This document shows positions 1 to 64,000 of a stretch of 64,000 bases of DNA, piece after piece. Made by a program: the position numbers and the translations under genes. Origin of the DNA: Tissierellales bacterium. GTDB lineage: Bacteria > Bacillota > Clostridia > Tissierellales > Tissierellaceae. The stretch spans positions 124,001 to 188,000 of the forward strand of contig JACIXZ010000002.1 in assembly GCA_014360205.1 (NCBI GenBank), given 5' to 3'. Position 1 is the first letter of the stretch, and each line of letters begins with the position of its first letter. A model generated the notes under the pieces. It made no database searches. It was given only the letters and a program-made list of their open reading frames with translations, and had not been told where the DNA came from.

Positions 1-21
1 CAATAATTAGAAGGGATGACT

Positions 22-432
22 ATGGGAAGAAAACAAACACGTGAAGCACTTATGCAAGTCGTTTATCAAATGGATTTAAATAAAAATTTTTCAAAGGAAG
101 AGGTATCTAATTTTTTAAATAACTTTAGCTTAGCTGATTGTGAAGTCGATTACTTAGAAGAATCTGCTTATGGAATCATAGATAATTTAGATACTATTGA
201 CAAATCTATTGAAGAATATACTGAAGGATGGAGTATCGAAAGATTACCAAGAGTTGATTTAGCAATATTAAGAGTTGCTTTTTACGAAATTGTCTATAGA
301 GATGATATTCCTACTGAAGTGGCTATAAATGAGGCTATAGAAATAGCCAAGAAATACAGTGCTCCTGATGCATTTAAATATATTAATGGAGTATTAGGCA
401 GTTTTGTAAGGGCTAATGAGATTTATGAATAA
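22..432 (+). CDS. nusB: Transcription antitermination factor NusB
   Basis: All-helical RNA-binding protein that, with S10 (NusE), binds boxA in rRNA leaders and supports antitermination. The roughly 136-residue length, the basic N-terminus beginning MGRKQTREA, the central segment with RLPRVDLAILR, and the C-terminal AINEAIEIAKKYS followed by FINGVLG-like YINGVLGSF are all typical of the family. The start at 22 is preferred over the ATG at 16 because AGAAGG at 10-15 would leave almost no spacing to the earlier codon. It is the first gene seen of the nusB-xseA-xseB-ispA cluster and its stop overlaps the start of the next gene. The upstream part of the operon lies outside the window. Confidence 0.96.
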   Translation: MGRKQTREALMQVVYQMDLNKNFSKEEVSNFLNNFSLADCEVDYLEESAYGIIDNLDTIDKSIEEYTEGWSIERLPRVDLAILRVAFYEIVYRDDIPTEVAINEAIEIAKKYSAPDAFKYINGVLGSFVRANEIYE

Positions 433-1366
433 ACACTACTTAGGAATAGATACTAGCAATTACACTTCATCTATATCTGTTATAAATGAAAGTGATCAGA
501 TATTATTAGATCAACGAATAATATTAGATGTTCCATTGGGAAAGAGTGGACTTAGACAACAAGAAGCAGTTTTTCAGCACTTGATCAATATTCCTAAACT
601 TATAGAAAGTATAAACATAGATGTAAATTGTTTTGACACTGTATCAGTAAGCTCTAAACCTAGGCAGATAGAAGGCTCTTATATGCCAGTTTTCAAGGTT
701 GGAGTTAGCTTTGCAGAAGTTATATCAAAAATCAACAAAATACCAATAAAATACTTCAGTCACCAAGAAGGTCACATCGCTTCAATAATTTATGAAAATA
801 ATATTTATGAAGATGCTTTTGTTTCATTTCACTTTTCTGGAGGAACAACAGAAATCATTTTAGTAAAAAATTCAGATAATTTATATACTACTTTAATAGG
901 TGGAACCAATGATATTAGTTTCGGCCAGTTAATTGATAGAATAGGTGTTTACACAGGGCTAAAGTTTCCATGTGGCGAAAAAATGGAAAAAATTGCGTGT
1001 TTAGGTAGCTTGTTAAAATTAGACTTACCAAAACCACAAAACACAACATGGATAAATTTATCAGGCTTAGAAAATTTCTACAAGAGATTGATAGATTCAA
1101 AAAAATATAATATTGAAGATATATTTTATACATTATTTATAAATATTTCCTATTTCATTGAAAACATGGTTATCAAAACTATTGAAATTCAAAATACTTC
1201 TACTGTTTTAATTGTAGGCGGTGTAAGCACAAATAATATAATTAGAAATTATTTGTCAAACAACAACTATAGAATAAAAATATACTATTCTAAAACAAAT
1301 CTATCTTCTGACAATGCGGTGGGTGTTGGTTTTTTAGGTAAGTATAAGCGTGGCTGGGAGGATTAA
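425..1366 (+). CDS. TsaD/Kae1-like (peptidase M22 family) paralogue
   Basis: ASKHA-fold protein resembling TsaD, the enzyme that transfers threonylcarbamoyl to tRNA A37. Visible features are the phosphate-1-like N-terminus LGIDTSNYTSS, the metal-binding HQEGH at about residues 113-117, a glycine-rich ATP-binding stretch SGGTTEI, and a C-terminal GGVSTNN with SSDNAVG. At about 313 residues it is slightly shorter than genuine TsaD. A TsaD paralogue between nusB and xseA is common in Clostridia, and its role there is not established; the true tsaD is expected elsewhere. ATG at 425 is chosen over the in-frame ATG at 416 because the purine-rich AAGGG near 408-412 fits it better. It overlaps the end of nusB by 8 nt. 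Confidence 0.75.
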   Translation: MNKHYLGIDTSNYTSSISVINESDQILLDQRIILDVPLGKSGLRQQEAVFQHLINIPKLIESINIDVNCFDTVSVSSKPRQIEGSYMPVFKVGVSFAEVISKINKIPIKYFSHQEGHIASIIYENNIYEDAFVSFHFSGGTTEIILVKNSDNLYTTLIGGTNDISFGQLIDRIGVYTGLKFPCGEKMEKIACLGSLLKLDLPKPQNTTWINLSGLENFYKRLIDSKKYNIEDIFYTLFINISYFIENMVIKTIEIQNTSTVLIVGGVSTNNIIRNYLSNNNYRIKIYYSKTNLSSDNAVGVGFLGKYKRGWED

Positions 1367-1367
1367 A

Positions 1368-2588
1368 ATGAAACCCTTGAGGGTAAGTGAGGTAAATAAT
1401 TACATAAAGAAAATTTTTGCATCGGATATTTTATTGCCTGAAGTGAGCATTGTTGGCGAAATATCAAATCTTTCGATTCATTATTCTAGTGGGCATATCT
1501 ATTTTAATTTAAAAGATGAGAATTCTAAATTAAAATGTGTAATGTTTAAAACATATGCTCAAACAAATGATATAGAATTAAAAGATGGTTTGAAAATAGT
1601 AGCGATAGGGAACATATCAGTATATGAAAAAGATGGTATATATCAACTTTATGTTAGAAAGATAAAAAAAGACGGTATTGGAGAATTATATTTGATATTT
1701 GAAGAGCTCAAAAATAGACTTCAAAAAGAAGGGTTATTTGAATCAATTCATAAGAAGCCAATTTCTAAATACCCTCAAAAAATAGGGATAGTAACTTCAC
1801 CTACAGGTGCAGCTATTAGAGATATTATTAGGATAATGAAAAGAAGATTCCCACCGATAAATGTTGTAATATATCCATCACAAGTACAAGGGGAAAAAGC
1901 AGTTGATCAACTGATTGAAGGGCTTAATTACTTAGATAAAATCGATGATATAGATTTGATTATACTGACGCGAGGTGGTGGTTCGATTGACGAGCTATTT
2001 GTTTTTAATGACGAAAGGCTTGCAAGAGAGATATTTTCCACTAAAAAACCTGTAATTTCAGCTGTTGGGCATGAGACTGATTTCACTATTTCAGATTTTG
2101 TTGCTGATTTTAGAGCAGCTACACCTTCAGAAGCTGCAGAATTAGCCACTCCTGAAATAAATGCACTTAGGAGAGAAATCTTTGAACTTAAAAATAGCCT
2201 TATTAAACTAACTTTTAACATATTAGAAAGGTGTAGGATTGACCTTGAGCAAATTCAAAAATACCTCAACTTTTATAATCCTAAGTATTTGATTGAAGAA
2301 AGAAGAATAGAGCTTGATAACATAATTCAAGTTATTACTTTTAAAATGTTTAAAAAAATTGATGAAACAAAAAATAGACTTGAAAGACAAAAAATAAAAT
2401 TGGATTTACACAACCCTACATATGTGCTTGACCAAGGTTATGCATATATTACTGATGATAATGGTATAATATTAACAGACATAAATAGCGTAAATATTGG
2501 TATGAATGTAATATTGAATTTAAAAAATGGAGAAATAGATGCAGAAATAAAATCAATTTCTACGAGGGGGAATATTCGTGAAAAATGA
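1368..2588 (+). CDS. xseA: Exodeoxyribonuclease VII large subunit
   Basis: Large subunit of exonuclease VII, which degrades single-stranded DNA from both ends. The N-terminal OB-fold (about residues 1-100, with the conserved HYSSGHIYFNLKD) is followed by the catalytic domain carrying TSPTGAAIRDI, ILTRGGGSIDEL and SAVGHETDFTI, then a long helical arm and a short C-terminal domain with LDQGYAY. Length (about 406 aa) is normal. The start at 1368 is supported by GGGAGG at 1356-1361; the GTG at 1350 has no such site. It is followed by xseB with a slight overlap, as usual for the two subunits. Confidence 0.96.
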   Translation: MKPLRVSEVNNYIKKIFASDILLPEVSIVGEISNLSIHYSSGHIYFNLKDENSKLKCVMFKTYAQTNDIELKDGLKIVAIGNISVYEKDGIYQLYVRKIKKDGIGELYLIFEELKNRLQKEGLFESIHKKPISKYPQKIGIVTSPTGAAIRDIIRIMKRRFPPINVVIYPSQVQGEKAVDQLIEGLNYLDKIDDIDLIILTRGGGSIDELFVFNDERLAREIFSTKKPVISAVGHETDFTISDFVADFRAATPSEAAELATPEINALRREIFELKNSLIKLTFNILERCRIDLEQIQKYLNFYNPKYLIEERRIELDNIIQVITFKMFKKIDETKNRLERQKIKLDLHNPTYVLDQGYAYITDDNGIILTDINSVNIGMNVILNLKNGEIDAEIKSISTRGNIREK

Positions 2589-2826
2589 TGAAATGACATA
2601 TGAAGAAGCATATGATAGACTAAAAACTATATTGAATGAACTTGAAAATGGAGGTTTAAAATTAAGTGAAGTGTTTGATAAATTCAAAGAGGCTATGACT
2701 TTATATGAATATTGCAAAAATGTACTTGATGATGTCGAAGGGGAAGTTAAATTGATATTGAAGGACGATGGTCAATTTAGAGAAGTTGATTTTGAAGAAG
2801 ATTTAAAGGCTGATGACTATGTTTAA
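2578..2826 (+). CDS. xseB: Exodeoxyribonuclease VII small subunit
   Basis: Small helical subunit of exonuclease VII; several copies wrap around the helical arm of XseA. The 82 residues contain the family pattern TYEEAYDRLKTILNELENG followed by LSEVFDKFKEAMTLYEYC and an acidic tail. GTG at 2578 has a strong upstream site (GAGGGGG at 2564-2570); an in-frame ATG at 2587 is a weaker alternative. It overlaps both xseA and ispA, so the three are probably translationally coupled. Confidence 0.95.
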   Translation: MKNDEMTYEEAYDRLKTILNELENGGLKLSEVFDKFKEAMTLYEYCKNVLDDVEGEVKLILKDDGQFREVDFEEDLKADDYV

Positions 2827-3664
2827 GAATAAATTTATTGATTATATAACGCTAATTGACAATGAACTTGAAGAAATCATATCTCCAATGAATAAATATC
2901 AAAGCATTATGTATGAATCTATAAGGTATAGTTTGTTTTCTGGAGGGAAAAGACTCAGACCAGTTTTGCTTTTGATTACTTACAATATGTTTTCTAAAGA
3001 TACTAAGCTAGCATTACCTTATGCAGCGTCAATTGAAATGATACATACTTATTCGCTGATTCATGATGATTTGCCCTCTATGGATAATGATGATTATAGA
3101 AGAGGGAAATTAACTGCCCATAAAATGTTTGGAGAGGCTTTGGCAATATTATCTGGTGATGCACTTTTAAATTTAGCATTTGAGACAATGTTAAAAGCAA
3201 ATATGGAAAACAACGATCAAAGAGCGATAAGAGCTAGTAATGAAATATCAAAATCAGCTGGTTATTCTGGAATGATTTTAGGACAAGTTATTGATATGTA
3301 TGAAAGGGAATTAGATGTTAAAGAGATTTTATACATGTATTCTTTAAAAACTGGGGAACTGATAAGAGCAAGTATTACTTCAGGAGCAATATTGGGTGGT
3401 GCTTCTGAAAAACATATAGCAGTACTTGATGAATTTGGGAAAAATTTAGGCCTTTCATTTCAAATACAAGATGACATATTGGATTTTGAAAAAGATAAAG
3501 ATATGGATAAGTTAACATTATCTAAATATTATTCTAAAGAACAACTTATAGAATTAATTAATTATCATAATGACAAATGTAAAAATCTATTAAAACAATT
3601 AGATGGTCTAAATACATCTCCTTTTGAATACTTAGTTGACGAATTAGCTTATCGAGAGATTTAA
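2819..3664 (+). CDS. ispA: Geranyl/farnesyl diphosphate synthase (polyprenyl synthetase)
   Basis: Condenses IPP with DMAPP/GPP to make the C15 precursor for undecaprenyl phosphate and quinones. The first Asp-rich motif DDLPSMDND (near residue 83) is followed by RRGKLTAHK, and the second Asp-rich motif is FQIQDDILDF. Upstream GGKRLRP is the IPP-binding element. Odd: between DDILD and the K-x-T element only about a dozen residues are present, whereas most IspA proteins have a longer GK-x-G-SD loop there, and the C-terminus is slightly short. ATG 2819 fits AAAGG at 2805-2809; ATG 2813 is an alternative. Eight-nucleotide overlap with xseB. The OLE promoter begins 3 nt after the stop codon. Confidence 0.93.
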   Translation: MFKNKFIDYITLIDNELEEIISPMNKYQSIMYESIRYSLFSGGKRLRPVLLLITYNMFSKDTKLALPYAASIEMIHTYSLIHDDLPSMDNDDYRRGKLTAHKMFGEALAILSGDALLNLAFETMLKANMENNDQRAIRASNEISKSAGYSGMILGQVIDMYERELDVKEILYMYSLKTGELIRASITSGAILGGASEKHIAVLDEFGKNLGLSFQIQDDILDFEKDKDMDKLTLSKYYSKEQLIELINYHNDKCKNLLKQLDGLNTSPFEYLVDELAYREI

Positions 3665-3666
3665 AG

Positions 3667-3695
3667 TTGATAAATTCAATAATTTATGGTATACT
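3667..3695 (+). promoter_or_regulatory. Promoter of the OLE RNA
   Basis: TTGATA at 3667-3672 and TATACT at 3690-3695 are separated by exactly 17 bp, a near-consensus housekeeping sigma promoter. It starts immediately after the ispA stop codon and predicts a transcript start near 3702-3704, the left edge of the GC-richer structured block. This suggests the RNA can be made independently of the xse-ispA operon. Confidence 0.75.
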
Positions 3696-3890
3696 AATTA
3701 TAGTTATAGTGGTACAGTATTCTAGTCAGCACAGCTATTTCTGAAGGCGGGCCTAAAAATCCGTCAAAGAGCATATCGATGAAGTTCTTTATGTTTGGCT
3801 TGCGACGCCCAGTCGTGGGCTTTCATAAGGAGTAAGAAGGATGGGGCGATCTGCAATGGCATGCAGGCGTGGACCCTGCCTTCGTGGAGA

Positions 3891-3922
3891 CATAATATAG
3901 TGAAAAATAGTACTATATTATG
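3891..3922 (+). repeat. AU-rich 11-bp perfect hairpin inside OLE RNA
   Basis: CATAATATAGT at 3891-3901 pairs perfectly with ACTATATTATG at 3912-3922 around a 10-nt A-rich loop. It is AT-only apart from one C-G and one G-C pair, unlike the GC-rich neighbouring helices, so it is probably a variable peripheral arm of the RNA. Confidence 0.6.
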
Positions 3923-4291
3923 ATAAACCTGCAACAAAACATCAAATCAAATTAAATTTGCAGAGTAGCTTGCCTTGAGTGGGTTAGTGCGGATGGTAAG
4001 TTCAGATTTAAAGATTCAGGGCCCGAAACTTTAAATCTCTGTTACCGAAACCTAATCTGCAAAAGAGGATAGGAAATAGTATGGCTGTTGAGGAAAACTC
4101 CTAGACTGTTCACGTTGTTGAGATAACTAGGGGATTACAGTGCGGACTAAGTGGCAATCCAGTCCTGCAATTGGCGACATTGCAGTGATAAGATTAAAGG
4201 GAAACCGCTGCACCGGCGACGGGCAGTTCTTGTCGGGGAAATCCTGCTGGACCTAAAGCCGTAAGATTTACTCTAGTTATTACCACTCGTT

Positions 4292-4320
4292 AAGCTGATA
4301 GCAGTGCTGTCAGCTTTTTT
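4292..4320 (+). terminator. Intrinsic terminator of OLE RNA
   Basis: AAGCTGATAGC (4292-4302) pairs with GCTGTCAGCTT (4306-4316; one G-U pair) around a 3-nt loop, and a run of T follows to 4320. It sits between the RNA and oapA, so oapA mRNA must come from read-through or from a promoter not recognised here. Confidence 0.88.
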
Positions 4321-4343
4321 ACTTATACATATTAGGAGGAAAT

Positions 4344-4958
4344 ATGTCAAAAATTGAGGATGATAGTTTATATAATAAATATAACTTGAAATGGGTAATA
4401 CCTATTACTTTGTGGACATTTATAATATCCATTACATTGTCTGTTTTTTCGGAGAGCCTAGTAAAACGATTCGATTTGTTAGTAGCTTTTATAATTCTAA
4501 TAATTATAATATTTATTGGTATAATATTTGATATAGTAGGAGTGGCTGTTACAAGTGCTAACGAAAAACCTTTTCATGCAATGGCAGCTAATAAGATTCC
4601 TGAGGCGAAAATAGCTATAAAGTTAGTGAGAAATGCTGGTAAGGTAAGTAATTTTTGCAATGATGTAATTGGAGATATAAGTGGAATTTTATCTGGAGCT
4701 ATTTCTGCCAGTATTGTTATAAAATTAGTTGAAACTTTTTCTTTATTAAATATTACAATAATAACAATACTCTTAACTGCATTTACTGCTTCTTTGACTG
4801 TTGGTGGAAAAGGGATTGGCAAAAGTATTGCTATGAACAATGATGAGAAAATAGTTTACATAATGGCAAAATTCTTAAAGCTATTAGAGAAAGTTTTTAA
4901 TATAAAATTTTTTAAAGAAAAGAATACTAAAGAAAAGAATGCTAATGGTAGTAAATGA
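4344..4958 (+). CDS. oapA: OLE-associated membrane protein OapA
   Basis: 204-residue integral membrane protein with four predicted membrane segments at about 17-38, 44-68, 112-132 and 134-153, a polar amphipathic stretch between the second and third, and a lysine-rich C-terminal tail. Size, topology and position directly after the OLE RNA match OapA, which binds OLE RNA and anchors it at the membrane. The stretch with VGVAVTSANEKPF and EAKIAIKLV resembles the first part of DUF21 (CNNM/CorC-type) membrane domains; that resemblance is my inference and would fit the reported magnesium phenotype. AGGAGGA at 4333-4338 places the start at ATG 4344. It is followed 15 nt later by tlyA, so the two may be co-translated from one mRNA. 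Confidence 0.9.
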   Translation: MSKIEDDSLYNKYNLKWVIPITLWTFIISITLSVFSESLVKRFDLLVAFIILIIIIFIGIIFDIVGVAVTSANEKPFHAMAANKIPEAKIAIKLVRNAGKVSNFCNDVIGDISGILSGAISASIVIKLVETFSLLNITIITILLTAFTASLTVGGKGIGKSIAMNNDEKIVYIMAKFLKLLEKVFNIKFFKEKNTKEKNANGSK

Positions 4959-4973
4959 TAAAAGGAGTAGTAT

Positions 4974-5765
4974 ATGTCAAAGAAGAGAGCTGATATATTA
5001 ATATATGAAAAAAATTTAGTTGATTCGAGAGAAAAGGCAAAGAGACTTATAATGGAAGGCGTTGTTTATGTAGGAGAAAACAAAGTGGAAAAACCTGGAG
5101 AATTTTTTCTTGAAGATACTGAATTTATTATAAAATCTAACCCTTTGAAGTATGTAAGCAGAGGTGGGTTAAAACTTGAAAAAGCAATTGAAGAATTCAA
5201 TCTTAATCTAAACAATAAAATATGTATGGATATAGGGGCTTCTACAGGTGGATTTACTGATTGCATGCTGCAAAATAATGCAAAAAAAGTTTATGCAGTA
5301 GATGTTGGTTATGGACAGCTAGATTGGAAATTAAGAAATGATAACAGAGTAGTAGTATTAGAACGAACAAATATTAGAAAAATAGACAAAAACATGATTA
5401 AAGATAAAATTGACTTTATTAGTATAGATGTTAGTTTTATCAGCCTGGAACTAGTGTTGCCAGTGGCAAAAGAATTGCTAAGCAATGAAGGAATAATAAT
5501 AGCTCTAATAAAACCTCAATTCGAAGCAGGGAAAAACAAAGTAGGTAAAAAAGGTATTATAAAAGATAAAAATATACATTTAGAAACTGTGATGAAAATA
5601 ATCAACTTTGCTAAGACTCTTGAATTGTATACATCAGGTTTTACTTATTCTCCAATTAAAGGAATGACAGGAAATATCGAATTTTTGATAATGCTTGATA
5701 GAGCAAAAAAAGAGGATAATCTTGACATAGAGAAAATCATATTGGATGCTCATGAAAAGTTATAG
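4974..5765 (+). CDS. tlyA: TlyA-family rRNA 2'-O-methyltransferase
   Basis: S4-type RNA-binding domain (about residues 3-60, with RADILIYEKNLVDSREKAKRL) followed by an FtsJ/RrmJ-like Rossmann methyltransferase with the SAM motif DIGASTGGFTDCM and a downstream KPQFEAG. TlyA in mycobacteria makes 2'-O-methylcytidines in 16S and 23S rRNA; the Bacillota homologues (YqxC) share the fold and are often misnamed haemolysin. Start ATG 4974 has AAAGGAG upstream. In many relatives dxs precedes and nadK/argR follow this gene; here tlyA abuts recN directly, so those genes must lie elsewhere or be absent. Confidence 0.92.
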   Translation: MSKKRADILIYEKNLVDSREKAKRLIMEGVVYVGENKVEKPGEFFLEDTEFIIKSNPLKYVSRGGLKLEKAIEEFNLNLNNKICMDIGASTGGFTDCMLQNNAKKVYAVDVGYGQLDWKLRNDNRVVVLERTNIRKIDKNMIKDKIDFISIDVSFISLELVLPVAKELLSNEGIIIALIKPQFEAGKNKVGKKGIIKDKNIHLETVMKIINFAKTLELYTSGFTYSPIKGMTGNIEFLIMLDRAKKEDNLDIEKIILDAHEKL

Positions 5766-5776
5766 TGGGTGAGAAA

Positions 5777-7438
5777 ATGCTAAGAAGGTTGCATATAGAA
5801 AATTATGCTATTATAGATAAGCTAACAATCGATTTTGAAGATGGATTTAATGTTCTTACTGGAGAGACTGGCTCTGGTAAGTCTATAATAATTGAAGCCC
5901 TTGGGGTAGTACTTGGTGGTAGAAGCAATAGAGACATGATTAGAACAGGCAAAGAATCAGCCTACATAGAAGCCACATTTAATTCTAATTCATTCATTAA
6001 CAATAAGCTTGAAGATATAGGTATTCAAAGGGATGACTTATTGATAATCTCTAAAGAAATCTATACTAATCAACCAAGCATCGCTAGAATAAATAATAAA
6101 GTAGTAACAAACAGTGTTTTAAATGACATAACTTCAAGTCTAGTGGATATATTTGGTCAGCATGAACATCAGTCATTGTTAGAAGTAAAAAATCATATTT
6201 CAATTTTAGACTCTTTTTTAGAAGATAGCCAAAGGGATATTTTACTTGAAATAAACAATTTATATGATGAATATATTTTTTTAAAGAAAAAAAAGAAAGA
6301 AATAGAAACTAATAGTCAGCAAAGGGAGAGAGAATTAGACCTTATAAAGTATCAAATTGAGGAGATTGATTCATTAGAACTCTCAACTTCAGATGAAAAA
6401 ATAGAACAAGAGTTTAAAAAATTAAATAATTTAGAAGAAATTATAAAATTAGGGAATAGATCATTAGAATTTATTAAAGGCGAATCATTTGAGCAAAACG
6501 CTATGGATTTAATAGATAAATCAGTTTCGTTATTGAAAGATCTTGGAAAGTTAGATGAAAATTTCCATTCCTTTTATGATCAGTTATTGAATTTTAGATA
6601 TGAATTGAATGAGATCTACACAAGTATATTAGATTATTTGAATTCTTTATACTATGATGAAGAAAAATTAGTTTTTTTAAGGGATAGACTAAATAGCATT
6701 AATATGTTAAAAAAGAAATATGGCAATACCATAGAAGATATATTATCCTTTAGAAAGGAATTAGACTTAAGAATAAATTTTTTAATGAATTTAGAATATG
6801 AGCAAAAATCCATTGATGATAAATTAAATGAGATTGAAAAAAAATTATTAAATAAATCAAATATACTAACTGAATTTAGAAAGAGTGTTGCAAAAGAGCT
6901 AGAAAAAAGCATAAAAAATCAACTTATAGATTTAAATATGAAAAACATTGAATTTATTATTGGTTTCAATAAAAAAGACAATATAACTAGAAATGGAGTT
7001 GACGATGTAGAATTTTTAATATCAACAAATGCTGGTGAAAAGTTAAAGCCACTGTCAAAGATTATATCAGGTGGAGAAATGTCTAGAATAATGCTTGCAA
7101 TAAAGTCTATTTTTGCTCAAAAGGACAACATTCCTGTTTTAATATTTGATGAAATTGACACTGGAATAAGTGGAAGAACTGCTCAATTAGTTGGCGAAAA
7201 AATAAAACAAATATCTACAAACCGTCAAGTTATATCTATTTCTCACTTACCTCAGATAGTAGCGTTAGCAGATGTTCAATTTTCTATTGACAAGTCTTCA
7301 AACGATAATACAACTATAGCAAAAGTAACAAAACTTGATTTTGATGAAAGAGTTAAAGAACTAGCCAGGATGTTGGGAGGTGCATCTATAACTGATACAA
7401 CTTTAAAACATGCTAGAGAAATGTTGGAGATGACCTAA
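5777..7438 (+). CDS. recN: DNA repair ATPase RecN
   Basis: SMC-like ATPase that gathers DNA ends at double-strand breaks in RecA-dependent repair. Walker A GETGSGKS is at about residues 29-36, a long coiled coil with a short hinge occupies about 150-390, and the C-terminal lobe has the ABC signature SGGEMSR, Walker B LIFDEIDTGISG and SISHLPQI. About 553 aa, full length. Start ATG 5777 follows GGGTGAG; the GTG at 5765 overlaps the tlyA stop. No spoIVB or spo0A follows recN here, unlike in spore-forming Clostridia and Bacilli. Confidence 0.97.
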   Translation: MLRRLHIENYAIIDKLTIDFEDGFNVLTGETGSGKSIIIEALGVVLGGRSNRDMIRTGKESAYIEATFNSNSFINNKLEDIGIQRDDLLIISKEIYTNQPSIARINNKVVTNSVLNDITSSLVDIFGQHEHQSLLEVKNHISILDSFLEDSQRDILLEINNLYDEYIFLKKKKKEIETNSQQRERELDLIKYQIEEIDSLELSTSDEKIEQEFKKLNNLEEIIKLGNRSLEFIKGESFEQNAMDLIDKSVSLLKDLGKLDENFHSFYDQLLNFRYELNEIYTSILDYLNSLYYDEEKLVFLRDRLNSINMLKKKYGNTIEDILSFRKELDLRINFLMNLEYEQKSIDDKLNEIEKKLLNKSNILTEFRKSVAKELEKSIKNQLIDLNMKNIEFIIGFNKKDNITRNGVDDVEFLISTNAGEKLKPLSKIISGGEMSRIMLAIKSIFAQKDNIPVLIFDEIDTGISGRTAQLVGEKIKQISTNRQVISISHLPQIVALADVQFSIDKSSNDNTTIAKVTKLDFDERVKELARMLGGASITDTTLKHAREMLEMT

Positions 7439-7509
7439 AACGACAAACAGCGAGCATATAAGTAGATGATATGATATATAAAATCAATAATTTTTAACGG
7501 AGGTATAAG

Positions 7510-8046
7510 ATGCCATATATAGAAAAAACAATGAAATCTGAAAGAATATATGATGGGAAAATTTTAAATCTGAGAGTAGATACAGTAGAATTACCTGATA
7601 AAAAATATTCTAAAAGAGAGATTGTTGAACACCCTGGTGCAGTTGCTATTGTTGCTATTAATCAAGACAATGAAATGGTTGTTATAAGACAGTATAGAAA
7701 AGCAATTGATAAAGTCCTATTAGAAATACCAGCTGGGAAATTGGAACTAAATGAAGAGCCTATAGAATCCGCAAAGAGAGAATTAAAAGAGGAAACAGGA
7801 TTTACTGCTGAAAAAATAGAATATCTCACCGAATTTTATACATCTCCAGGTTTTAGCAATGAAAAAGTATATTTATTTTTGGCTCAAGGCTTGACTCCTG
7901 GGAATCAAGAGCTAGAAATAGGGGAACATATAGACGTAGAGTGTTTTAAATTAGATGAATTGATTAAAATGATTAAATTCGGTGATATAGTGGATTCGAA
8001 AACAATTGTAGGAATTATGTATTACTATGAATTAATAAACAAGTAA
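7510..8046 (+). CDS. nudF: NUDIX hydrolase, ADP-ribose pyrophosphatase type
   Basis: Probably hydrolyses ADP-ribose to AMP and ribose 5-phosphate. The NUDIX box runs from GKLELNEEP to RELKEETGF (about residues 76-98), with the expected G-x5-E-x7-REL-x-EE-x-G spacing, and is preceded by the typical EHPGAVAIVAI and QYRKAIDKVLLEIPAGK. A downstream proline-containing segment FYTSPGFSNEKVYLFLA is characteristic of the ADP-ribose subfamily. Strong ribosome site ACGGAGG, ATG 7510. In many Clostridia this gene also sits between recN/spo0A and xerD. Confidence 0.9.
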   Translation: MPYIEKTMKSERIYDGKILNLRVDTVELPDKKYSKREIVEHPGAVAIVAINQDNEMVVIRQYRKAIDKVLLEIPAGKLELNEEPIESAKRELKEETGFTAEKIEYLTEFYTSPGFSNEKVYLFLAQGLTPGNQELEIGEHIDVECFKLDELIKMIKFGDIVDSKTIVGIMYYYELINK

Positions 8047-8058
8047 AGGAGAAATGGA

Positions 8059-8829
8059 ATGGGATTAAATTATATCGAAAAATTTTTAGAATATCTGAAG
8101 AATGAGAAGAAACTTAGCAATAATACTATGCAGGCATATCTTAGTGATCTCAAGCAATATGAACATTTTTTAAGGAATAATAACATAGAAATTACTAAAG
8201 CAAATAATACCAATGTTTTAATGTATTTATTAAATTTACAGAAATTAGAGAAATCAACAGCAACCATATCTAGACATTTAGCAAGTATAAGATGTTTTTA
8301 CGAATATCTCCAAAGATGCGGTTTGATAAATGAAGATCCAACTTTCAATTTAAAAGTACCTAGAAAAAAGAAAAAACAACCCAAAATTTTAGAAGAGCAT
8401 GAAATTAATGCTTTATTGAGCTTACCTGATATAAAAACAGAAAAAGGCTTAAGGGATAAGATAATATTGCAAGTGGCATATTTCACTGGATTAAGGGTAT
8501 CTGAACTAAGCGAACTATCTATAAAAAATATAAATTTTGCAGACAAAACTATTGTTATAAATAGAAATAATACTTCAGTAAGTTTAGAATTGACAAATGA
8601 AACTATTGATTTAATTAACAACTATTTGAATTTGTTTAGAAAGGATTATGACGAAAATGAGCCATTGTTTATAAATTATTTAGGAGAGAGAATCACAAGA
8701 CAAGGGCTTTGGAAAATCATTAGATCTTACGCTAATGGGATTATTGACAAACCAGTTACACCTCAAGTTATTAGAAATTCTTTCATTGCAAATTTAATGA
8801 AAGATGAAACAAATCTTCAAAGACTTTAA
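8059..8829 (+). pseudogene. Degenerate XerD-like tyrosine recombinase lacking the catalytic C-terminus
   Basis: The N-terminal SAM-like core-binding domain (about 1-95) and the start of the catalytic domain are clear, including FTGLRVSELSEL with Arg146. The beta-hairpin lysine of the GKGNKER element is missing (NRNNTSVSL instead). The HxxR box reads TPQVIRN, so His is replaced by Gln236. The protein ends at residue 256, before the second His/Trp and the tyrosine nucleophile. Full-length XerD has about 290-300 residues. No remnant of the missing part lies in the 30 nt before pdp. The frame and ribosome site (AAAGGAG) are otherwise intact, so it may still be translated, but it should not cut DNA. 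An intact family member lies at 41653-42660. Confidence 0.85.
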
Positions 8830-8859
8830 ACTATAACATTATTATTTGAGGAGGAAAAT

Positions 8860-10161
8860 ATGAGAGCTATAGATATAATAGAAAAGAAAAAGAAAAATTA
8901 TGCTTTATCTAAAGAAGAAATTGATTTCATGGTACAAGGTTATACCAATGGAGAAATTCCAGATTATCAAATGGCTGCTTTTTTAATGACTATATATTTT
9001 AATGGAATGAGTTACAAAGAAATAGCTGATATGACTGAGAGCTTTGTAAATTCAGGAGATACAGTAGATCTTTCTAAAATAAATGGAATAAAAGTTGATA
9101 AGCATTCTACTGGGGGAGTAGGAGATAAAATTAGCATTATTGTAATACCTCTTGTAGCTTTATGTGGTGTTCCTGTTGCAAAAATGAGCGGTAGAGGGCT
9201 TGGACACACAGGAGGTACAATAGATAAGCTAGAATCAATAGATGGATTTAGAGTAGAATTGAGTCCTGAGGAATTTATTGAGAATGTAAATAAATATAAG
9301 ATGGCAATAGTCGGACAAACTGCAAATTTAACTCCTGCGGACAAAAAGATTTATGCTTTGAGAGATGTAACAGCTACTATCGACAGCATACCTCTAATTG
9401 CTAGTTCTATAATGAGCAAAAAAATAGCTTCTGGCGCTGATGCCATAGTATTAGATGTAAAAGTTGGATCTGGTGCATTCATGAAAGATTTAGATGATGC
9501 TAGGGAATTAGCAAAAACAATGGTTTCAATTGGTAAAAATTTGAATAGAAATACTATTGCTGTAATTACAAACATGGATCAGCCTCTTGGTTATGAAGTA
9601 GGCAATAGCAATGAAGTAAAAGAAGCTATTAAAGTATTGTCAGGGAAAGGTGCTAAAGACGAAACGGAAGTAGCATTAACTATAGCTTCATTTATGTGTT
9701 TGTTGGGTGGTGCATTTGATGATTTTGACGAGGCATATAGGGATTTGGAAAATAAAATCAACTCTGGTTTAGCTCTAGAGAAATTAAAAGAGTTAATAAA
9801 AATACAAGGTGGCAATCCAGATGTAGTAGATAATCCTGAATTATTACCTAAAGCAAAAAACACATTCCTTGTAAAGTCGGAATTAGAGGGATATGTTAAC
9901 GAAATAGATGCTGAATCTGTAGGAATATCTGCGATGCTCTTAGGAGCTGGAAGAAAGACAAAAGAAGATTCTATAAATTATGGTGCTGGTATTACTTTAA
10001 AGAAGAAAATCGGAGACTATGTAAATAAAGGAGAAGTCATATGTGAGCTTCATACCGATCTCGATTCAGTAAATGAGGCATATGAAAAGATTTTAAGTGC
10101 ATATGTAATAAAAGATCAAGTGCCTGAAGAAAAACCATATGTATATGAAGTAATACAATAA
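8860..10161 (+). CDS. pdp: Pyrimidine-nucleoside phosphorylase
   Basis: Phosphorolyses uridine, deoxyuridine and thymidine to the free base and (deoxy)ribose 1-phosphate in nucleoside salvage. Family marks are KHSTGGVGDK near residue 81, the signature SGRGLGHTGGTIDKLES, the substrate Arg/Ser region ALRDVTATIDSI, and KVGSGAFMK. The 433-residue length and C-terminal domain (GAGRKTKEDSI, then LHTDLDS) are complete. GAGGAGG precedes ATG 8860. The pairing of xerD and pdp is common in Clostridia. Confidence 0.95.
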   Translation: MRAIDIIEKKKKNYALSKEEIDFMVQGYTNGEIPDYQMAAFLMTIYFNGMSYKEIADMTESFVNSGDTVDLSKINGIKVDKHSTGGVGDKISIIVIPLVALCGVPVAKMSGRGLGHTGGTIDKLESIDGFRVELSPEEFIENVNKYKMAIVGQTANLTPADKKIYALRDVTATIDSIPLIASSIMSKKIASGADAIVLDVKVGSGAFMKDLDDARELAKTMVSIGKNLNRNTIAVITNMDQPLGYEVGNSNEVKEAIKVLSGKGAKDETEVALTIASFMCLLGGAFDDFDEAYRDLENKINSGLALEKLKELIKIQGGNPDVVDNPELLPKAKNTFLVKSELEGYVNEIDAESVGISAMLLGAGRKTKEDSINYGAGITLKKKIGDYVNKGEVICELHTDLDSVNEAYEKILSAYVIKDQVPEEKPYVYEVIQ

Positions 10162-10172
10162 GAGGAGAAGAT

Positions 10173-10763
10173 ATGAATTACTTAATTAGTTTGCCAGGGC
10201 TTTTAATAGCAATAATATTCCACGAGATAGCTCATGGGTATGTAGCGTATAAATTAGGTGACCCTACGGCAAAAAACGCAGGTAGATTGACACTAAACCC
10301 TATAAAACATATAGATCCTGTAGGATTTTTGTGTATGCTAATCTTTAGATTTGGCTGGGCGAAAGCTGTACCTATAAACCCAGCCTATTTTAAAAAAAGA
10401 AAGAGAGATACTATATTAGTTTCAGTTGCTGGAGTAATGACTAATTTTTTACTAGCTCTTATTTTTGGATTTATATTAGTTAATGTAAATATATCTAATA
10501 ATTATTTATACCAGATTATTTTAATCGCTATGTGGTATAACATAATGTTGGGGATATTTAATATATTGCCTTTTCCACCACTTGATGGTTCTAAGGTATT
10601 AGCTAGTCTATTACCAACGAAATTAGAGTACTCATTTTATAAATATGAGAGATACTTTTATTTTATTTTACTATTATTGATAATGACAAATACAATAAGT
10701 AAAATTTTAAATCCTTTAATCAATATCACATTAAATTTGATTGTAAGAATTCTTTATTTTTGA
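10173..10763 (+). CDS. Site-2-protease-type M50 metallopeptidase (YwhC-like)
   Basis: Small integral membrane protease with the zinc motif HEIAH near residue 17 in the first membrane helix, the GRLTLNPIKHIDP segment, and the third ligand in NILPFPPLDGSKV. About 196 residues with five or six hydrophobic segments, as in the YwhC/FtsH-independent minimal S2P group. Its substrate is not known. AGAGGAG precedes ATG 10173. It lies just upstream of scpA with a 7-nt gap, an arrangement conserved across many Clostridia. Confidence 0.9.
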   Translation: MNYLISLPGLLIAIIFHEIAHGYVAYKLGDPTAKNAGRLTLNPIKHIDPVGFLCMLIFRFGWAKAVPINPAYFKKRKRDTILVSVAGVMTNFLLALIFGFILVNVNISNNYLYQIILIAMWYNIMLGIFNILPFPPLDGSKVLASLLPTKLEYSFYKYERYFYFILLLLIMTNTISKILNPLINITLNLIVRILYF

Positions 10764-10770
10764 GGTTTTT

Positions 10771-11508
10771 ATGGAATATAATATTAGTATAGAAGTTTTT
10801 GAGGGGCCATTGGATTTATTGCTAAAATTGATTGAAAGCAATGAATTAGATATCTATAATATACCAATACATGAAGTTACTGATCAGTTTATAAGTTATA
10901 TTAAGAAAATGAAAGAATTAGATATTGAGTTGGCAAGTGAATTTATAATTATGGCATCTATTTTGATTGAGATAAAATCAAAATTATTGCTGCCAGCAGA
11001 AAAGATAGTTCAGGATGATAAAGAGATAGAAGTAGATCCAAGAATAGATTTAGTAAAAAAATTAGAAGAGTATAAAATATACAAAGATATAAGCAATAAA
11101 TTAAAGCAAATGCAAGAAGATCATTTGAGAACATTTTATAAAATACAAGAGGATTTTAACATTTATATTGAACCTTTAGAAGAATTAAAAGATATTGATT
11201 TAGAGAAGCTTACATTTGCTTTTAAAAAAATTCTAAATCGTATTGACAATCAAAAGTCTGCAGAGGAATCTGTCAAGTTAATTAGATATCCAGAGATTAA
11301 ACAAGAAATATGTGAAAACAACATTATCAGTGCATTAAATGTTAAAAGAAAAGTTACATTTAATGAGTTGCTACAAACACCAACTAAAAATTATGCAATT
11401 GCTTATTTTTTAGCAATATTAGAGTTGCTAAAACTTAGAATAATTATTGCTTATCAGAGCGATGACTGTGAAGATATAATCATAGAGAGGGTAGAGCAAA
11501 TTGAATAA
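10771..11508 (+). CDS. scpA: Segregation and condensation protein A
   Basis: Kleisin subunit of the SMC-ScpAB condensin, bridging the Smc heads. The N-terminal FEGPLDLLLKLIESNELDIYNI (split here by function, not by sequence) and the VTDQFISYI, LASEFIIMASILIEIKSKLLLP helices are diagnostic; the C-terminal winged-helix part has FNELL and AYFLAILELLKL. 245 aa, full length. The stop overlaps the scpB start by 8 nt, so the two are probably translationally coupled. Confidence 0.95.
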   Translation: MEYNISIEVFEGPLDLLLKLIESNELDIYNIPIHEVTDQFISYIKKMKELDIELASEFIIMASILIEIKSKLLLPAEKIVQDDKEIEVDPRIDLVKKLEEYKIYKDISNKLKQMQEDHLRTFYKIQEDFNIYIEPLEELKDIDLEKLTFAFKKILNRIDNQKSAEESVKLIRYPEIKQEICENNIISALNVKRKVTFNELLQTPTKNYAIAYFLAILELLKLRIIIAYQSDDCEDIIIERVEQIE

Positions 11509-12034
11509 CATAAAGTCTATTATAGAGGGACTTTTATTTGCATTTGGAGAGCCGCTTGAAATAAAAGAGATATCAAAAGTTTTAAATCTTTCAGTAGATG
11601 AAGTAAATCAATGCTTAGAAGAAATGAAATTAGAATTTGACGAACAAAATCGTGGCTTAAGAATTATAAAAATAAATAATTCTTATCAGTTAGCAACTCG
11701 CCCAGAACATTATGATTTTATAAAATCCATACTAATTTCTAGAAATCAAAGAAGTTTGTCTAATGCAGCATTAGAAACTCTTTCTATAATTGCTTATAAG
11801 CAGCCAATTACAAAAATGGAAATTGATGAAATTAGAGGTGTAAAAAGCGATAAAAGCATTGAAACATTGTTGCAAAAGAAATTAATAAAGGAAGCTGGAA
11901 GGCTAGAAAGACCTGGTAGGCCAATATTATATGTTACTACTGATGAGTTCTTAAAATTTTTCGGTATAGAAACGATAGAAGATTTACCTGATATAGAAAA
12001 ATTGAGGGATATTGGAGATAAGTATGAGTATTGA
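11501..12034 (+). CDS. scpB: Segregation and condensation protein B
   Basis: Winged-helix dimer that binds the ScpA linker in condensin. Typical features are IIEGLLFAFGEPL near the N-terminus, LSNAALETLSIIAYKQPITK, IRGVKSDKSIETLL and the GRPILYVTTDEFLKFFG end. TTG at 11501 is the only well-placed start and overlaps scpA. It is followed directly by rluB; in spore formers dacB and spmA/spmB often separate these two genes and they are absent here. Confidence 0.94.
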   Translation: MNNIKSIIEGLLFAFGEPLEIKEISKVLNLSVDEVNQCLEEMKLEFDEQNRGLRIIKINNSYQLATRPEHYDFIKSILISRNQRSLSNAALETLSIIAYKQPITKMEIDEIRGVKSDKSIETLLQKKLIKEAGRLERPGRPILYVTTDEFLKFFGIETIEDLPDIEKLRDIGDKYEY

Positions 12035-12761
12035 AAAAGGTAATATTGATTTAATGAGATTACAAAAATATATTTCCAAGTCTGGATTATGTTCTAGGAG
12101 AAAAGCAGAAGAACTTATACGAGATGGGAAAGTAAGTGTTAATGGGATTTTAATAACTGACATGGGATTTAAGGTAAATCCAAATTATGATAAAGTTAAA
12201 GTTAATAATAAACTGATAAATATATCTGATGAAAAAATATATATTGCATTAAATAAACCAGAAAAAGTTATTACAAGTGCTAAAGACGAGAAAAATAGAA
12301 AGACTGTATTGGATTTTACTAAAGATATACCTCAGAGAATATTTCCTGTAGGAAGGCTAGACTATGATACCTCAGGATTGATAATTTTGACTAATGATGG
12401 AGATATTGCTAATAAATTAATGCATCCTAGAAAGAAAATTTACAAGAAATATCTAGCTTATGTCAAAGGAGTGCCAAATGATTCTGATTTAGAAAAATTA
12501 AGAAATGGAATTGTTATTGACAACAGAAAAACTGCTAAAGCAAGAGCTCATTTAGTAAATACCAATGAGAAAGATTCATTAATAATCATTGAAATTTATG
12601 AAGGTAGAAATCATCAAATAAAGAAAATGTGCGAAACTATAGGACATCCTGTTAAACGATTAAAAAGAGTTTCGGTTGGGGAGATTGAATTAGGGGATTT
12701 AAAAGTTGGAGAATGGAGAAAACTAACTCAAAAAGAAATAGAATATTTAAATAACTTATAG
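12024..12761 (+). CDS. rluB: 23S rRNA pseudouridine synthase, RluB family
   Basis: S4 domain (about residues 6-60, RLQKYISKSGLCSRRKAEELI) joined to an RsuA-type pseudouridine synthase with the catalytic aspartate in GRLDYDTSGLIILTNDG, followed by KKYLAYVKG and the motif GRNHQIKKMCETIGHPVKRL. RluB modifies U2605 (E. coli numbering) of 23S rRNA; the paralogue RsuA is less likely given the scpAB context. ATG 12024 is preceded by GGAGATAAGT and overlaps scpB by 11 nt. Confidence 0.93.
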   Translation: MSIEKGNIDLMRLQKYISKSGLCSRRKAEELIRDGKVSVNGILITDMGFKVNPNYDKVKVNNKLINISDEKIYIALNKPEKVITSAKDEKNRKTVLDFTKDIPQRIFPVGRLDYDTSGLIILTNDGDIANKLMHPRKKIYKKYLAYVKGVPNDSDLEKLRNGIVIDNRKTAKARAHLVNTNEKDSLIIIEIYEGRNHQIKKMCETIGHPVKRLKRVSVGEIELGDLKVGEWRKLTQKEIEYLNNL

Positions 12762-12768
12762 GGGTAAT

Positions 12769-13344
12769 ATGAAAGAACAATTAAACAATGTTATTTCAAT
12801 AGTAGATATCATTATAGAAAAATTTGTAGAAGAAGGTTTCACGTGTCTAGATGCTACAGTAGGCAATGGGAATGATACTATTAAACTATCGGGAAAAGTT
12901 GGAGAATCTGGAAGAGTTTATGGATTCGACATACAGAAAACAGCAATAGAAATCACCACAGAAAAATTAAGTAAGTATGGTTATATAGATAGGACAATAT
13001 TGATTAATGACTCTCATACAAAATTAGATGACTACATCAAAGAACAACTTGATTTTGCAATTTATAATTTAGGATTTTTGCCAAAAGGTAGAAAAGAAAT
13101 TGTAACAAATGAAAAAACAACTATTGAAAGCATTAAAAAGGCTTTAAACTTGTTAAAGAAACATGGTATTTTAGTTGTGGTTTCATATATAGGACATGAA
13201 AATGGTCTAGATGAGTACAAAGCAGTTTATAAATATCTAAGTTTGCTAGATCAAAAAAATTTTAATGTTTTGGAGCTAAATTTTATAAATCAAATTAATA
13301 ACCCACCAAGATTATTTTGCGTAGAGGTTAGGGGAGGTAAATAA
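12769..13344 (+). CDS. mnmM: Class I SAM-dependent methyltransferase, MnmM/YtqB family
   Basis: Rossmann methyltransferase with the SAM motif DATVGNGNDT at about residues 26-35, the acidic loop YGFDIQKTAI, and the family-specific DFAIYNLGFLPKG and C-terminal NNPPRLFCVE. These are close to YtqB of Bacillus, which was shown to be MnmM, the methylase completing the mnm5-type modification at the tRNA wobble position. The exact substrate here is inferred from family. GGGG ribosome site, ATG 12769; its stop overlaps the next start by one base. Confidence 0.82.
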   Translation: MKEQLNNVISIVDIIIEKFVEEGFTCLDATVGNGNDTIKLSGKVGESGRVYGFDIQKTAIEITTEKLSKYGYIDRTILINDSHTKLDDYIKEQLDFAIYNLGFLPKGRKEIVTNEKTTIESIKKALNLLKKHGILVVVSYIGHENGLDEYKAVYKYLSLLDQKNFNVLELNFINQINNPPRLFCVEVRGGK

Positions 13345-14741
13345 TGTCAAGAGTAAAGATAGTTGATACTGTTTTTAGAGATGCTCATCAATCACTTATC
13401 GCAACTAGGATGAAAACAGAAGAAATGTTACCAATTGCTGAAAAAATGGATAAAGCAGGATATTATGCTTTAGAGATCTGGGGTGGAGCAACTTTTGATT
13501 CTTGCTTAAGGTTTTTAAACGAAGATCCTTGGGACAGATTAAGAGAAATGAGAAAAGCTTTTAAAAATACCAAATTGCAAATGTTATTAAGAGGACAAAA
13601 TTTACTTGGATATAAACATTATCCTGATGATGTAGTAGAGGAGTTTGTGAGACTATCTATAAAAAATGGGATAGATATCATAAGGATTTTTGATGCTTTA
13701 AATGATTTAAGAAATTTAGAAACATCAATAAAAGCCACTAAAAAATACGGAGGACATGCTCAAGGAGCTATTAGTTATACGATTAGTCCAGTCCACAATA
13801 TAAATTACTATGTTGAAGTTGCTAAAGGAATGGCTGAAATGGGAGTTGATTCTATCTGTATTAAAGATATGTCAGGAATATTGTTGCCATATGCTGCTTA
13901 TGAATTGGTCAGTGAAATTAAAAAAGCCGTTGATTTACCATTAGAAATACATTCTCATTTTACTAGCGGAATAGCAAATCAGACTTATATGAAAGCCATA
14001 GAAGCTGGAGCAGACATAATTGATACTGCGATTTCACCTTTAGGCAATGGCACAAGCCAACCAGCTACAGAACCAATGATAGCTTCTCTAGAAGGAAGTC
14101 CTTATTACCCAGATATTGATTTTAATACTATTCTTGAAGTTTCAGATTATTTTAAGACTTTACGTACAAAATATGAAAAAGAAGGTCTTTTAGATAACAA
14201 AGTATTGACTGTAGATATTAATACTTTGAAATATCAGGTTCCTGGAGGGATGTTATCAAATCTTGTCTCACAACTGAAAGCACAAAATAGTGAAGATAAA
14301 TATGAAGATGTTTTAAAGGAAATACCTAGGGTAAGAGAAGAATTAGGATTTCCACCTCTAGTAACCCCAATGAGCCAAATGGTTGGGACACAAGCTTTAT
14401 TTAATGTATTATCTACTGAAAGATATAAAATGGTTCCAAATGAAGTTAAGAATTATGTAAAAGGTTTGTATGGTAAACCTGCAGCTCCGATAAATGAAGA
14501 CATAAAACGATTGATAATTGGAGATGAAGAAGTATTTGAAGGAAGGCCAGCGGATTTGTTAAAACCAGAATTAGATAAGTACAGAAATGAAATAAATGAA
14601 TATATAGAACAGGAAGAAGACGTACTAACCTATGCATTATTCCCTCAAGTAGCATTGAATTTTTTCAAACAAAGAATGGCATCTAAATATAAGATAGAAA
14701 CAGATTTGCTGAATGAGGAAGAAAAAACTCACCCAATATAA
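13344..14741 (+). CDS. oadA: Carboxyltransferase subunit (oxaloacetate decarboxylase alpha / pyruvate carboxylase B type) without biotin domain
   Basis: TIM-barrel carboxyltransferase that moves CO2 between oxaloacetate/pyruvate and biotin. Seen are the N-terminal DTVFRDAHQSL, GLY/ALEIWGGATFD, LLRGQN, the catalytic lysine in CIKDMSGIL, the metal ligands in HSHFTSG, and the PASS-type helical C-domain (VPGGMLSNL). The protein stops at 465 residues and has no biotinyl AMKM domain, so it needs a separate carrier protein. No OadB, OadG or biotin protein is nearby; a transcarboxylase 5S-like role is also possible. It follows mnmM without a gap. Its last codons are part of the terminator stem. Confidence 0.88.
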   Translation: MSRVKIVDTVFRDAHQSLIATRMKTEEMLPIAEKMDKAGYYALEIWGGATFDSCLRFLNEDPWDRLREMRKAFKNTKLQMLLRGQNLLGYKHYPDDVVEEFVRLSIKNGIDIIRIFDALNDLRNLETSIKATKKYGGHAQGAISYTISPVHNINYYVEVAKGMAEMGVDSICIKDMSGILLPYAAYELVSEIKKAVDLPLEIHSHFTSGIANQTYMKAIEAGADIIDTAISPLGNGTSQPATEPMIASLEGSPYYPDIDFNTILEVSDYFKTLRTKYEKEGLLDNKVLTVDINTLKYQVPGGMLSNLVSQLKAQNSEDKYEDVLKEIPRVREELGFPPLVTPMSQMVGTQALFNVLSTERYKMVPNEVKNYVKGLYGKPAAPINEDIKRLIIGDEEVFEGRPADLLKPELDKYRNEINEYIEQEEDVLTYALFPQVALNFFKQRMASKYKIETDLLNEEEKTHPI

Positions 14742-14780
14742 AAGGACAAATCATATGATTTGTCCTTTTATATTGGGTTT
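14731..14780 (+). terminator. Long palindromic intrinsic terminator after oadA
   Basis: Perfect inverted repeat with 24-bp arms (14731-14754 and 14755-14778) followed by T residues to 14780. The left arm includes the last codons and stop of oadA. The loop-less palindrome could act in both directions. Confidence 0.85.
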
Positions 14781-14852
14781 TAAATTAAGATTATGTCAAA
14801 ATGAAGGATATCTTTCAATAAAATTATAAAAAAGGTGAATATGAAATAAAAC

Positions 14853-14881
14853 TTGCAATATTACAATTAGTTTGATATTAT
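14853..14881 (+). promoter_or_regulatory. Promoter of the kor operon
   Basis: TTGCAA at 14853-14858 and TATTAT at 14876-14881 with a 17-bp spacer, about 30 nt upstream of korD. Good match to the housekeeping sigma consensus in a short intergenic region. Confidence 0.65.
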
Positions 14882-14911
14882 TTTATTAATAGAAACAAAG
14901 GGGGATAAAAA

Positions 14912-15115
14912 ATGCCTGCAAAAGATAAAGTTTCTCTAAAAATAAATACTCTCTGGTGTAAGGGCTGTGGGATATGTGTATTTATATGCCCAAAAGAAGT
15001 ATTAGAAATTGAGAATGAAAAGGTATACATAAAAGATCTTGACAATTGTATAAAATGTGGACAATGTGAATACCATTGCCCTGATTATGCTATTTATTTA
15101 GAGGAGGAAAAGTAA
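14912..15115 (+). CDS. korD: 2-oxoacid:ferredoxin oxidoreductase delta subunit (2 x 4Fe-4S)
   Basis: 67-residue ferredoxin-like subunit with two clusters: CKGCGICVFICPKE and CIKCGQCEYHCPD. It passes electrons from the TPP site to external ferredoxin. GGGGGAT precedes ATG 14912; the stop overlaps the start of korA. First gene of a D-A-B-C operon. Confidence 0.94.
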   Translation: MPAKDKVSLKINTLWCKGCGICVFICPKEVLEIENEKVYIKDLDNCIKCGQCEYHCPDYAIYLEEEK

Positions 15116-16254
15116 TGGCTGAATTAAAATTAATGCAAGGAAACGAAGCATGTGTAATGGGTGCAATTCATGCAGGAATGAGATTTTATTCAGGATATCC
15201 AATAACTCCATCTACTGAAATTGCTGAACTCTCAGCAGAATTGTTACCAAAGTATGGAGGCAAATTCATTCAAATGGAGGATGAAATTGCTGGAGTAGCA
15301 GCTGCTTTAGGAGCTTCATTAGCAGGTTTAAAATCTATGACAGCTACTTCTGGACCAGGCTTTAGCTTAAAACAAGAAAACATTGGTTATGGAATTATGG
15401 CTGAAATCCCTATAGTTATAGTAGATGTGCAACGAAGCGGCCCAAGTACTGGATTGCCAACTTCACCTTCTCAAGGAGATATAATGCAAGCAAGATGGGG
15501 GACACACGGTGATCACTCTATAATAGCTCTTTACCCAGCCTCTGTAAAAGAAATATATACTACAACAATAAAAGCTTTCAATCTTTCGGAAAAATATAGA
15601 ACCCCAGTTATATTGCTATTGGATGAGATAATCGGGCATATGAGAGAAAAAATAGATTTAGAGGAACTTAAAAATATAGAGATCTATGATAGAAAAAAAC
15701 CTACTAAATCTGATGACAAATATTTAGCTTATAAAGTTAATGATGGTGATATAGTACCAGAAATGCCTTCTTTTGGAGAAGGCTACAGATTTCATGTTAC
15801 AGGTTTAGTACACGATGAAACCGGTTTTCCAAGCAACAACGAATCTGTAGCAGATAAATTGTTAAATAGGCTAATTAACAAAATAGAAGATAATAAACAA
15901 GATATAGTAAATTTTGAAGAGTACTTATTAGAAGATAGTGAATATGCTATCATATCATTTGGGGCGATTTCAAGATCTTCAAAAGTAGCAGTTGACAAAC
16001 TTAGAGAACAAGGGATAAAAATAGGCATGTTTAGACCAATAACAATATGGCCTTCACCTGAAAAGGAAATATCAGAACTGAGCAAAAAAGTAAAGAAAAT
16101 TTACGTGGTCGAATTGAATGCTGGACAATATTTTTTAGAAGTTCAGAGAATAGTATCCGGTCAATGTGAAGTAAGAAAATATGGGAAAATTAATGGAGAT
16201 ATCATCGTTCCTCAAGAAATTATATCTTTTATTAAGGAGGATATTTATGCCTAG
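15115..16254 (+). CDS. korA: 2-oxoglutarate (2-oxoacid):ferredoxin oxidoreductase alpha subunit
   Basis: Pyrimidine-binding/transketolase-type subunit with GNEACVMGAIHAG, the GYPITPSTEIAE motif, QMEDEIAGVAAALGAS, SGPGFSLKQE and a C-terminal transketolase C domain (VVELNAGQ). The KorA/VorB type fits the four-subunit organisation; the natural substrate (2-oxoglutarate versus branched-chain 2-oxoacids) cannot be decided from sequence alone. Ends 8 nt inside korB. Confidence 0.92.
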   Translation: MAELKLMQGNEACVMGAIHAGMRFYSGYPITPSTEIAELSAELLPKYGGKFIQMEDEIAGVAAALGASLAGLKSMTATSGPGFSLKQENIGYGIMAEIPIVIVDVQRSGPSTGLPTSPSQGDIMQARWGTHGDHSIIALYPASVKEIYTTTIKAFNLSEKYRTPVILLLDEIIGHMREKIDLEELKNIEIYDRKKPTKSDDKYLAYKVNDGDIVPEMPSFGEGYRFHVTGLVHDETGFPSNNESVADKLLNRLINKIEDNKQDIVNFEEYLLEDSEYAIISFGAISRSSKVAVDKLREQGIKIGMFRPITIWPSPEKEISELSKKVKKIYVVELNAGQYFLEVQRIVSGQCEVRKYGKINGDIIVPQEIISFIKEDIYA

Positions 16255-17074
16255 TGAATTAATAAATAATTATTTTAGAACAGAGACGCTCCCTCATATT
16301 TGGTGTCCGGGGTGTGGCAACGGTATAGTAACTAGAGCTATTGTTAAGGCTATAGATAATTTAAATATACCTAAAGATGATGTATGTATAGTATCTGGGA
16401 TTGGATGCTCATCTAGAGCTGCAGGCTATTTAGATTTTAATACACTACACACAACACATGGAAGAGCATTAGCTTTTGCCACAGGAGTAAAACTTGCAAA
16501 TCCTAAATTGCATGTAATTGTAATAACTGGGGATGGTGATGCTTCTGCGATAGGTGGAAATCATCTGATTCATTCAGCAAGAAGAAATATTGATATTACG
16601 ACTGTGGTATTTAACAACAGTATTTATGGAATGACTGGAGGACAGTACTCACCTACAACTCCTATGGGAGATAAAGCTACTACAGCTCCATATGGAAGTA
16701 TAGATCCAAATTTTGATTTATGCGAATTAGCTAATGCAGCTGGTGCTACTTATGTTGCCAGAGGTACAGTTTATGCAGTCAATATACTTGAAAAAGTAAT
16801 TCAAGAAGGAATTTCAAATAAAGGGTTCTCATTTATAGAAGCTATTGCAACTTGTCCAACTTATTATGGTAGAAAGAATAAAAAAGGCTCTGCAGTGGAC
16901 ATGATTAAATTTTTAAAAGAACATGGAGTAATGTATACAGCATGGCAAAAGATGAGTGAAGATGAAAAGATTGGTAAATTTCCTATTGGTAAACTTTATA
17001 CTAAAGAAAGGAAAGAATATACCGAACAGTATCAAATGCTTATTGATTCCCTTGGAAAGGAGAGCAATCAATGA
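16247..17074 (+). CDS. korB: 2-oxoglutarate (2-oxoacid):ferredoxin oxidoreductase beta subunit
   Basis: TPP-binding subunit: WCPGCGNGIV near the N-terminus (a conserved CxxC element), GIGCSSRA, THGRALAFATG, and the TPP/Mg motif GDGDASAIGGNHLIH ending in VVFNN. AAGGAGG at 16234-16240 fixes the ATG at 16247; an in-frame start at 16181 would lie deep inside korA. Length about 275 aa is typical. It overlaps korC by 4 nt. Confidence 0.94.
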   Translation: MPSELINNYFRTETLPHIWCPGCGNGIVTRAIVKAIDNLNIPKDDVCIVSGIGCSSRAAGYLDFNTLHTTHGRALAFATGVKLANPKLHVIVITGDGDASAIGGNHLIHSARRNIDITTVVFNNSIYGMTGGQYSPTTPMGDKATTAPYGSIDPNFDLCELANAAGATYVARGTVYAVNILEKVIQEGISNKGFSFIEAIATCPTYYGRKNKKGSAVDMIKFLKEHGVMYTAWQKMSEDEKIGKFPIGKLYTKERKEYTEQYQMLIDSLGKESNQ

Positions 17075-17598
17075 AAAAATATGAAATTAGATTAACGGGT
17101 TCAGGTGGGCAAGGACTAATTACTGGGGGAATAATACTAGCTGAAAGTGCAATATTGGATGGGAAAAATGCACTTCAATCTCAATCATATGGGCCAGAAG
17201 CCAGAGGTGGTGCAAGTAAAGCTGAAGTCATAATAAGTGATCAAGAAATAGTATTTCCTAAAATAACAGAATGCGATTTATTGTTATCACTTACTAATGT
17301 TGCTTGCAATAAATATATTCACACACTCAAAAAGGGAGGAATTTTAGTTATTGACAGTACTGTCGATAGACCAGAAAGAGAGGATATCATAATTTATCAA
17401 ATTCCTATTTTAGAAACTGCAAATGAAAAGTTAAAGAAAGCTTTCGTTGCTAATATTGTTGCTCTAGGAGCTATAAATAAGATTCTAAACCTTGTATCTG
17501 AAAATTCACTTGAAAAAGCAGTTTTGAAAAGGGTACCTAAAGGTACAGAAGAATTAAATAGAAATGCTTTAATTGAAGGAAGAAATTTAATTAAATAG
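17071..17598 (+). CDS. korC: 2-oxoglutarate (2-oxoacid):ferredoxin oxidoreductase gamma subunit
   Basis: Gamma-domain subunit with the N-terminal GSGGQGLITGG nucleotide-binding-like loop and the QSYGPEARGGASKAEV motif that defines the family. 175 aa. It closes the korDABC set. ATG 17071 overlaps the korB stop. Confidence 0.93.
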   Translation: MKKYEIRLTGSGGQGLITGGIILAESAILDGKNALQSQSYGPEARGGASKAEVIISDQEIVFPKITECDLLLSLTNVACNKYIHTLKKGGILVIDSTVDRPEREDIIIYQIPILETANEKLKKAFVANIVALGAINKILNLVSENSLEKAVLKRVPKGTEELNRNALIEGRNLIK

Positions 17599-17612
17599 GA
17601 AGGAAATTACTG

Positions 17613-18485
17613 ATGGAGCAAAATATAATATCTAAAATTCAAGATAGTTTTATGAATTTTAGCAAAGCACAAAAAATTATAGCTGAATATATTGTGAATA
17701 ACTATGATAAAGCAGCTTTCATGACAGCAGCTGCAATTGGTAATAGATTGAATGTTAGTGAGTCAACAGTAGTAAGATTTGCTAATGCATTAGGGTATAA
17801 GGGCTATAAAGATTTGCAGAGAGATTTGCAAGAACTAATACGCAATAAATTAACTACAGTTCAGAGAATTTCTTTATCTGATGAGTTAAATACTAATAGC
17901 GATTTTATTGATAAGATAATGGCAAAAGATATAGATAACATGAAAAAGACCATCTTAGAAATCAATGAATTCAATTTCAATTTGGCAGTTAATACACTTA
18001 TTGAAGCTGATAATATTTACTTATTGGGTTTAAGAAGCTCTAGTTTTCTAGCGGGTTATTTAAATTTTTACTTGAACTTTATATTTGATAATACAAAATT
18101 AGTTCAACCTTCAGCCAATGATATATTTGAACAACTAGCTAAAATAAAATCTGATGATGTATTAGTATGCATTACATATCCAAGATACTCAAAGAGAACA
18201 TTAGATGCTCTAGATTATGTTCGTACAAAAGGATGTAAGATTGTTACTTTTACTGATAGTAATTTATCCCCAGCTTATACTAAATCAGATATATCTTTAA
18301 TAGCAAAATCCGAAATGCTTTCATTTGTTGATTCGCTTGTTTCACCGATGAGTCTGTTAAATGCCTTTATTTTAGCAATTGCTACCAAAAAAAGAGACGA
18401 TATTACGCCCTTTTTTGAAGAGCTGGAATTCATATGGGAGAAATATGGAACTTATAACGAGTCAAATACTTCAAATATCAAGTAA
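17613..18485 (+). CDS. MurR/RpiR family transcriptional regulator
   Basis: N-terminal HTH_6 domain (about 1-75, with SESTVVRFANALGYKGYKDLQRDLQ split over helices) and a SIS phosphosugar-binding domain (about 120-260, with IYLLGLRSSSFLAGY and DVLVCITYPRYSKRT). RpiR-type regulators usually sense sugar phosphates. It lies 14 nt after korC, so it may be co-transcribed with, or control, the kor genes; its ligand cannot be told. AGGAAGG precedes ATG 17613. Confidence 0.9.
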   Translation: MEQNIISKIQDSFMNFSKAQKIIAEYIVNNYDKAAFMTAAAIGNRLNVSESTVVRFANALGYKGYKDLQRDLQELIRNKLTTVQRISLSDELNTNSDFIDKIMAKDIDNMKKTILEINEFNFNLAVNTLIEADNIYLLGLRSSSFLAGYLNFYLNFIFDNTKLVQPSANDIFEQLAKIKSDDVLVCITYPRYSKRTLDALDYVRTKGCKIVTFTDSNLSPAYTKSDISLIAKSEMLSFVDSLVSPMSLLNAFILAIATKKRDDITPFFEELEFIWEKYGTYNESNTSNIK

Positions 18486-18487
18486 GA

Positions 18488-18530
18488 TAGCCTCCGTGAT
18501 ACTTAAACACGGAGGCTATAATTTATAATT
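18488..18530 (+). terminator. Terminator-like hairpin after the RpiR regulator
   Basis: TAGCCTCCGTG (18488-18498) pairs perfectly with CACGGAGGCTA (18508-18518) around a 9-nt loop; the downstream tract is AT-rich with only short T runs. Confidence 0.7.
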
Positions 18531-18610
18531 AAAAAATATGTCATAAATAATATTATCATAAATGATATAAATGATTAAAAAAATATGATATCATATCTAA
18601 GGAGGGTTTA

Positions 18611-19834
18611 ATGATGTCAAAAATAGCTGTAATAGGAGCAGGGCCGGCAGGAATCATAGCTAGTTGTGTAGCTGCTAATCGTGGTAAAAATGTAACTTTA
18701 TTTGAAAAAAACAAGATCATAGGCAAAAAATTAATGATAACAGGAAAAGGTAGATGTAATGTCACTAATGCATCTCCAATTGATGAATTTTTTGATAATA
18801 TTGTAACAAATCATCAATTCTTATATAGTGCTCTATATACTTTCACTAATGAAATGCTAATTAATAATTTAATCGACCTTGGATTAGAACTTAAAGTAGA
18901 AAGAGGTAATCGAGTATTCCCTCAATCAGACAAATCGATCGATGTAATAAATGCTTTGGAAAAATATATAAAAAATAGTAATGTGAATTTATCCTTAAAT
19001 TCAAAAGTTACTGATATTTACTTAAGAAATGATAAATTTATTATCGAACTAAATGGGTGTGTAAAACAAGAGTTTGATAAAGTCATAATAACTACAGGCG
19101 GAGTAAGCTACCCAGCAACAGGGTCTACAGGTGATGGATACAAATTTGCGAAAAAATTTGGACACACAATAAAAGAATTAAAACCCTCATTAGTTCCAAT
19201 TGAAATAAATAGTCAATTTTTAAATGAAACCAAAGGACTATCATTAAAGAATGTTGAGCTAAGTGCTTTTTTGAAAAATGGGAAATTGATACATAAGGAA
19301 TTTGGAGAAATGTTATTTACTCATTTTGGAATTTCTGGGCCTATAGTTTTAACAATGAGCAATTATATTAATAAATATGTACCAGATATAGAATTGTTTT
19401 TGGATTTAAAACCGGCACTATCTGAAGAAAAACTAGAAGCTAGAATATTAAGAGATTTTGAAAAATATAAAAATAAAGAAATAAAAAATGCTCTCAATGA
19501 CTTACTTCCAAAGAAAACTATAGAGTGGATTCTTTCAAACTCAACTATAGAACCAACAAAGAAAGTTAATCAGATAACAAAAATAGAAAGACAAAAATTA
19601 GTGATTTCTATAAAAAAACTTAAAATGGAATTTGTGAGGTTTAGACCTATTGAAGAAGCCATTGTTACAAGTGGTGGTGTTAATGTAGATGAAATAAATC
19701 CATCGACAATGGAGTCGAAAATTATTTCAGGTTTATATTTTGCTGGTGAGATACTAGATGTTGATGCGTTAACTGGGGGATATAATCTACAGATAGCTTT
19801 TTCAACTGGTTATTTGGCTGGAATAAATGTATAA
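18611..19834 (+). CDS. NAD(P)/FAD-dependent oxidoreductase, HI0933/YhiN (YtfP) family
   Basis: Flavoprotein with an N-terminal Rossmann dinucleotide-binding motif AVIGAGPAGIIAS, the GKKLMITGKGRCNVTN motif typical of the HI0933 group, VIITTGGVSYPATGSTGDGY, and the C-terminal SGLYFAGEILDVDALTGGYNLQIAFSTG (reported as separate elements: FAGE, GGYNLQ). Physiological substrate is unknown; databases often call it aminoacetone oxidase family. AAGGAGGG precedes ATG 18611 (18614 is equally possible). A short palindrome ATATGATATCATAT lies at 18583-18596 just upstream, near the likely promoter. Confidence 0.88.
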   Translation: MMSKIAVIGAGPAGIIASCVAANRGKNVTLFEKNKIIGKKLMITGKGRCNVTNASPIDEFFDNIVTNHQFLYSALYTFTNEMLINNLIDLGLELKVERGNRVFPQSDKSIDVINALEKYIKNSNVNLSLNSKVTDIYLRNDKFIIELNGCVKQEFDKVIITTGGVSYPATGSTGDGYKFAKKFGHTIKELKPSLVPIEINSQFLNETKGLSLKNVELSAFLKNGKLIHKEFGEMLFTHFGISGPIVLTMSNYINKYVPDIELFLDLKPALSEEKLEARILRDFEKYKNKEIKNALNDLLPKKTIEWILSNSTIEPTKKVNQITKIERQKLVISIKKLKMEFVRFRPIEEAIVTSGGVNVDEINPSTMESKIISGLYFAGEILDVDALTGGYNLQIAFSTGYLAGINV

Positions 19835-19839
19835 AGTGC

Positions 19840-19868
19840 TTGTTAACACTCACTTAATATTATATAAT
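19840..19868 (+). promoter_or_regulatory. Promoter of the aroH-cmk-plsC-ispH cluster
   Basis: TTGTTA at 19840-19845 and TATAAT at 19863-19868 with a 17-bp spacer, immediately upstream of the aroH ribosome site AAAGGAG. Confidence 0.7.
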
Positions 19869-19884
19869 TATAAAGGAGCAAGTA

Positions 19885-20247
19885 ATGAATACAATTTCAA
19901 TTAGAGGTGCTATAACAGTTGATGACAATACAGAGGAAAGTATTTTATCTTCAACAATAGAGTTATTAACAACTATAGAAAATGAAAACAAACTGAAAAA
20001 AAATGATGTAATATGCATTTTATTCACTGCAACCAAAGATTTAAATGCTGTATATCCTGCAAAAGCTGCACGAATATTAGAGTACACCCAATGCAGCTTA
20101 ATGTGTTTACAGGAAATGGATGTTGAGGGAAGCCTTTCAAAATGTATTAGGGTTTTAATTTTATGTGTATCTGAGATGAACCAAGATGAAGCTAAACATG
20201 TCTACTTAAAGGATGCTAAAATTCTTAGACCTGATCTATCAAATTAG
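19885..20247 (+). CDS. aroH: Chorismate mutase, AroH type
   Basis: Trimeric monofunctional chorismate mutase converting chorismate to prephenate for Phe/Tyr synthesis. The 120-residue length and N-terminal SIRGAITVDDNT (catalytic Arg7), FTATKDLNAVYPAKAAR, Cys/Arg in LSKCIRVLI, and HVYLKDAKILRPDL end (with the active-site Tyr) match the Bacillus AroH fold. AAAGGAG precedes ATG 19885. The linkage aroH-cmk-plsC-ispH is seen in several Clostridia. Confidence 0.93.
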   Translation: MNTISIRGAITVDDNTEESILSSTIELLTTIENENKLKKNDVICILFTATKDLNAVYPAKAARILEYTQCSLMCLQEMDVEGSLSKCIRVLILCVSEMNQDEAKHVYLKDAKILRPDLSN

Positions 20248-20250
20248 GTT

Positions 20251-20275
20251 GCCACCTTTGGGTGGCTGTATTTTT
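20251..20275 (+). terminator. Small hairpin between aroH and cmk
   Basis: GCCACC (20251-20256) and GGTGGC (20261-20266) form a 6-bp stem with a 4-nt loop, followed by a T-rich tract (TGTATTTTTAT). It may partly terminate transcription and lower cmk expression, or be only a weak terminator. Confidence 0.55.
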
Positions 20276-20287
20276 ATAGGAGGAATT

Positions 20288-20965
20288 ATGAACAAAGTAC
20301 ATATTTCAATAGCAATAGATGGGCCTGCTGGAGCAGGAAAAAGCACAGTTGCAAAAAAAGTAGCTGAAAAATTGAAATTAGAATATATAGATACAGGGGC
20401 AATGTACAGAGCTTATACTTTAAAGGTACTAGAGAAGGGATTAGATCCCCAAAATAAAAGTGAAGTCTTAAGCTTAATAGATGATACAGAAATAACCTTT
20501 TCAAATAATCATATTTATTTAGATGGTGAAATAGTAGATGATAAAATCAGAGAGAATAATGTAAGCAAGAATGTTTCTTATGTATCTAGCTATCCAGAAG
20601 TAAGAAAGAAAATGGTAGAATTACAACAAAAAATGGCGGAAAATAACAACGTAATTATGGACGGACGAGATATCGGGACAGTTGTACTGCCTAATGCGAC
20701 ACATAAATTTTTTATAACTGCTAAGCCAGAAGAAAGAGGGAAAAGAAGATATATTGAATTATTAGAAAAAAATCATGACGATTTAAATCTATCTGAAATC
20801 ATTGAAGATATAAAAAAGAGAGATGAAATAGATAGTACTAGAGAGGAATCCCCGTTAAGAATTCCTGATAATGCGATAGTTGTTGATTCAACAAATCTAA
20901 CTATTGACGAAGTAGTGGATTTATTAATAGAATTTATTAAAGGAGACAATAAAATTGTTTTATAA
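20288..20965 (+). CDS. cmk: Cytidylate kinase
   Basis: Phosphorylates CMP and dCMP. Walker A GPAGAGKSTVAK near the N-terminus, then YIDTGAMYRA (substrate-binding), VIMDGRDIGTVVLP and FFITAKPEERGKRRY lid region; about 225 aa. ATAGGAGGAATT fixes ATG 20288. The stop overlaps plsC. Confidence 0.96.
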   Translation: MNKVHISIAIDGPAGAGKSTVAKKVAEKLKLEYIDTGAMYRAYTLKVLEKGLDPQNKSEVLSLIDDTEITFSNNHIYLDGEIVDDKIRENNVSKNVSYVSSYPEVRKKMVELQQKMAENNNVIMDGRDIGTVVLPNATHKFFITAKPEERGKRRYIELLEKNHDDLNLSEIIEDIKKRDEIDSTREESPLRIPDNAIVVDSTNLTIDEVVDLLIEFIKGDNKIVL

Positions 20966-21533
20966 ATTTGCTAAAATCATAGTTTTTATATTTCAAAAAA
21001 TATTTTTTAGAATATCCATTGTTGGCAAAGAAAATATACCAATGGATGGCAGATTAATCCTTTGTTCTAATCATCATAGCAACTGGGATCCTGTAACATT
21101 AGCAGTTTTTTTTCCTAGACAGGTTCACTGGATGGCAAAAAAAGAATTATTTTCTAATAAAATATTTTCTAAAATATTACTAAGTTTGGGGGCTTTTCCT
21201 GTTGATAGAGAAGGAAATGACTTATCTGCTATAAAAAAAGCACTTAGGCTTTTAAAGGAGGAAAAGGTTATTGGAATTTTCCCTGAGGGAACGAGGGTCA
21301 AATATTATAATGAAGAACATATAAAATCCGGTCTTTCACTATTAGCAATAAAATCAAAATCTCAGATATTACCAATTTATAGTGAAGGAGACTATAAGAT
21401 ATTTAGTAAAGTAAAAATAATAATAGGAGAGCCTATAACTATAAACGTTGAAGAAAATAAAAAACTTGACAATGATGTGTATACTGAAATCAGCAAAGAC
21501 ATAATGAAAAAAATATATTCATTAGGAGGTTAA
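20955..21533 (+). CDS. plsC: 1-acyl-sn-glycerol-3-phosphate acyltransferase
   Basis: Acylates lysophosphatidate to phosphatidate at the membrane. N-terminal hydrophobic stretch (FAKIIVFIFQKIFF), catalytic HHSNWDP (HX4D), and FPEGTR. 192 aa, in the normal range for Bacillota PlsC. The TTG start at 20955 is supported by AAAGGAG and overlaps the cmk stop by 11 nt. Confidence 0.92.
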   Translation: MFYKFAKIIVFIFQKIFFRISIVGKENIPMDGRLILCSNHHSNWDPVTLAVFFPRQVHWMAKKELFSNKIFSKILLSLGAFPVDREGNDLSAIKKALRLLKEEKVIGIFPEGTRVKYYNEEHIKSGLSLLAIKSKSQILPIYSEGDYKIFSKVKIIIGEPITINVEENKKLDNDVYTEISKDIMKKIYSLGG

Positions 21534-21535
21534 AT

Positions 21536-23458
21536 GTGGAAATAGTTACTGCAAAAAATGCCGGTTTTTGCTTTGGCGTAGATAGAGCATTAAAAATGGC
21601 ATTAGATACTATAAATAAAGAGAAAAATATTTACACATTTGGTCCTCTAGTTCATAATCAACAAGTAGTAGATTATCTAGAGGAAAAGGGTATTAAAACA
21701 ATAAATTCATTAGAAGAACTACAAAAATGTGAAATTGGTGCTGTTATAATAAGATCTCATGGATTGCCAAAGGATACTATTAAAAACATTGAAAATTTAG
21801 GTTTTAAAATAATCGACTCTACATGTCCATTTGTAAAAGCAGTTCATAAAAAGGTGGTTGAATATAAAGAAAAAAATTATCAAATCGTTATTGTAGGTGA
21901 TCCAGAGCACCCAGAAGTAATAGGGATAAATGGATGGTGTGAAAATTCGGCATATATTGTTAATTCCATTGATGAAGCAAAGAAGCTTCCACAGATGTTA
22001 AAAGTTTGTGTTGTTTCTCAAACTACTAATAATATAAATAAATTTAATGAAGTTTCAAAAGTTATTGAAGAAAAAGCAAATGAAGCAATTATCTTCAATA
22101 CTATATGTAATGCTACTAGATTAAGACAAGAATCTGCAGAGGAACTTTCGAAATCAGTAGATGCTGTTATAGTTTTAGGGGGTAAAAATAGCTCAAATAC
22201 TAAAAAATTAGCAGATATTTGCAAGATTTATAATAATAATGTATATCTAGCTGAAATTATTACAGAAATTTCTTTGCAAGAATTAAATAAATTTAATAAA
22301 ATAGGTATAACAGCAGGTGCTTCTACACCTGATTGGATAATTAAGGAGGCTGTTAAGGTGATGGAAAATTATGGTAAGGATGAAATGATGGAGGCTATTG
22401 ATAGTTCTTTTAAGAGAATTAGTCGTGGTGATGTGCTTAAAGGTACAGTTTTGTATGTAACAAATAATGAAGTAATGGTTAACATTAATTACAAAAGCGA
22501 TGGAATAATTCAAAGAGAGGAACTTTCAAATGATCCGAATGTAAATCCTAAGGATATTTTTAATGTTGGTGATGAAATAGATGTTTATGTATTAAAACTA
22601 GATGATGGAGAAGGTAATGTAGTTCTTTCTGCTAAGAGAGTAGGATACTTAAAAGAATGGGAAAAACTAGAGGAAAAATACAAAAATAATGAGATTGTAG
22701 AAGCTAAAGTTAAGAATATTGTTAAAGGTGGATTGATTGCAACAATAAATGGAATTAATGGATTTATTCCTGCATCCCAAATATCTACAAAATTTGTTAA
22801 AGATTTGAACCAGTTTGTAGGAAAAACTATAAAATGCAAAATCATAGATTTTGATATAGAAAAAAAGAAATTGATTTTATCTGGTAAGATAGTAGAAAAA
22901 GAAGAAAGAGAAATAAAAAAACAAAATCTTTGGGAAAATCTTAAAGAGAACGATATTGTTAAGGGTAGAGTACAAAGGATAACTGATTTTGGTGCTTTTG
23001 TAGATTTAGGTGGTGTAGATGGATTAATCCATATATCAGATATGGCATGGTATAGAATTAAACATCCTTCTGAAGTTTTAAAAGAAGGGCAAGAAGTTGA
23101 AGTTAAAATTTTAAGTTTAGATAAAGAAAAAGGAAAAATCTCATTAGGACTTAAACAAACAATTTCAGAACCTTGGAAAGATTTTATCGAAAATTACAAA
23201 GTCGGAGATATAGTTGAAGGAGAAGTTGTAAATCTCTTGGATTTTGGTGCTTTTGTAAGAATTATTAATGGTGTAGATGGGTTATTACATGTTTCACAAA
23301 TATCAAAAGACCATATTCAAAAACCTTCTGACATTTTAAAGATCGGAGATAAAATCAAAGTAGAAATAATAGATATTGATGAAGAAAACAAAAAAGTGAA
23401 CTTAAGTCATAAAAACATAGAAGATGTTAAACAGAATTTTGAAGAAGATGTAGAATAA
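21536..23458 (+). CDS. ispH: IspH (HMBPP reductase) fused to four S1 RNA-binding domains
   Basis: Residues about 1-285 are 4-hydroxy-3-methylbut-2-enyl diphosphate reductase, the last MEP-pathway step, with the three iron-sulphur cysteines in KNAGFCFGVD (Cys12), DSTCPFVK and NTICNATRLRQE. After a short linker come four S1 repeats (about 300-370, 385-450, 470-540, 555-625), each with the GxFVDL/GLIHIS-type pattern; the last two are closest to consensus. This IspH-S1 fusion is known in Clostridia, where the S1 part is annotated as S1-like. GTG start at 21536 with AGGAGG. It shows the MEP pathway is used although dxs is not beside ispA. Confidence 0.95.
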   Translation: MEIVTAKNAGFCFGVDRALKMALDTINKEKNIYTFGPLVHNQQVVDYLEEKGIKTINSLEELQKCEIGAVIIRSHGLPKDTIKNIENLGFKIIDSTCPFVKAVHKKVVEYKEKNYQIVIVGDPEHPEVIGINGWCENSAYIVNSIDEAKKLPQMLKVCVVSQTTNNINKFNEVSKVIEEKANEAIIFNTICNATRLRQESAEELSKSVDAVIVLGGKNSSNTKKLADICKIYNNNVYLAEIITEISLQELNKFNKIGITAGASTPDWIIKEAVKVMENYGKDEMMEAIDSSFKRISRGDVLKGTVLYVTNNEVMVNINYKSDGIIQREELSNDPNVNPKDIFNVGDEIDVYVLKLDDGEGNVVLSAKRVGYLKEWEKLEEKYKNNEIVEAKVKNIVKGGLIATINGINGFIPASQISTKFVKDLNQFVGKTIKCKIIDFDIEKKKLILSGKIVEKEEREIKKQNLWENLKENDIVKGRVQRITDFGAFVDLGGVDGLIHISDMAWYRIKHPSEVLKEGQEVEVKILSLDKEKGKISLGLKQTISEPWKDFIENYKVGDIVEGEVVNLLDFGAFVRIINGVDGLLHVSQISKDHIQKPSDILKIGDKIKVEIIDIDEENKKVNLSHKNIEDVKQNFEEDVE

Positions 23459-23475
23459 TTCTTCTAAGACTTAAT

Positions 23476-23498
23476 GGGTTGTTATATACAACCCTTTT
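23476..23498 (+). terminator. Intrinsic terminator after ispH-S1
   Basis: GGGTTGT (23476-23482) pairs with ACAACCC (23488-23494), followed by TTTT and a T-rich tail. Confidence 0.8.
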
Positions 23499-23525
23499 CT
23501 TATATATAAAAAAGAGGTGAAAAAT

Positions 23526-24584
23526 TTGGAAACAAAGGATGCATTGGTATTACTTGCTAACTCTAATGGGGTATCAGGTCAAGAAAATAATCTGCACAAA
23601 GTTATAATTGAGCTATTTGAGTCCCTTGTTGATGAAGTAGAAGTAGATTCATTAGGCAATTTAATATTTTATAAAAAGAGTACAAATAAATCTGATTTCA
23701 AATTGATGTTAGCAGCACACATGGATGAGATAGGTTTAATAGTTAATAAAATTGAAGAAAACGGATTTTTAAGATTCTCAGAGGTTGGAGGGATAGATAA
23801 GAAAACTCTTGTAGGGCAAGAGGTTTTAGTGCATGGTAAAGAAACTATTTTAGGAATAATCGGAACAAAACCACCTCATATGATGAGTAACGAAGAACAA
23901 GAGAAAAGTATAAAAATAGAGGACATGATAATAGATACTGGATTCAATAAAGAAGAAGTTGAGAAAATTGTTAAAATTGGTGACTTTATAACTATACGAA
24001 GAGAAGCTATAGTACTTGAAAACGAAAGAATTTCAGGAAAATCCATGGATGATCGAGTTGGTGTGGTCGTATTATATGACATTGCAAAAAGGCTTCAAAC
24101 ATTAAAGCATAACATAGATGTATATTTTGTATGTACAGTTCAAGAGGAATTAACTATGAGTGGTGGAATGACGAGTACATATAAAATCAACCCAGATATT
24201 GGAATAGCTATTGATGTAGGATTTGGTTATACTCCAGAATTAAAGAGAAATCAAACTTTGTTAATGGGACATGGTCCTGGTATTGCTTTAGGTGGGAATA
24301 TTGATAGTAGTTTACGTAACAAAATAATTAATATTGCTAAAGAATTAAATATACCATATCAAATAAATGTAGTTCCCGGGCAAACAGGAACAGATGCTAG
24401 GTCAATACAGATAACTAGAGAAGGCATTCCTACACTTTTAATTTCCATTCCGTTGCGTTATATGCATACTTCGGTTGAATTAGTTGATTTGAAAGATGTG
24501 AGTTTTACTTCAATTCTTATATCAGAATTTATTAGAACTATTGGAAACAAGCCAGAAGTTATAAATGATATTGTGGAGGAATAA
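23526..24584 (+). CDS. M42 family metallopeptidase (glutamyl aminopeptidase type), copy 1
   Basis: Dinuclear zinc/cobalt aminopeptidase of the TET/YsdC family that forms tetrahedral dodecamers and trims peptides. All active-site elements are present: first metal ligand in AAHMDEIG, bridging Asp in MDDRVG, catalytic Glu pair in VQEELTMSGG, Asp in AIDVGFG, last His in RYMHTSVE. TTG at 23526 is chosen because AGAGGTGA at 23513-23520 is correctly spaced; a GTG at 23517 lies inside that site. First of three adjacent M42 genes. Confidence 0.92.
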   Translation: METKDALVLLANSNGVSGQENNLHKVIIELFESLVDEVEVDSLGNLIFYKKSTNKSDFKLMLAAHMDEIGLIVNKIEENGFLRFSEVGGIDKKTLVGQEVLVHGKETILGIIGTKPPHMMSNEEQEKSIKIEDMIIDTGFNKEEVEKIVKIGDFITIRREAIVLENERISGKSMDDRVGVVVLYDIAKRLQTLKHNIDVYFVCTVQEELTMSGGMTSTYKINPDIGIAIDVGFGYTPELKRNQTLLMGHGPGIALGGNIDSSLRNKIINIAKELNIPYQINVVPGQTGTDARSIQITREGIPTLLISIPLRYMHTSVELVDLKDVSFTSILISEFIRTIGNKPEVINDIVEE

Positions 24585-24586
24585 TT

Positions 24587-25612
24587 ATGCTTTTAGAAAA
24601 ATTAACTTTAGCAAATGGCGTATCAGGGAACGAAAAGGAAGTAAGAAATTTAATATATAAAGAAATAATAGACTTTGCTGATTATATTAAAATCGACAAA
24701 ATAGGTAATATAATAGCTTATAAGAAAGGTAAAAAGAAGACCGATAAAAAAATATTATTTATTGCTCACATGGATGAAGTAGGATTGATTGTTACAGACA
24801 TAGATGAGAATGGGTTTTTAAAATTTTCAACTGTTGGAGGAGTTGATAAGAGAGTTTTAGTATCGAAAACTGTTAAAATTGGAGAAAATAAAATACCAGG
24901 AGTTATCGGATCAAAGCCAATCCATTTACAAAAAAAGAGTGAAAGAAATGAAGCATTTGAATTAGAAGATTTATATATTGACATTGGAGTAGATTCTAGA
25001 ACAGATGCAGAAATCAAAGTTAATATTGGAGATTATGTTGCTTTTGATACAAAATATGAAGAATTTGGAAACGGATGCATTAAAGCAAAAGCTTTAGATG
25101 ACAGAGTAGGATGTTCTATATTAATTGATCTAATTAAAGATGAAAACATAGAATACGATTTCTATGTAGCATTTTCGGTTATGGAAGAAATTGGATTAGT
25201 TGGGGCTGGGCCTGTTGCATTTAATGTAAAGCCTGACATATGTGTTATTGTAGAAGGAACTTTATGTTATGAGATGCCTAACTTAGATTCCCATTTGATG
25301 CCAACTAGATTAGGATATGGTCCGGCAATTTCACTAATTGACAGACATACTTTATATGATTTTGAACTTAGAGAAAAGACTGTCTCATTAGCAAAACAAC
25401 ACAATATCCCATATCAGTACAGAAAAACTTCAAGTGGTGGTAATGATGCTGGAGAGATACAAGTATCTGGAGAAGGAGCAAAAGTACTAGCGCTTTCAGT
25501 TCCAACCAGAAATATTCATAGTTCTTCTTCAATCATAAAAAAAGATGATTATTTTAATACTTTATCATTGATAAAATATTTGATACCAAGTATTTGCAAG
25601 GAGGATAAATAA
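24587..25612 (+). CDS. M42 family metallopeptidase, copy 2
   Basis: Second tandem M42 peptidase, 341 aa. Active-site elements are kept: IAHMDEVG, LDDRVG, VMEEIGLVGAG, VEGTL (Glu in place of Asp, as in some family members) and RNIHSSSSI. GGAGGAATAATT precedes ATG 24587, two bases after the stop of copy 1, so the two are surely co-translated from the same mRNA. Confidence 0.92.
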   Translation: MLLEKLTLANGVSGNEKEVRNLIYKEIIDFADYIKIDKIGNIIAYKKGKKKTDKKILFIAHMDEVGLIVTDIDENGFLKFSTVGGVDKRVLVSKTVKIGENKIPGVIGSKPIHLQKKSERNEAFELEDLYIDIGVDSRTDAEIKVNIGDYVAFDTKYEEFGNGCIKAKALDDRVGCSILIDLIKDENIEYDFYVAFSVMEEIGLVGAGPVAFNVKPDICVIVEGTLCYEMPNLDSHLMPTRLGYGPAISLIDRHTLYDFELREKTVSLAKQHNIPYQYRKTSSGGNDAGEIQVSGEGAKVLALSVPTRNIHSSSSIIKKDDYFNTLSLIKYLIPSICKEDK

Positions 25613-25613
25613 G

Positions 25614-26600
25614 ATGATAGATTCTAATTTGTTAAAAAATATGGTTTCTATATATGGGCCATCATCAAGAGAAGAAAGAATAAGAAATTTAATAATTAAA
25701 GAAATAGAAGAATATGTAGATGAAATAAAAATTGATCAATTAGGGAATCTGATAGCACATAAGGCGGGATGCGGGGATAAACTTATGATCTCAGCTAATA
25801 TGGATCAACTTGGTTTTATTGTTATAGATATTGATGAAAAAGGATTTATCAGATTTACAAACATTGGTAAATGCGAGCCAATTCACCTGATTGGTCAAAG
25901 AGTACAATTTGAAAATGGAATTAAAGGTGTGATTTTTTATGAAGAGAATAGTACTGAAAATAAGATAACATTTGAAAAATTATATATTGATATAGGAAGC
26001 AATAAAAAAGAAGATACTTTAAGCAAAGTTAATATTGGTGATATTTGTATATTAGCAAATGAATATATTGAAAATGAAATTACCATTATATCTCCTAACC
26101 TAGACGATAGATTAGGCTGCTATATATTAGTCGAAGTGATTAAGAATTTAAATAATACTGAATATGATTTATATTTTGTGTTTACAACTCAAGGGAAAGT
26201 TGGAGCTAGGGGAGCAAAAACTGCAGCATTTTCAATTGAACCTGACATTAGCTTAGTCATAGATGTAAATAGGGCTAGAGATACACCAAAACAAGAAAGA
26301 TCTAATGTAAAATTATTTAATGGGGTAACAATTGATATAATGAATAATTCATATATAACTCACTCAGAGATTAAAAACACTTTATTGGATTTAGTAGTTA
26401 AAAACAATATTAAATATCAATTAGAAGTTTCGGATGATGATATTACAGATGCGGGTTCAATACATTTGTCGAAATATGGAGTAAAGACAACAGTTGTATC
26501 TATTCCTTGCAGATATGTGCATACTTCTTCTGAAATAGCAACTAAAGAGGATATTATTATGTGTTTGAAACTCATTAATTCATTTATTGGAAAACTATAG
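25614..26600 (+). CDS. M42-like protein with degenerate active site, copy 3
   Basis: 328-residue M42-fold protein with clear family similarity along its length but altered active site. The first metal-binding His is Asn62 (ANMDQLG), and the catalytic Glu pair is replaced (FTTQGKVGARG, residues 193-195). The LDDRLG aspartates, VIDVN and the last RYVHTSSE histidine remain. It therefore probably lacks peptidase activity and may be a structural or regulatory partner of copies 1 and 2, which assemble into large shells. AAGGAGG precedes ATG 25614, directly after copy 2. The frame is intact, which argues against a decaying pseudogene. Confidence 0.85.
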   Translation: MIDSNLLKNMVSIYGPSSREERIRNLIIKEIEEYVDEIKIDQLGNLIAHKAGCGDKLMISANMDQLGFIVIDIDEKGFIRFTNIGKCEPIHLIGQRVQFENGIKGVIFYEENSTENKITFEKLYIDIGSNKKEDTLSKVNIGDICILANEYIENEITIISPNLDDRLGCYILVEVIKNLNNTEYDLYFVFTTQGKVGARGAKTAAFSIEPDISLVIDVNRARDTPKQERSNVKLFNGVTIDIMNNSYITHSEIKNTLLDLVVKNNIKYQLEVSDDDITDAGSIHLSKYGVKTTVVSIPCRYVHTSSEIATKEDIIMCLKLINSFIGKL

Positions 26601-26675
26601 AGAATTAATAAAATTTGATTAAAATAAGTTATTTTTTGTTGAATAGTGGTATATATTATGATAGAATTAAAACAA

Positions 26676-26710
26676 TCATAAAAGAGCATAAAAGGTCATA
26701 TTAAATCATA
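26676..26710 (+). promoter_or_regulatory. Four CATA repeats at 10-bp spacing upstream of the fructose operon
   Basis: CATA occurs at 26677-26680, 26687-26690, 26697-26700 and 26707-26710, each exactly one helical turn apart and preceded by T or G; the first two are CATAAAAG. The block lies between a possible -10 (TATGAT 26657-26662) and the ptsI ribosome site. A good candidate operator for the DeoR-type regulator encoded in the same operon, though binding is inferred. Confidence 0.55.
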
Positions 26711-26723
26711 GATTTGGAGGTAT

Positions 26724-28442
26724 ATGATGAAAGGTAAAAGAGTGTACGGTGGAATTGCCATAGGTAGGGCCTTTCTAGTGATGGATGTAAAAATTGAGAA
26801 TGTGATAAAAAAGGAAAATATTGATATTAATAAGTTAGAGACAGAGATTGATAGATTTGAGTTAGCCCATAAGAAAACTATTCAAGATATTGAAAAACTT
26901 AAAGAACATGCATTAAATACTATAGGTACTAGTGAAGCAGAAATATTTGAAGCTCATTTGGATATGGTAAAAGATCCTTTCTTTATTGAATCCATAATAA
27001 AAAAAATTAAAAACAATTTGATTAACGCAGAGTATGCTGTATTAGAAGCAAGAAATGAAATACTTAAAACTTTTAATAATATGCAAGATGAATATTTGAA
27101 AGCAAGGGCTAATGATATTTTAGACGTTACAGATACACTCCTTAAAAACTTAATGGGAATAGAAAATCAAAATATCGCAAATATTTCAACTGAAGCAATA
27201 GTTGTCGCAAAAGACTTGAAGCCTTCTCAGACAATTCAGTTAAATAACTATGTAAAGGGTATAATTCTTGAGGAGGGAAGTGTAACAAGCCATGCAGCAA
27301 TTGTAGCAAAAGCAAAGGGAATACCTACTCTTGTAGGAGTTGAAGGTGCCCTTGATAAAATAAAAAATAACAGTTTAATTGTAATGGATTGTGAAAAAGA
27401 AAAGATAATAATTGATCCTTCAAAAGAAGAACTTGAGTATTATACTAAAATAGAAGCTAAACAAACAGAAGAAAAAGTAAGGTTGAGCAAATATAAAAAT
27501 AAGAAGTGTTTAACAAAAGATGGTTTTGAGATAAAAATATTCGGCAATGTTGGCTCTATTGAAGAAGCCAAATTAGTAAAAGAAAATGGTGGGTTTGGTA
27601 TAGGTTTGCTTAGAACTGAACTTATCTATATGAATAGTAAACATTTCCCAACAGAAGAAGAACAATATAATTATTATAGCGAAATAGTTAAGATCATTCC
27701 TGATGAAGTAATTATAAGAACCTTAGACATCGGTGGGGATAAAATGTTACCCTATTATAAATTCCCTGAAGAAATGAATCCATTTCTAGGATTGAGAGCG
27801 ATTAGATTTTGCCTAAAGAATAAGGATATTTTCAAAACACAACTACGTGCTATTCTTAGAGCAAGTGCATTTGGAAAAGTTAAAATTATGTTACCTATGG
27901 TAAGTAATTTGGAAGAAATAATAGAAAGTAAAAAAATTATTGAAGAAGCAAAGAAAGAGTTAAAAAATGAACATATAAAATTTGATGAAGATATTGAAGT
28001 AGGTATAATGATAGAAATTCCTGCTGCTGCAATTTCAGCAGATATATTAGCAAAAGAAGTTGACTTTTTTAGTATCGGCACAAATGATTTAATTCAATAT
28101 AGTTGTGCTGTTGACAGAATGAACAAGAATGTATCTTACCTATATGACCCATACCATCCAAGTGTTTTAAGACTAATAAAGATGACAATTGATGCTGCAA
28201 AAAATAACAATATCGAAGTTGGAGTTTGTGGGGAAACTGCTGGGGATCCTGATTTTTCAATAATCCTTGCAGGAATGGGGGCAGATGAGCTATCGATGAG
28301 TGCTTCAATGATCCCTTATATTAAAGATACAATCGCACGATATAACAGAAATGAACTTGAAAAAATAACTTCAAATGTAATGAATCAATCTGATTCAAAA
28401 TCTGCCTACGAGGCATTAATTGGAGGTAAAAATGCTAATTAA
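26724..28442 (+). CDS. ptsI: Phosphoenolpyruvate-protein phosphotransferase (PTS enzyme I)
   Basis: Enzyme I takes phosphate from PEP and passes it to HPr. Phosphorylated His190 is in the motif EEGSVTSHAAIVAKAKGIP (given as the family signature), and the PEP-binding barrel carries LLRTELIYM, TLDIGGDKMLPY, GIMIEIPAAA, FFSIGTNDLIQY and the active-site Cys in VGVCGETAGD. 572 aa, complete. TGGAGG at 26715-26720 serves ATG 26724 (26727 possible). It heads a fructose operon, an unusual place for the general EI gene; HPr is not in the window. It overlaps the IIA gene by 11 nt. Confidence 0.95.
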   Translation: MMKGKRVYGGIAIGRAFLVMDVKIENVIKKENIDINKLETEIDRFELAHKKTIQDIEKLKEHALNTIGTSEAEIFEAHLDMVKDPFFIESIIKKIKNNLINAEYAVLEARNEILKTFNNMQDEYLKARANDILDVTDTLLKNLMGIENQNIANISTEAIVVAKDLKPSQTIQLNNYVKGIILEEGSVTSHAAIVAKAKGIPTLVGVEGALDKIKNNSLIVMDCEKEKIIIDPSKEELEYYTKIEAKQTEEKVRLSKYKNKKCLTKDGFEIKIFGNVGSIEEAKLVKENGGFGIGLLRTELIYMNSKHFPTEEEQYNYYSEIVKIIPDEVIIRTLDIGGDKMLPYYKFPEEMNPFLGLRAIRFCLKNKDIFKTQLRAILRASAFGKVKIMLPMVSNLEEIIESKKIIEEAKKELKNEHIKFDEDIEVGIMIEIPAAAISADILAKEVDFFSIGTNDLIQYSCAVDRMNKNVSYLYDPYHPSVLRLIKMTIDAAKNNNIEVGVCGETAGDPDFSIILAGMGADELSMSASMIPYIKDTIARYNRNELEKITSNVMNQSDSKSAYEALIGGKNAN

Positions 28443-28881
28443 TGAAAATTTAATTTTGTTAAACTCAAATGCAAAAAATAAAAACGATTTAATCAGAGAT
28501 TTGTCTATATTAGCAAATAATGATGGGAAAATTAATAATATAGATGAATATATTGAAGCAGTTTTAAAAAGAGAAAGGGAATACAGCACAGCAGTAGGTT
28601 TTGGGGTAGCTATTCCTCATGGAAAGAGTGACAGTGTAATTGAACCTTTTCTCGCATTTGCTCGTGTCAATGATATTGACTGGGATTCTCCTGACGGAAA
28701 ACCTGTTGACATAGTATTTCTTATAGGAGTTCCTGAAAAAGATGCAGGTTCATTACATTTAAAAATCCTAGCTAATTTATCTAGAAAATTGATGAAAGAA
28801 GATTTCAGAGAATCATTAAGAAATATTAGTTCTAAGCAAGAACTATTAGAATTTCTTAATAAGAGCGAACTGGGGTTTTAA
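28432..28881 (+). CDS. fruA: PTS fructose-specific IIA component
   Basis: Mannitol/fructose-type IIA domain (PTS_EIIA_2) of about 149 aa, with the phosphorylatable His63 in VGFGVAIPHGKSD and the downstream PVDIVFLIGVP strand. It receives phosphate from HPr and passes it to IIB. GGAGG at 28422-28426 fixes ATG 28432. Normally IIA is fused to IIBC or to an HPr-like domain; here it is a free subunit, with IIBC at the end of the operon. A PtsN-type regulatory role is less likely given the neighbours. Confidence 0.9.
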   Translation: MLINENLILLNSNAKNKNDLIRDLSILANNDGKINNIDEYIEAVLKREREYSTAVGFGVAIPHGKSDSVIEPFLAFARVNDIDWDSPDGKPVDIVFLIGVPEKDAGSLHLKILANLSRKLMKEDFRESLRNISSKQELLEFLNKSELGF

Positions 28882-28885
28882 AAAA

Positions 28886-29665
28886 ATGTTAGCTGATGAA
28901 AGAAAATTATTAATACTTGAAATGTTAAAAAAAAATAAAAGCCTTTCAGTAAGAGAACTTTGCCAAAAATTAAATGCTTCTGAATCAACCATTAGGAGAG
29001 ATTTAAAAGAATTAGAGGATAATGGTAAGTTGAAAAGAACTCATGGAGGAGCCATAATAAAGGAGTTCTTCAATTTAGAATTTGAGGAAAATGTAAAACA
29101 AAAGGAAAACAAATATTTGAATGAAAAAAAAGAAATTGCCTATGTTGCTTTCTCAAAAATTCGCGAAAACAGTTCTATAATTATTGATGCTGGTACAACG
29201 ACATTAGAACTAGCAAAATTAATAGGGCAATCAAATTTAAAATTAACGGTTGTAACTAATTCTACTGATATTTCTAATGCTTTATCCATGAATCAAAATT
29301 GTTTAATTTACTTAATTGGAGGGAAATTAAAAAATAATACACTAGCAACTGTAGGAAATTATAGTGTAGAATTCATTAAAAATTTTAACGTAGAAATTGC
29401 ATTCATAGGGACAAATGGCATTACTATAGACAATGCTCTTACAACACCAGATTTAGAGGAAGCTCAAATCAAAAAAGCTATGATATCTTGTGCAAATGAA
29501 GTTTATGTATTAGCAGATAGCTCTAAATTTGGGATTGTTGCATTGGTAAAGATATCAGATTTTTCTGATATAGATGGAATTATAACTGACAATAAGATTG
29601 AAAAAAATATCTTGAAAGAGTATGCAAATGCTGAAGTTCTTATAATTACAAACAATGGAAGGTGA
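28886..29665 (+). CDS. fruR: DeoR family regulator of the fructose operon
   Basis: N-terminal DeoR helix-turn-helix (about 5-55; SVRELCQKLNASESTIRRDL is the recognition region) followed by the THGGAI link and a DeoRC sugar-phosphate sensor domain with IIDAGTTTLELAK, VVTNSTDI and EVYVLADSSKFG. In related systems fructose 1-phosphate lifts repression. It lies between IIA and fruK, and the CATA repeats at 26676-26710 are its likely operator. Ribosome site is weak (GGGG), 4 nt gap to the IIA gene. Confidence 0.92.
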   Translation: MLADERKLLILEMLKKNKSLSVRELCQKLNASESTIRRDLKELEDNGKLKRTHGGAIIKEFFNLEFEENVKQKENKYLNEKKEIAYVAFSKIRENSSIIIDAGTTTLELAKLIGQSNLKLTVVTNSTDISNALSMNQNCLIYLIGGKLKNNTLATVGNYSVEFIKNFNVEIAFIGTNGITIDNALTTPDLEEAQIKKAMISCANEVYVLADSSKFGIVALVKISDFSDIDGIITDNKIEKNILKEYANAEVLIITNNGR

Positions 29666-29669
29666 TAAT

Positions 29670-30602
29670 TTGATTTCTACAGTTACATTAAATCCCGCAA
29701 TTGATAAAACTTTGATTTTAAACGAATTGAAAATAGGAAAAGTAAATAGGGTATTAAGAAATAGAGAAAATATTGGTGGAAAGGGTATAAATGTATCAAA
29801 AATACTTTCAAAGTTCGATCACACTACTAATGCAATAGCGATTTTAGGACATGATAACTTAGAATTTGTAAAATCATTGATATTGAAAGCAAATTTGAAA
29901 GTTGAATATTATGAAGTTAATGGGTTGACTAGAACCAATACTAAGATAGTTGATTTAGCTAATAACACAACTACTGATATAAATGAAATGGGATTTGAAA
30001 TTCAGGAAGATAATATACCAGAAATCATAAGCTTTATAGTTAAAAATATAATTAAATCAAATTATATTGTACTAAGTGGGAGTGTGCCAAAGTGGATGCC
30101 AAATGATATTTATTCACAAATTATTGAAAGTTCTAACATAAACGCAAAATTTATAATTGATACTGAAGGCGAACAATTAATTAATGTTTTAAAAAATAAG
30201 CCTTTTTTGATAAAACCAAATATTCATGAATTAGAAGAAGCGCTAAATATAAAACTTAAAAGCGATGAAGATATTATTAATACGTGCTTAAATATAATTG
30301 ACATATATGATGTAGAAAACATTCTAGTTTCCATGGGAGGTGATGGTAGTATACTTGTAGCAAAAGACATTATATTGAAGGCAGAGCCTATAAAAGTAGA
30401 ACTACGAAGCACTGTTGGTGCGGGGGATAGTTTAGTTGCAGGATTTATCCATGGACTGATAGAGCATGACATGAATAAGATCGAAGCTTTAAAATTTGGG
30501 ACAGCATGTGGAACATTAGCAGTATCTAAAGAGTCAATTGATGATTTGGATAAATTTGAAGTTAAAAAAATGATAGAAAGTATAATTATTAGAAAATTAT
30601 AA
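29670..30602 (+). CDS. fruK: 1-phosphofructokinase
   Basis: PfkB-family kinase converting fructose 1-phosphate to fructose 1,6-bisphosphate. Starts MISTVTLNPAIDKTL, with NIGGKGINVSK (substrate loop), ANTT-like NTTTDINEMG, SGSVPKWMP, and the catalytic signature TVGAGDSLVAGF. About 310 aa. TTG 29670 fits GGAAGGTGA at 29657-29665; ATG 29655 lies before that site. Overlaps the end of fruR when the earlier start is used. Confidence 0.94.
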   Translation: MISTVTLNPAIDKTLILNELKIGKVNRVLRNRENIGGKGINVSKILSKFDHTTNAIAILGHDNLEFVKSLILKANLKVEYYEVNGLTRTNTKIVDLANNTTTDINEMGFEIQEDNIPEIISFIVKNIIKSNYIVLSGSVPKWMPNDIYSQIIESSNINAKFIIDTEGEQLINVLKNKPFLIKPNIHELEEALNIKLKSDEDIINTCLNIIDIYDVENILVSMGGDGSILVAKDIILKAEPIKVELRSTVGAGDSLVAGFIHGLIEHDMNKIEALKFGTACGTLAVSKESIDDLDKFEVKKMIESIIIRKL

Positions 30603-30618
30603 TAAAAGAGGTGATAAC

Positions 30619-32010
30619 ATGAAAATTTTGGCAGTAACAGCTTGTCCTACGGGTATTGCTCATACTTATATGGCGGCTGAGGCTTTAGAACAAGCAGCAA
30701 AGAAAAAAGGACATGAGATAAAAGTTGAAACTAGAGGTTCAGTAGGTGTTGAAAATGAATTAACTGAAGAAGAAATTAAAGAAGCAGATGCAATAATACT
30801 TGCTTGTGATACTGCAGTTCCAATGGAAAAGTTCGAAGGCAAAAAATTATTAAATGTTTCTGTTTCTGAAGCAATAAAAAATGCAGATGATTTGATTGAT
30901 AGAGCTATGAATGCAAATATCTATAAATCTAGTAATAATAATACAGATAATGATAAAAAGACTGAAACAATTAAAAAAGAGCCAACAGGAGTCTATAAAC
31001 ATTTAATGAATGGCGTTTCTTATATGATTCCTTTCGTAGTAGCTGGTGGAATTGCTATAGCCATTAGTTTCCTGTTCGGTTATGATTCTGCTTCAAATGA
31101 AGGTACCTTAGCTTATTATTTAATGGGAATCGGCGGAGGAGCTGGTGCTTTTGGATTGATGATACCAGTTTTGGCAGGATATATTGCTTATTCTATAGCA
31201 GATAGACCAGGATTAGCTCCAGGAATGATTGGAGGTATGGTTGCTACTCAAATTAATGCAGGTTTTTTAGGTGGTTTAGCTGCAGGTTTTTTAGCTGGGT
31301 ATATTGTATTAGCAATTAAAAAATATATTAAATTACCTAAAAATTTACAAGGAATTATGCCAGTTTTGATTATACCTGTTTTAGGTTCACTTGCTACTGG
31401 ACTATTATTGTTTTATGTTATAGGTACTCCAGTTGCAGCTATAAATAACGGAATGAATAACTTTTTAATGGGAATGTCTGGAACTAACGCAATAATATTA
31501 GGAGCTGTATTAGGTTTAATGATGGCAATTGATATGGGTGGGCCAATAAATAAAGCAGCATATGCTTTCGGTACGGCGACATTAACAGCGGCAGTTGGTA
31601 CTGGTTCTGAGGTTATGGCAGCAGTTATGGCGGCTGGAATGACACCACCATTGGGAATAGCATTAGCAACTGTTTTGTTTAAGCATAAATTTACTAAAGC
31701 TGAAATTGAAGCTGGAAAAGCTTGTTGGGTACTTGGAGCTAGTTTTATAACAGAAGGAGCAATACCTTTTGCAGCAGCAGATCCTATTAGAGTAATACCT
31801 TCATTGATGGTAGGTAGTGCTGTTACAGGGGCTTTGAGTATGGCGTTTAATGCTACTTTAGCTGTACCTCATGGTGGCATTTTTGTATTCTTTGCAGTTG
31901 AGAATCTTATTGGTTATATTATTTCTATTGTTGCAGGTACTTTTGTAACCGCATTTTTAGTAGGCTCATTAAAGAGAAACATTGAAGAATTGGCAGTAGA
32001 GAAAAAATAG
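30619..32010 (+). CDS. fruA: PTS fructose-specific IIBC component
   Basis: 463-residue fusion of a IIB domain (about 1-100; phospho-Cys9 in TACPTGIAHTYMAAEAL) and a membrane IIC domain (about 130-455, nine or so hydrophobic segments with PFVVAGGIAIA, GMIGGMVATQ and the conserved DMGGPINKAAYAFG, EGAIPFAAADP). Transports fructose as fructose 1-phosphate, matching fruK. AAGAGGTGA precedes ATG 30619. Lacks the IIA domain often attached to FruA, which is supplied by the gene at 28432. Confidence 0.95.
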   Translation: MKILAVTACPTGIAHTYMAAEALEQAAKKKGHEIKVETRGSVGVENELTEEEIKEADAIILACDTAVPMEKFEGKKLLNVSVSEAIKNADDLIDRAMNANIYKSSNNNTDNDKKTETIKKEPTGVYKHLMNGVSYMIPFVVAGGIAIAISFLFGYDSASNEGTLAYYLMGIGGGAGAFGLMIPVLAGYIAYSIADRPGLAPGMIGGMVATQINAGFLGGLAAGFLAGYIVLAIKKYIKLPKNLQGIMPVLIIPVLGSLATGLLLFYVIGTPVAAINNGMNNFLMGMSGTNAIILGAVLGLMMAIDMGGPINKAAYAFGTATLTAAVGTGSEVMAAVMAAGMTPPLGIALATVLFKHKFTKAEIEAGKACWVLGASFITEGAIPFAAADPIRVIPSLMVGSAVTGALSMAFNATLAVPHGGIFVFFAVENLIGYIISIVAGTFVTAFLVGSLKRNIEELAVEKK

Positions 32011-32031
32011 ATAACAGAAAATATAATTTAA

Positions 32032-32066
32032 AAACAATCAAGTAGATTTTCTACTTGATTGTTTTT
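32032..32066 (+). terminator. Intrinsic terminator of the fructose operon
   Basis: 15-bp stem, 32032-32046 with 32050-32064, 3-nt loop, followed by T residues. Perfect pairing. Confidence 0.9.
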
Positions 32067-32145
32067 ATTGCATTTTTATATATATTTTAATTGTTTATGA
32101 TATAATATGATAAGAATTATAACAAAACGAGGAGAGATTTTACAG

Positions 32146-33462
32146 ATGATGAAGTTTCACATAAGCACATTTGGTTGTCAAATGAATGAACATGATACAG
32201 AAAAAATAATTTGGGTATTGGAAAAAATAGGTTATTATCAAACTGAGAATAGACATGAAGCAGATTTAATTATATTTAATACTTGTGCTGTAAGGAAAAC
32301 AGCTGAAGATAGAGTATTTGGTCAACTAGGAGAACTTCAAGAATTAAAGAGAAGAAATCCTGATTTAATAATTGCTGTATGTGGTTGTTTAATGCAAAAA
32401 GATGATATAAGGGAATATTTTTTAAGTAAACATAAACATATAGATATTGTTTTTGGTACTAACAATATCCATAAATTACCACAATTAATTGATAGGCATT
32501 TAAGGACCAATGAGAAGATTGTAGATGTAATAGAAGATACAAGAGAGATATCTGAAAACATTGATTCTAATAGGAAATATTCTTATAAAGCATTTGTTGA
32601 TATAATGTATGGATGTAATAATTTTTGTAGTTATTGTATTGTTCCATATACTAGAGGTAGAGAAAGGAGTAGAGAACCTGAATCTATTGTTAGAGAAGTA
32701 GAAAATTTAGCAAAGACAGGATGTAAAGAAGTAACGTTATTAGGACAAAATGTAAATTCATATGGTAAAACATTGGATAATAAAATAAGTTTCTCACAAC
32801 TACTATCTTTATTAAACGATATTGATGGAATTGAAAGAATAAGATTTATGACATCACATCCAAAAGATTTTTCAGATGATTTGATAGATGCCTATAAAAA
32901 TCTTGAAAAATTATGTAATCATTTACATTTACCGGTCCAATCTGGAAGTAATAGGATATTAAAATTAATGAATAGGCAATACACTAAAGAACAATATCTT
33001 GAAAAGATATATAAAATAAGAGAATTAATTCCAGAAATAACAATAACTACAGATATAATAGTTGGTTTTCCAGGGGAGACAGAACAAGATTTTTTGGAAA
33101 CATTAGATCTCGTAGAAAAAGCAAAATTTGATTCAGCTTTTACATTTTTATATTCGATAAGAGAAGGTACTAATGCTGCTAAAATGAGTGATCAAGTACC
33201 AGACGATGTAAAACATGATAGGTTTCAAAGACTATTGGATACATTATATCCAATAGGTCTTGAGTCAAATAGAAAATTGCTTAATAGTATACAAAAAGTT
33301 TTAGTTGAGGAAACTAGTAAAACAGATGACAATATTTTATCAGGAAGGACTGAATCAAATAAATTGGTTCATTTTTTAGGGAACAAAAATTTAATTGGTG
33401 AAATTGTCAACATTAAGATAAATAATGTTAAGACATTTACATTGGAAGGCGAAATAGTTTAA
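32146..33462 (+). CDS. miaB: tRNA-2-methylthio-N6-dimethylallyladenosine synthase
   Basis: Radical-SAM methylthiotransferase acting on i6A37 of tRNAs reading UNN codons. Three N-terminal cysteines in STFGCQMN, NTCAVRK and VCGCLMQ bind one cluster; the SAM cluster is CNNFCSYCIVPYTRG; a TRAM domain ends the protein. About 438 aa. ATG 32146 with GGAGAG upstream is preferred; the in-frame ATG at 32107 lies directly against a TATAAT -10 box (32101-32106). First gene of a miaB-mutS-mutL-miaA-hfq cluster, so both enzymes of ms2i6A synthesis are here. Confidence 0.95.
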   Translation: MMKFHISTFGCQMNEHDTEKIIWVLEKIGYYQTENRHEADLIIFNTCAVRKTAEDRVFGQLGELQELKRRNPDLIIAVCGCLMQKDDIREYFLSKHKHIDIVFGTNNIHKLPQLIDRHLRTNEKIVDVIEDTREISENIDSNRKYSYKAFVDIMYGCNNFCSYCIVPYTRGRERSREPESIVREVENLAKTGCKEVTLLGQNVNSYGKTLDNKISFSQLLSLLNDIDGIERIRFMTSHPKDFSDDLIDAYKNLEKLCNHLHLPVQSGSNRILKLMNRQYTKEQYLEKIYKIRELIPEITITTDIIVGFPGETEQDFLETLDLVEKAKFDSAFTFLYSIREGTNAAKMSDQVPDDVKHDRFQRLLDTLYPIGLESNRKLLNSIQKVLVEETSKTDDNILSGRTESNKLVHFLGNKNLIGEIVNIKINNVKTFTLEGEIV

Positions 33463-33480
33463 AATTTCGGAGGTAAATCA

Positions 33481-36093
33481 ATGACTGAAATGACTCCAAT
33501 GATGAAACAGTATATGTCAATAAAAGAAAAATATAAAGATTCAATCCTTTTTTTTAGACTAGGAGACTTTTATGAGATGTTCTTCGAGGATGCTCTTATA
33601 GCATCTAAAGAATTAGAGCTAACATTAACCCAGAGAGAAAGTGGATTAGAGGAAAAAGCTCCCATGTGTGGGGTCCCTCATCATGTAGCTGAACAATATA
33701 TTTATAGGCTTGTGGAGAAAGGGTATAAGGTAGCTGTTTGCGATCAGGTTGAGGATCCTGCTTTGGCTAAAGGTATAGTAAAAAGAGAAATTGTTAAAGT
33801 TGTAACTCCAGGAACCATAGTAGATTCATTGGCATTGGATGAAAAGAGTAACAACTTTTTAGCCAGCATTTATTTTGATGATTATGGGGTAGGATTGTCC
33901 TATGTAGATAATTCAACAGGGGAAATTTATACAACGCAGTTTATTACTTCAGAAAGTGATAAACTCTCTTTTTTAGTTGATGAATTGGGTAAAATAATGC
34001 CATCTGAATTGATAATAAATTCAAGTTTTACGAATTATAAGAGAGAAATGAACTTTATTAAAAATAAATTAAATCCTTATATAAACATTTATGAAGAAAA
34101 AAGTACTTCATTAGATACCTATAAATTGGTTGTTAATGAATTTTTTAGTCATGAAAATATTTCTAATAATAATTTAGACGAAAAAATATATTGCTATATA
34201 AGCTTAGGAAAATTGCTGGAATACCTTAAGGAAACTCAATTTAACAAGATTGAACACATAGATTATTTTCAGTATTATGAACCTGAGCAATATATGGTCA
34301 TAGACTTGAGTACGAGAACTAATTTAGAAATAAATGAAACTATAAGAGGAAAAAGTAAAAAGGGTGCATTGATTAATATTTTAGATAAAACAGTTACGTC
34401 AATTGGAGGTAGACTATTAAAAAAATGGCTTGAACAACCTCTAATCAACCAGAGAGAAATAGAAGAACGATTAAATATAGTTGAATATTTTACTAAGAAT
34501 CTAATTATACTTGATGAAATCAGAAGTTTGTTGAAAAATGTATACGATTTAGAAAGACTTTCGACTAAAATTGTCAATGGGGTTTGTAATGCAAGAGATT
34601 TATTATCACTAAAAATATCTATCGAAGTATTACCTGAAATTAAGAATTTATTGACTAATTCGTCGTCCAAAATCTTGAACAATATTGGTTTAGAGCTGGA
34701 CGATTTAAGAGATATATTTATTGTTATTCAAAATTCTATATCTGAAGATGCGCCTATATCCGTTAAAGATGGAGGAATTATCAAAGAAAACTTTAGCAAA
34801 GATCTAGATGAGTTAAGAGAGATATCTAGAAATTCTAAAAAATTGCTCGCTGAATTTGAAGCTAAGCAAAAGGATATAACTGGAATTAAAAATTTGAAAG
34901 TTGGATATAATCGTGTTGTTGGATATTATATTGAAGTGACAAAAACGAACGTTAATTTAATTCCTGATTATTACATTAGAAAACAGACCCTTTCAAATTC
35001 TGAAAGATATTTTACTGAAGAGCTAAAAGAAATCGAAGAGAAAATTCTAGGAGCAGATGAAAAAGCTATTCAACTAGAATATGAGCTATTTCAAAAGATA
35101 AGAGAAGATATAAAATCTCAAATTAAAAGAGTTCAAAAATGCAGTAAAAAAATTTCATATTTAGATGTATTGTCTAATTTTGCCTATGTAGCTGTTGAAA
35201 ATAACTATGTAAGGCCAAAATTTAACAACAATGGTATAATAGAAATTTATGAAGGAAGGCATCCTGTAGTTGAAAAACTTATAACAAATCAAGAATTCAT
35301 ACCTAATGATTTATATTTAGACAATAAAGAAAACATGATATATATAATAACCGGCCCTAATATGGCAGGAAAATCAACATTTATGCGACAAGTAGCAATA
35401 ATTACTTTAATGTCTCAAATTGGGTCATTTGTACCAGCTAAGAAAGCTAATATATCAATTGTAGACAGGATATTCACAAGAATCGGAGCATCTGATAATT
35501 TGACTCAAGGTGAGAGTACTTTTATGGTTGAGATGAACGAGGTTTCTAACATTGTTAAAAATGCAACTTCGAAAAGCTTGATCGTACTTGATGAAGTAGG
35601 GAGAGGGACAAGCACTTACGATGGACTAAGCATTGCTTGGGCAGTTGTAGAGTATATAGCATCAAACATCAAAGCAAAAACTTTATTTGCTACACATTAT
35701 CACGAACTTACAGAAATAGAAAAGACTATAGAAGGAGTCAAAAATTATCACATCACAGTAAAAGAAAGTGGAGAAGATATTATTTTTTTAAGGAAAATAG
35801 TTGAAGGTAAAGCAAATAAAAGTTTCGGAATTCAAGTAGCTAAGTTATCTGGTTTACATCAATCGATAATCAACAGAGCTAATGAGATCTTAGAATTAAT
35901 AGGTAGTAGTGAATTTACAAAGAATAATGCAAATCTTGATAAATCTCGCGAGGCACAACTCAGCTTGATAGATTTTAAAAAGGATTATTTTATTGAAAAA
36001 ATATCAAATATTGACATAAATTCTTTAACACCAATAAAGGCCTTAAACATATTAAATGAGCTAATAGTTGAAGCTTCAAAATTAAAGGAGTAA
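33481..36093 (+). CDS. mutS: DNA mismatch repair protein MutS
   Basis: Mismatch sensor, 870 aa, with all domains: the mismatch-binding FYEMF (in GDFYEMF, residue about 31-35), connector, lever/clamp region, and the ABC ATPase with Walker A TGPNMAGKST, GESTFMVEM, Walker B LIVLDEVGRGTST and FATHYHEL. C-terminal helix-turn-helix dimer region present. GGAGG precedes ATG 33481. Confidence 0.98.
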   Translation: MTEMTPMMKQYMSIKEKYKDSILFFRLGDFYEMFFEDALIASKELELTLTQRESGLEEKAPMCGVPHHVAEQYIYRLVEKGYKVAVCDQVEDPALAKGIVKREIVKVVTPGTIVDSLALDEKSNNFLASIYFDDYGVGLSYVDNSTGEIYTTQFITSESDKLSFLVDELGKIMPSELIINSSFTNYKREMNFIKNKLNPYINIYEEKSTSLDTYKLVVNEFFSHENISNNNLDEKIYCYISLGKLLEYLKETQFNKIEHIDYFQYYEPEQYMVIDLSTRTNLEINETIRGKSKKGALINILDKTVTSIGGRLLKKWLEQPLINQREIEERLNIVEYFTKNLIILDEIRSLLKNVYDLERLSTKIVNGVCNARDLLSLKISIEVLPEIKNLLTNSSSKILNNIGLELDDLRDIFIVIQNSISEDAPISVKDGGIIKENFSKDLDELREISRNSKKLLAEFEAKQKDITGIKNLKVGYNRVVGYYIEVTKTNVNLIPDYYIRKQTLSNSERYFTEELKEIEEKILGADEKAIQLEYELFQKIREDIKSQIKRVQKCSKKISYLDVLSNFAYVAVENNYVRPKFNNNGIIEIYEGRHPVVEKLITNQEFIPNDLYLDNKENMIYIITGPNMAGKSTFMRQVAIITLMSQIGSFVPAKKANISIVDRIFTRIGASDNLTQGESTFMVEMNEVSNIVKNATSKSLIVLDEVGRGTSTYDGLSIAWAVVEYIASNIKAKTLFATHYHELTEIEKTIEGVKNYHITVKESGEDIIFLRKIVEGKANKSFGIQVAKLSGLHQSIINRANEILELIGSSEFTKNNANLDKSREAQLSLIDFKKDYFIEKISNIDINSLTPIKALNILNELIVEASKLKE

Positions 36094-36097
36094 TAAT

Positions 36098-37960
36098 ATG
36101 GCTAGAATTAATTTGTTAGATGATAATACTATTATGAAAATTGCTGCAGGAGAAGTAATAGAAAGACCTGCCTCAATAGTTAAAGAATTAATTGAAAACT
36201 CAATAGATGCTAATGCAAGACGCATAACTATAGAAATAAGAGATGGAGGCACCTCATTTATTAGAGTCACCGATGATGGAGAAGGGATGGATAAAGACGA
36301 TTTAGAATTAGCATTTAAAAGACATGCTACTTCTAAATTAAGAACTATAGATGACTTATATAAAATTGTTTCAATGGGTTTTCGAGGAGAAGCTTTATCT
36401 AGTATAATAGCAGTCGCAGAGGTTGAAGTTATTTCAAAAACTGCTAATAATGATGTTGGGAATAAGGCAATATTTAAAAATGGAAATTTAAAAAACATTG
36501 AGAATGTAGCTACAACTGATGGAACTACTATGATCGTTAAAAATGTATTTGAAAATTTGCCTGTGCGTAAAAAATTTCTAAAAAGCAATGCTACTGAAGA
36601 ACGTTATATTGTAGACATTGTTACAAAGTTAGCTTTAGGAAATCCCCAAATATCTTTTAAATTAATTAAAGATGGGAAATTAGTTCTAAATACTAATGGT
36701 ACATCTGATGAAATCAACATAATATATCAGTTACTTGGAAAGGAAATTTCTAAAGGAATGAACTTTTTAAAGTTTGAAGAAGAAGATTTTAAATTTAGAG
36801 GATATTTTTCCAATAATAACATATATCGCAGTAATAAGAGTTATCAATATTTATATGTAAATAATAGATATGTATATGATTACAAGTTAACCAAAGTTAT
36901 TGAAGAACAATATACATCCATATTACCTATAAATAAGCATCCAATATTCATATTGTATATTGATATCGATCCATCATTAATTGATGTTAATATACACCCT
37001 ACTAAACAGGAAATCAAATTTGTTGAAGAAAATAAGGTTTATTCCTTAATATCAAATCATTTAAGAATTAATATTAACAAGATTATAAATATACCAAATC
37101 CAAATAATGTTGTTGACAAAAAACCTGACAATAGTAAATATCCATATATTTGGGAAATAAACAAAAATAATAATACAGAAAAAAGAGAAAATGATTTTCA
37201 AGTTAATGAAAATAGCTTATTTGATTTTATAGACTATACTACAAAGGACTTTAAACAAAATTTAATAAATCCAACTAATAACAAAGAATACGATTCAACA
37301 TTTTTAAATAAAAATGATTCATTTAAAGCGTCAACTGATGAAAAATATTACGAAAATGACAACAAAATATTAAGTGAATTTAACAACTTAAAATATATTG
37401 GTATTGCATTTAACACTTATATTTTTTTTGAGGACTCATTATCCGAAACTATTTATATAATTGATCAGCATGCTTCTCATGAGAGAATTATGTATGAAAA
37501 ATTGCTAAATCAGTACAAGAATGAGTCGATAACAATACAAAATTTGCTTGTACCTCAAATTATTGAATTGTCTCCTTCTGAGTATTTAAAGGCAGTAACT
37601 AATATAGACCAATTTAATAATATAGGTTTTAGTGTTGAGGTTTTTGATGAAAAAAGTGTAATTCTTAGAGGGATACCTCTTGTTTTCGGAAATCCAAATG
37701 GTGAGGGATTATTTCTAGATATTTTAGATATTATTGAAGAGAAAGAACCAGATGTATACTCAACTAATATTGAAAAAATAATGAAAATTGCTTGTACATC
37801 AGCTGTTAAAGCAGGAGACAATCTAAAAAAAATAGAGGTAGATTCTTTAATTCGAGAATTAGGAAAATGTGATAATCCATATACTTGTCCACATGGAAGA
37901 CCGACTGTAATCAAATTTTACAAAAAAGATTTAGAAAAAAAATTTCTAAGAATAATATAG
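36098..37960 (+). CDS. mutL: DNA mismatch repair protein MutL
   Basis: GHKL ATPase and nicking endonuclease of mismatch repair. N-terminal motifs: IAAGEVIERPASIVKELIENS-DA, DDGEGM and GFRGEALSS. The C-terminal part carries the endonuclease motif DQHASHERIMYE and the CPHGRP metal-site motif, so it nicks DNA itself, as expected in species without MutH. 620 aa with a long, asparagine-rich linker (about 330-450). Four nucleotides after mutS. Confidence 0.97.
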   Translation: MARINLLDDNTIMKIAAGEVIERPASIVKELIENSIDANARRITIEIRDGGTSFIRVTDDGEGMDKDDLELAFKRHATSKLRTIDDLYKIVSMGFRGEALSSIIAVAEVEVISKTANNDVGNKAIFKNGNLKNIENVATTDGTTMIVKNVFENLPVRKKFLKSNATEERYIVDIVTKLALGNPQISFKLIKDGKLVLNTNGTSDEINIIYQLLGKEISKGMNFLKFEEEDFKFRGYFSNNNIYRSNKSYQYLYVNNRYVYDYKLTKVIEEQYTSILPINKHPIFILYIDIDPSLIDVNIHPTKQEIKFVEENKVYSLISNHLRININKIINIPNPNNVVDKKPDNSKYPYIWEINKNNNTEKRENDFQVNENSLFDFIDYTTKDFKQNLINPTNNKEYDSTFLNKNDSFKASTDEKYYENDNKILSEFNNLKYIGIAFNTYIFFEDSLSETIYIIDQHASHERIMYEKLLNQYKNESITIQNLLVPQIIELSPSEYLKAVTNIDQFNNIGFSVEVFDEKSVILRGIPLVFGNPNGEGLFLDILDIIEEKEPDVYSTNIEKIMKIACTSAVKAGDNLKKIEVDSLIRELGKCDNPYTCPHGRPTVIKFYKKDLEKKFLRII

Positions 37961-37975
37961 TTGAGAGGGGCTTTT

Positions 37976-38911
37976 ATGAAAAGGAATTTGATTGTTTTAG
38001 CTGGCCCAACAGGTATAGGGAAAACTGATTTATCTTTAAAGATTGCAAAAGCAATTAATGGGGAGATTATATCAGCTGACAGTAGGCAGATATATAAATA
38101 TATGGACATCGGTACTGCAAAAGTAGAAAAAAAATATATGAATGAAATTAAACATCATATGATAGATATTGTTAAACCAGATGAAGATTTTACTGTCTCA
38201 GACTATAAATATAATGTAACAAAGATTATAGAAGAAATAAATTCAGAAGGGAAAATTCCACTACTAGTTGGAGGAACAGGATTATATATAAATTCCATTG
38301 TGTACGATTTAGATTTTACAAGCGTTCCCTCCAATAATGATATAAGAGAACATTATAAGTCCATACTTTTAAATCAAGGCAAACAAGCTTTATATGATAT
38401 ATTAATTGAAAAAGATTACGAAACAGCAAAAAGACTTAATATAAATGACACTAAAAGAATTATTAGAGCTTTAGAAGTTTATGACATCACACAAAAACCT
38501 ATGAGCATGCAAAATAAAGATTTCAGGAAACAAACGAAGCGATATAATTTGCTTATGTACTGTTTAAATATGGATAGAACTAAATTATACGATAAAATTA
38601 ACTCTAGAGTTGATAAAATGATTGATTTAGGTCTAGTAAATGAAGTGATTAGTCTATTGGGGATGGGATATGATAAAGATTTGAATTCAATGCAAGGAAT
38701 AGGATACAAAGAAATAATAGATTATCTGGAAGATAAACTTACACTTAAAGATGCTATTGAACTTATTAAAAAAAGAAGCAGAAATTATGCTAAAAGGCAA
38801 TTAACATGGTTTAGAAGAGATGAACGCTATAAATGGATAATGATTGATGAATTTTATGACACAAATGAATTGTATGAAACATTAATTGAAGAAATAAAAA
38901 TTAAAATTTAG
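37976..38911 (+). CDS. miaA: tRNA dimethylallyltransferase
   Basis: Transfers dimethylallyl from DMAPP to A37 of tRNA, making the substrate of MiaB. P-loop GPTGIGKTDLS, SADSRQIYKYMDIGTAK, the VGGTGLYI motif, and MQGIGYKEII with the KRSRNYAKRQLTWFR end. About 311 aa. GAGAGGGG fixes ATG 37976; an in-frame TTG at 37961 lies next to the mutL stop. Linked to hfq as in most bacteria. Confidence 0.96.
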   Translation: MKRNLIVLAGPTGIGKTDLSLKIAKAINGEIISADSRQIYKYMDIGTAKVEKKYMNEIKHHMIDIVKPDEDFTVSDYKYNVTKIIEEINSEGKIPLLVGGTGLYINSIVYDLDFTSVPSNNDIREHYKSILLNQGKQALYDILIEKDYETAKRLNINDTKRIIRALEVYDITQKPMSMQNKDFRKQTKRYNLLMYCLNMDRTKLYDKINSRVDKMIDLGLVNEVISLLGMGYDKDLNSMQGIGYKEIIDYLEDKLTLKDAIELIKKRSRNYAKRQLTWFRRDERYKWIMIDEFYDTNELYETLIEEIKIKI

Positions 38912-38925
38912 AAAGGGTGGTTTAT

Positions 38926-39141
38926 TTGAACCAACAAGTTAATATTCAAGATAAGTTTTTACATGAAATTAAAATTAACGACTGTCAGGTGGAAATATTT
39001 TTGATCAACGGATATAAAATGAGCGGTAAAATAGTAAATTTTGATAATTTTGTAATAATACTCAAGACTGAGGATAAGGAAATGTTAATTTATAAACACG
39101 CAATATCTACTATTATTCCTTCTTTAATTATAAAAATATAA
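38926..39141 (+). CDS. hfq: RNA chaperone Hfq
   Basis: Sm-like hexameric chaperone. About 71 aa, with the Sm1 motif covering VEIFLINGYKMSGKI and FDNFVIIL and the Sm2 motif YKHAISTIIP, the most diagnostic element. The distal/proximal faces look normal; the usual Gln before VYKHA is replaced by Met-Leu. TTG at 38926 with GAAAGGGTGG upstream; a GTG at 38917 lies inside that site. Confidence 0.95.
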   Translation: MNQQVNIQDKFLHEIKINDCQVEIFLINGYKMSGKIVNFDNFVIILKTEDKEMLIYKHAISTIIPSLIIKI

Positions 39142-39161
39142 AATTGCTTAAGGGTGAAAAT

Positions 39162-40469
39162 ATGCTGAATGAATTACAAAATCAATTAGAAAAATTTTTT
39201 AAGGTTGATAAAATAGTAATAAATATTATCAATGAAATAGAAAAAAATTTATTACCTAAGTTTGATGCAATTGAAGAAATTAAGACTTACAACCAATTTA
39301 AAGTTCTTCATGCTATGCAGAACTGTAAATTAGGGAGTGGAGACTTTGGATGGAATACTGGTTATGGTTATGGTGATGTTGGTAGAGAAAAGGTAGAGAG
39401 AATATATGCAGACATTTTTAAAGCTGAAAGTGCACTAGTTAGACCATCAATAGCATCTGGAACCCATGCAATAAGCTTGGTTTTTAGTGGTATACTTAGG
39501 CCAGGCGATGAACTTTTATATATAACAGGATCACCATATGATACTATGCAAAAAGTAATTGGAATAAAGGGAAATGAGCCAGGTAATTTGAGAGAATTCA
39601 AAATTGGATATAATCAGGTTGATTTGGTAAATGGACATATAGATATAGAAAATACATTAAAACAAATTAATCATAATACAAAAATAGTAGCAATACAAAG
39701 ATCAACAGGTTATAGTGATAGAAATGCTATATCAATAACAGAAATGAAATATGCAATTAGTGAAATTAAAAAAACTAATCCAGAAATATTATTGTTTATT
39801 GATAATTGTTATGGGGAATTTACACAAACTAAAGAACCCATAGAAATAGGAGCTGATATAGTTGCTGGTTCCTTAATAAAAAACCCTGGAGGAGGGATTG
39901 CTGTCTCTGGAGGATATATTGTAGGAGATAAGAGATATATTGACACCATAGCCAATAGATTGACTGCACCAGGGCTTGGAAAAGACTGCGGGTTAACCTT
40001 TGGTACAAATAGAAATACTTTACAAGGACTTTTTTATGCACCTTATGTAGTGGCTGAAGCTTTAAAAGGAGCAATTCTGATGGGCGAGGTTTATCATAAG
40101 CTAGGTTTTGAAACTACACCATCGATAAACGATGAACGTAATGATATAGTGCAGGCAATTAAATTTGATGATCCAAAAAAAGTTATAGAATTTTGCAAGG
40201 GAATACAGGAGTCGGGGGCAGTTGATTCATATGTTACTCCTGAAGCATGGGATATGCCTGGGTACGAAAACAAAGTTATAATGGCATCAGCTGGTTTTAT
40301 TGAAGGATCATCTATTGAAATAAGTGCAGATGCACCTTTAAGAGAACCATATTATGTTTATTATCAAGGCGGTACCAATTATGCACAGTGTAAATTAGCA
40401 GTGATTAAAACTGTAGATAATCTATATAAAAAAAATTTAATTGATATTAATAAAGTTCAAGTAAGATGA
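39162..40469 (+). CDS. PLP-dependent methionine gamma-lyase/aluminium-resistance family protein (YnbB-like)
   Basis: Fold-type I PLP enzyme of the family often called cystathionine beta-lyase involved in aluminium resistance. Seen are TGYGYGDVGRE, LVRPSIASGTHAI, LRPGDELLYITGSPYDTM, an aspartate (FIDNCYGEF) and the PLP lysine in GSLIKNPGGG. About 435 aa. The true substrate is unclear; a cysteine/methionine gamma-lyase activity is inferred. Start ATG 39162 follows AAGGGTGA at 39150-39157. Conserved beside hfq-lexA in Clostridia. Its last codons form half of a shared palindromic terminator. Confidence 0.88.
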   Translation: MLNELQNQLEKFFKVDKIVINIINEIEKNLLPKFDAIEEIKTYNQFKVLHAMQNCKLGSGDFGWNTGYGYGDVGREKVERIYADIFKAESALVRPSIASGTHAISLVFSGILRPGDELLYITGSPYDTMQKVIGIKGNEPGNLREFKIGYNQVDLVNGHIDIENTLKQINHNTKIVAIQRSTGYSDRNAISITEMKYAISEIKKTNPEILLFIDNCYGEFTQTKEPIEIGADIVAGSLIKNPGGGIAVSGGYIVGDKRYIDTIANRLTAPGLGKDCGLTFGTNRNTLQGLFYAPYVVAEALKGAILMGEVYHKLGFETTPSINDERNDIVQAIKFDDPKKVIEFCKGIQESGAVDSYVTPEAWDMPGYENKVIMASAGFIEGSSIEISADAPLREPYYVYYQGGTNYAQCKLAVIKTVDNLYKKNLIDINKVQVR

Positions 40470-40495
40470 TCATCTTACTTGAACTTTATTAATAT
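40444..40495. terminator. 52-bp perfect palindrome, shared bidirectional terminator
   Basis: 26-bp arms, 40444-40469 and 40470-40495, with no spacer. It ends the PLP gene (stop 40467-40469) on the plus strand and includes the lexA stop (40489-40491) on the minus strand, so two convergent genes share one terminator inside their own coding ends. T-rich stretches lie at both flanks. Confidence 0.85.
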
Positions 40496-41106
40496 GTTCT
40501 ATAAAGAGCTTTTACTTTACCTAATATTTTTACTTCTTTGGTATATATTGGCTCCATAAATTGATTTTCAGGTTGTAATCTTACTCGATCCTTTTCTTTA
40601 AAAAACCGTTTAACTGTTGCTTCTTCTCCAAGGAGTGCTACAACTATATCACCATTTTCTGCATATGATTGTGAGCTTACTAATACTAAATCACCATCCA
40701 TTATACCAGCATCGATCATACTTTCACCTTTGACTTTTAAAAAAAATACATCATGTCCAGATACGGCTTCTACAGGTAAAGGAAAGGTATCCTCAATATT
40801 TTCAACTGCTAGTATTGGCTCTCCAGCAGTGACTTTACCTATTATAGGTATATCTACAGTTTCTTTTTTTAATAAAATACTATTATTCTCGATATCTAAT
40901 ATTTCTATTGTTCTTGGTTTTTCTGAATCTCTCTTTATATATCCCTTTTCTTCAAGTGCTACTAAATGATTGTGAACAGATGAAGTGGAACTTAATTTTA
41001 CAGCTTTCCCAATTTCGCGAATTGTTGGAGGATATCCTTGTTTTAATGTGAATGTTTTTATATAATTAAGTATTTCTAATTGTTTTATTGACAAATCTTC
41101 GTACAT
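40489..41106 (-). CDS. lexA: SOS repressor LexA
   Basis: 205-aa repressor: N-terminal winged HTH (about 1-65, with SSTSSVHNHLVALEEKGYI), the self-cleavage bond Ala94-Gly95 in VTAGEP, catalytic Ser129 in KGESMIDAGI and Lys166 in EATVKRF. RecA-ssDNA stimulates cleavage. Own promoter at 41159-41187 overlaps an SOS box (41185-41198), so it is autoregulated. AGGTGA ribosome site. Divergent from the yneA-like gene. Confidence 0.97.
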   Translation of the reverse strand: MYEDLSIKQLEILNYIKTFTLKQGYPPTIREIGKAVKLSSTSSVHNHLVALEEKGYIKRDSEKPRTIEILDIENNSILLKKETVDIPIIGKVTAGEPILAVENIEDTFPLPVEAVSGHDVFFLKVKGESMIDAGIMDGDLVLVSSQSYAENGDIVVALLGEEATVKRFFKEKDRVRLQPENQFMEPIYTKEVKILGKVKALYRTY

Positions 41107-41158
41107 TTAATCACCTCAATATATTCTAAGAAGCATAACAGCTAACTATCATAGATAC

Positions 41159-41187
41159 ATTATAGCATATAAGAAAAGTATAAGCAA
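41159..41187 (-). promoter_or_regulatory. lexA promoter
   Basis: On the minus strand, TTGCTT (plus 41182-41187) and TATAAT (plus 41159-41164) with a 17-bp spacer. Confidence 0.75.
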
Positions 41188-41198
41188 ACAAAAGTTCG
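41185..41198. promoter_or_regulatory. LexA (SOS) box of lexA
   Basis: CGAAC-TTTT-GTTTG on the minus strand, one mismatch to the Bacillus-type CGAAC-N4-GTTCG box, overlapping the lexA -35 element. Confidence 0.75.
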
Positions 41199-41216
41199 AA
41201 TTTTTTATCAAAAGCA

Positions 41217-41244
41217 TTGACAAAGAACATATGTTTGATATAAT
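41217..41244 (+). promoter_or_regulatory. Promoter of the yneA-like gene
   Basis: TTGACA (41217-41222) and TATAAT (41239-41244), 16-bp spacer; near-perfect consensus with a LexA box inside the spacer, as needed for tight repression and strong induction. Confidence 0.85.
41224..41237. promoter_or_regulatory. LexA (SOS) box 1 of the yneA-like gene
   Basis: AGAAC-ATAT-GTTTG lies between the -35 and -10 elements of the yneA-like promoter. Confidence 0.8.
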
Positions 41245-41252
41245 TAATATAT

Positions 41253-41266
41253 CGAACATATGTACT
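41253..41266. promoter_or_regulatory. LexA (SOS) box 2 of the yneA-like gene
   Basis: CGAAC-ATAT-GTACT, just after the predicted transcript start, with a 29-bp centre-to-centre distance from box 1. Confidence 0.75.
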
Positions 41267-41280
41267 AAGGAGATGTGAAT

Positions 41281-41601
41281 ATGAAAACCAAGAAAAATAA
41301 AAAAATAGTCATTTATGATCCAAAAAGATTTATCCTATTTTTATCATTATTAATGGTAATTATAAGTATATTAATTGTAAGCATTATGAATCTTAACAAA
41401 TCTTATGGACAAGAAATACAGGAGTCGTATGAGTTTTATATTGTTAAAAAAGGGGATAGTTTGTGGAGTATAGTTAATAATCACTATCCAGAGAAATACG
41501 ATCCAAGAGATTTAGTTAAGAAAGTTAAATCTTACAATTCTCTAAATACTAATATTATCCATGAAGGAGATATGTTAAAACTACCAGAAATCTATGATTG
41601 A
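41281..41601 (+). CDS. yneA: SOS cell-division inhibitor YneA-like LysM protein
   Basis: About 106 aa: lysine-rich cytoplasmic start, one membrane segment (about 17-37, LFLSLLMVIISILIVSIM), and a C-terminal LysM domain (about 55-102, with YIVKKGDSLWSIVNNHYP and the LKLPEIYD end). This matches YneA, which delays division after DNA damage in Bacillus. Divergent from lexA and controlled by two LexA boxes, which supports the assignment. ATG 41281 with AAGGAG at 41267-41272; GTG 41275 is too close to the site. Confidence 0.85.
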   Translation: MKTKKNKKIVIYDPKRFILFLSLLMVIISILIVSIMNLNKSYGQEIQESYEFYIVKKGDSLWSIVNNHYPEKYDPRDLVKKVKSYNSLNTNIIHEGDMLKLPEIYD

Positions 41602-41652
41602 TACTAATCATAATCATTATGAATGTTTATAATAAGTATAGGTTTTATTAGG

Positions 41653-42660
41653 TTAATCATTATTATCCTCTGATTGTATTATATTTATATTATCTGCTAA
41701 AATTTTTCCTAAAGGATTACTATTAACAGCTTTTCTAAGCCTTTCATCGTCAATATGTGTATATATTTGTGTAGTTGAAACGGACTCATGCCCTAATATT
41801 TCTTGTAATGCTAATATGTCAACATTACCATATTTATACATTAATGTAGCTGCTGTATGTCTTAATTTATGAGTAGAGTATATACTGGGATCTAAACCTG
41901 AATCTAATAAATATTTATCTATCATATGCTGTATGGCTCGATTACTCATTCGTTTTTTTCTCTTACTTAAAAACAAAGCTTTCTCATTTGTAACAATAGG
42001 CCTTACTTGAAGATATTCCTGAATTGAATTTATACATGATTCATTTAAAAAAACAGTTCTTTCTTTATTTCCTTTCCCTATAACAGTCAAGGTGTCTTTC
42101 CCGTTAAAACTATCAATATCTATGTTAGCTAGCTCAGACAATCTAAGGCCACAATTTAAAAATAGTGTTATTATACAAAAATCTCTTTTTCTAAAAAAAT
42201 CATTATTATTTTTGGTTACAGTATTTAACAAGTTTAATGATTGATCTAAAGTTAAGTAAATTGGATGTCTTGAGTCTGTTTTGGGAAATTCTAATTGTGC
42301 AGCAGGATTTTTCTCAATCAAATTTACTTTATCAGCTAGATATTTAAAAAATGATCGGAGGGAGGCGACTTTTCTAGAACGTGTAGAATTCGAATTTTCC
42401 TTTTGCTTGTCCAAAAAAGACATAAAGGCATATAAATCTTGAATATTTACTTTTTTTATAATATCAATGTCAATGTTGCTTATGTCAATATCTTCAAATT
42501 CAATGTTTTCAACGTTATTTTCAATTAAATTATATCTTATCTTTAGAAATTTAAAAAAAACTCTAAGATCATAAAAATACTCTTTAACAGTATTAGGTGA
42601 TGTACCTTTTATAGTTTCCATATAATTTAAATAATCATCTAAGATAACAGGATTTTTCAT
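41653..42660 (-). CDS. Tyrosine recombinase, XerC/D-like, intact
   Basis: 335-aa site-specific recombinase. N-terminal core-binding domain (about 1-120), then catalytic residues: Arg in NCGLRLSELAN, Lys in GKGNKER, His-x-x-Arg in HKLRHTAATLM, the later His in LGHES and nucleophile Tyr in TTQIYTHID. All are present, unlike the decayed copy at 8059. Xer-like genes beside lexA are common in Clostridia. It could resolve chromosome dimers alone, as in single-Xer systems, or act elsewhere; this is inference. AAGGGG ribosome site. Confidence 0.92.
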   Translation of the reverse strand: MKNPVILDDYLNYMETIKGTSPNTVKEYFYDLRVFFKFLKIRYNLIENNVENIEFEDIDISNIDIDIIKKVNIQDLYAFMSFLDKQKENSNSTRSRKVASLRSFFKYLADKVNLIEKNPAAQLEFPKTDSRHPIYLTLDQSLNLLNTVTKNNNDFFRKRDFCIITLFLNCGLRLSELANIDIDSFNGKDTLTVIGKGNKERTVFLNESCINSIQEYLQVRPIVTNEKALFLSKRKKRMSNRAIQHMIDKYLLDSGLDPSIYSTHKLRHTAATLMYKYGNVDILALQEILGHESVSTTQIYTHIDDERLRKAVNSNPLGKILADNINIIQSEDNND

Positions 42661-42680
42661 TAAAATACCCCTTTTTTGGT

Positions 42681-42718
42681 TATATTAGTCACAAAATAGT
42701 TATTTTGTGACTAATATA
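42681..42718. repeat. Near-perfect 38-bp palindrome at the start of the Xer transcript
   Basis: Arms of 18 bp (42681-42698 and 42701-42718) with a 2-nt spacer. It begins about 20 bp before the recombinase start codon and covers the predicted transcript start. It could be an operator, an mRNA 5' hairpin near the ribosome site, or a recombinase site. Confidence 0.7.
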
Positions 42719-42719
42719 T

Positions 42720-42748
42720 ATTATAAATCAATATATATGTAAATGCAA
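42720..42748 (-). promoter_or_regulatory. Promoter of the Xer-like recombinase gene
   Basis: On the minus strand, TTGCAT (plus 42743-42748) and TATAAT (plus 42720-42725), 17-bp spacer; transcript start near 42712-42714, inside the palindrome. Confidence 0.7.
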
Positions 42749-43034
42749 CAAAATATTGTAAAAAAATTTAATATTTCATAGAAATATCATCTTAGTTAAA
42801 TTTAGATTATATTTACAAGTAAAAAGATTAATATTCATATTTAATGATTTATAATCTATTCTGCAATATATAATAAGTTATTATAAATGAACATAATCCA
42901 TATCGTTATCAACGCTAAAAACGCCTTATAATGACGTTAATATATGAAATACATATAAATACTCAATAACACTCAAAAAAAGTTAAATTTAAGCCAATTT
43001 GGGTTTAGATATAAAATAAAGCGATAAAAAAATT
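42749..43034. other. AT-rich intergenic stretch without recognised features
   Basis: About 285 bp between the recombinase promoter and the aspartate aminotransferase terminator. Very AT-rich, no frame of useful length, no repeats of note; one short less AT-rich patch near 42905-42940 (ATCGTTATCAACGC region) of unknown meaning. Confidence 0.6.
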
Positions 43035-43080
43035 AAAGCATATGTTTACATAATAATATTATGTAAACATATGCTTTTTT
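43035..43080. terminator. Terminator of the aminotransferase gene (bidirectional shape)
   Basis: 21-bp perfect arms, 43035-43055 and 43057-43077, with a T run to 43080 on the plus side and an A-rich tract to the left, giving a T-rich tail for minus-strand transcripts. Confidence 0.85.
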
Positions 43081-43086
43081 GTTTTA

Positions 43087-44289
43087 TTATTTTTCACCTA
43101 ATAATTTTTTAATTCTATTAATTCCTTCTTCAATTTTATCCATAGAAGTAGCATAAGATAATCTAACATAATTATCGTCTCCAAAAGCTAAACCTGGTAC
43201 AACAGCTACTTTACATTTTTCTAACAATAAATCAGAAAAATCTACGGAGGAGTTAATTTTAACTCCATCTATTTCCTTCCCGATGTAATATGAACAATTC
43301 ATCATTACATAAAAAGCCCCTTTAGGAATATTACAACTTACATTAGCAATTTCATTAACTAGTTTGGTTATTCTGAGCCTTCTTTTATCAAATTCTTTCT
43401 TCATTTCTAACAAACTATCTTGTGGACCAGTAAGTCCTTCAACACTTGCGTATTGAGAAATGCTACAAGGATTTGATGTTGTATGGCTTTGCAAGTTACT
43501 CATAATGGTGGCTATTTCCTGATTTGATGCTGTATAGCCGATTCTCCAACCTGTCATAGAATAAGCTTTTGACATTCCATTAATTACAATAGTTAGGTTT
43601 TTAATAGCATCATTCAAAGATGCTATACTTACATGAACTTCATCATCATAGATTAATTTTTCATATAATTCATCAGATATCACAAATATATCATTTTTAA
43701 CAGCCCAGTTAGCTATATCTTCTAATTCTTCTTTGGTATAAACTGATCCTGTGGGATTATTTGGACTATTTATTATTATTGCTTTTGTTTTTTCAGTTTT
43801 TACTTTTTCTAAATCATTTGAATTAAATTTAAATCCATTTTCTTCAGTTGTTTTTATCATGACCGGAGTACCACCTGCAATTGAAACCATTTCTGGGTAA
43901 CTCACCCAATATGGTATGCTGAAAATAACCTCATCATTAGGATTTAATATTGCCATCAATGCATTATATATTGAGTGCTTTCCACCATTTGAAACAACAA
44001 TTTGAGATGGAGTGTATTCTAAATTATTATCTTCTTTAAATTTCTTACAAATAGCTTTTCTTAATTCTAGTGTGCCATTTGCAGGGGTGTATTTTGTTAT
44101 ACCATTTTGTATTGCGTAAATTCCAGCATCACCTATATTCTTAGGTGTATCAAAATCAGGTTCTCCGATACTAAAACTAATAACATTTTCTCCAGCGCTA
44201 ATCATTGATTTTGCTTTTGCATCGATAGAAAGTGTAACTGATGGTTGAATTGAAATACCTTTGTTTGATAGAGTTGGCAAATTAATCAT
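43087..44289 (-). CDS. aspC: Pyridoxal phosphate-dependent aminotransferase (aspartate aminotransferase type)
   Basis: Class I/II aminotransferase of 400 aa with FSIGEPDFDTP, ANGTLELRKAI, NSPNNPTGS, a PLP-lysine motif NGMSKAYSMTGWRIGY and the C-terminal Arg in NYVRLSYATS. Subgroup Ib aspartate/prephenate aminotransferases share these; the exact amino donor is not fixed. GGGAGATGATTA precedes ATG at 44289. Eighteen nt after the PadR gene, so possibly under its control. Confidence 0.9.
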   Translation of the reverse strand: MINLPTLSNKGISIQPSVTLSIDAKAKSMISAGENVISFSIGEPDFDTPKNIGDAGIYAIQNGITKYTPANGTLELRKAICKKFKEDNNLEYTPSQIVVSNGGKHSIYNALMAILNPNDEVIFSIPYWVSYPEMVSIAGGTPVMIKTTEENGFKFNSNDLEKVKTEKTKAIIINSPNNPTGSVYTKEELEDIANWAVKNDIFVISDELYEKLIYDDEVHVSIASLNDAIKNLTIVINGMSKAYSMTGWRIGYTASNQEIATIMSNLQSHTTSNPCSISQYASVEGLTGPQDSLLEMKKEFDKRRLRITKLVNEIANVSCNIPKGAFYVMMNCSYYIGKEIDGVKINSSVDFSDLLLEKCKVAVVPGLAFGDDNYVRLSYATSMDKIEEGINRIKKLLGEK

Positions 44290-44307
44290 CTCCCATAAAT
44301 ATTTTTG

Positions 44308-44703
44308 TTAGACATCATCTAATGAATATATGTCTTTCAAAGTAAATTTTATAATATCATATGAATCTAAAATTGAATCTAGATATTGTTTTTTAATGTA
44401 GTTATAATGTTCCATTCCGTATTCGGTAATGGTATATATTTTTACAGTTCGTTTGATAGGTTCTTCCCAATTTCCCACTATAAGCCCTTCTTGTTCTAAC
44501 TGATTTAACAGTGGATATATTAGGCCTGGGCTTGGAATCCATTTCCCTTTTAGCCTTCTTCCTATCTCCTCTTTTATGTAATTACCATAACATTTTTTAA
44601 CAGATAGTATATGTAAAATATAAAGTTTTGCAAAAGAAGTTGTACTAATTGTTGAAGGAAATTGTCTTTGCCTTAAATTGGAATTACTATGTTTTTCATT
44701 CAA
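44308..44703 (-). CDS. PadR family transcriptional regulator
   Basis: Winged-helix regulator of about 130 aa with the PadR pattern LYILHILSVKKCYGNYI, IPSPGLIYPLLNQLEQEGLI and the YTITEYG strand, and a C-terminal helix. PadR proteins usually control a neighbouring gene; the adjacent aminotransferase or PHP gene is the candidate here. TTG at 44703 has AGGA at a good distance; another TTG at 44712 is possible but close to the site. Confidence 0.85.
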   Translation of the reverse strand: MNEKHSNSNLRQRQFPSTISTTSFAKLYILHILSVKKCYGNYIKEEIGRRLKGKWIPSPGLIYPLLNQLEQEGLIVGNWEEPIKRTVKIYTITEYGMEHYNYIKKQYLDSILDSYDIIKFTLKDIYSLDDV

Positions 44704-44722
44704 TATAATCAATCCTAACCAT

Positions 44723-45556
44723 TTAAATTATTTTGTTTTCAAAACATTTAAGCTTAAATAATTCAATCTCATCTATGTCTGTATAAAATTTTCCTAAATT
44801 GTTTTTATCACCATGATAATCAGATCCACCTGTTATAATCAAATTATTTTTCTTACAAACATCCACAAAATATCTTTCATCTTCTTTTGTATGCTTAGAT
44901 GTAAAACATTCAATTCCTTTGATACCTAATTCAATTGTTTTTTTTACAATCGTTTTATCTTTTATCATACCAGGATGAGCTAATACTGGTATACCACTGG
45001 ATTTTGTTATTAAATCTATGCTATCTGATAGTGATAATTTATTTCTATTAATATAGGCAGGCCTATCTTCTCCCAAATATTTATCAAATGCTTCTTTAAT
45101 ATCTTTTACAAACCCATAAGAAACTAATTTTCTTGCAATAAAAGCTCTACCTATAAAACCATTATTTATTATTTTAGCTTCATTTATTATACTATCAATT
45201 TCAAGATTAAGCCCCAAAGAACTAAGTTTTTCTAATATTAATAGCCCTCTTGAAAATCTGTCCTCTTTAAGACGTCTCAATTCATTATTTAAGTTTATAT
45301 TCTCACAATCTATAAAGTATCCAAGTATATGTACTTCTTCACCATTGATATCCGAGCTAAGCTCAATTCCTGGAATTATAGAAATATTGTTAAATTTAAT
45401 TTTATTACAACTTAAATAATTGATTGCATCTATTGTATCATGATCAGTTATAGCTATACCATAAATATTTTTTTCTAAAGCTTTATCTATTATCGTCTCA
45501 ATTGAATCTAATCCATCTGAGAAGTTTGTATGAATGTGCAAATCAAATAATCTCAT
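44723..45556 (-). CDS. PHP domain phosphoesterase (RNase AM/YciV type)
   Basis: 277-aa PHP protein: DLHIHTNFSDGLDS near the N-terminus, ITDHDTIDAI, GIELSSDINGEEVHILGYF, PAYINRNK, PVLAHPG and the last ITGGSDYHGDKN. These are the trinuclear-metal ligands of 3',5'-nucleotide phosphatases/5'-3' exonucleases such as YciV (RNase AM), which trim rRNA 5' ends and pAp. AGGAGAA precedes ATG 45556. Short gaps to the PadR and aminotransferase genes suggest one transcript. Confidence 0.88.
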   Translation of the reverse strand: MRLFDLHIHTNFSDGLDSIETIIDKALEKNIYGIAITDHDTIDAINYLSCNKIKFNNISIIPGIELSSDINGEEVHILGYFIDCENINLNNELRRLKEDRFSRGLLILEKLSSLGLNLEIDSIINEAKIINNGFIGRAFIARKLVSYGFVKDIKEAFDKYLGEDRPAYINRNKLSLSDSIDLITKSSGIPVLAHPGMIKDKTIVKKTIELGIKGIECFTSKHTKEDERYFVDVCKKNNLIITGGSDYHGDKNNLGKFYTDIDEIELFKLKCFENKII

Positions 45557-45573
45557 AATTATTCTCCTAAAAT

Positions 45574-45609
45574 TTAAAAAACAAACCTGCGAAATGGGCA
45601 GGTTTGTTT
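45574..45609 (-). terminator. Intrinsic terminator of rny
   Basis: AAACAAACCTGC (45579-45590) pairs with GCAGGTTTGTTT (45598-45609) around a 7-nt loop; on the minus strand a T run follows. Confidence 0.88.
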
Positions 45610-45620
45610 AATTTTCAAGT

Positions 45621-47171
45621 TTATTTTGCGTATTCAATAGCTCGAGTCTCCCTAATAACATTCACTTTTATTTGCCCAGGATAATCAAGTTCTGATTCAA
45701 TTCTTTTAACAATTTCTCTAGCTGTATGAATTATTTCTGCCTCACTTATTTGTTCAGGTTTTACCATAATTCTTATTTCTCTTCCAGCTTGTATTGCAAA
45801 AGATCTTTCTACACCTTCAAATGAGTTTGCTATTTCCTCTAGTTTCTGCAATCGTTTTATATATGCTTCCAAAGTCTCGCGTCTTGCTCCAGGTCTTGCT
45901 GCTGAAATTGCATCAGCTGCTTGAACTAGAACAGCCTCTACAGTCTCAGGTTCAACATCTCCATGATGAGCAGCAATTGCGTGAATCACTTCATTTGACT
46001 CTTTATATTTTTTAGCTAATTCTATGCCAATATCTATATGAGGTCCTTCATATTCTCGGTCTACACCTTTGCCGATATCATGAAGTAATCCCCCTCTTCT
46101 AGCTATTCTTACATCAGCACCCAACTCGGCAGCCATTACTCCAGCTAATTGAGCAACTTCTACTGAATGTCTTAAAACATTTTGCCCGTAACTTGTTCTG
46201 TACTTTAACCTACCCAAAAGCTTTATCAATTCTGGATGTAGTCCATGCACACCTGCTTCAAAAGCAGCTTGCTCACCTGCTTCTTTCATAGAATTTTCGA
46301 CTTCTTTTTGAGCTTTTTCAACCATTTCTTCTATCCTTGCAGGATGGATTCGTCCATCTACAATTAGTTTTTCTAAAGCTATACGTGCCACTTCTCTTCT
46401 AATAGGATCAAATCCTGACAATACAACTGCTTCAGGGGTATCATCAATAATCAAGTCAATACCGGTTAAAGTTTCTAAAGCTCTAATATTTCTACCTTCT
46501 CTACCTATTATTCGCCCCTTCATTTCGTCATTAGGAAGATTTACAACTGTAACAGTTGTTTCTGCTACATGATCTGCAGCAACTCTCTGTATAGTTCTAG
46601 AAATAATCTCTCTAGCAGTACGATCAGCTTCTTCTTTTGCTTTAGCTTCCATTTCTTTTATCATCATGGCTGACTCGTGTAAAATTTCCTTTTTAGTTTC
46701 GTCTAATAATATTTCTTTTGCTTGATCCACCGACAGTCCAGATATCCTCTCAAGTTCTAAAGTTCTTTGATGATAAAGTTCTTCAATCTCTTGTTCTCTA
46801 TCTTCTAAGGACTTACTTTTTTTCAATAGATTTTCTTCTTTCTTTTCCAATTGTTCACTTTTTCTGTCAAGAGATTCTTCTTTGTTCAATAATCTCTTTT
46901 CTAATTTTTGAATCTCATTTCTTCGTTCTCTAATTTCTCTGTCTAAATCATTTCTTGATCTGTGAATTTCTTCTTTGGCTTCCAATAGAAGCTCTTTTTT
47001 TCGAGCTTCGCCCTCTTTAATTGCATCTTCAGTTATTTTCTTAGCCAATTCTTCAGCGTTATTGATCTTTCCTTCACTAATATATCTTCTTATTAGATAT
47101 CCAACAATAACACCTATGATTAAGCCTAAGATTGCAAAAATTAAATTAGCAATAGTTAACACCTCCGTCAT
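45621..47171 (-). CDS. rny: Ribonuclease Y
   Basis: Membrane-anchored endoribonuclease that starts bulk mRNA decay. N-terminal membrane helix (about 7-27, [16 protein letters not shown]), a long charged coiled coil (30-200), a KH domain ([16 protein letters not shown]) and the HD metal domain ([17 protein letters not shown]). 516 aa, complete. Start codon: ATG 47171 has no upstream site, and GGAGGTG falls inside codons 2-4; the codon best spaced from it is ATT at 47151-47153. No spoVS follows it. Confidence 0.95.
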
Positions 47172-47236
47172 ATTTAGTTTTCAAGTTCCATATAATAATA
47201 CATGCAATCATTAATGCAAAACGACATTAAAAATGA

Positions 47237-47262
47237 TGTACAATCAAAATTCAGATTGTACA
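47237..47262 (-). terminator. Terminator-like hairpin in the rny leader
   Basis: TGTACAATC (47237-47245) and GATTGTACA (47254-47262) pair perfectly; on the minus strand the stem is followed by ATCATTTTTAATG. It lies downstream of the rny promoter, so it may attenuate rny or end the upstream operon. Confidence 0.55.
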
Positions 47263-47308
47263 AAGTGAATTTATTATATCTTATATTACATATGGCTAAC
47301 ACAATTTA

Positions 47309-47337
47309 ATTTTATAACTTTTATATCAAACTGTCAA
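47309..47337 (-). promoter_or_regulatory. rny promoter
   Basis: On the minus strand, TTGACA (plus 47332-47337) and TAAAAT (plus 47309-47314), 17-bp spacer; leader of about 130 nt before rny. Confidence 0.75.
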
Positions 47338-47340
47338 CAG

Positions 47341-47997
47341 TTAAGCATCAGTAATAGGTTTAACTATACTCATAGATCCATTCAAGTCAACCCTATAAGA
47401 TACCTCAGATAAAGCTGCAAGATGCTGGTTATGAGTCACCATTATTATCTGCCTTTGAAACATTTCAGATGTTTCTTTCATAAATTCCCCTAAGTTATAT
47501 ATATAATCTTCACTAACATGTTTAGCTGGTTCATCTAAAACTAATGGCCCTTCAATTGATGGTTTATGAATCTGTAAAAAAGCAATTCTAAGGGCTAAAG
47601 AAACAATATCTACTACTCCTCCACCACGAGAGAGCTCAGGTTTTGTTTTAAGGGTAAAATCATCAGTTTCATTGATAACGTAGAATTCAGCGCTTGGTTT
47701 ATTTCTTAATTCCTCGATTTCAATTTCAAATTTTACATCTGATTCAAAAATATATTGAAGACATTTTGTGACAATAAGTTCTATTTGTTTTTTTGCTTGC
47801 AGTCGAGCATATTCAGAGGTTTTATTAAATAAGATTAGCACTTCTTCTAAAACTTTCAGATCTAATTCACATTTTTCTAATTCCTTAGAAGTTTTTTCCT
47901 TCATGTTCAATAAATTTTCTTTTTTCCCTAATTCCCTATTTATAAATTCACCAAGCAGAGACATTTCATTTTTCAACCTATCAAATTCATTACTCAT
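47341..47997 (-). CDS. C-terminal ATPase half of a split SbcC/Rad50-like protein
   Basis: 218-aa protein that carries only the second half of an ABC/SMC-type ATPase: a coiled coil (about 20-75), the ABC signature LSRGGG at 122-127 with helix VDIVSLALRIAF, Walker B PLVLDEPAKHV (Asp155-Glu156) and the H-loop IIMVTHNQ (His189). No Walker A. The matching N-terminal half with Walker A is encoded two genes upstream (48260-49705). Together they would form one Rad50-type head in trans. An intact frame and neighbouring order argue for function rather than decay. Confidence 0.8.
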   Translation of the reverse strand: MSNEFDRLKNEMSLLGEFINRELGKKENLLNMKEKTSKELEKCELDLKVLEEVLILFNKTSEYARLQAKKQIELIVTKCLQYIFESDVKFEIEIEELRNKPSAEFYVINETDDFTLKTKPELSRGGGVVDIVSLALRIAFLQIHKPSIEGPLVLDEPAKHVSEDYIYNLGEFMKETSEMFQRQIIMVTHNQHLAALSEVSYRVDLNGSMSIVKPITDA

Positions 47998-48010
47998 AAT
48001 TATACCTTCT

Positions 48011-48256
48011 TTATCTATTTAATAAATCTCTTGGAAGTAATTCATTAGCCTCTTTAAACATGTTTTCAATTTCTTCTTTTAATCTATTTATTTCTTCATC
48101 TAAATTTTCAGGTTTTATACCAAGTTGTTCCAGTTCTTTTATTATTTCTTCCTCCTGATGCTTTAACTGTTCTAATTGGGCTTCAGCTTTGTATTTAAGA
48201 TTAGTAGCCTTGTTTAAATCTTCTTTTAACTTGCTAAGTTCTTTTTCATAATCCAT
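48011..48256 (-). CDS. Small coiled-coil protein of the split SbcC-like set
   Basis: 81-aa, highly charged and heptad-rich protein (KELSKLKEDLNKATNLKYKAEAQ-type repeats), predicted as one coiled-coil hairpin broken near GIKPENLDE. No family recognised. It sits between the two ATPase halves (3-nt and 13-nt gaps), so it may join or extend the coiled-coil arms. AGGAGGC-type site before its ATG. Confidence 0.7.
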   Translation of the reverse strand: MDYEKELSKLKEDLNKATNLKYKAEAQLEQLKHQEEEIIKELEQLGIKPENLDEEINRLKEEIENMFKEANELLPRDLLNR

Positions 48257-48259
48257 AAT

Positions 48260-49705
48260 TTAGCCTCCTAAATGATATTTAATTATATGATCTATTTTAT
48301 TATTGTCAATGTCACTAGCACAAAAAGGACATTTTTCATATGAACTTAATATTTTTCTATATCTATCTAAAATATTTTGACGTTCATTATTTAACTTCTC
48401 TAATGTATTTTTTATATTTGTTATATCGTAATCTATTTTTTTCAATTTATTATTATCTATATTTAAGATTCTAAGACGTTCAAGTTTTATTGTTAATGCT
48501 TCTAAATTAACTTTGTCAGTAAATGTATTTATTTTGTTGTTAATATTAATTAAATAGTCAGTTTTAAATTTAATTTCAGATAAACTATTTCTATATTTAA
48601 TTAGAGAATAGTATTTCTCACATTTTAATTTTAAAAAATTGTAATCATCTTCGATTTTATTTAAATTTCTCAAGTTCAATATGATTGATTCATAAAATTT
48701 AATTTCTCTAATATTCTTCTTATACTTTTCGTTTAATAAGATTAAATGCTTGTATTTATTAAGCTTATTATCTAAATTATTGTACATGATATTTATTTTC
48801 TCTAAGTCAGCTAATGAATATAGTATATTTTCTATAATAGTAATATCTTTATTTATTTTTTGTATCTTGATATTTAATCTATCCAAATAACTATAATGAA
48901 CTATATTATTCTCTAATATTTTGGAAATAAATCCCATTTTATCTACACTTTTTAATTTAGACAATAAATCATTAATTTCTTCTTGTCTTGATATAATATT
49001 ATTTAGATTAATCTTCAGCATAGTATATTTTTCTAATTTTTGATTTTTATCTTCAAGGGTTATCATTAATTCTTTAAGCAAACTATAAACTTTCATTAAA
49101 TCATCTATATATTTATATTTATTTATCTCCTCTGATAAATTGCTTAGGGTTTCTTCTAAATTTTTTTTCTTTAAGCTAGTATTTTTTATATCTTTTGCAG
49201 TTTCTCTTATGGCATCATCTAATATATTAACACCTACTAATCTGCCAATAGCATTTGCTCTTGTTGATGTTTTTTCTGACAATAAAAAAGGTCCATCTAA
49301 TTGTTCACCAACATTTATTGAAGTGGATTCATCAGAATCTAACTGAATTTTTCGAATTCCAATAGCATTGACTATTTCTTCAGGTACACTAGTGCCTATA
49401 CCCTCTAATATTAACTCTTCACCATTAGGATATATAAGTGTATAACCATTTTTACTTTTTGTCCTATATCTTTTCAAAATATATCCATCATTTGTATGAA
49501 TTGTAACACTACACTGATTTTCATTTTCCCTAATAAAATAATCACCCGATGGTTCATTATATAGAACCCATTTCAATGCTCTAATTATAGCTGATTTTCC
49601 AGAATCCGATGGTCCTACAATTACATTTAGACCTTCATTAAAATATAACTCAGTATATTTATGAGATTGAAAATTTTCTAAAGTTAACTTTTTTATATAT
49701 TTCAT
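48260..49705 (-). CDS. N-terminal ATPase half of a split SbcC/Rad50-like protein with a terminal zinc motif
   Basis: 481-aa protein with an AAA_23-type N-terminus: FQSHKYTELYF and Walker A GPSDSGKS (31-38), Q-loop region, GRLVGVNILDDAI helix, and a long coiled coil (about 165-455). It ends in Cys459-x2-Cys462 and His473-x4-His478, a complete C2H2-like zinc site, where Rad50/SbcC normally has a CxxC hook at mid-protein. No signature or Walker B, which lie in the gene at 47341. It follows the SbcD-like gene with 2 nt between. Confidence 0.82.
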   Translation of the reverse strand: MKYIKKLTLENFQSHKYTELYFNEGLNVIVGPSDSGKSAIIRALKWVLYNEPSGDYFIRENENQCSVTIHTNDGYILKRYRTKSKNGYTLIYPNGEELILEGIGTSVPEEIVNAIGIRKIQLDSDESTSINVGEQLDGPFLLSEKTSTRANAIGRLVGVNILDDAIRETAKDIKNTSLKKKNLEETLSNLSEEINKYKYIDDLMKVYSLLKELMITLEDKNQKLEKYTMLKINLNNIISRQEEINDLLSKLKSVDKMGFISKILENNIVHYSYLDRLNIKIQKINKDITIIENILYSLADLEKINIMYNNLDNKLNKYKHLILLNEKYKKNIREIKFYESIILNLRNLNKIEDDYNFLKLKCEKYYSLIKYRNSLSEIKFKTDYLININNKINTFTDKVNLEALTIKLERLRILNIDNNKLKKIDYDITNIKNTLEKLNNERQNILDRYRKILSSYEKCPFCASDIDNNKIDHIIKYHLGG

Positions 49706-49707
49706 TT

Positions 49708-50679
49708 TTACCTCATATCCTTCATTTGAGCCATAGCAATTCTTTTTAATGCCTCTTCTTTTATCGAATCATCTACATTCTCTGACATAGCTACTTCAAC
49801 TAAAATATCATTTATATCAACTTTATCAAAATTTAATGTAGCATCAATTGTTTGTTTAAATTCTATTAATCTTTCGTTTCTAAAAGTATTTTTTTCTAGT
49901 TCTGATCGATCTAACACTTCTAATCCAGATTTGGCTGCTTTTAACGATATAAGTTCTATCGATATAGTTTCTTCAAGTGTTATAATAGCTACTTTTGGTA
50001 TTCGATCAATTTCTTTAAGACTATTAGTTATTCTCACTAAGCTACCTGGATTTACAAAATATTTATCATTTTTAAATATTATCCCATATCCAGCATGATA
50101 ATGACCACTTAGAGTTATATCTGCTTTAGTAGTTATAATATCATCTATTAAAGTATATGGCACTCCTGTTACAAATGGTTTATCCAAAAGCATTCCATGC
50201 ACTATATTTATAGAGTATTTACAATCTGAATCTAAAGAATTAAGTATATAATTTGAACTGTCAGAATCTATGTCATAAGTATAGGGCCTACCTGTTAATT
50301 GAACTTTGAGTCCATCTTTTTCCAATACTATTTTATCATTATTCCTAATAATATTCAAAAAATTTAGATTTCCTAATAATCCCAACATTGTTCGATCTAG
50401 TGTGGCAGGATTTAGCCCGAAAATATCGTGGTTACCACTTATTATATAGATAGGTTTTTCTATCTTCTTAATAATATTTGCATATCGTGTTACGGTCGAT
50501 ATAGATGTATCAGGTCTATCAAATAAATCTCCACCGTGAATAACATAGTCAATATTGTATTGATTAATCATTTGTGTTATTTCAATAAGTTTATCTTCTA
50601 ATGTTTTTGCAAAATCATCTTTTCTGTTTTTAGGATTCGTGCTTCTTAAGTGGGTATCTGTAAAGAATAATAATTTCAT
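49708..50679 (-). CDS. SbcD/Mre11-like metallophosphoesterase
   Basis: Calcineurin-like nuclease with all metal motifs: DTHLR (Asp8, His10), GGDLFD, SGNHD, NIVHGM and SGHYHAGYG, then a C-terminal cap. About 323 aa. With the split ATPase it would form an Mre11-Rad50-type complex processing DNA ends and hairpins. ATG at 50679 has GGAGG about 13 nt upstream, slightly far; the TTG at 50706 is too close to its site. Placed directly downstream of recA, so possibly induced with it. Confidence 0.85.
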   Translation of the reverse strand: MKLLFFTDTHLRSTNPKNRKDDFAKTLEDKLIEITQMINQYNIDYVIHGGDLFDRPDTSISTVTRYANIIKKIEKPIYIISGNHDIFGLNPATLDRTMLGLLGNLNFLNIIRNNDKIVLEKDGLKVQLTGRPYTYDIDSDSSNYILNSLDSDCKYSINIVHGMLLDKPFVTGVPYTLIDDIITTKADITLSGHYHAGYGIIFKNDKYFVNPGSLVRITNSLKEIDRIPKVAIITLEETISIELISLKAAKSGLEVLDRSELEKNTFRNERLIEFKQTIDATLNFDKVDINDILVEVAMSENVDDSIKEEALKRIAMAQMKDMR

Positions 50680-50704
50680 TATAAATTCATAACCTCCATA
50701 TTTC

Positions 50705-50730
50705 AAAGCCTCCTAATTAAGTAGGAGGCT
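50705..50730 (-). terminator. Hairpin after recA
   Basis: AGCCTCCTA (50707-50715) pairs with TAGGAGGCT (50722-50730); on the minus strand only TTT follows, so termination is probably leaky and the SbcD-like operon may be read through from recA. Confidence 0.65.
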
Positions 50731-50740
50731 AATGATTGAA

Positions 50741-51784
50741 TTATTCTGTTTTTGTCAATCGGTTTTCGTCAATCGACTCATTTTGGTCTATGCCTAGACC
50801 GTATTTCTTTCGTACCATGTTTTCAACTTCTTTAAAAATTTCTGGATTTTGTCTGAAAAATTCCTTAGCATTTTCTCTACCTTGACCCAATTTAATGTCA
50901 TTATAGCTAAACCATGATCCAGCTTTATTAATAATACCAGCATTTACACCTGCATCAACAATACTGCCTTCTTTTGATATACCTTCACCATACATTATAT
51001 CAAATTCTGCTTGCTTAAAAGGAGGTGCAACTTTATTTTTTACTACTTTTACTCTTGTTCTACTACCAATTATATCTTCTCCTTGTTTTATAGAATCAAT
51101 TTTTCTTACATCTAATCTGATAGATGCATAGAATTTTAGAGCTCTTCCTCCTGTAGTAGTCTCAGGGTTACCAAACATAACACCTACTTTTTCTCTCAAT
51201 TGATTTATAAATATACAAGTAGCATTTGATTTATTTATAGCACCGGCTAATTTTCGCAAAGCTTGAGACATCAATCTTGCTTGTAGACCAATATGGCTGT
51301 CACCCATTTCTCCTTCAATCTCTGCTTTAGGAACTAAAGCTGCTACTGAATCAATTACCACTACATCTATTGCACCACTTCTTACTAAAGCTTCAGTAAT
51401 TTCTAGTGCTTGTTCACCTGTATCTGGTTGAGATATTATTAAGTTTTCTATATCAACCCCTAATTTTTTAGCATAACCAGGATCTAATGCATGTTCAGCA
51501 TCTATAAAAGCAGCAATTCCACCTTTCTTTTGAGCTTCTGCAATAACATGAAGCGCAATAGTTGTTTTACCTGATGATTCAGGTCCATAAATTTCAATTA
51601 TTCTACCTCTAGGCAAGCCACCAATTCCCAATGCAATATCCAAATCTAAAGACCCTGTAGATATATAATCCAAATCTAATTTGGTTGCTTCACCTAACTT
51701 CATTATTGATCCTTTACCAAATTGCTTTTCTATTTGACTTATTGTTAAGTCTAAGGCTTTTTTCTTATCATCCATTTCTACCAT
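50741..51784 (-). CDS. recA: Recombinase RecA
   Basis: Strand-exchange protein and co-protease for LexA. Walker [10 protein letters not shown], Walker [11 protein letters not shown]1/L2 loops ([30 protein letters not shown]) and the [18 protein letters not shown]-type C-domain segment. About 347 aa; ATG 51784 or 51775. The leader holds GAGGGGTGA far upstream, then a weak 5-bp hairpin, and a 13-codon GTG frame whose stop overlaps the recA start. SOS box at 51823-51836. Confidence 0.98.
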
Positions 51785-51822
51785 TGTATCCCAGATAAAC
51801 TGGAGTCACCCCTCTCATATAA

Positions 51823-51836
51823 CGAACATTAGTTCT
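51823..51836. promoter_or_regulatory. LexA (SOS) box of recA
   Basis: AGAAC-TAAT-GTTCG on the minus strand, a nearly perfect CGAAC-N4-GTTCG box, at the predicted recA transcript start. Confidence 0.85.
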
Positions 51837-51842
51837 ATAAAT

Positions 51843-51871
51843 AGAATACACTAAAAATTATTTAAAGTCAA
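51843..51871 (-). promoter_or_regulatory. recA promoter
   Basis: On the minus strand, TTGACT (plus 51866-51871) and TATTCT (plus 51843-51848), 17-bp spacer. It overlaps the end of cinA. Confidence 0.75.
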
Positions 51872-53095
51872 CTCATTATTAATTTGTACTATTAATTTAT
51901 TTAGAGCAAAATTAGCAATTTTTTCTTGTATTTCTTTCCTTGAGCCTTTAAATTGATTGTAAAAAATGTTTGCTTTATTATTTGAAAAAATGCACACATA
52001 ATTTTCTCCGATTTTTTTGCCTCTTTCGACTTCCGGACCAGCAAAGCCAGTTGTTGTTATACAATAATTAGAATTCGTTCTTTTGAATAACCCTTGGGCC
52101 ATTTCAAAAGCAACTTGTTCACTTACAACTCCATATTTATTTATAGTGTCAATTTTAACACCTAATTCTTCGACTTTAGATTCGACTGAGTATGTTATAA
52201 TGCCTCTGTTAAAAACTTTAGAGGCACCAGAAATAGAAGTGATTTTAGAGGTTATAATTCCTCCTGTTACTGATTCAGCAATACTTATATTTAGATTTAA
52301 TCGAATTAACTTATCTACTAGCATTTCTTCTAGAGAAGAATAATCAAAACCATATATTCTATCATGTATTTTTGATTCAATAATATTTATGAGATGAGAC
52401 ATTTTTGTTTTCAAATCTATTAAGTTATCACTCTCACCTATCAATTTTATTTCAACATATCCGTACGATGCATAAGTTGCAATATTAATTTCAGGATATT
52501 TCATGTCTATTTTCCTTAATATTGTTTCTAGTTCAGACTCCCCAATTCCTATAGTGTTTATAGTCTTAACTATTAAATGTTTATCAGTTAATAGTTTTGG
52601 TAATACGTACTCTTCAAACATAGGGATCAATTCACTTGGAGGACCAGGAAGTAAAAATATTTTATTTCCATTCAATTCTAAAAACAATCCAGGGGCTGTC
52701 CCATTCTTGTTAGGAATAATATCTGAGTTTTTTAGTTTTAAAGCTTGTTTATAATTGTTATCAGTCATTTTTTTATTATTTGATAAAAAATAGTTAAATA
52801 TCTCGTTCTTTGCCGTTTCATCAATTTCCAAATTCTCATTTAGCAACTTTGCTAGAGATTCTTTAGTTAAATCATCTTCAGTTGGTCCAAGTCCTCCAGT
52901 AACTATAATTATATTTGCTCTCTCAAATGCAATTTGAAATGCATTTTTTACTAATTCCAAGTCATCAACTACTGAAGTTTGAAAAGTTGGTATTATGTTA
53001 TGTTCAACAAGTTTTTTGCATATATAAACAGAATTAGTGTTTACAATACTGCCTAATAATATTTCTGTACCTACATTGATTATTTCTACTTTCAT
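51851..53095 (-). CDS. cinA: CinA family nicotinamide-nucleotide amidohydrolase/competence-damage protein
   Basis: N-terminal MoCF/COG1058 domain (about 1-170; VEIINVGTEILLGSI, TGGLGPTEDDLTKE, LPGPPSELIPMFE) and C-terminal PncC-like domain (about 255-410; SIAESVTGGIITS, YCITTTGFAGPE). About 414 aa, complete. ATG 53095 follows AAGGGA. The cinA-recA linkage is widespread. Confidence 0.95.
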   Translation of the reverse strand: MKVEIINVGTEILLGSIVNTNSVYICKKLVEHNIIPTFQTSVVDDLELVKNAFQIAFERANIIIVTGGLGPTEDDLTKESLAKLLNENLEIDETAKNEIFNYFLSNNKKMTDNNYKQALKLKNSDIIPNKNGTAPGLFLELNGNKIFLLPGPPSELIPMFEEYVLPKLLTDKHLIVKTINTIGIGESELETILRKIDMKYPEINIATYASYGYVEIKLIGESDNLIDLKTKMSHLINIIESKIHDRIYGFDYSSLEEMLVDKLIRLNLNISIAESVTGGIITSKITSISGASKVFNRGIITYSVESKVEELGVKIDTINKYGVVSEQVAFEMAQGLFKRTNSNYCITTTGFAGPEVERGKKIGENYVCIFSNNKANIFYNQFKGSRKEIQEKIANFALNKLIVQINNELTLNNF

Positions 53096-53119
53096 AAAAT
53101 ATCCCTTCAAAAAATTAAT

Positions 53120-53665
53120 TTACATATCATTTAAATTGAGCATTTTTATATTTTTATTGACATAATCGTAACCGGATAAAACTGTAAAGAACAATGATAT
53201 ATATAGCATTATATAGTCTAGTGGTATTCCTAAATAACTGAATGGGAAATTATTAAGTAAAAGTAAGATTATAGCAACTAATTGAGTAATAGTCTTAATC
53301 TTACCCCATTTACTTGCAGCAATTGTGACTCCATTAGAAGCTGCTAAAAGCCTTATTCCAGATATTACAAATTCACGAGTTATTATAATAATAACTACCC
53401 ATGCAGGTATTTTGCCATTTTCTACCAACAAAATGAATGCTGATGTGGTAAGTATTTTATCAGCAAGTGGATCTACAAATTTACCGAACGTAGTTATCAT
53501 ATTTCTGCTTCTTGCAATATGTCCATCAATAGTATCTGTTATAGATGCGAATATAAATATTGCTAATGCAATATATTCACTATACTGAAAATCTAAATAG
53601 AAAAAAACAATAAATAGTGGAACTAAGAATACGCGTAAAATTGTTATCTTATTTGCTAAATTCAT
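53120..53665 (-). CDS. pgsA: CDP-diacylglycerol-glycerol-3-phosphate 3-phosphatidyltransferase
   Basis: Makes phosphatidylglycerophosphate at the membrane. The CDP-alcohol phosphotransferase motif reads DTIDGHIARSR then GKFVDPLADK, and the 181-aa protein has about five membrane segments. Overlaps rimO by 17 nt. Confidence 0.94.
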   Translation of the reverse strand: MNLANKITILRVFLVPLFIVFFYLDFQYSEYIALAIFIFASITDTIDGHIARSRNMITTFGKFVDPLADKILTTSAFILLVENGKIPAWVVIIIITREFVISGIRLLAASNGVTIAASKWGKIKTITQLVAIILLLLNNFPFSYLGIPLDYIMLYISLFFTVLSGYDYVNKNIKMLNLNDM

Positions 53666-54986
53666 TTACCACAACCCCCATTAAATCATATTCTTGACTA
53701 TCAACGATTAAAACATTGATAAATTGACCAACATTCAATAATTGACTAGATTTTACATAAATCACACCATCAATTTCAGGACTATCCATGTAACTTCTTG
53801 CTTCGTATAAATCTTCCTCAATTCTATTTTCGATCAGCGCTTTATAAGTTTTGCCTATTTTTGACTTCAATAGTTGTCTTGAAATGTTTTGTTGAAGTTC
53901 CATAATTTTTTCCATTCTTAGTAGTTTTATATTGTCATCAATCTGATCTTCGTAGTTATATGAAGCAGTCCCTTCCTCTCGTGAATAAGCAAAAACACCA
54001 ACTTTATCAAAATTACTATTTTTTATAAAATTGTATAATTCATTAAATTCAGATTCAGTTTCACCTGGGAAGCCAACTATGAAAGTTGTTCTTATTATAA
54101 CATCTGGGATTTCATTTCTTAATTTATATATCAAATTTTTAATTTTTTCTTTGTTTATTCGCCTATTCATTCGTTTTAATATTTCACTATTTGCATGTTG
54201 TAGTGGAATGTCTAAGTACTTTGCTATTTTGCTATTATTTTTAATGCTATTTATCAAATTATCATCAATGTGGTCGGGATACAAATATAATACCCTTACA
54301 ATAAAGTCCCCTTCGATATTTTCTATCCTATTTAATAATTCATAAAGTTTATATTCTCCATATAAATCAATACCGTAATCTGTAGTATTTTGTGCTATTA
54401 AAATTATTTCTTTAACGTCATTATTCACAAAATGAGTTATTTCTGCAATAATATCTTCAATTTTTCTACTTCTATTTTTCCCTCTTAATTTCGGAATTAT
54501 GCAATAAGAACAGTTGTTATTACATCCTTCTGAAATTTTAACATATTGAACAAATGAATTAACTTCACGTTTTGTGTATTCAGGATATGAACTATTAATT
54601 TTATCAATTAATATTGTTTTTTCTTTATTTTTCAGATTTATAAGTACTTCATTTATTTTATCGATATTTCCTGTTCCTATTATAGCGTCGATTTCTGGTA
54701 TTTCATCAATCAGCTCATTTGAATACCTTTGAGCTAAACAACCTGCTAGAACAATATGTTCGCATGAACCAAATTTCTTTAGTTCTGATAATTCTAAAAT
54801 GGCATCTATTGATTCTATTTTAGCTGGTTCAATAAATCCACATGTATTTATTACTATAATATTGGCTTTGGTTTGATCATTTGTAAGTTCGAAAATATCC
54901 TTATTTAATATAGATATCATTATATTTGTATCTACTTCATTTTTTGAGCAACCTAATGTCTCAAAATATACTTTTTTCTTATTCAT
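53649..54986 (-). CDS. rimO: Ribosomal protein S12 methylthiotransferase RimO
   Basis: Radical-SAM methylthiotransferase acting on Asp88 of S12. UPF0004 cysteines in ETLGCSKNEVD, NTCGFIEPAK, AGCLAQRY; SAM cluster CNNNCSYCIIPKLRG; C-terminal TRAM (YKALIENR onward). 445 aa. The start overlaps the ftsK stop. Second member of the MiaB family in the window, distinct in the N-terminal and TRAM details. Confidence 0.95.
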   Translation of the reverse strand: MNKKKVYFETLGCSKNEVDTNIMISILNKDIFELTNDQTKANIIVINTCGFIEPAKIESIDAILELSELKKFGSCEHIVLAGCLAQRYSNELIDEIPEIDAIIGTGNIDKINEVLINLKNKEKTILIDKINSSYPEYTKREVNSFVQYVKISEGCNNNCSYCIIPKLRGKNRSRKIEDIIAEITHFVNNDVKEIILIAQNTTDYGIDLYGEYKLYELLNRIENIEGDFIVRVLYLYPDHIDDNLINSIKNNSKIAKYLDIPLQHANSEILKRMNRRINKEKIKNLIYKLRNEIPDVIIRTTFIVGFPGETESEFNELYNFIKNSNFDKVGVFAYSREEGTASYNYEDQIDDNIKLLRMEKIMELQQNISRQLLKSKIGKTYKALIENRIEEDLYEARSYMDSPEIDGVIYVKSSQLLNVGQFINVLIVDSQEYDLMGVVVNEFSK

Positions 54987-57160
54987 TAAATCTTTTCCTC
55001 CAAATCATCTTCTGTTAGTAAGACTTTGCGTGGTTTACTACCTTCATATCCGCCTATAATACCCAGTTCTTCCATTGAGTCTATTAATCTAGCGGCTCTT
55101 GCATATCCAATTTTAAACTTTCTTTGTAAAAGTGATATAGATGCAGTTTGTTCTAATACAACTAATTCTATTGCTTCTTTTAACAATTCATCATCTGAAT
55201 CATGTTGAAAAGGGTTATCTTTATTAGTCACTTTTTCTATAATTTCATTATCATAAGAAATTTCATTATCTTCTTTTAAATACTCTACTATTCTTTCAAC
55301 TTCTTCATTTGAAACAAATGCCCCTTGAATTCTTATAGGTTTTGACATGCTTGAAGGGTAAAAAAGCATATCCCCTTGTCCAAGTAATTTTTCTGCACCT
55401 GCCATATCTAAAATTGTTCTAGAATCAACTTGAGAGGATACCGCAAAACTAATTCTTGAAGGGATATTTGCTTTAATAGTACCTGTTATTACATCTACAG
55501 AAGGTCTTTGTGTAGCAACTATTAAATGCATTCCAGCTGCTCTTGCCATTTGTGCAAGTCTTGCGATATAATCTTCTACTTCATTCGCGCTAACCATCAT
55601 TAGATCAGCTAATTCATCTATAATAATGATTATTTTTGGTAATTTATTATCAGTATTTCTAAATTTTTTATTATAAGATTGTATATCTCTTACATTGTTT
55701 TGAGCAAATAATTTATACCTTCTCTCCATTTCACCTACAGCCCAATTAAGTGCTTGAGCTGCTTTTTTAGGCTCAGTAACTACTGGAATTAATAAATGTG
55801 GAATTCCATTATATACATTTAGTTCAACGACTTTCGGATCAATAAGTAGCATTTTTACATTTTCAGGTGAATTTTTGTACAATAAACTCATAATTATGGT
55901 ATTTATACATACACTTTTACCTGAGCCTGTAGCCCCTGCGATTAATAAGTGAGGCATTTTTTGTATGTCAGAAACTATTACTTTTCCAGTTATATCTTTT
56001 CCTAATACAAAACTCAAATCTGAAGCTGATTCCTTGAACTCTTTACTAGAAAGCATATCTTTGAGTGTTACCATATCTTTGAATTTATTTGGAACTTCTA
56101 TACCAACTGCAGATTTTCCAGGGATTGGAGCTTCTATCCTGATGTCAGGCATTGCCAAGCTTAGTGAAATATTATCTGATAATGAAACTATTTTACTCAG
56201 TTTAATTCCTGGTGCTGGAGTAAGTTCATAGCAAGTAATACTAGGACCAATATTTACATGTGTTACTTTAGCGTCAATACCAAAATTTTTCATTGTTTCT
56301 TCTATGATCTTAGCATTGTTTATTATTTCTTTTTTATCATTTGCTTCTCCCTTGTTAATAGAATCATTTAACAAATCTATAGGTGGAAATGAATAATTCA
56401 AATTGTTTCTTTGCTTATCTTCTGTTGAGTTAGAAATTAGTACTTTATCATCTTTTTTTCTTTCTTTCATAAGCTTATTTATTTCTTTTGATAAATTATC
56501 AGACACCTCTAATGTTGAATAATCTCTAACTTCAATTACTTTAGATTGATCATTATTAGCATTTTCACTTACTTTTTCTATTTCATTGTTTTTAGGTTTT
56601 TTAATTTTTATTTTTATATTTTCATTATAAAAATTAAGAAAATTTTCTTTACCTATTAGGGCAATTATAGTAATAACACTTATAAAGCTAATTATCAAAT
56701 AAGTGCCTATATTACCAAATAATTTATAGAAAGTGAAACCAAACAATCCACCGATAATACCACCATTGATTTGATTATATGGATTGTTTAATATAAATCT
56801 TATTTTTTGGATTAAATTTAATGATGTATTATTGGTGCCATCTAAAATAATTAATAAAGATAGAAACAAAATAATAATTGATAAAATTTGTGTTTTTTTA
56901 TGGTTCCCCATAAGAATAAGTGTTGATATGTAAATAGCTAACAAAGGAATAACATATGAGCCATTTCCAAACAATAAAAAAAGCATAGAATTTAAAGTAT
57001 TTCCTATTAACCCAGTTTTGTCAGTAAAAAATCCTACTAATACTAAAATAGATAAACCAATGAGTATTATAGCTGTTAAATCATTTTGTAATTTAACGTT
57101 TTTTATTTTGGATTGTTTTGATTCGTCACTTTTTTTTGAAGTCTTTTTTTTAGTTGTCAT
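54986..57160 (-). CDS. ftsK: DNA translocase FtsK/SpoIIIE
   Basis: 724 aa: about four N-terminal membrane segments (about 28-175), an acidic/lysine-rich linker, the alpha/beta motor with Walker A GATGSGKSVC, Walker B IIIIIDELADLMM and RAAGMHLIVATQRPS, and the gamma winged-helix domain (ASISLLQRKFKIGYARAARLID). Pumps DNA through the division septum. Its place before rimO is typical of Clostridia. Confidence 0.96.
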   Translation of the reverse strand: MTTKKKTSKKSDESKQSKIKNVKLQNDLTAIILIGLSILVLVGFFTDKTGLIGNTLNSMLFLLFGNGSYVIPLLAIYISTLILMGNHKKTQILSIIILFLSLLIILDGTNNTSLNLIQKIRFILNNPYNQINGGIIGGLFGFTFYKLFGNIGTYLIISFISVITIIALIGKENFLNFYNENIKIKIKKPKNNEIEKVSENANNDQSKVIEVRDYSTLEVSDNLSKEINKLMKERKKDDKVLISNSTEDKQRNNLNYSFPPIDLLNDSINKGEANDKKEIINNAKIIEETMKNFGIDAKVTHVNIGPSITCYELTPAPGIKLSKIVSLSDNISLSLAMPDIRIEAPIPGKSAVGIEVPNKFKDMVTLKDMLSSKEFKESASDLSFVLGKDITGKVIVSDIQKMPHLLIAGATGSGKSVCINTIIMSLLYKNSPENVKMLLIDPKVVELNVYNGIPHLLIPVVTEPKKAAQALNWAVGEMERRYKLFAQNNVRDIQSYNKKFRNTDNKLPKIIIIIDELADLMMVSANEVEDYIARLAQMARAAGMHLIVATQRPSVDVITGTIKANIPSRISFAVSSQVDSRTILDMAGAEKLLGQGDMLFYPSSMSKPIRIQGAFVSNEEVERIVEYLKEDNEISYDNEIIEKVTNKDNPFQHDSDDELLKEAIELVVLEQTASISLLQRKFKIGYARAARLIDSMEELGIIGGYEGSKPRKVLLTEDDLEEKI

Positions 57161-57173
57161 TTAACCACCTATA

Positions 57174-57995
57174 TTAAATAAATTGAGATACTATAACTAT
57201 TATACCAATAATCCAAAGATAAAACGAAAAATAATGTAATTTTTTATTTTCCAACATTTTTATTAGAGCTTTTATGGCAAATATACCTGTTATGGCTGAA
57301 ATAAAGACACCTATAAAAATAGGCAATTCAATCGTAACAGAGGAATTTTCAACAGCTCCTTTAATACCTATTAAGAAAGATCCGAGAACTGCTGGGATTG
57401 ACAGAATAAATGAAAATTCAGTAGCTAAAGATCTATCAAAGTCTCTTAGCAATGCACCAACAATTGTAGAGCCAGATCTTGAAATTCCAGGGAAAATAGC
57501 TAATCCTTGCATAAATCCAACAAAAATTGAATCCTTAACTGTTACATTTTCTATAGATTTGTTTCCATTTCCTTTTTTTTCGGAAAACCAAAGCAAGAAA
57601 CCAGTTACTATAAAGGCAATACCTATTGGTAACACTGAACTAAACATGCTTTCTATAAAATCTTCGAATATCAAGCCAATCAATGCTGTTGGAATTGATG
57701 CTATCAATATCAGCACAGCAAACTTTTGATTTGAATTTAAAGTAGGAATTTTTTTGCTTTTAAAAATAGAAATAATCAATTTTAAAAAGTCCAAAACAAT
57801 AGCTTTTATATCTTTAAAATATACTATTAGAATTGATAAAAGCGTTCCGAAATGAAGCATCTCTGCATAAAACAAATTTCCTTGTGTAATACCAAAAAAT
57901 TGTTGTAGCAAAGCTAGATGTCCAGAACTACTTATAGGTAAAAATTCAGCTATTCCTTGAAAAAATCCTAATACTATTGCTTCTAACCAACCCAT
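57174..57995 (-). CDS. uppP: Undecaprenyl-diphosphatase UppP/BacA
   Basis: Integral membrane phosphatase recycling undecaprenyl diphosphate and giving bacitracin resistance. Motifs: QGIAEFLPISSSGHL at the N-terminus, PGISRSGSTI in the middle, and about eight membrane segments across 273 aa. GGGGG-type site precedes ATG 57995. Confidence 0.95.
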   Translation of the reverse strand: MGWLEAIVLGFFQGIAEFLPISSSGHLALLQQFFGITQGNLFYAEMLHFGTLLSILIVYFKDIKAIVLDFLKLIISIFKSKKIPTLNSNQKFAVLILIASIPTALIGLIFEDFIESMFSSVLPIGIAFIVTGFLLWFSEKKGNGNKSIENVTVKDSIFVGFMQGLAIFPGISRSGSTIVGALLRDFDRSLATEFSFILSIPAVLGSFLIGIKGAVENSSVTIELPIFIGVFISAITGIFAIKALIKMLENKKLHYFSFYLWIIGIIVIVSQFI

Positions 57996-58028
57996 TTTAT
58001 ACCCCCTGATGTTAATAATGTTCAGAAA

Positions 58029-58460
58029 TTAAATACCAGTATGTCCAAAGCCACTTTCACCGCGTGAAGTTGGATTTATTTCATCAACTACAATAAAATC
58101 GGCTCTTTCATATTTCGAAAAAACCATTTGAGCAATTCTATCACCGTTTTTAACGACAAACGGCTCCGAACCAAGATTTATTAATATTATTTTTATTTCA
58201 CCTCTGTAATCGCTGTCGATAGTCCCAATTCCATTAGCTAGTGTAATACCATGATTTAGCGCTAAACCGCTTCTACCACGAATTTGAGCCTCATACCCAT
58301 TGGGTAGCTCTATGTAAATACCAGTAGGTATCAAAGCTCTTTCCAATGGATAAATGGTAATTGGCTCGTCTACATAAGCATATAAGTCTAATCCTGATGC
58401 TCCATCAGTTTTATATTCAGGAATGCCATTTGTGCTTCTATTTACAATTTTTACTTTCAT
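58029..58460 (-). CDS. dut: Deoxyuridine 5'-triphosphate nucleotidohydrolase
   Basis: Trimeric dUTPase, 143 aa, with the five family motifs: ASGLDLYA, RGRSGLAL, GTIDSDYRGEI, GDRIAQMVF and the C-terminal RGESGFGHTG arm. Keeps uracil out of DNA. Confidence 0.96.
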   Translation of the reverse strand: MKVKIVNRSTNGIPEYKTDGASGLDLYAYVDEPITIYPLERALIPTGIYIELPNGYEAQIRGRSGLALNHGITLANGIGTIDSDYRGEIKIILINLGSEPFVVKNGDRIAQMVFSKYERADFIVVDEINPTSRGESGFGHTGI

Positions 58461-58468
58461 TTTTCCTC

Positions 58469-59746
58469 CTAATTTAAAATATCAATTATTTTACTTTCAA
58501 ATTTCGATTTATTTTTAATATTTCCGACATAAGTAATAAATTTTTTATTATTATTGAAGTATTTATCGATAAATCGACTAACACTATCAATAGAAATATC
58601 ATTTATTGATTTTAAAATTTGTGAGTCTTCTATGACATTTCCAATGTCTAAAAGCTCTTTTCCATTATCATACATCTTGTTAAATGGATTTTCAACACTT
58701 AAAAGGTGATTCCCAATTAGTTGGCCTTTAAATTTTTCAATATAATGATAAGACATATTATTATCTTTTAAGTCATTTAACACTCTACAAATGATTTCTA
58801 ATACATTACTTGCATTAGTAGCATCTAATGCGACATAAATTTCTAAAGCTCCAGCTTCTTTATATGTTTCGACACTAGATTCAATTTCGTAAGCTAACCC
58901 TAGTTCTTCGCGGACTGTCTGATATAAAACAGAACTCATACTTCCACCAATATAGTTGTTTACTAGCAATCCTGTGAAATAATCCTCAGAATAAGATCCA
59001 CAGTAAGGCAAAGCAAAACAAAGATGCAATTGTTCTGTTTTTTTTCTTACACCTTCAATTTCTAACTTTTTATTGTTTTCATAATTAATGATTAAGTTTT
59101 CAGTTAAATTATTATGTTTGTTTGTAAATTCACTAAATTTTTCGTTTAACTGAAAAATAGCATCATCTATATTTACATTCCCAGATATTGTAATCACGAT
59201 GTTTTCAGGAGTATATCTTTCATTATAATACTCAATGATGTTATTATAGTTAATATTTTTTACAGAATCATCTACACCTAAAATTGGATAAGATAAAGGA
59301 TTGTTCTTAAACATAACTTTGCTCATCATTTCAAATACAATATCTTCTGGTAAATCATTATACATCTTTATTTCCTCTATAATCACTTTTTTTTCCTTTT
59401 CGATTTCACTTGGCGAAAAAAGTGGATGCATTAACATATCGGACAATATATCGACAGCAAGTGTTAAATGATTGAAAGGTACCTTTGAATATAAGCAAGT
59501 ATGTTCTTTCGTAGTAAAAGCATTTATTTGTCCACCAATAAAATCTATTTCTTCAGCTATATCACGATTAGTTCTGTTAGTAGTTCCTTTGAAAAGCATA
59601 TGCTCAATAAAATGTGAGATTCCAATTTTATCAAAGCTTTCATAAATTGATCCACTTTTTACCAATATACCTAAATTTGCTGAATTCACATATTTATTGC
59701 TTTCGATTACTACTTTAATTCCATTATCTAAATTTGTTATTAACAT
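58469..59746 (-). CDS. M16 family zinc peptidase (YmxG-like)
   Basis: Pitrilysin/insulinase family with the inverted zinc motif HFIEH (His45, Glu48, His49) and the distal Glu in EKEKKVIIEEI. 425 aa: one catalytic and one C-terminal M16 domain. Close to YmxG/MlpA of Bacillus, encoded near pnp and dut as here. Substrate unknown. Confidence 0.92.
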   Translation of the reverse strand: MLITNLDNGIKVVIESNKYVNSANLGILVKSGSIYESFDKIGISHFIEHMLFKGTTNRTNRDIAEEIDFIGGQINAFTTKEHTCLYSKVPFNHLTLAVDILSDMLMHPLFSPSEIEKEKKVIIEEIKMYNDLPEDIVFEMMSKVMFKNNPLSYPILGVDDSVKNINYNNIIEYYNERYTPENIVITISGNVNIDDAIFQLNEKFSEFTNKHNNLTENLIINYENNKKLEIEGVRKKTEQLHLCFALPYCGSYSEDYFTGLLVNNYIGGSMSSVLYQTVREELGLAYEIESSVETYKEAGALEIYVALDATNASNVLEIICRVLNDLKDNNMSYHYIEKFKGQLIGNHLLSVENPFNKMYDNGKELLDIGNVIEDSQILKSINDISIDSVSRFIDKYFNNNKKFITYVGNIKNKSKFESKIIDILN

Positions 59747-59763
59747 TATTACCTCCGCAAAGA

Positions 59764-59799
59764 AATAAACATGAACCTAAGGTTCATGCGAAATGTTTA
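59764..59799 (-). terminator. Terminator of pnp
   Basis: CATGAACCT (59771-59779) pairs with AGGTTCATG (59781-59789); on the minus strand a T-rich tail follows. A second, outer pairing (AATAAACAT with ATGTTTATT) could extend the stem. Confidence 0.75.
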
Positions 59800-61902
59800 T
59801 TATTCAGCTGATTCTTGATGATTTTCATCTGTTAATAGAGCTTTTCTAGATAAATTGATACGCCCTTGATTGTCTATTTCTATAACTTTGACCAAAATTT
59901 CGTCACCAACTGATACAATGTCTTCTACTTTATTTACACGCTCTTTTGCTAATTGAGAAATATGAACTAATCCTTCTTTTCCATTTAACACTTCAACAAA
60001 AGCACCAAAAGTTGTTATTTTAGTTACTTTCCCTAGATAAATGTCACCAACTTCAATTTCTTTAACTATGTTTTGTATTAACTCTATTGCTCTTTTGCTT
60101 GCTACTGCATCATTAGATATTATAGAAACTCTACCATCGTCTTCTATATCTATTTTTACACCAGTTTCATCAATTATTTTATTTATAACTTTTCCTCCAG
60201 GACCAATTATATCTCTAATCTTATCTGGATTGATTTGAAGCACAGAAATTCTTGGTGCATATATAGAAAGTTCTTCTCTAGGAGCTGAAATAGTTTCCAT
60301 CATTTTATCCAAGATAAAAAGTCTGCCTATTCTTGCTCTTTCAAGTGCTTCTTTTAATATTTCTTCATCTATACCGTCTATTTTTATATCCATTTGAATG
60401 GCTGTGATTCCATCTTTTGTACCAGCTACTTTAAAATCCATGTCTCCAAGGTGATCTTCTAGCCCTTGTATGTCTGATAAAATCGCAACTTTATCGCCTT
60501 CTTTAATCAATCCCATAGCAATACCAGCAACTGGTGCATTTATTGGAACTCCAGCATCTAACAGTGCTAATGTTGAACCACAAACACTAGCTTGAGATGT
60601 TGAACCGTTTGAACTTAAAACTTCAGATACTAATCTTAAAGTATAGGGGAATTCACTTTCTGGTGGAATAACTGGTTCTAATGCTCTTTCAGCTAATGCT
60701 CCATGACCTATTTCTCTTCTTCCAGGTCCTCTTGATGGTCTTACTTCTCCGACTGAATAAGCAGGAAAATTGTAATGATGCATATATCTCTTAGACTCTT
60801 CTTCTCCAAGGCCATCTATTATTTGTACATCACTTGAGGCACCCAATGTAGCAATAGTCAAAACTTGAGTCTGTCCTCGGTTAAATAGACCCGATCCATG
60901 AGTTCTTGGGAGAAGGCCTACTTCACAGCTAATTGGTCTTATTTCATCGAGTTTTCTATTGTCTGGTCTTATGCCATTTTCTATTATATGTCTTCTTACT
61001 TGTTCTTTCATAATTGTTTCAAAAACTTCATTTATATCTTTTTCGTTATCTGGAAATTTTTGTAATACAATTTCAGATATTTCATTCTTCAAAGCATCGA
61101 TTGCTTCATCTCTTTTCATTTTATCAACAGTATAAAGAGCTTCAATTAAACGATCAGTAGTAAGCTCTCTGACTAATATTTCTACATCTTTGTTTGGCAT
61201 AAACAAATCATACTTGGACTTCTCTTTTCCGCAGTCTTTAACGATTTCAGATATAAAATCGCATATTTTCTTGATTTCTTCATGACCTTTTAATATTGCT
61301 TCTAGCATTACATTTTCAGTCACAAAATTAGCGCCTGCTTCTACCATCATAATTGCATCTTTTGTCCCTGAAACAATTAAGCTGATGTCAGATATCTCTC
61401 TCAATTCGCTATTTGGATTTATTATTAATTCTCCGTTTACTCTGCCTACTTGTACAGATCCTGTTGGCCCATTAAAAGGGATATCGGATATTGATAATGC
61501 AATCGAGGACCCAATCATAGCAGCTATTTCAGGACTATTGTCTTGGTCAACCGATAAAACTGTAGCTACAACTTGTACATCATTTCTAAATCCTTCTGGG
61601 AATAATGGTCTAATAGGCCTGTCTATTAACCTAGAAGTCAGTATTGCTTTTTCACTTGGTCGCCCTTCTCTTTTTATAAATCCACCTGGAATTTTTCCAA
61701 CAGAATATAATTTTTCTTCATAATCAACACTCAAAGGGAAGAAGTCTATACCCTCTCTTGGTTGTTTTGACTGAGTTGCAGTTACTAATGTTACCGTGTC
61801 ACCATATCTTACTAGACAAGAACCATTTGCTTGTTGAGCAACTTTACCTATCGTAACAGTAAGCTCTCTTCCTGCAAGCATATATTTATATATTTTTTCC
61901 AT
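59800..61902 (-). CDS. pnp: Polyribonucleotide nucleotidyltransferase (PNPase)
   Basis: Phosphorolytic 3'-5' exoribonuclease. Two RNase PH domains ([18 protein letters not shown] at the start; [11 protein letters not shown] and [30 protein letters not shown] in the second), linking helical domain, KH domain (INKIIDETG) and S1 domain ([18 protein letters not shown]). 700 aa, complete. GGAGG precedes ATG 61902. Follows rpsO as in most bacteria. Confidence 0.97.
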
Positions 61903-61938
61903 AATCTACCTCCAAACATTTTACTTTATATAAATCAA

Positions 61939-61960
61939 TAGAGCGGGAAGTCCCGCTCTA
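61939..61960 (-). terminator. Hairpin between rpsO and pnp
   Basis: TAGAGCGGGA (61939-61948) pairs with TCCCGCTCTA (61951-61960), 2-nt loop; on the minus strand the tail is only moderately T-rich, so it may be a partial terminator or an RNase processing hairpin controlling pnp. Confidence 0.7.
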
Positions 61961-61962
61961 AT

Positions 61963-62229
61963 TTAACCTCTGATGCCAAGTTTTTCAATTAAAGAACGAT
62001 ATCTTTCAATGTCTTTGTTTTCTAGATATCTGAGCAAACCTCTTCTTTGGCCAACCATTTTCAAAAGACCTCTTCTTGAATGATGATCTTTTTTATGTGT
62101 TTGAAGATGATCATTTACAGAATTAATTCTGTAAGTCAAAAGAGCTATTTGAACTTCAGGTGAGCCTGTATCACCTTCATGTGTCTTAAACTCTTCTATT
62201 ATTCTCTCTTTTTCTTCTTTTGTTAACAT
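61963..62229 (-). CDS. rpsO: Ribosomal protein S15
   Basis: 88-aa primary-binding 30S protein: [32 protein letters not shown] and the [12 protein letters not shown]-terminus. ATG 62229 follows GGAGGTG; an in-frame upstream ATG lies inside that site. Confidence 0.97.
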
Positions 62230-62257
62230 TTTAAACACCTCCATATATTTAATTCGC

Positions 62258-62308
62258 CTATATCTAAGCTACCGCCGAGGTACGTATAGCCAAGATAAGG
62301 TAACTACC
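62258..62308 (-). promoter_or_regulatory. Structured leader of rpsO (possible S15 autoregulatory element)
   Basis: On the mRNA, UAUCU (plus 62293-62297) pairs with AGAUA (plus 62261-62265), and inside it GCUA (62287-62290) with UAGC (62268-62271), topped by an ACC/GGU mini-stem. S15 leaders in Bacillota bind S15 through such helices. Function is inferred. Confidence 0.5.
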
Positions 62309-62314
62309 ATATTG

Positions 62315-62343
62315 ATATTATCACATACATTTGAAATTGTAAA
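62315..62343 (-). promoter_or_regulatory. rpsO promoter
   Basis: On the minus strand, TTTACA (plus 62338-62343) and TAATAT (plus 62315-62320), 17-bp spacer, overlapping the ribF end; leader of about 80 nt. Confidence 0.65.
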
Positions 62344-63265
62344 TTACATTTTTATTATTTATATAATTTATATCCTCAATCATTCTATTAATTAAGTCTT
62401 CTACTTTATCAAACTTAATCTCAGGTCTAATATATTCTACAAATGATATATATATTGTTTTACCATATAATGTATCGTCAAAATTTAGAATATGATTTTC
62501 AATTTTTAATGATTTTTCTTTAAAAGTTGGATTAAATCCAACATTAGTAGCACTTTTAAACGTTTTGTTATCAATAGTAGTCAAAGTATGATATACTCCG
62601 TTCTTAGGTATCACAAAATTATCAGTAAGCATTATATTAGCAGTCGGGAACCCTAAAGTTTTTCCTATCCCTTTGCCATGAACTACTTCTCCTTTTATTG
62701 TATAGAACCTACCTAATAATTTATTAGCAGTTTCTATTTTTGCATACGAGATTAGATTTCTAATTAAAGTACTACTTACAATTTTATCTTCAAAATATAC
62801 AGGTTCCACTATTATAGTATTTATATTCTTTTCTTCACAGATTTCTTTTAATGTGTCAACATTTCCTGATGCTTTATACCCAAATCTATAATTATGCCCA
62901 ACGACTACAGCTTTTGAATTTAAATTATTTATTAATATATCATTGACAAACTCAAATGGAGAAAGTTTCATTATTTCTTCATCGAATTTCATTAAAAAAA
63001 CATTTTGTACTCCAATTTTGTCTAAAATACACAACTTCTGTTCGTTATTACTGAGCAGGCTTGGAGAGGTATTGCTAGTTACGCTTTTTGTATGATTTTC
63101 AAAGATCAAAATAGATGGCTTTAGATTGAATTTGTTTGAGAAATCAATCATTTTTTTTATTAAATTTTGATGTCCAATATGGATTCCATCAAAATTTCCT
63201 AAAGCTATAGCTGTTTTTTCATTTGTTACGTGATATTGGGTTTTATCTAATTTTATTATATTCAT
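62321..63265 (-). CDS. ribF: Bifunctional riboflavin kinase/FAD synthetase
   Basis: N-terminal FMN adenylyltransferase (ALGNFDGIHIGHQNL, VVVGHNYRFGYKASG, SSTLIRNLI) and C-terminal riboflavin kinase (HGKGIGKTLGFPTAN, NVGFNPTF). Makes FMN and FAD. 314 aa. AGGTGAG site; ATGA overlap with truB. Confidence 0.95.
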   Translation of the reverse strand: MNIIKLDKTQYHVTNEKTAIALGNFDGIHIGHQNLIKKMIDFSNKFNLKPSILIFENHTKSVTSNTSPSLLSNNEQKLCILDKIGVQNVFLMKFDEEIMKLSPFEFVNDILINNLNSKAVVVGHNYRFGYKASGNVDTLKEICEEKNINTIIVEPVYFEDKIVSSTLIRNLISYAKIETANKLLGRFYTIKGEVVHGKGIGKTLGFPTANIMLTDNFVIPKNGVYHTLTTIDNKTFKSATNVGFNPTFKEKSLKIENHILNFDDTLYGKTIYISFVEYIRPEIKFDKVEDLINRMIEDINYINNKNVIYNFKCM

Positions 63266-64000
63266 TTATTCTCACCTATATTATCACCTATCAAGACTTT
63301 TTTCATAACTAAATAAGTTTGATTTTTTTCTATAGTAATACGACCTATACCTATAAATAAGCCATTAGAGTATACTCTAAAGAGATTATTTAAATCTGCA
63401 CTATATATATTTTCTAAATGAATCTTATTTCCATTTCTTAACTTAGAAAACTGATTCTTATTAACTTCTATTTTTTTCATTTCGCTTATTGCTTCGTCCA
63501 TTGGCATTAAAAATTCATAGCTTTTTTCTTGAGATATTAATTTTTTTAAAGCCTCATGGCTAAGCGAATTTTCAATATTAAAGTTGCCTACCTTAACTCT
63601 TTGAAGATAAGACATGTAACCAAAAGTACCTAAGGATATACCTATATCATCACATAGAGATCTCATATAAGTTCCTTTTGAACATTTTACTTTAAAAACA
63701 ATCTTTTTGTTTTCTATTATTCTAATTATATCTATTTTTTTTATTTCTACAGTTGATGGGTCTCTTTCAATTTCAATACCTTCTCTGGCTAATTCATATA
63801 ATTTTTTACCCTTTACTTTTTTTGAAGAAAACATGGGCGGTGTTTGTTGTATAATTCCAACGAATTTATTAAAAGTATTTACTATTTCATCTGAAGATAC
63901 ATTTTTATCAGAAGAGCTTATAGGTTTACCTTCTTTGTCAAATGTATTAGTTCTAACACCTAAAGTTAACTCAACTAAATACTCTTTATCATGTTCGATT
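63262..64000 (-). CDS. truB: tRNA pseudouridine-55 synthase TruB (partial, 5' end outside the window)
   Basis: Minus-strand gene truncated by the window edge. The visible part has LGVRTNTFD, TPPMFSSKKVKGKKLYELAREG, KCSKGTYMRSLCDDIG and LQRVKVGNF, typical of TruB; the catalytic aspartate motif GxxDxxA lies beyond 64000. The frame is open to the window end, so the methionine at 63834 is internal and not the start. Confidence 0.92.
   Translation of the reverse strand, partial: IEHDKEYLVELTLGVRTNTFDKEGKPISSSDKNVSSDEIVNTFNKFVGIIQQTPPMFSSKKVKGKKLYELAREGIEIERDPSTVEIKKIDIIRIIENKKIVFKVKCSKGTYMRSLCDDIGISLGTFGYMSYLQRVKVGNFNIENSLSHEALKKLISQEKSYEFLMPMDEAISEMKKIEVNKNQFSKLRNGNKIHLENIYSADLNNLFRVYSNGLFIGIGRITIEKNQTYLVMKKVLIGDNIGENK

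Follow-up and report, generated by a model that had tools for sequence, protein, structure and literature searches.

A full-length OLE RNA beside oapA in a Tissierellaceae lineage in which core sporulation genes were not found

The window analyzed here (the whole 64-kb stretch of DNA, with Soehngenia of the Tissierellaceae as its most likely host genus) carries a genuine and complete OLE RNA, an ordinary full-length member of an already known RNA family, next to the gene for its membrane partner OapA, in a genome in which three core sporulation proteins were not found over curated cut-offs. OLE persists, apparently strongly constrained, in several lineages without sporulation genes, and this decoupling stands. 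We put at roughly 85% the probability of the explanation as a whole, namely that a stress-response OLE ribonucleoprotein (RNP) is kept under selection without sporulation genes, a vegetative role being the likeliest. Earlier papers already describe the RNA together with its partners, dimer and stress phenotypes (PMC11332333, PMC12265935, PMC9723947, PMC12054373, PMC12286853, PMC10898510), and Fernando and Breaker reported more than three dozen sporulation proteins among those best correlated with OLE in Bacillota, with a further lead from gene neighborhood and modest sporulation defects given as unpublished data (PMC11332333). No paper on OLE in Tissierellaceae or in non-sporulators was found in a search of titles and abstract openings, the scope of which mostly excluded subscription papers. 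What is new here is a counter-example to the OLE-sporulation link, in which the missing genes are physically recorded in the gene string.

A sequence-only reading of this DNA had proposed an OLE RNA beside OapA and had named two computational checks, a search with the Rfam OLE model and a profile comparison of the 204-aa protein with OapA; the outcome favored the proposal on both counts. The covariance search was positive (RF01071, 488.7 bits with a gathering score of 50, E 2.4e-140), the alignment spanning positions 1-616 of the 616 in the model; OLE was the sole Rfam match in the window to reach its gathering score and the single OLE match in the 1.98-Mb genome. The copy belongs to the full-length type and not to variant 1 or variant 2, the whole model being matched and helices 3891-3922, 3929-3963 and 3972-4069 being present. 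The OLE region has a G+C content of 43%, and the OLE strand folds at -188.4 kcal/mol (z -3.2), with none of 20 shuffles as stable. Across the family's 15 OLE sequences, 1975 of 2199 cells are paired at the 155 consensus pairs, taken as those present in the window, compared with 829-1004 when partners were slid by 1-3 columns, and 63 of the 155 pairs show compensatory change compared with 17-29 in the slid controls; since the structure was derived by aligning the window's copy to the Rfam model, the unslid count is favored, that of paired cells most. Within the 3′ domain, compensatory change was counted at 6 pairs of helix 4122-4132/4271-4281, 5 of 4165-4173/4178-4185, 7 of 4186-4193/4228-4235 and 4 of 4207-4215/4220-4227; P12.2/P13, part of the second OLE domain, is the reported binding site of OapB (PMC12265935). 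The predicted kink-turn region bound by OapC falls inside the matched model. In the published cryo-EM dimer, bridge B1 is an A-A helix at L4 and B3 a kissing loop at L9.3 with a GGCC core (PMC12286853). Judged by loop sequences alone, the loop with CUAAAAAUCC is taken as a putative L4 and the GGGCCC loop as a putative L9.3, and both motifs are present in all 15 family OLE sequences.

Table 1. Features of the OLE-oapA locus and of the two downstream junctions, in window coordinates.
Feature	Position	Strand	Basis
OLE promoter, TTGATA-17-TATACT, TG before second hexamer	3667..3695	+	Motif search and family comparison
OLE RNA, full length	3693..4302	+	RF01071 model 1-616, 488.7 bits
A-run within CUAAAAAUCC, loop of helix 3746-3765	3755..3759	+	Taken as L4 (dimer bridge B1 site)
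GGGCCC palindrome in loop	4019..4024	+	Taken as L9.3 (dimer kissing loop B3 site)
OLE 3′ domain, two GGCGAC-loop hairpins	4122..4281	+	Compensatory pairing
OLE terminator, hairpin 4292-4316 and T-run	4292..4320	+	Hairpin search; arms conserved in sequence
oapA, encoding the CNNM-like OLE-associated membrane protein A of 204 aa	4344..4958	+	CNNM match, DxxxD, model
DVIGD codons, DxxxD motif, residues 107-111	4662..4676	+	OapA sequence comparison
recN-nudix junction, 71 nt; spoIVB-spo0A site in sporulating relatives (some with steA and further genes)	7439..7509	+	
nudix-xer junction; spoIIM site in sporulating relatives	8047..8058	+	

The consensus promoter and terminator noticed from the sequence were both upheld by comparison within the family. 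The promoter match is no evidence by itself, since 8 promoter-like sites were found in the region and 7.0 were expected; a site with 10 or 11 of 12 matching positions, a 17-nt spacer and about the same position occurs in 14 of the 15 family genomes with OLE, the fifteenth being cut by a contig end. Two terminator-type sites were found where 0.6 were expected, the other one lying on the minus strand, and a counterpart of the OLE terminator was recognized by eye in all 15. Because promoter and terminator flank OLE, the RNA is expected to be transcribed separately, with a length of about 610-620 nt. A survey of 80 loci found a terminator-like stem upstream of oapA in 58, of which 39, lying between loci L002 and L071, have CTGATAG or CTATCAG arms; across several families it is the sequence of the arms that is conserved and not just their pairing, a few loci having compensated changes. 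Such conservation is unusual for a plain terminator and may reflect a functional 3′ element outside the Rfam model.

The oapA gene starts 41 nt past the end of the OLE model, and the identity of its product follows from the CNNM match, the adjacency to OLE, the DxxxD motif and the fold taken together. The 204-aa protein scores 28.6 bits with CNNM (PF01595), just over the cut-off of 28.4, and 16 of 32 OapA sequences match this family at E up to 0.001. The DxxxD motif, here D107-V-I-G-D111, is invariant in 84 of 84 OapA sequences and is said to set OapA apart from CNNM domains (PMC11332333). A four-helix membrane protein had been anticipated, and the structure model (mean pLDDT 83) does have four long helices of 27-34 residues, as expected for four membrane spans. 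The closest folds are the CNNM proteins MtCorB and CorC, with 7m1t at Z 12.9 over 132 residues and 2.6 Å, a value to be read with the aligner's caution that a Z below about 13 may reflect a common helical-bundle arrangement, and with unrelated rows at 8.2 or lower; the best Foldseek E was 5.4e-3, and comparison with PDB sequences gave no match by either single sequence or profile. The same CNNM comparison has already been published for the OapA of H. halodurans (PMC11332333). Among named relatives, a Tissierellaceae MAG has the OapA closest to this one (87%), followed by Soehngenia longivitae (86%).

Other reported partners of OLE are encoded elsewhere in the genome. OapB is a 97-aa protein whose gene lies directly upstream of infA and whose sole match is the solved OapB 7k9b (E 4e-13); OapC/YbxF is an 82-aa protein encoded between genes read as rpoC and rpsL, with YbxF 4lck as its best match (E 1.1e-13) and a score under the NCBIfam L7Ae-like cut-offs (82.6 vs 113); and a bS21 gene was found. 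Mainly from work on Halalkalibacterium halodurans, we infer how the locus is transcribed as a unit, how its RNA dimerizes and assembles at the membrane, and what it does. It would yield a discrete OLE RNA, some 610-620 nt long and bounded by a promoter and terminator of its own, and the gene that follows would supply OapA; the RNA would dimerize through its 5′ domain, as in the published model, and bind OapC/YbxF, bS21 and OapB, and the resulting RNP would dock on OapA in the membrane and act in the response to stress from excess Mg2+, cold, ethanol or the carbon source. OapB and OapC were both rejected as OLE-specific markers in this family: among its genomes with OLE, OapB is present in 14 of 15 and an L7Ae protein in 11 of 15, and among those without OLE each is present in 12 of 13. 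In four OLE-bearing genomes (G001, G003, G012 and G013, two of them <90% complete) no L7Ae/OapC protein was detected, and in G013 OapB was likewise not detected. Replacement of lost OLE by MpfA was also rejected, there being no clear gain: with E up to 0.001 as the limit, CorC_HlyC domains are present in all 13 family genomes that lack OLE, 3 of the matches there being weak (28-32 bits), and in 11 of the 15 that have it. The window's genome has one separate CorC_HlyC (MpfA-type) protein (G000:C3:28738-28980), despite the reported anticorrelation of OLE and MpfA.

The genes around OLE run nusB-xseA-xseB-ispA-OLE-oapA-tlyA, and the setting described from the sequence, with recN beyond, is confirmed by family models for nusB, xseB, ispA, oapA and tlyA and by eye, from translations, for xseA and recN. 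Between nusB and xseA lies a diverged TsaD-like paralogue of 316 aa (window 416-1366), which scores 129.7 bits, well under the NCBIfam cut-off of 207.8, and which recurs at this site in many named relatives and in 6 of the 27 family genomes that were compared. Another protein, XerD-like and 256 aa long (8059-8829), ends early, covering XerD 1-254 of 290, and has 256 aa in genome G015 too. The Xer family has its catalytic tyrosine near the C-terminus, and this shortened protein may be without it.

At their usual places in this gene string spoIVB-spo0A and spoIIM are missing. The comparison covered 27 of the 28 family genomes, G022 being left out; spoIVB, spo0A and steA at the recN-nudix site were named by models in one sporulator, and spoIIM between the nudix gene and the next was named in four, two over the cut-off and two slightly under. 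All 10 genomes that have OLE without the sporulation markers lack spoIVB and spo0A 3′ of recN, the nudix gene lying within 100 nt of recN in 8 of them and other ORFs coming first in G001 and G013, and no ORF of at least 60 aa occupies the spoIIM site in the 9 genomes without the markers that cover it. In all 12 genomes with the markers and without OLE, it is ole and oapA that are absent, the ispA-tlyA site there measuring at most 78 nt. Genome-wide, Spo0A, SpoIIE and SpoIVA were not found over curated cut-offs in three genomes of the genus (G000, G015 and G016, 99-100% complete), in which receiver domains and one PP2C-type domain match weakly and nothing else does; the three genes taken to mark an endospore former were thus not detected in the window's genome. 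Within the family, all three exceed their cut-offs in an identical 17 of 28 genomes (Spo0A 353-419, SpoIVA 725-786 and SpoIIE 519-613 bits).

Gene content therefore agrees with the suggestion of the sequence-only reading that this genome may not sporulate, but Soehngenia has been described as spore-forming (PMC7763609). That source gives both Soehngenia species as spore-positive and Gudongella oleilytica as spore-negative, describes the endospores of S. longivitae as rare, round and terminal, and credits spores for survival in an enrichment stored 33 years. Soehngenia might accordingly sporulate with genes that the assemblies lack or that have diverged beyond the reach of the models. We consider this unlikely, as the three markers fall under cut-off in three of three genomes that are 99-100% complete while matching strongly in 17 other family genomes, and as spoIVB-spo0A and spoIIM are missing within contiguous sequence at their usual place. 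On a contig of S. longivitae (NZ_SRIB01000009.1, locus L003) recN is followed by the nudix gene with no spo0A, and none of the three markers reaches its cut-off in G015, taken as S. longivitae. The structures observed in Soehngenia are either not classical endospores or the product of an unusual sporulation route.

If sporulation genes have indeed gone from these lineages, OLE could be a decaying relic left behind by their loss. Covariance scores are somewhat lower in the 10 non-sporulators (446-489 bits) than in the 5 sporulators (480-509), the median ratio of OLE to protein distance is 0.44 in non-sporulators (45 pairs) compared with 0.32 in sporulators (10 pairs), although these sets differ in depth, and only 8 of the 13 pairs of helix 3929-3963 form in the window's copy. 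These points may indicate a slight relaxation of constraint, but decay is highly improbable given how much has been retained. Model positions 1-616 are matched in 9 of the 10 non-sporulators, the tenth (17-616) being cut by a contig end; these 10 sequences by themselves have 53 compensatory pairs compared with 11-25 in slid controls; the promoter is kept wherever the contig covers it, and the terminator in all 10. Within the genus OLE diverges by just 4-5% (4.0-4.8%) compared with 15-29% for five neighboring proteins, giving ratios of 0.14-0.27, in line with the 0.16 and 0.22 obtained for two closely related pairs of sporulators. This persistence of intact, little-decayed OLE in non-sporulators argues that OLE is not dependent on sporulation, despite the published phylum-wide correlation.

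Whether OLE and sporulation exclude each other is a separate matter. OLE was found in 15 of the 28 family genomes, 10 without and 5 with the sporulation markers, while 12 have the markers only and one, the 88% complete G022, has neither, an inverse association with Fisher p 0.002 by genome and 0.028 by genus, neither being corrected for kinship. Among 249 genomes of the order, 47 have both OLE and SpoIVA, 24 OLE only, 44 SpoIVA only and 134 neither, a positive association (p 2e-9) in which SpoIVA was the sole marker, some OLE and SpoIVA matches were partial (88 of 91 SpoIVA genomes pass the cut-off) and 6 of the 24 OLE-only genomes were <90% complete. The association with sporulation markers is thus positive over the order and negative in Tissierellaceae. 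A kinship-aware test gave a median p of 0.5, with 3 independent pairs on starred branches, too few for significance. A strict inverse rule was rejected as general because it reverses across the order and because of this kinship-aware result, and with few independent events and a positive association across the order the inverse pattern in Tissierellaceae is only suggestive.

On the five-protein tree, read by eye with OLE as ancestral, four losses of OLE all fall in sporulating lineages and three losses of sporulation all fall in OLE-bearing ones; the eight outgroup loci of this tree were picked for carrying oapA and cannot show OLE absence. Again by eye, two losses explain the 15-genome clade no better than one loss followed by one regain, so that Soehngenia and Gudongella could have reacquired OLE by transfer. 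Such a regain appears rather unlikely, since OLE and oapA lie between ispA and tlyA, as they do in other genera, and since the OapA sequences concerned lie inside the family's own group on the OapA tree, where all 15 fall together with support of 92, a grouping that fits vertical descent and with which a donor inside the family remains compatible. Because the lineages that lost endospores kept the OLE RNP and those that lost OLE kept sporulation, the two might be alternative survival strategies in Tissierellaceae, the RNP aiding a spore-less Soehngenia in long dormancy. We regard this as a rather doubtful extension, to which the incomplete G022, having neither and being unplaced on the tree, is a possible exception.

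A vegetative role is most likely, because OLE-oapA is strongly selected while Spo0A, SpoIIE and SpoIVA were not found and the usual sites of spoIVB and spoIIM are without these genes; the selected role of OLE in this lineage would then be in envelope and ion stress and not in sporulation. Few structured bacterial RNAs that lack a known biochemical function match OLE in size, and the Tissierellaceae offer a natural experiment in which one gene string bears both ole-oapA and sporulation cassettes, each of which can be missing alone. That OLE stays structurally selected where sporulation genes are gone points functional work toward vegetative envelope and ion stress, and the small genomes of cultured Soehngenia (about 2 Mb) would allow OLE to be studied without sporulation.

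Compared with known systems, the window's copy shares with the full-length type of RF01071 all 616 model positions, the ispA-OLE-oapA-tlyA-recN neighborhood, the OapA partner and the dimer-loop sequences. It differs in a host lineage without core sporulation genes, in the weak helix 3929-3963 and in terminator arms that are conserved in sequence. Variant 1 (TANB77) and variant 2 (RF39), reported from reduced genomes (PMC11332333), are likewise OLE RNAs of small-genome lineages, but the copy described here is unshortened, and OapB and OapC, reported as largely missing in the TANB77 and RF39 lineages (PMC11332333), are both encoded in its genome. OapA shares a CNNM-like fold with the CNNM domain of the Mg2+ transporters MpfA, CorB and CorC, whereas the DxxxD motif belongs to OapA; and unlike those transporters it is a protein of 204 aa in which no further Pfam domain was found, without CBS or CorC domains.
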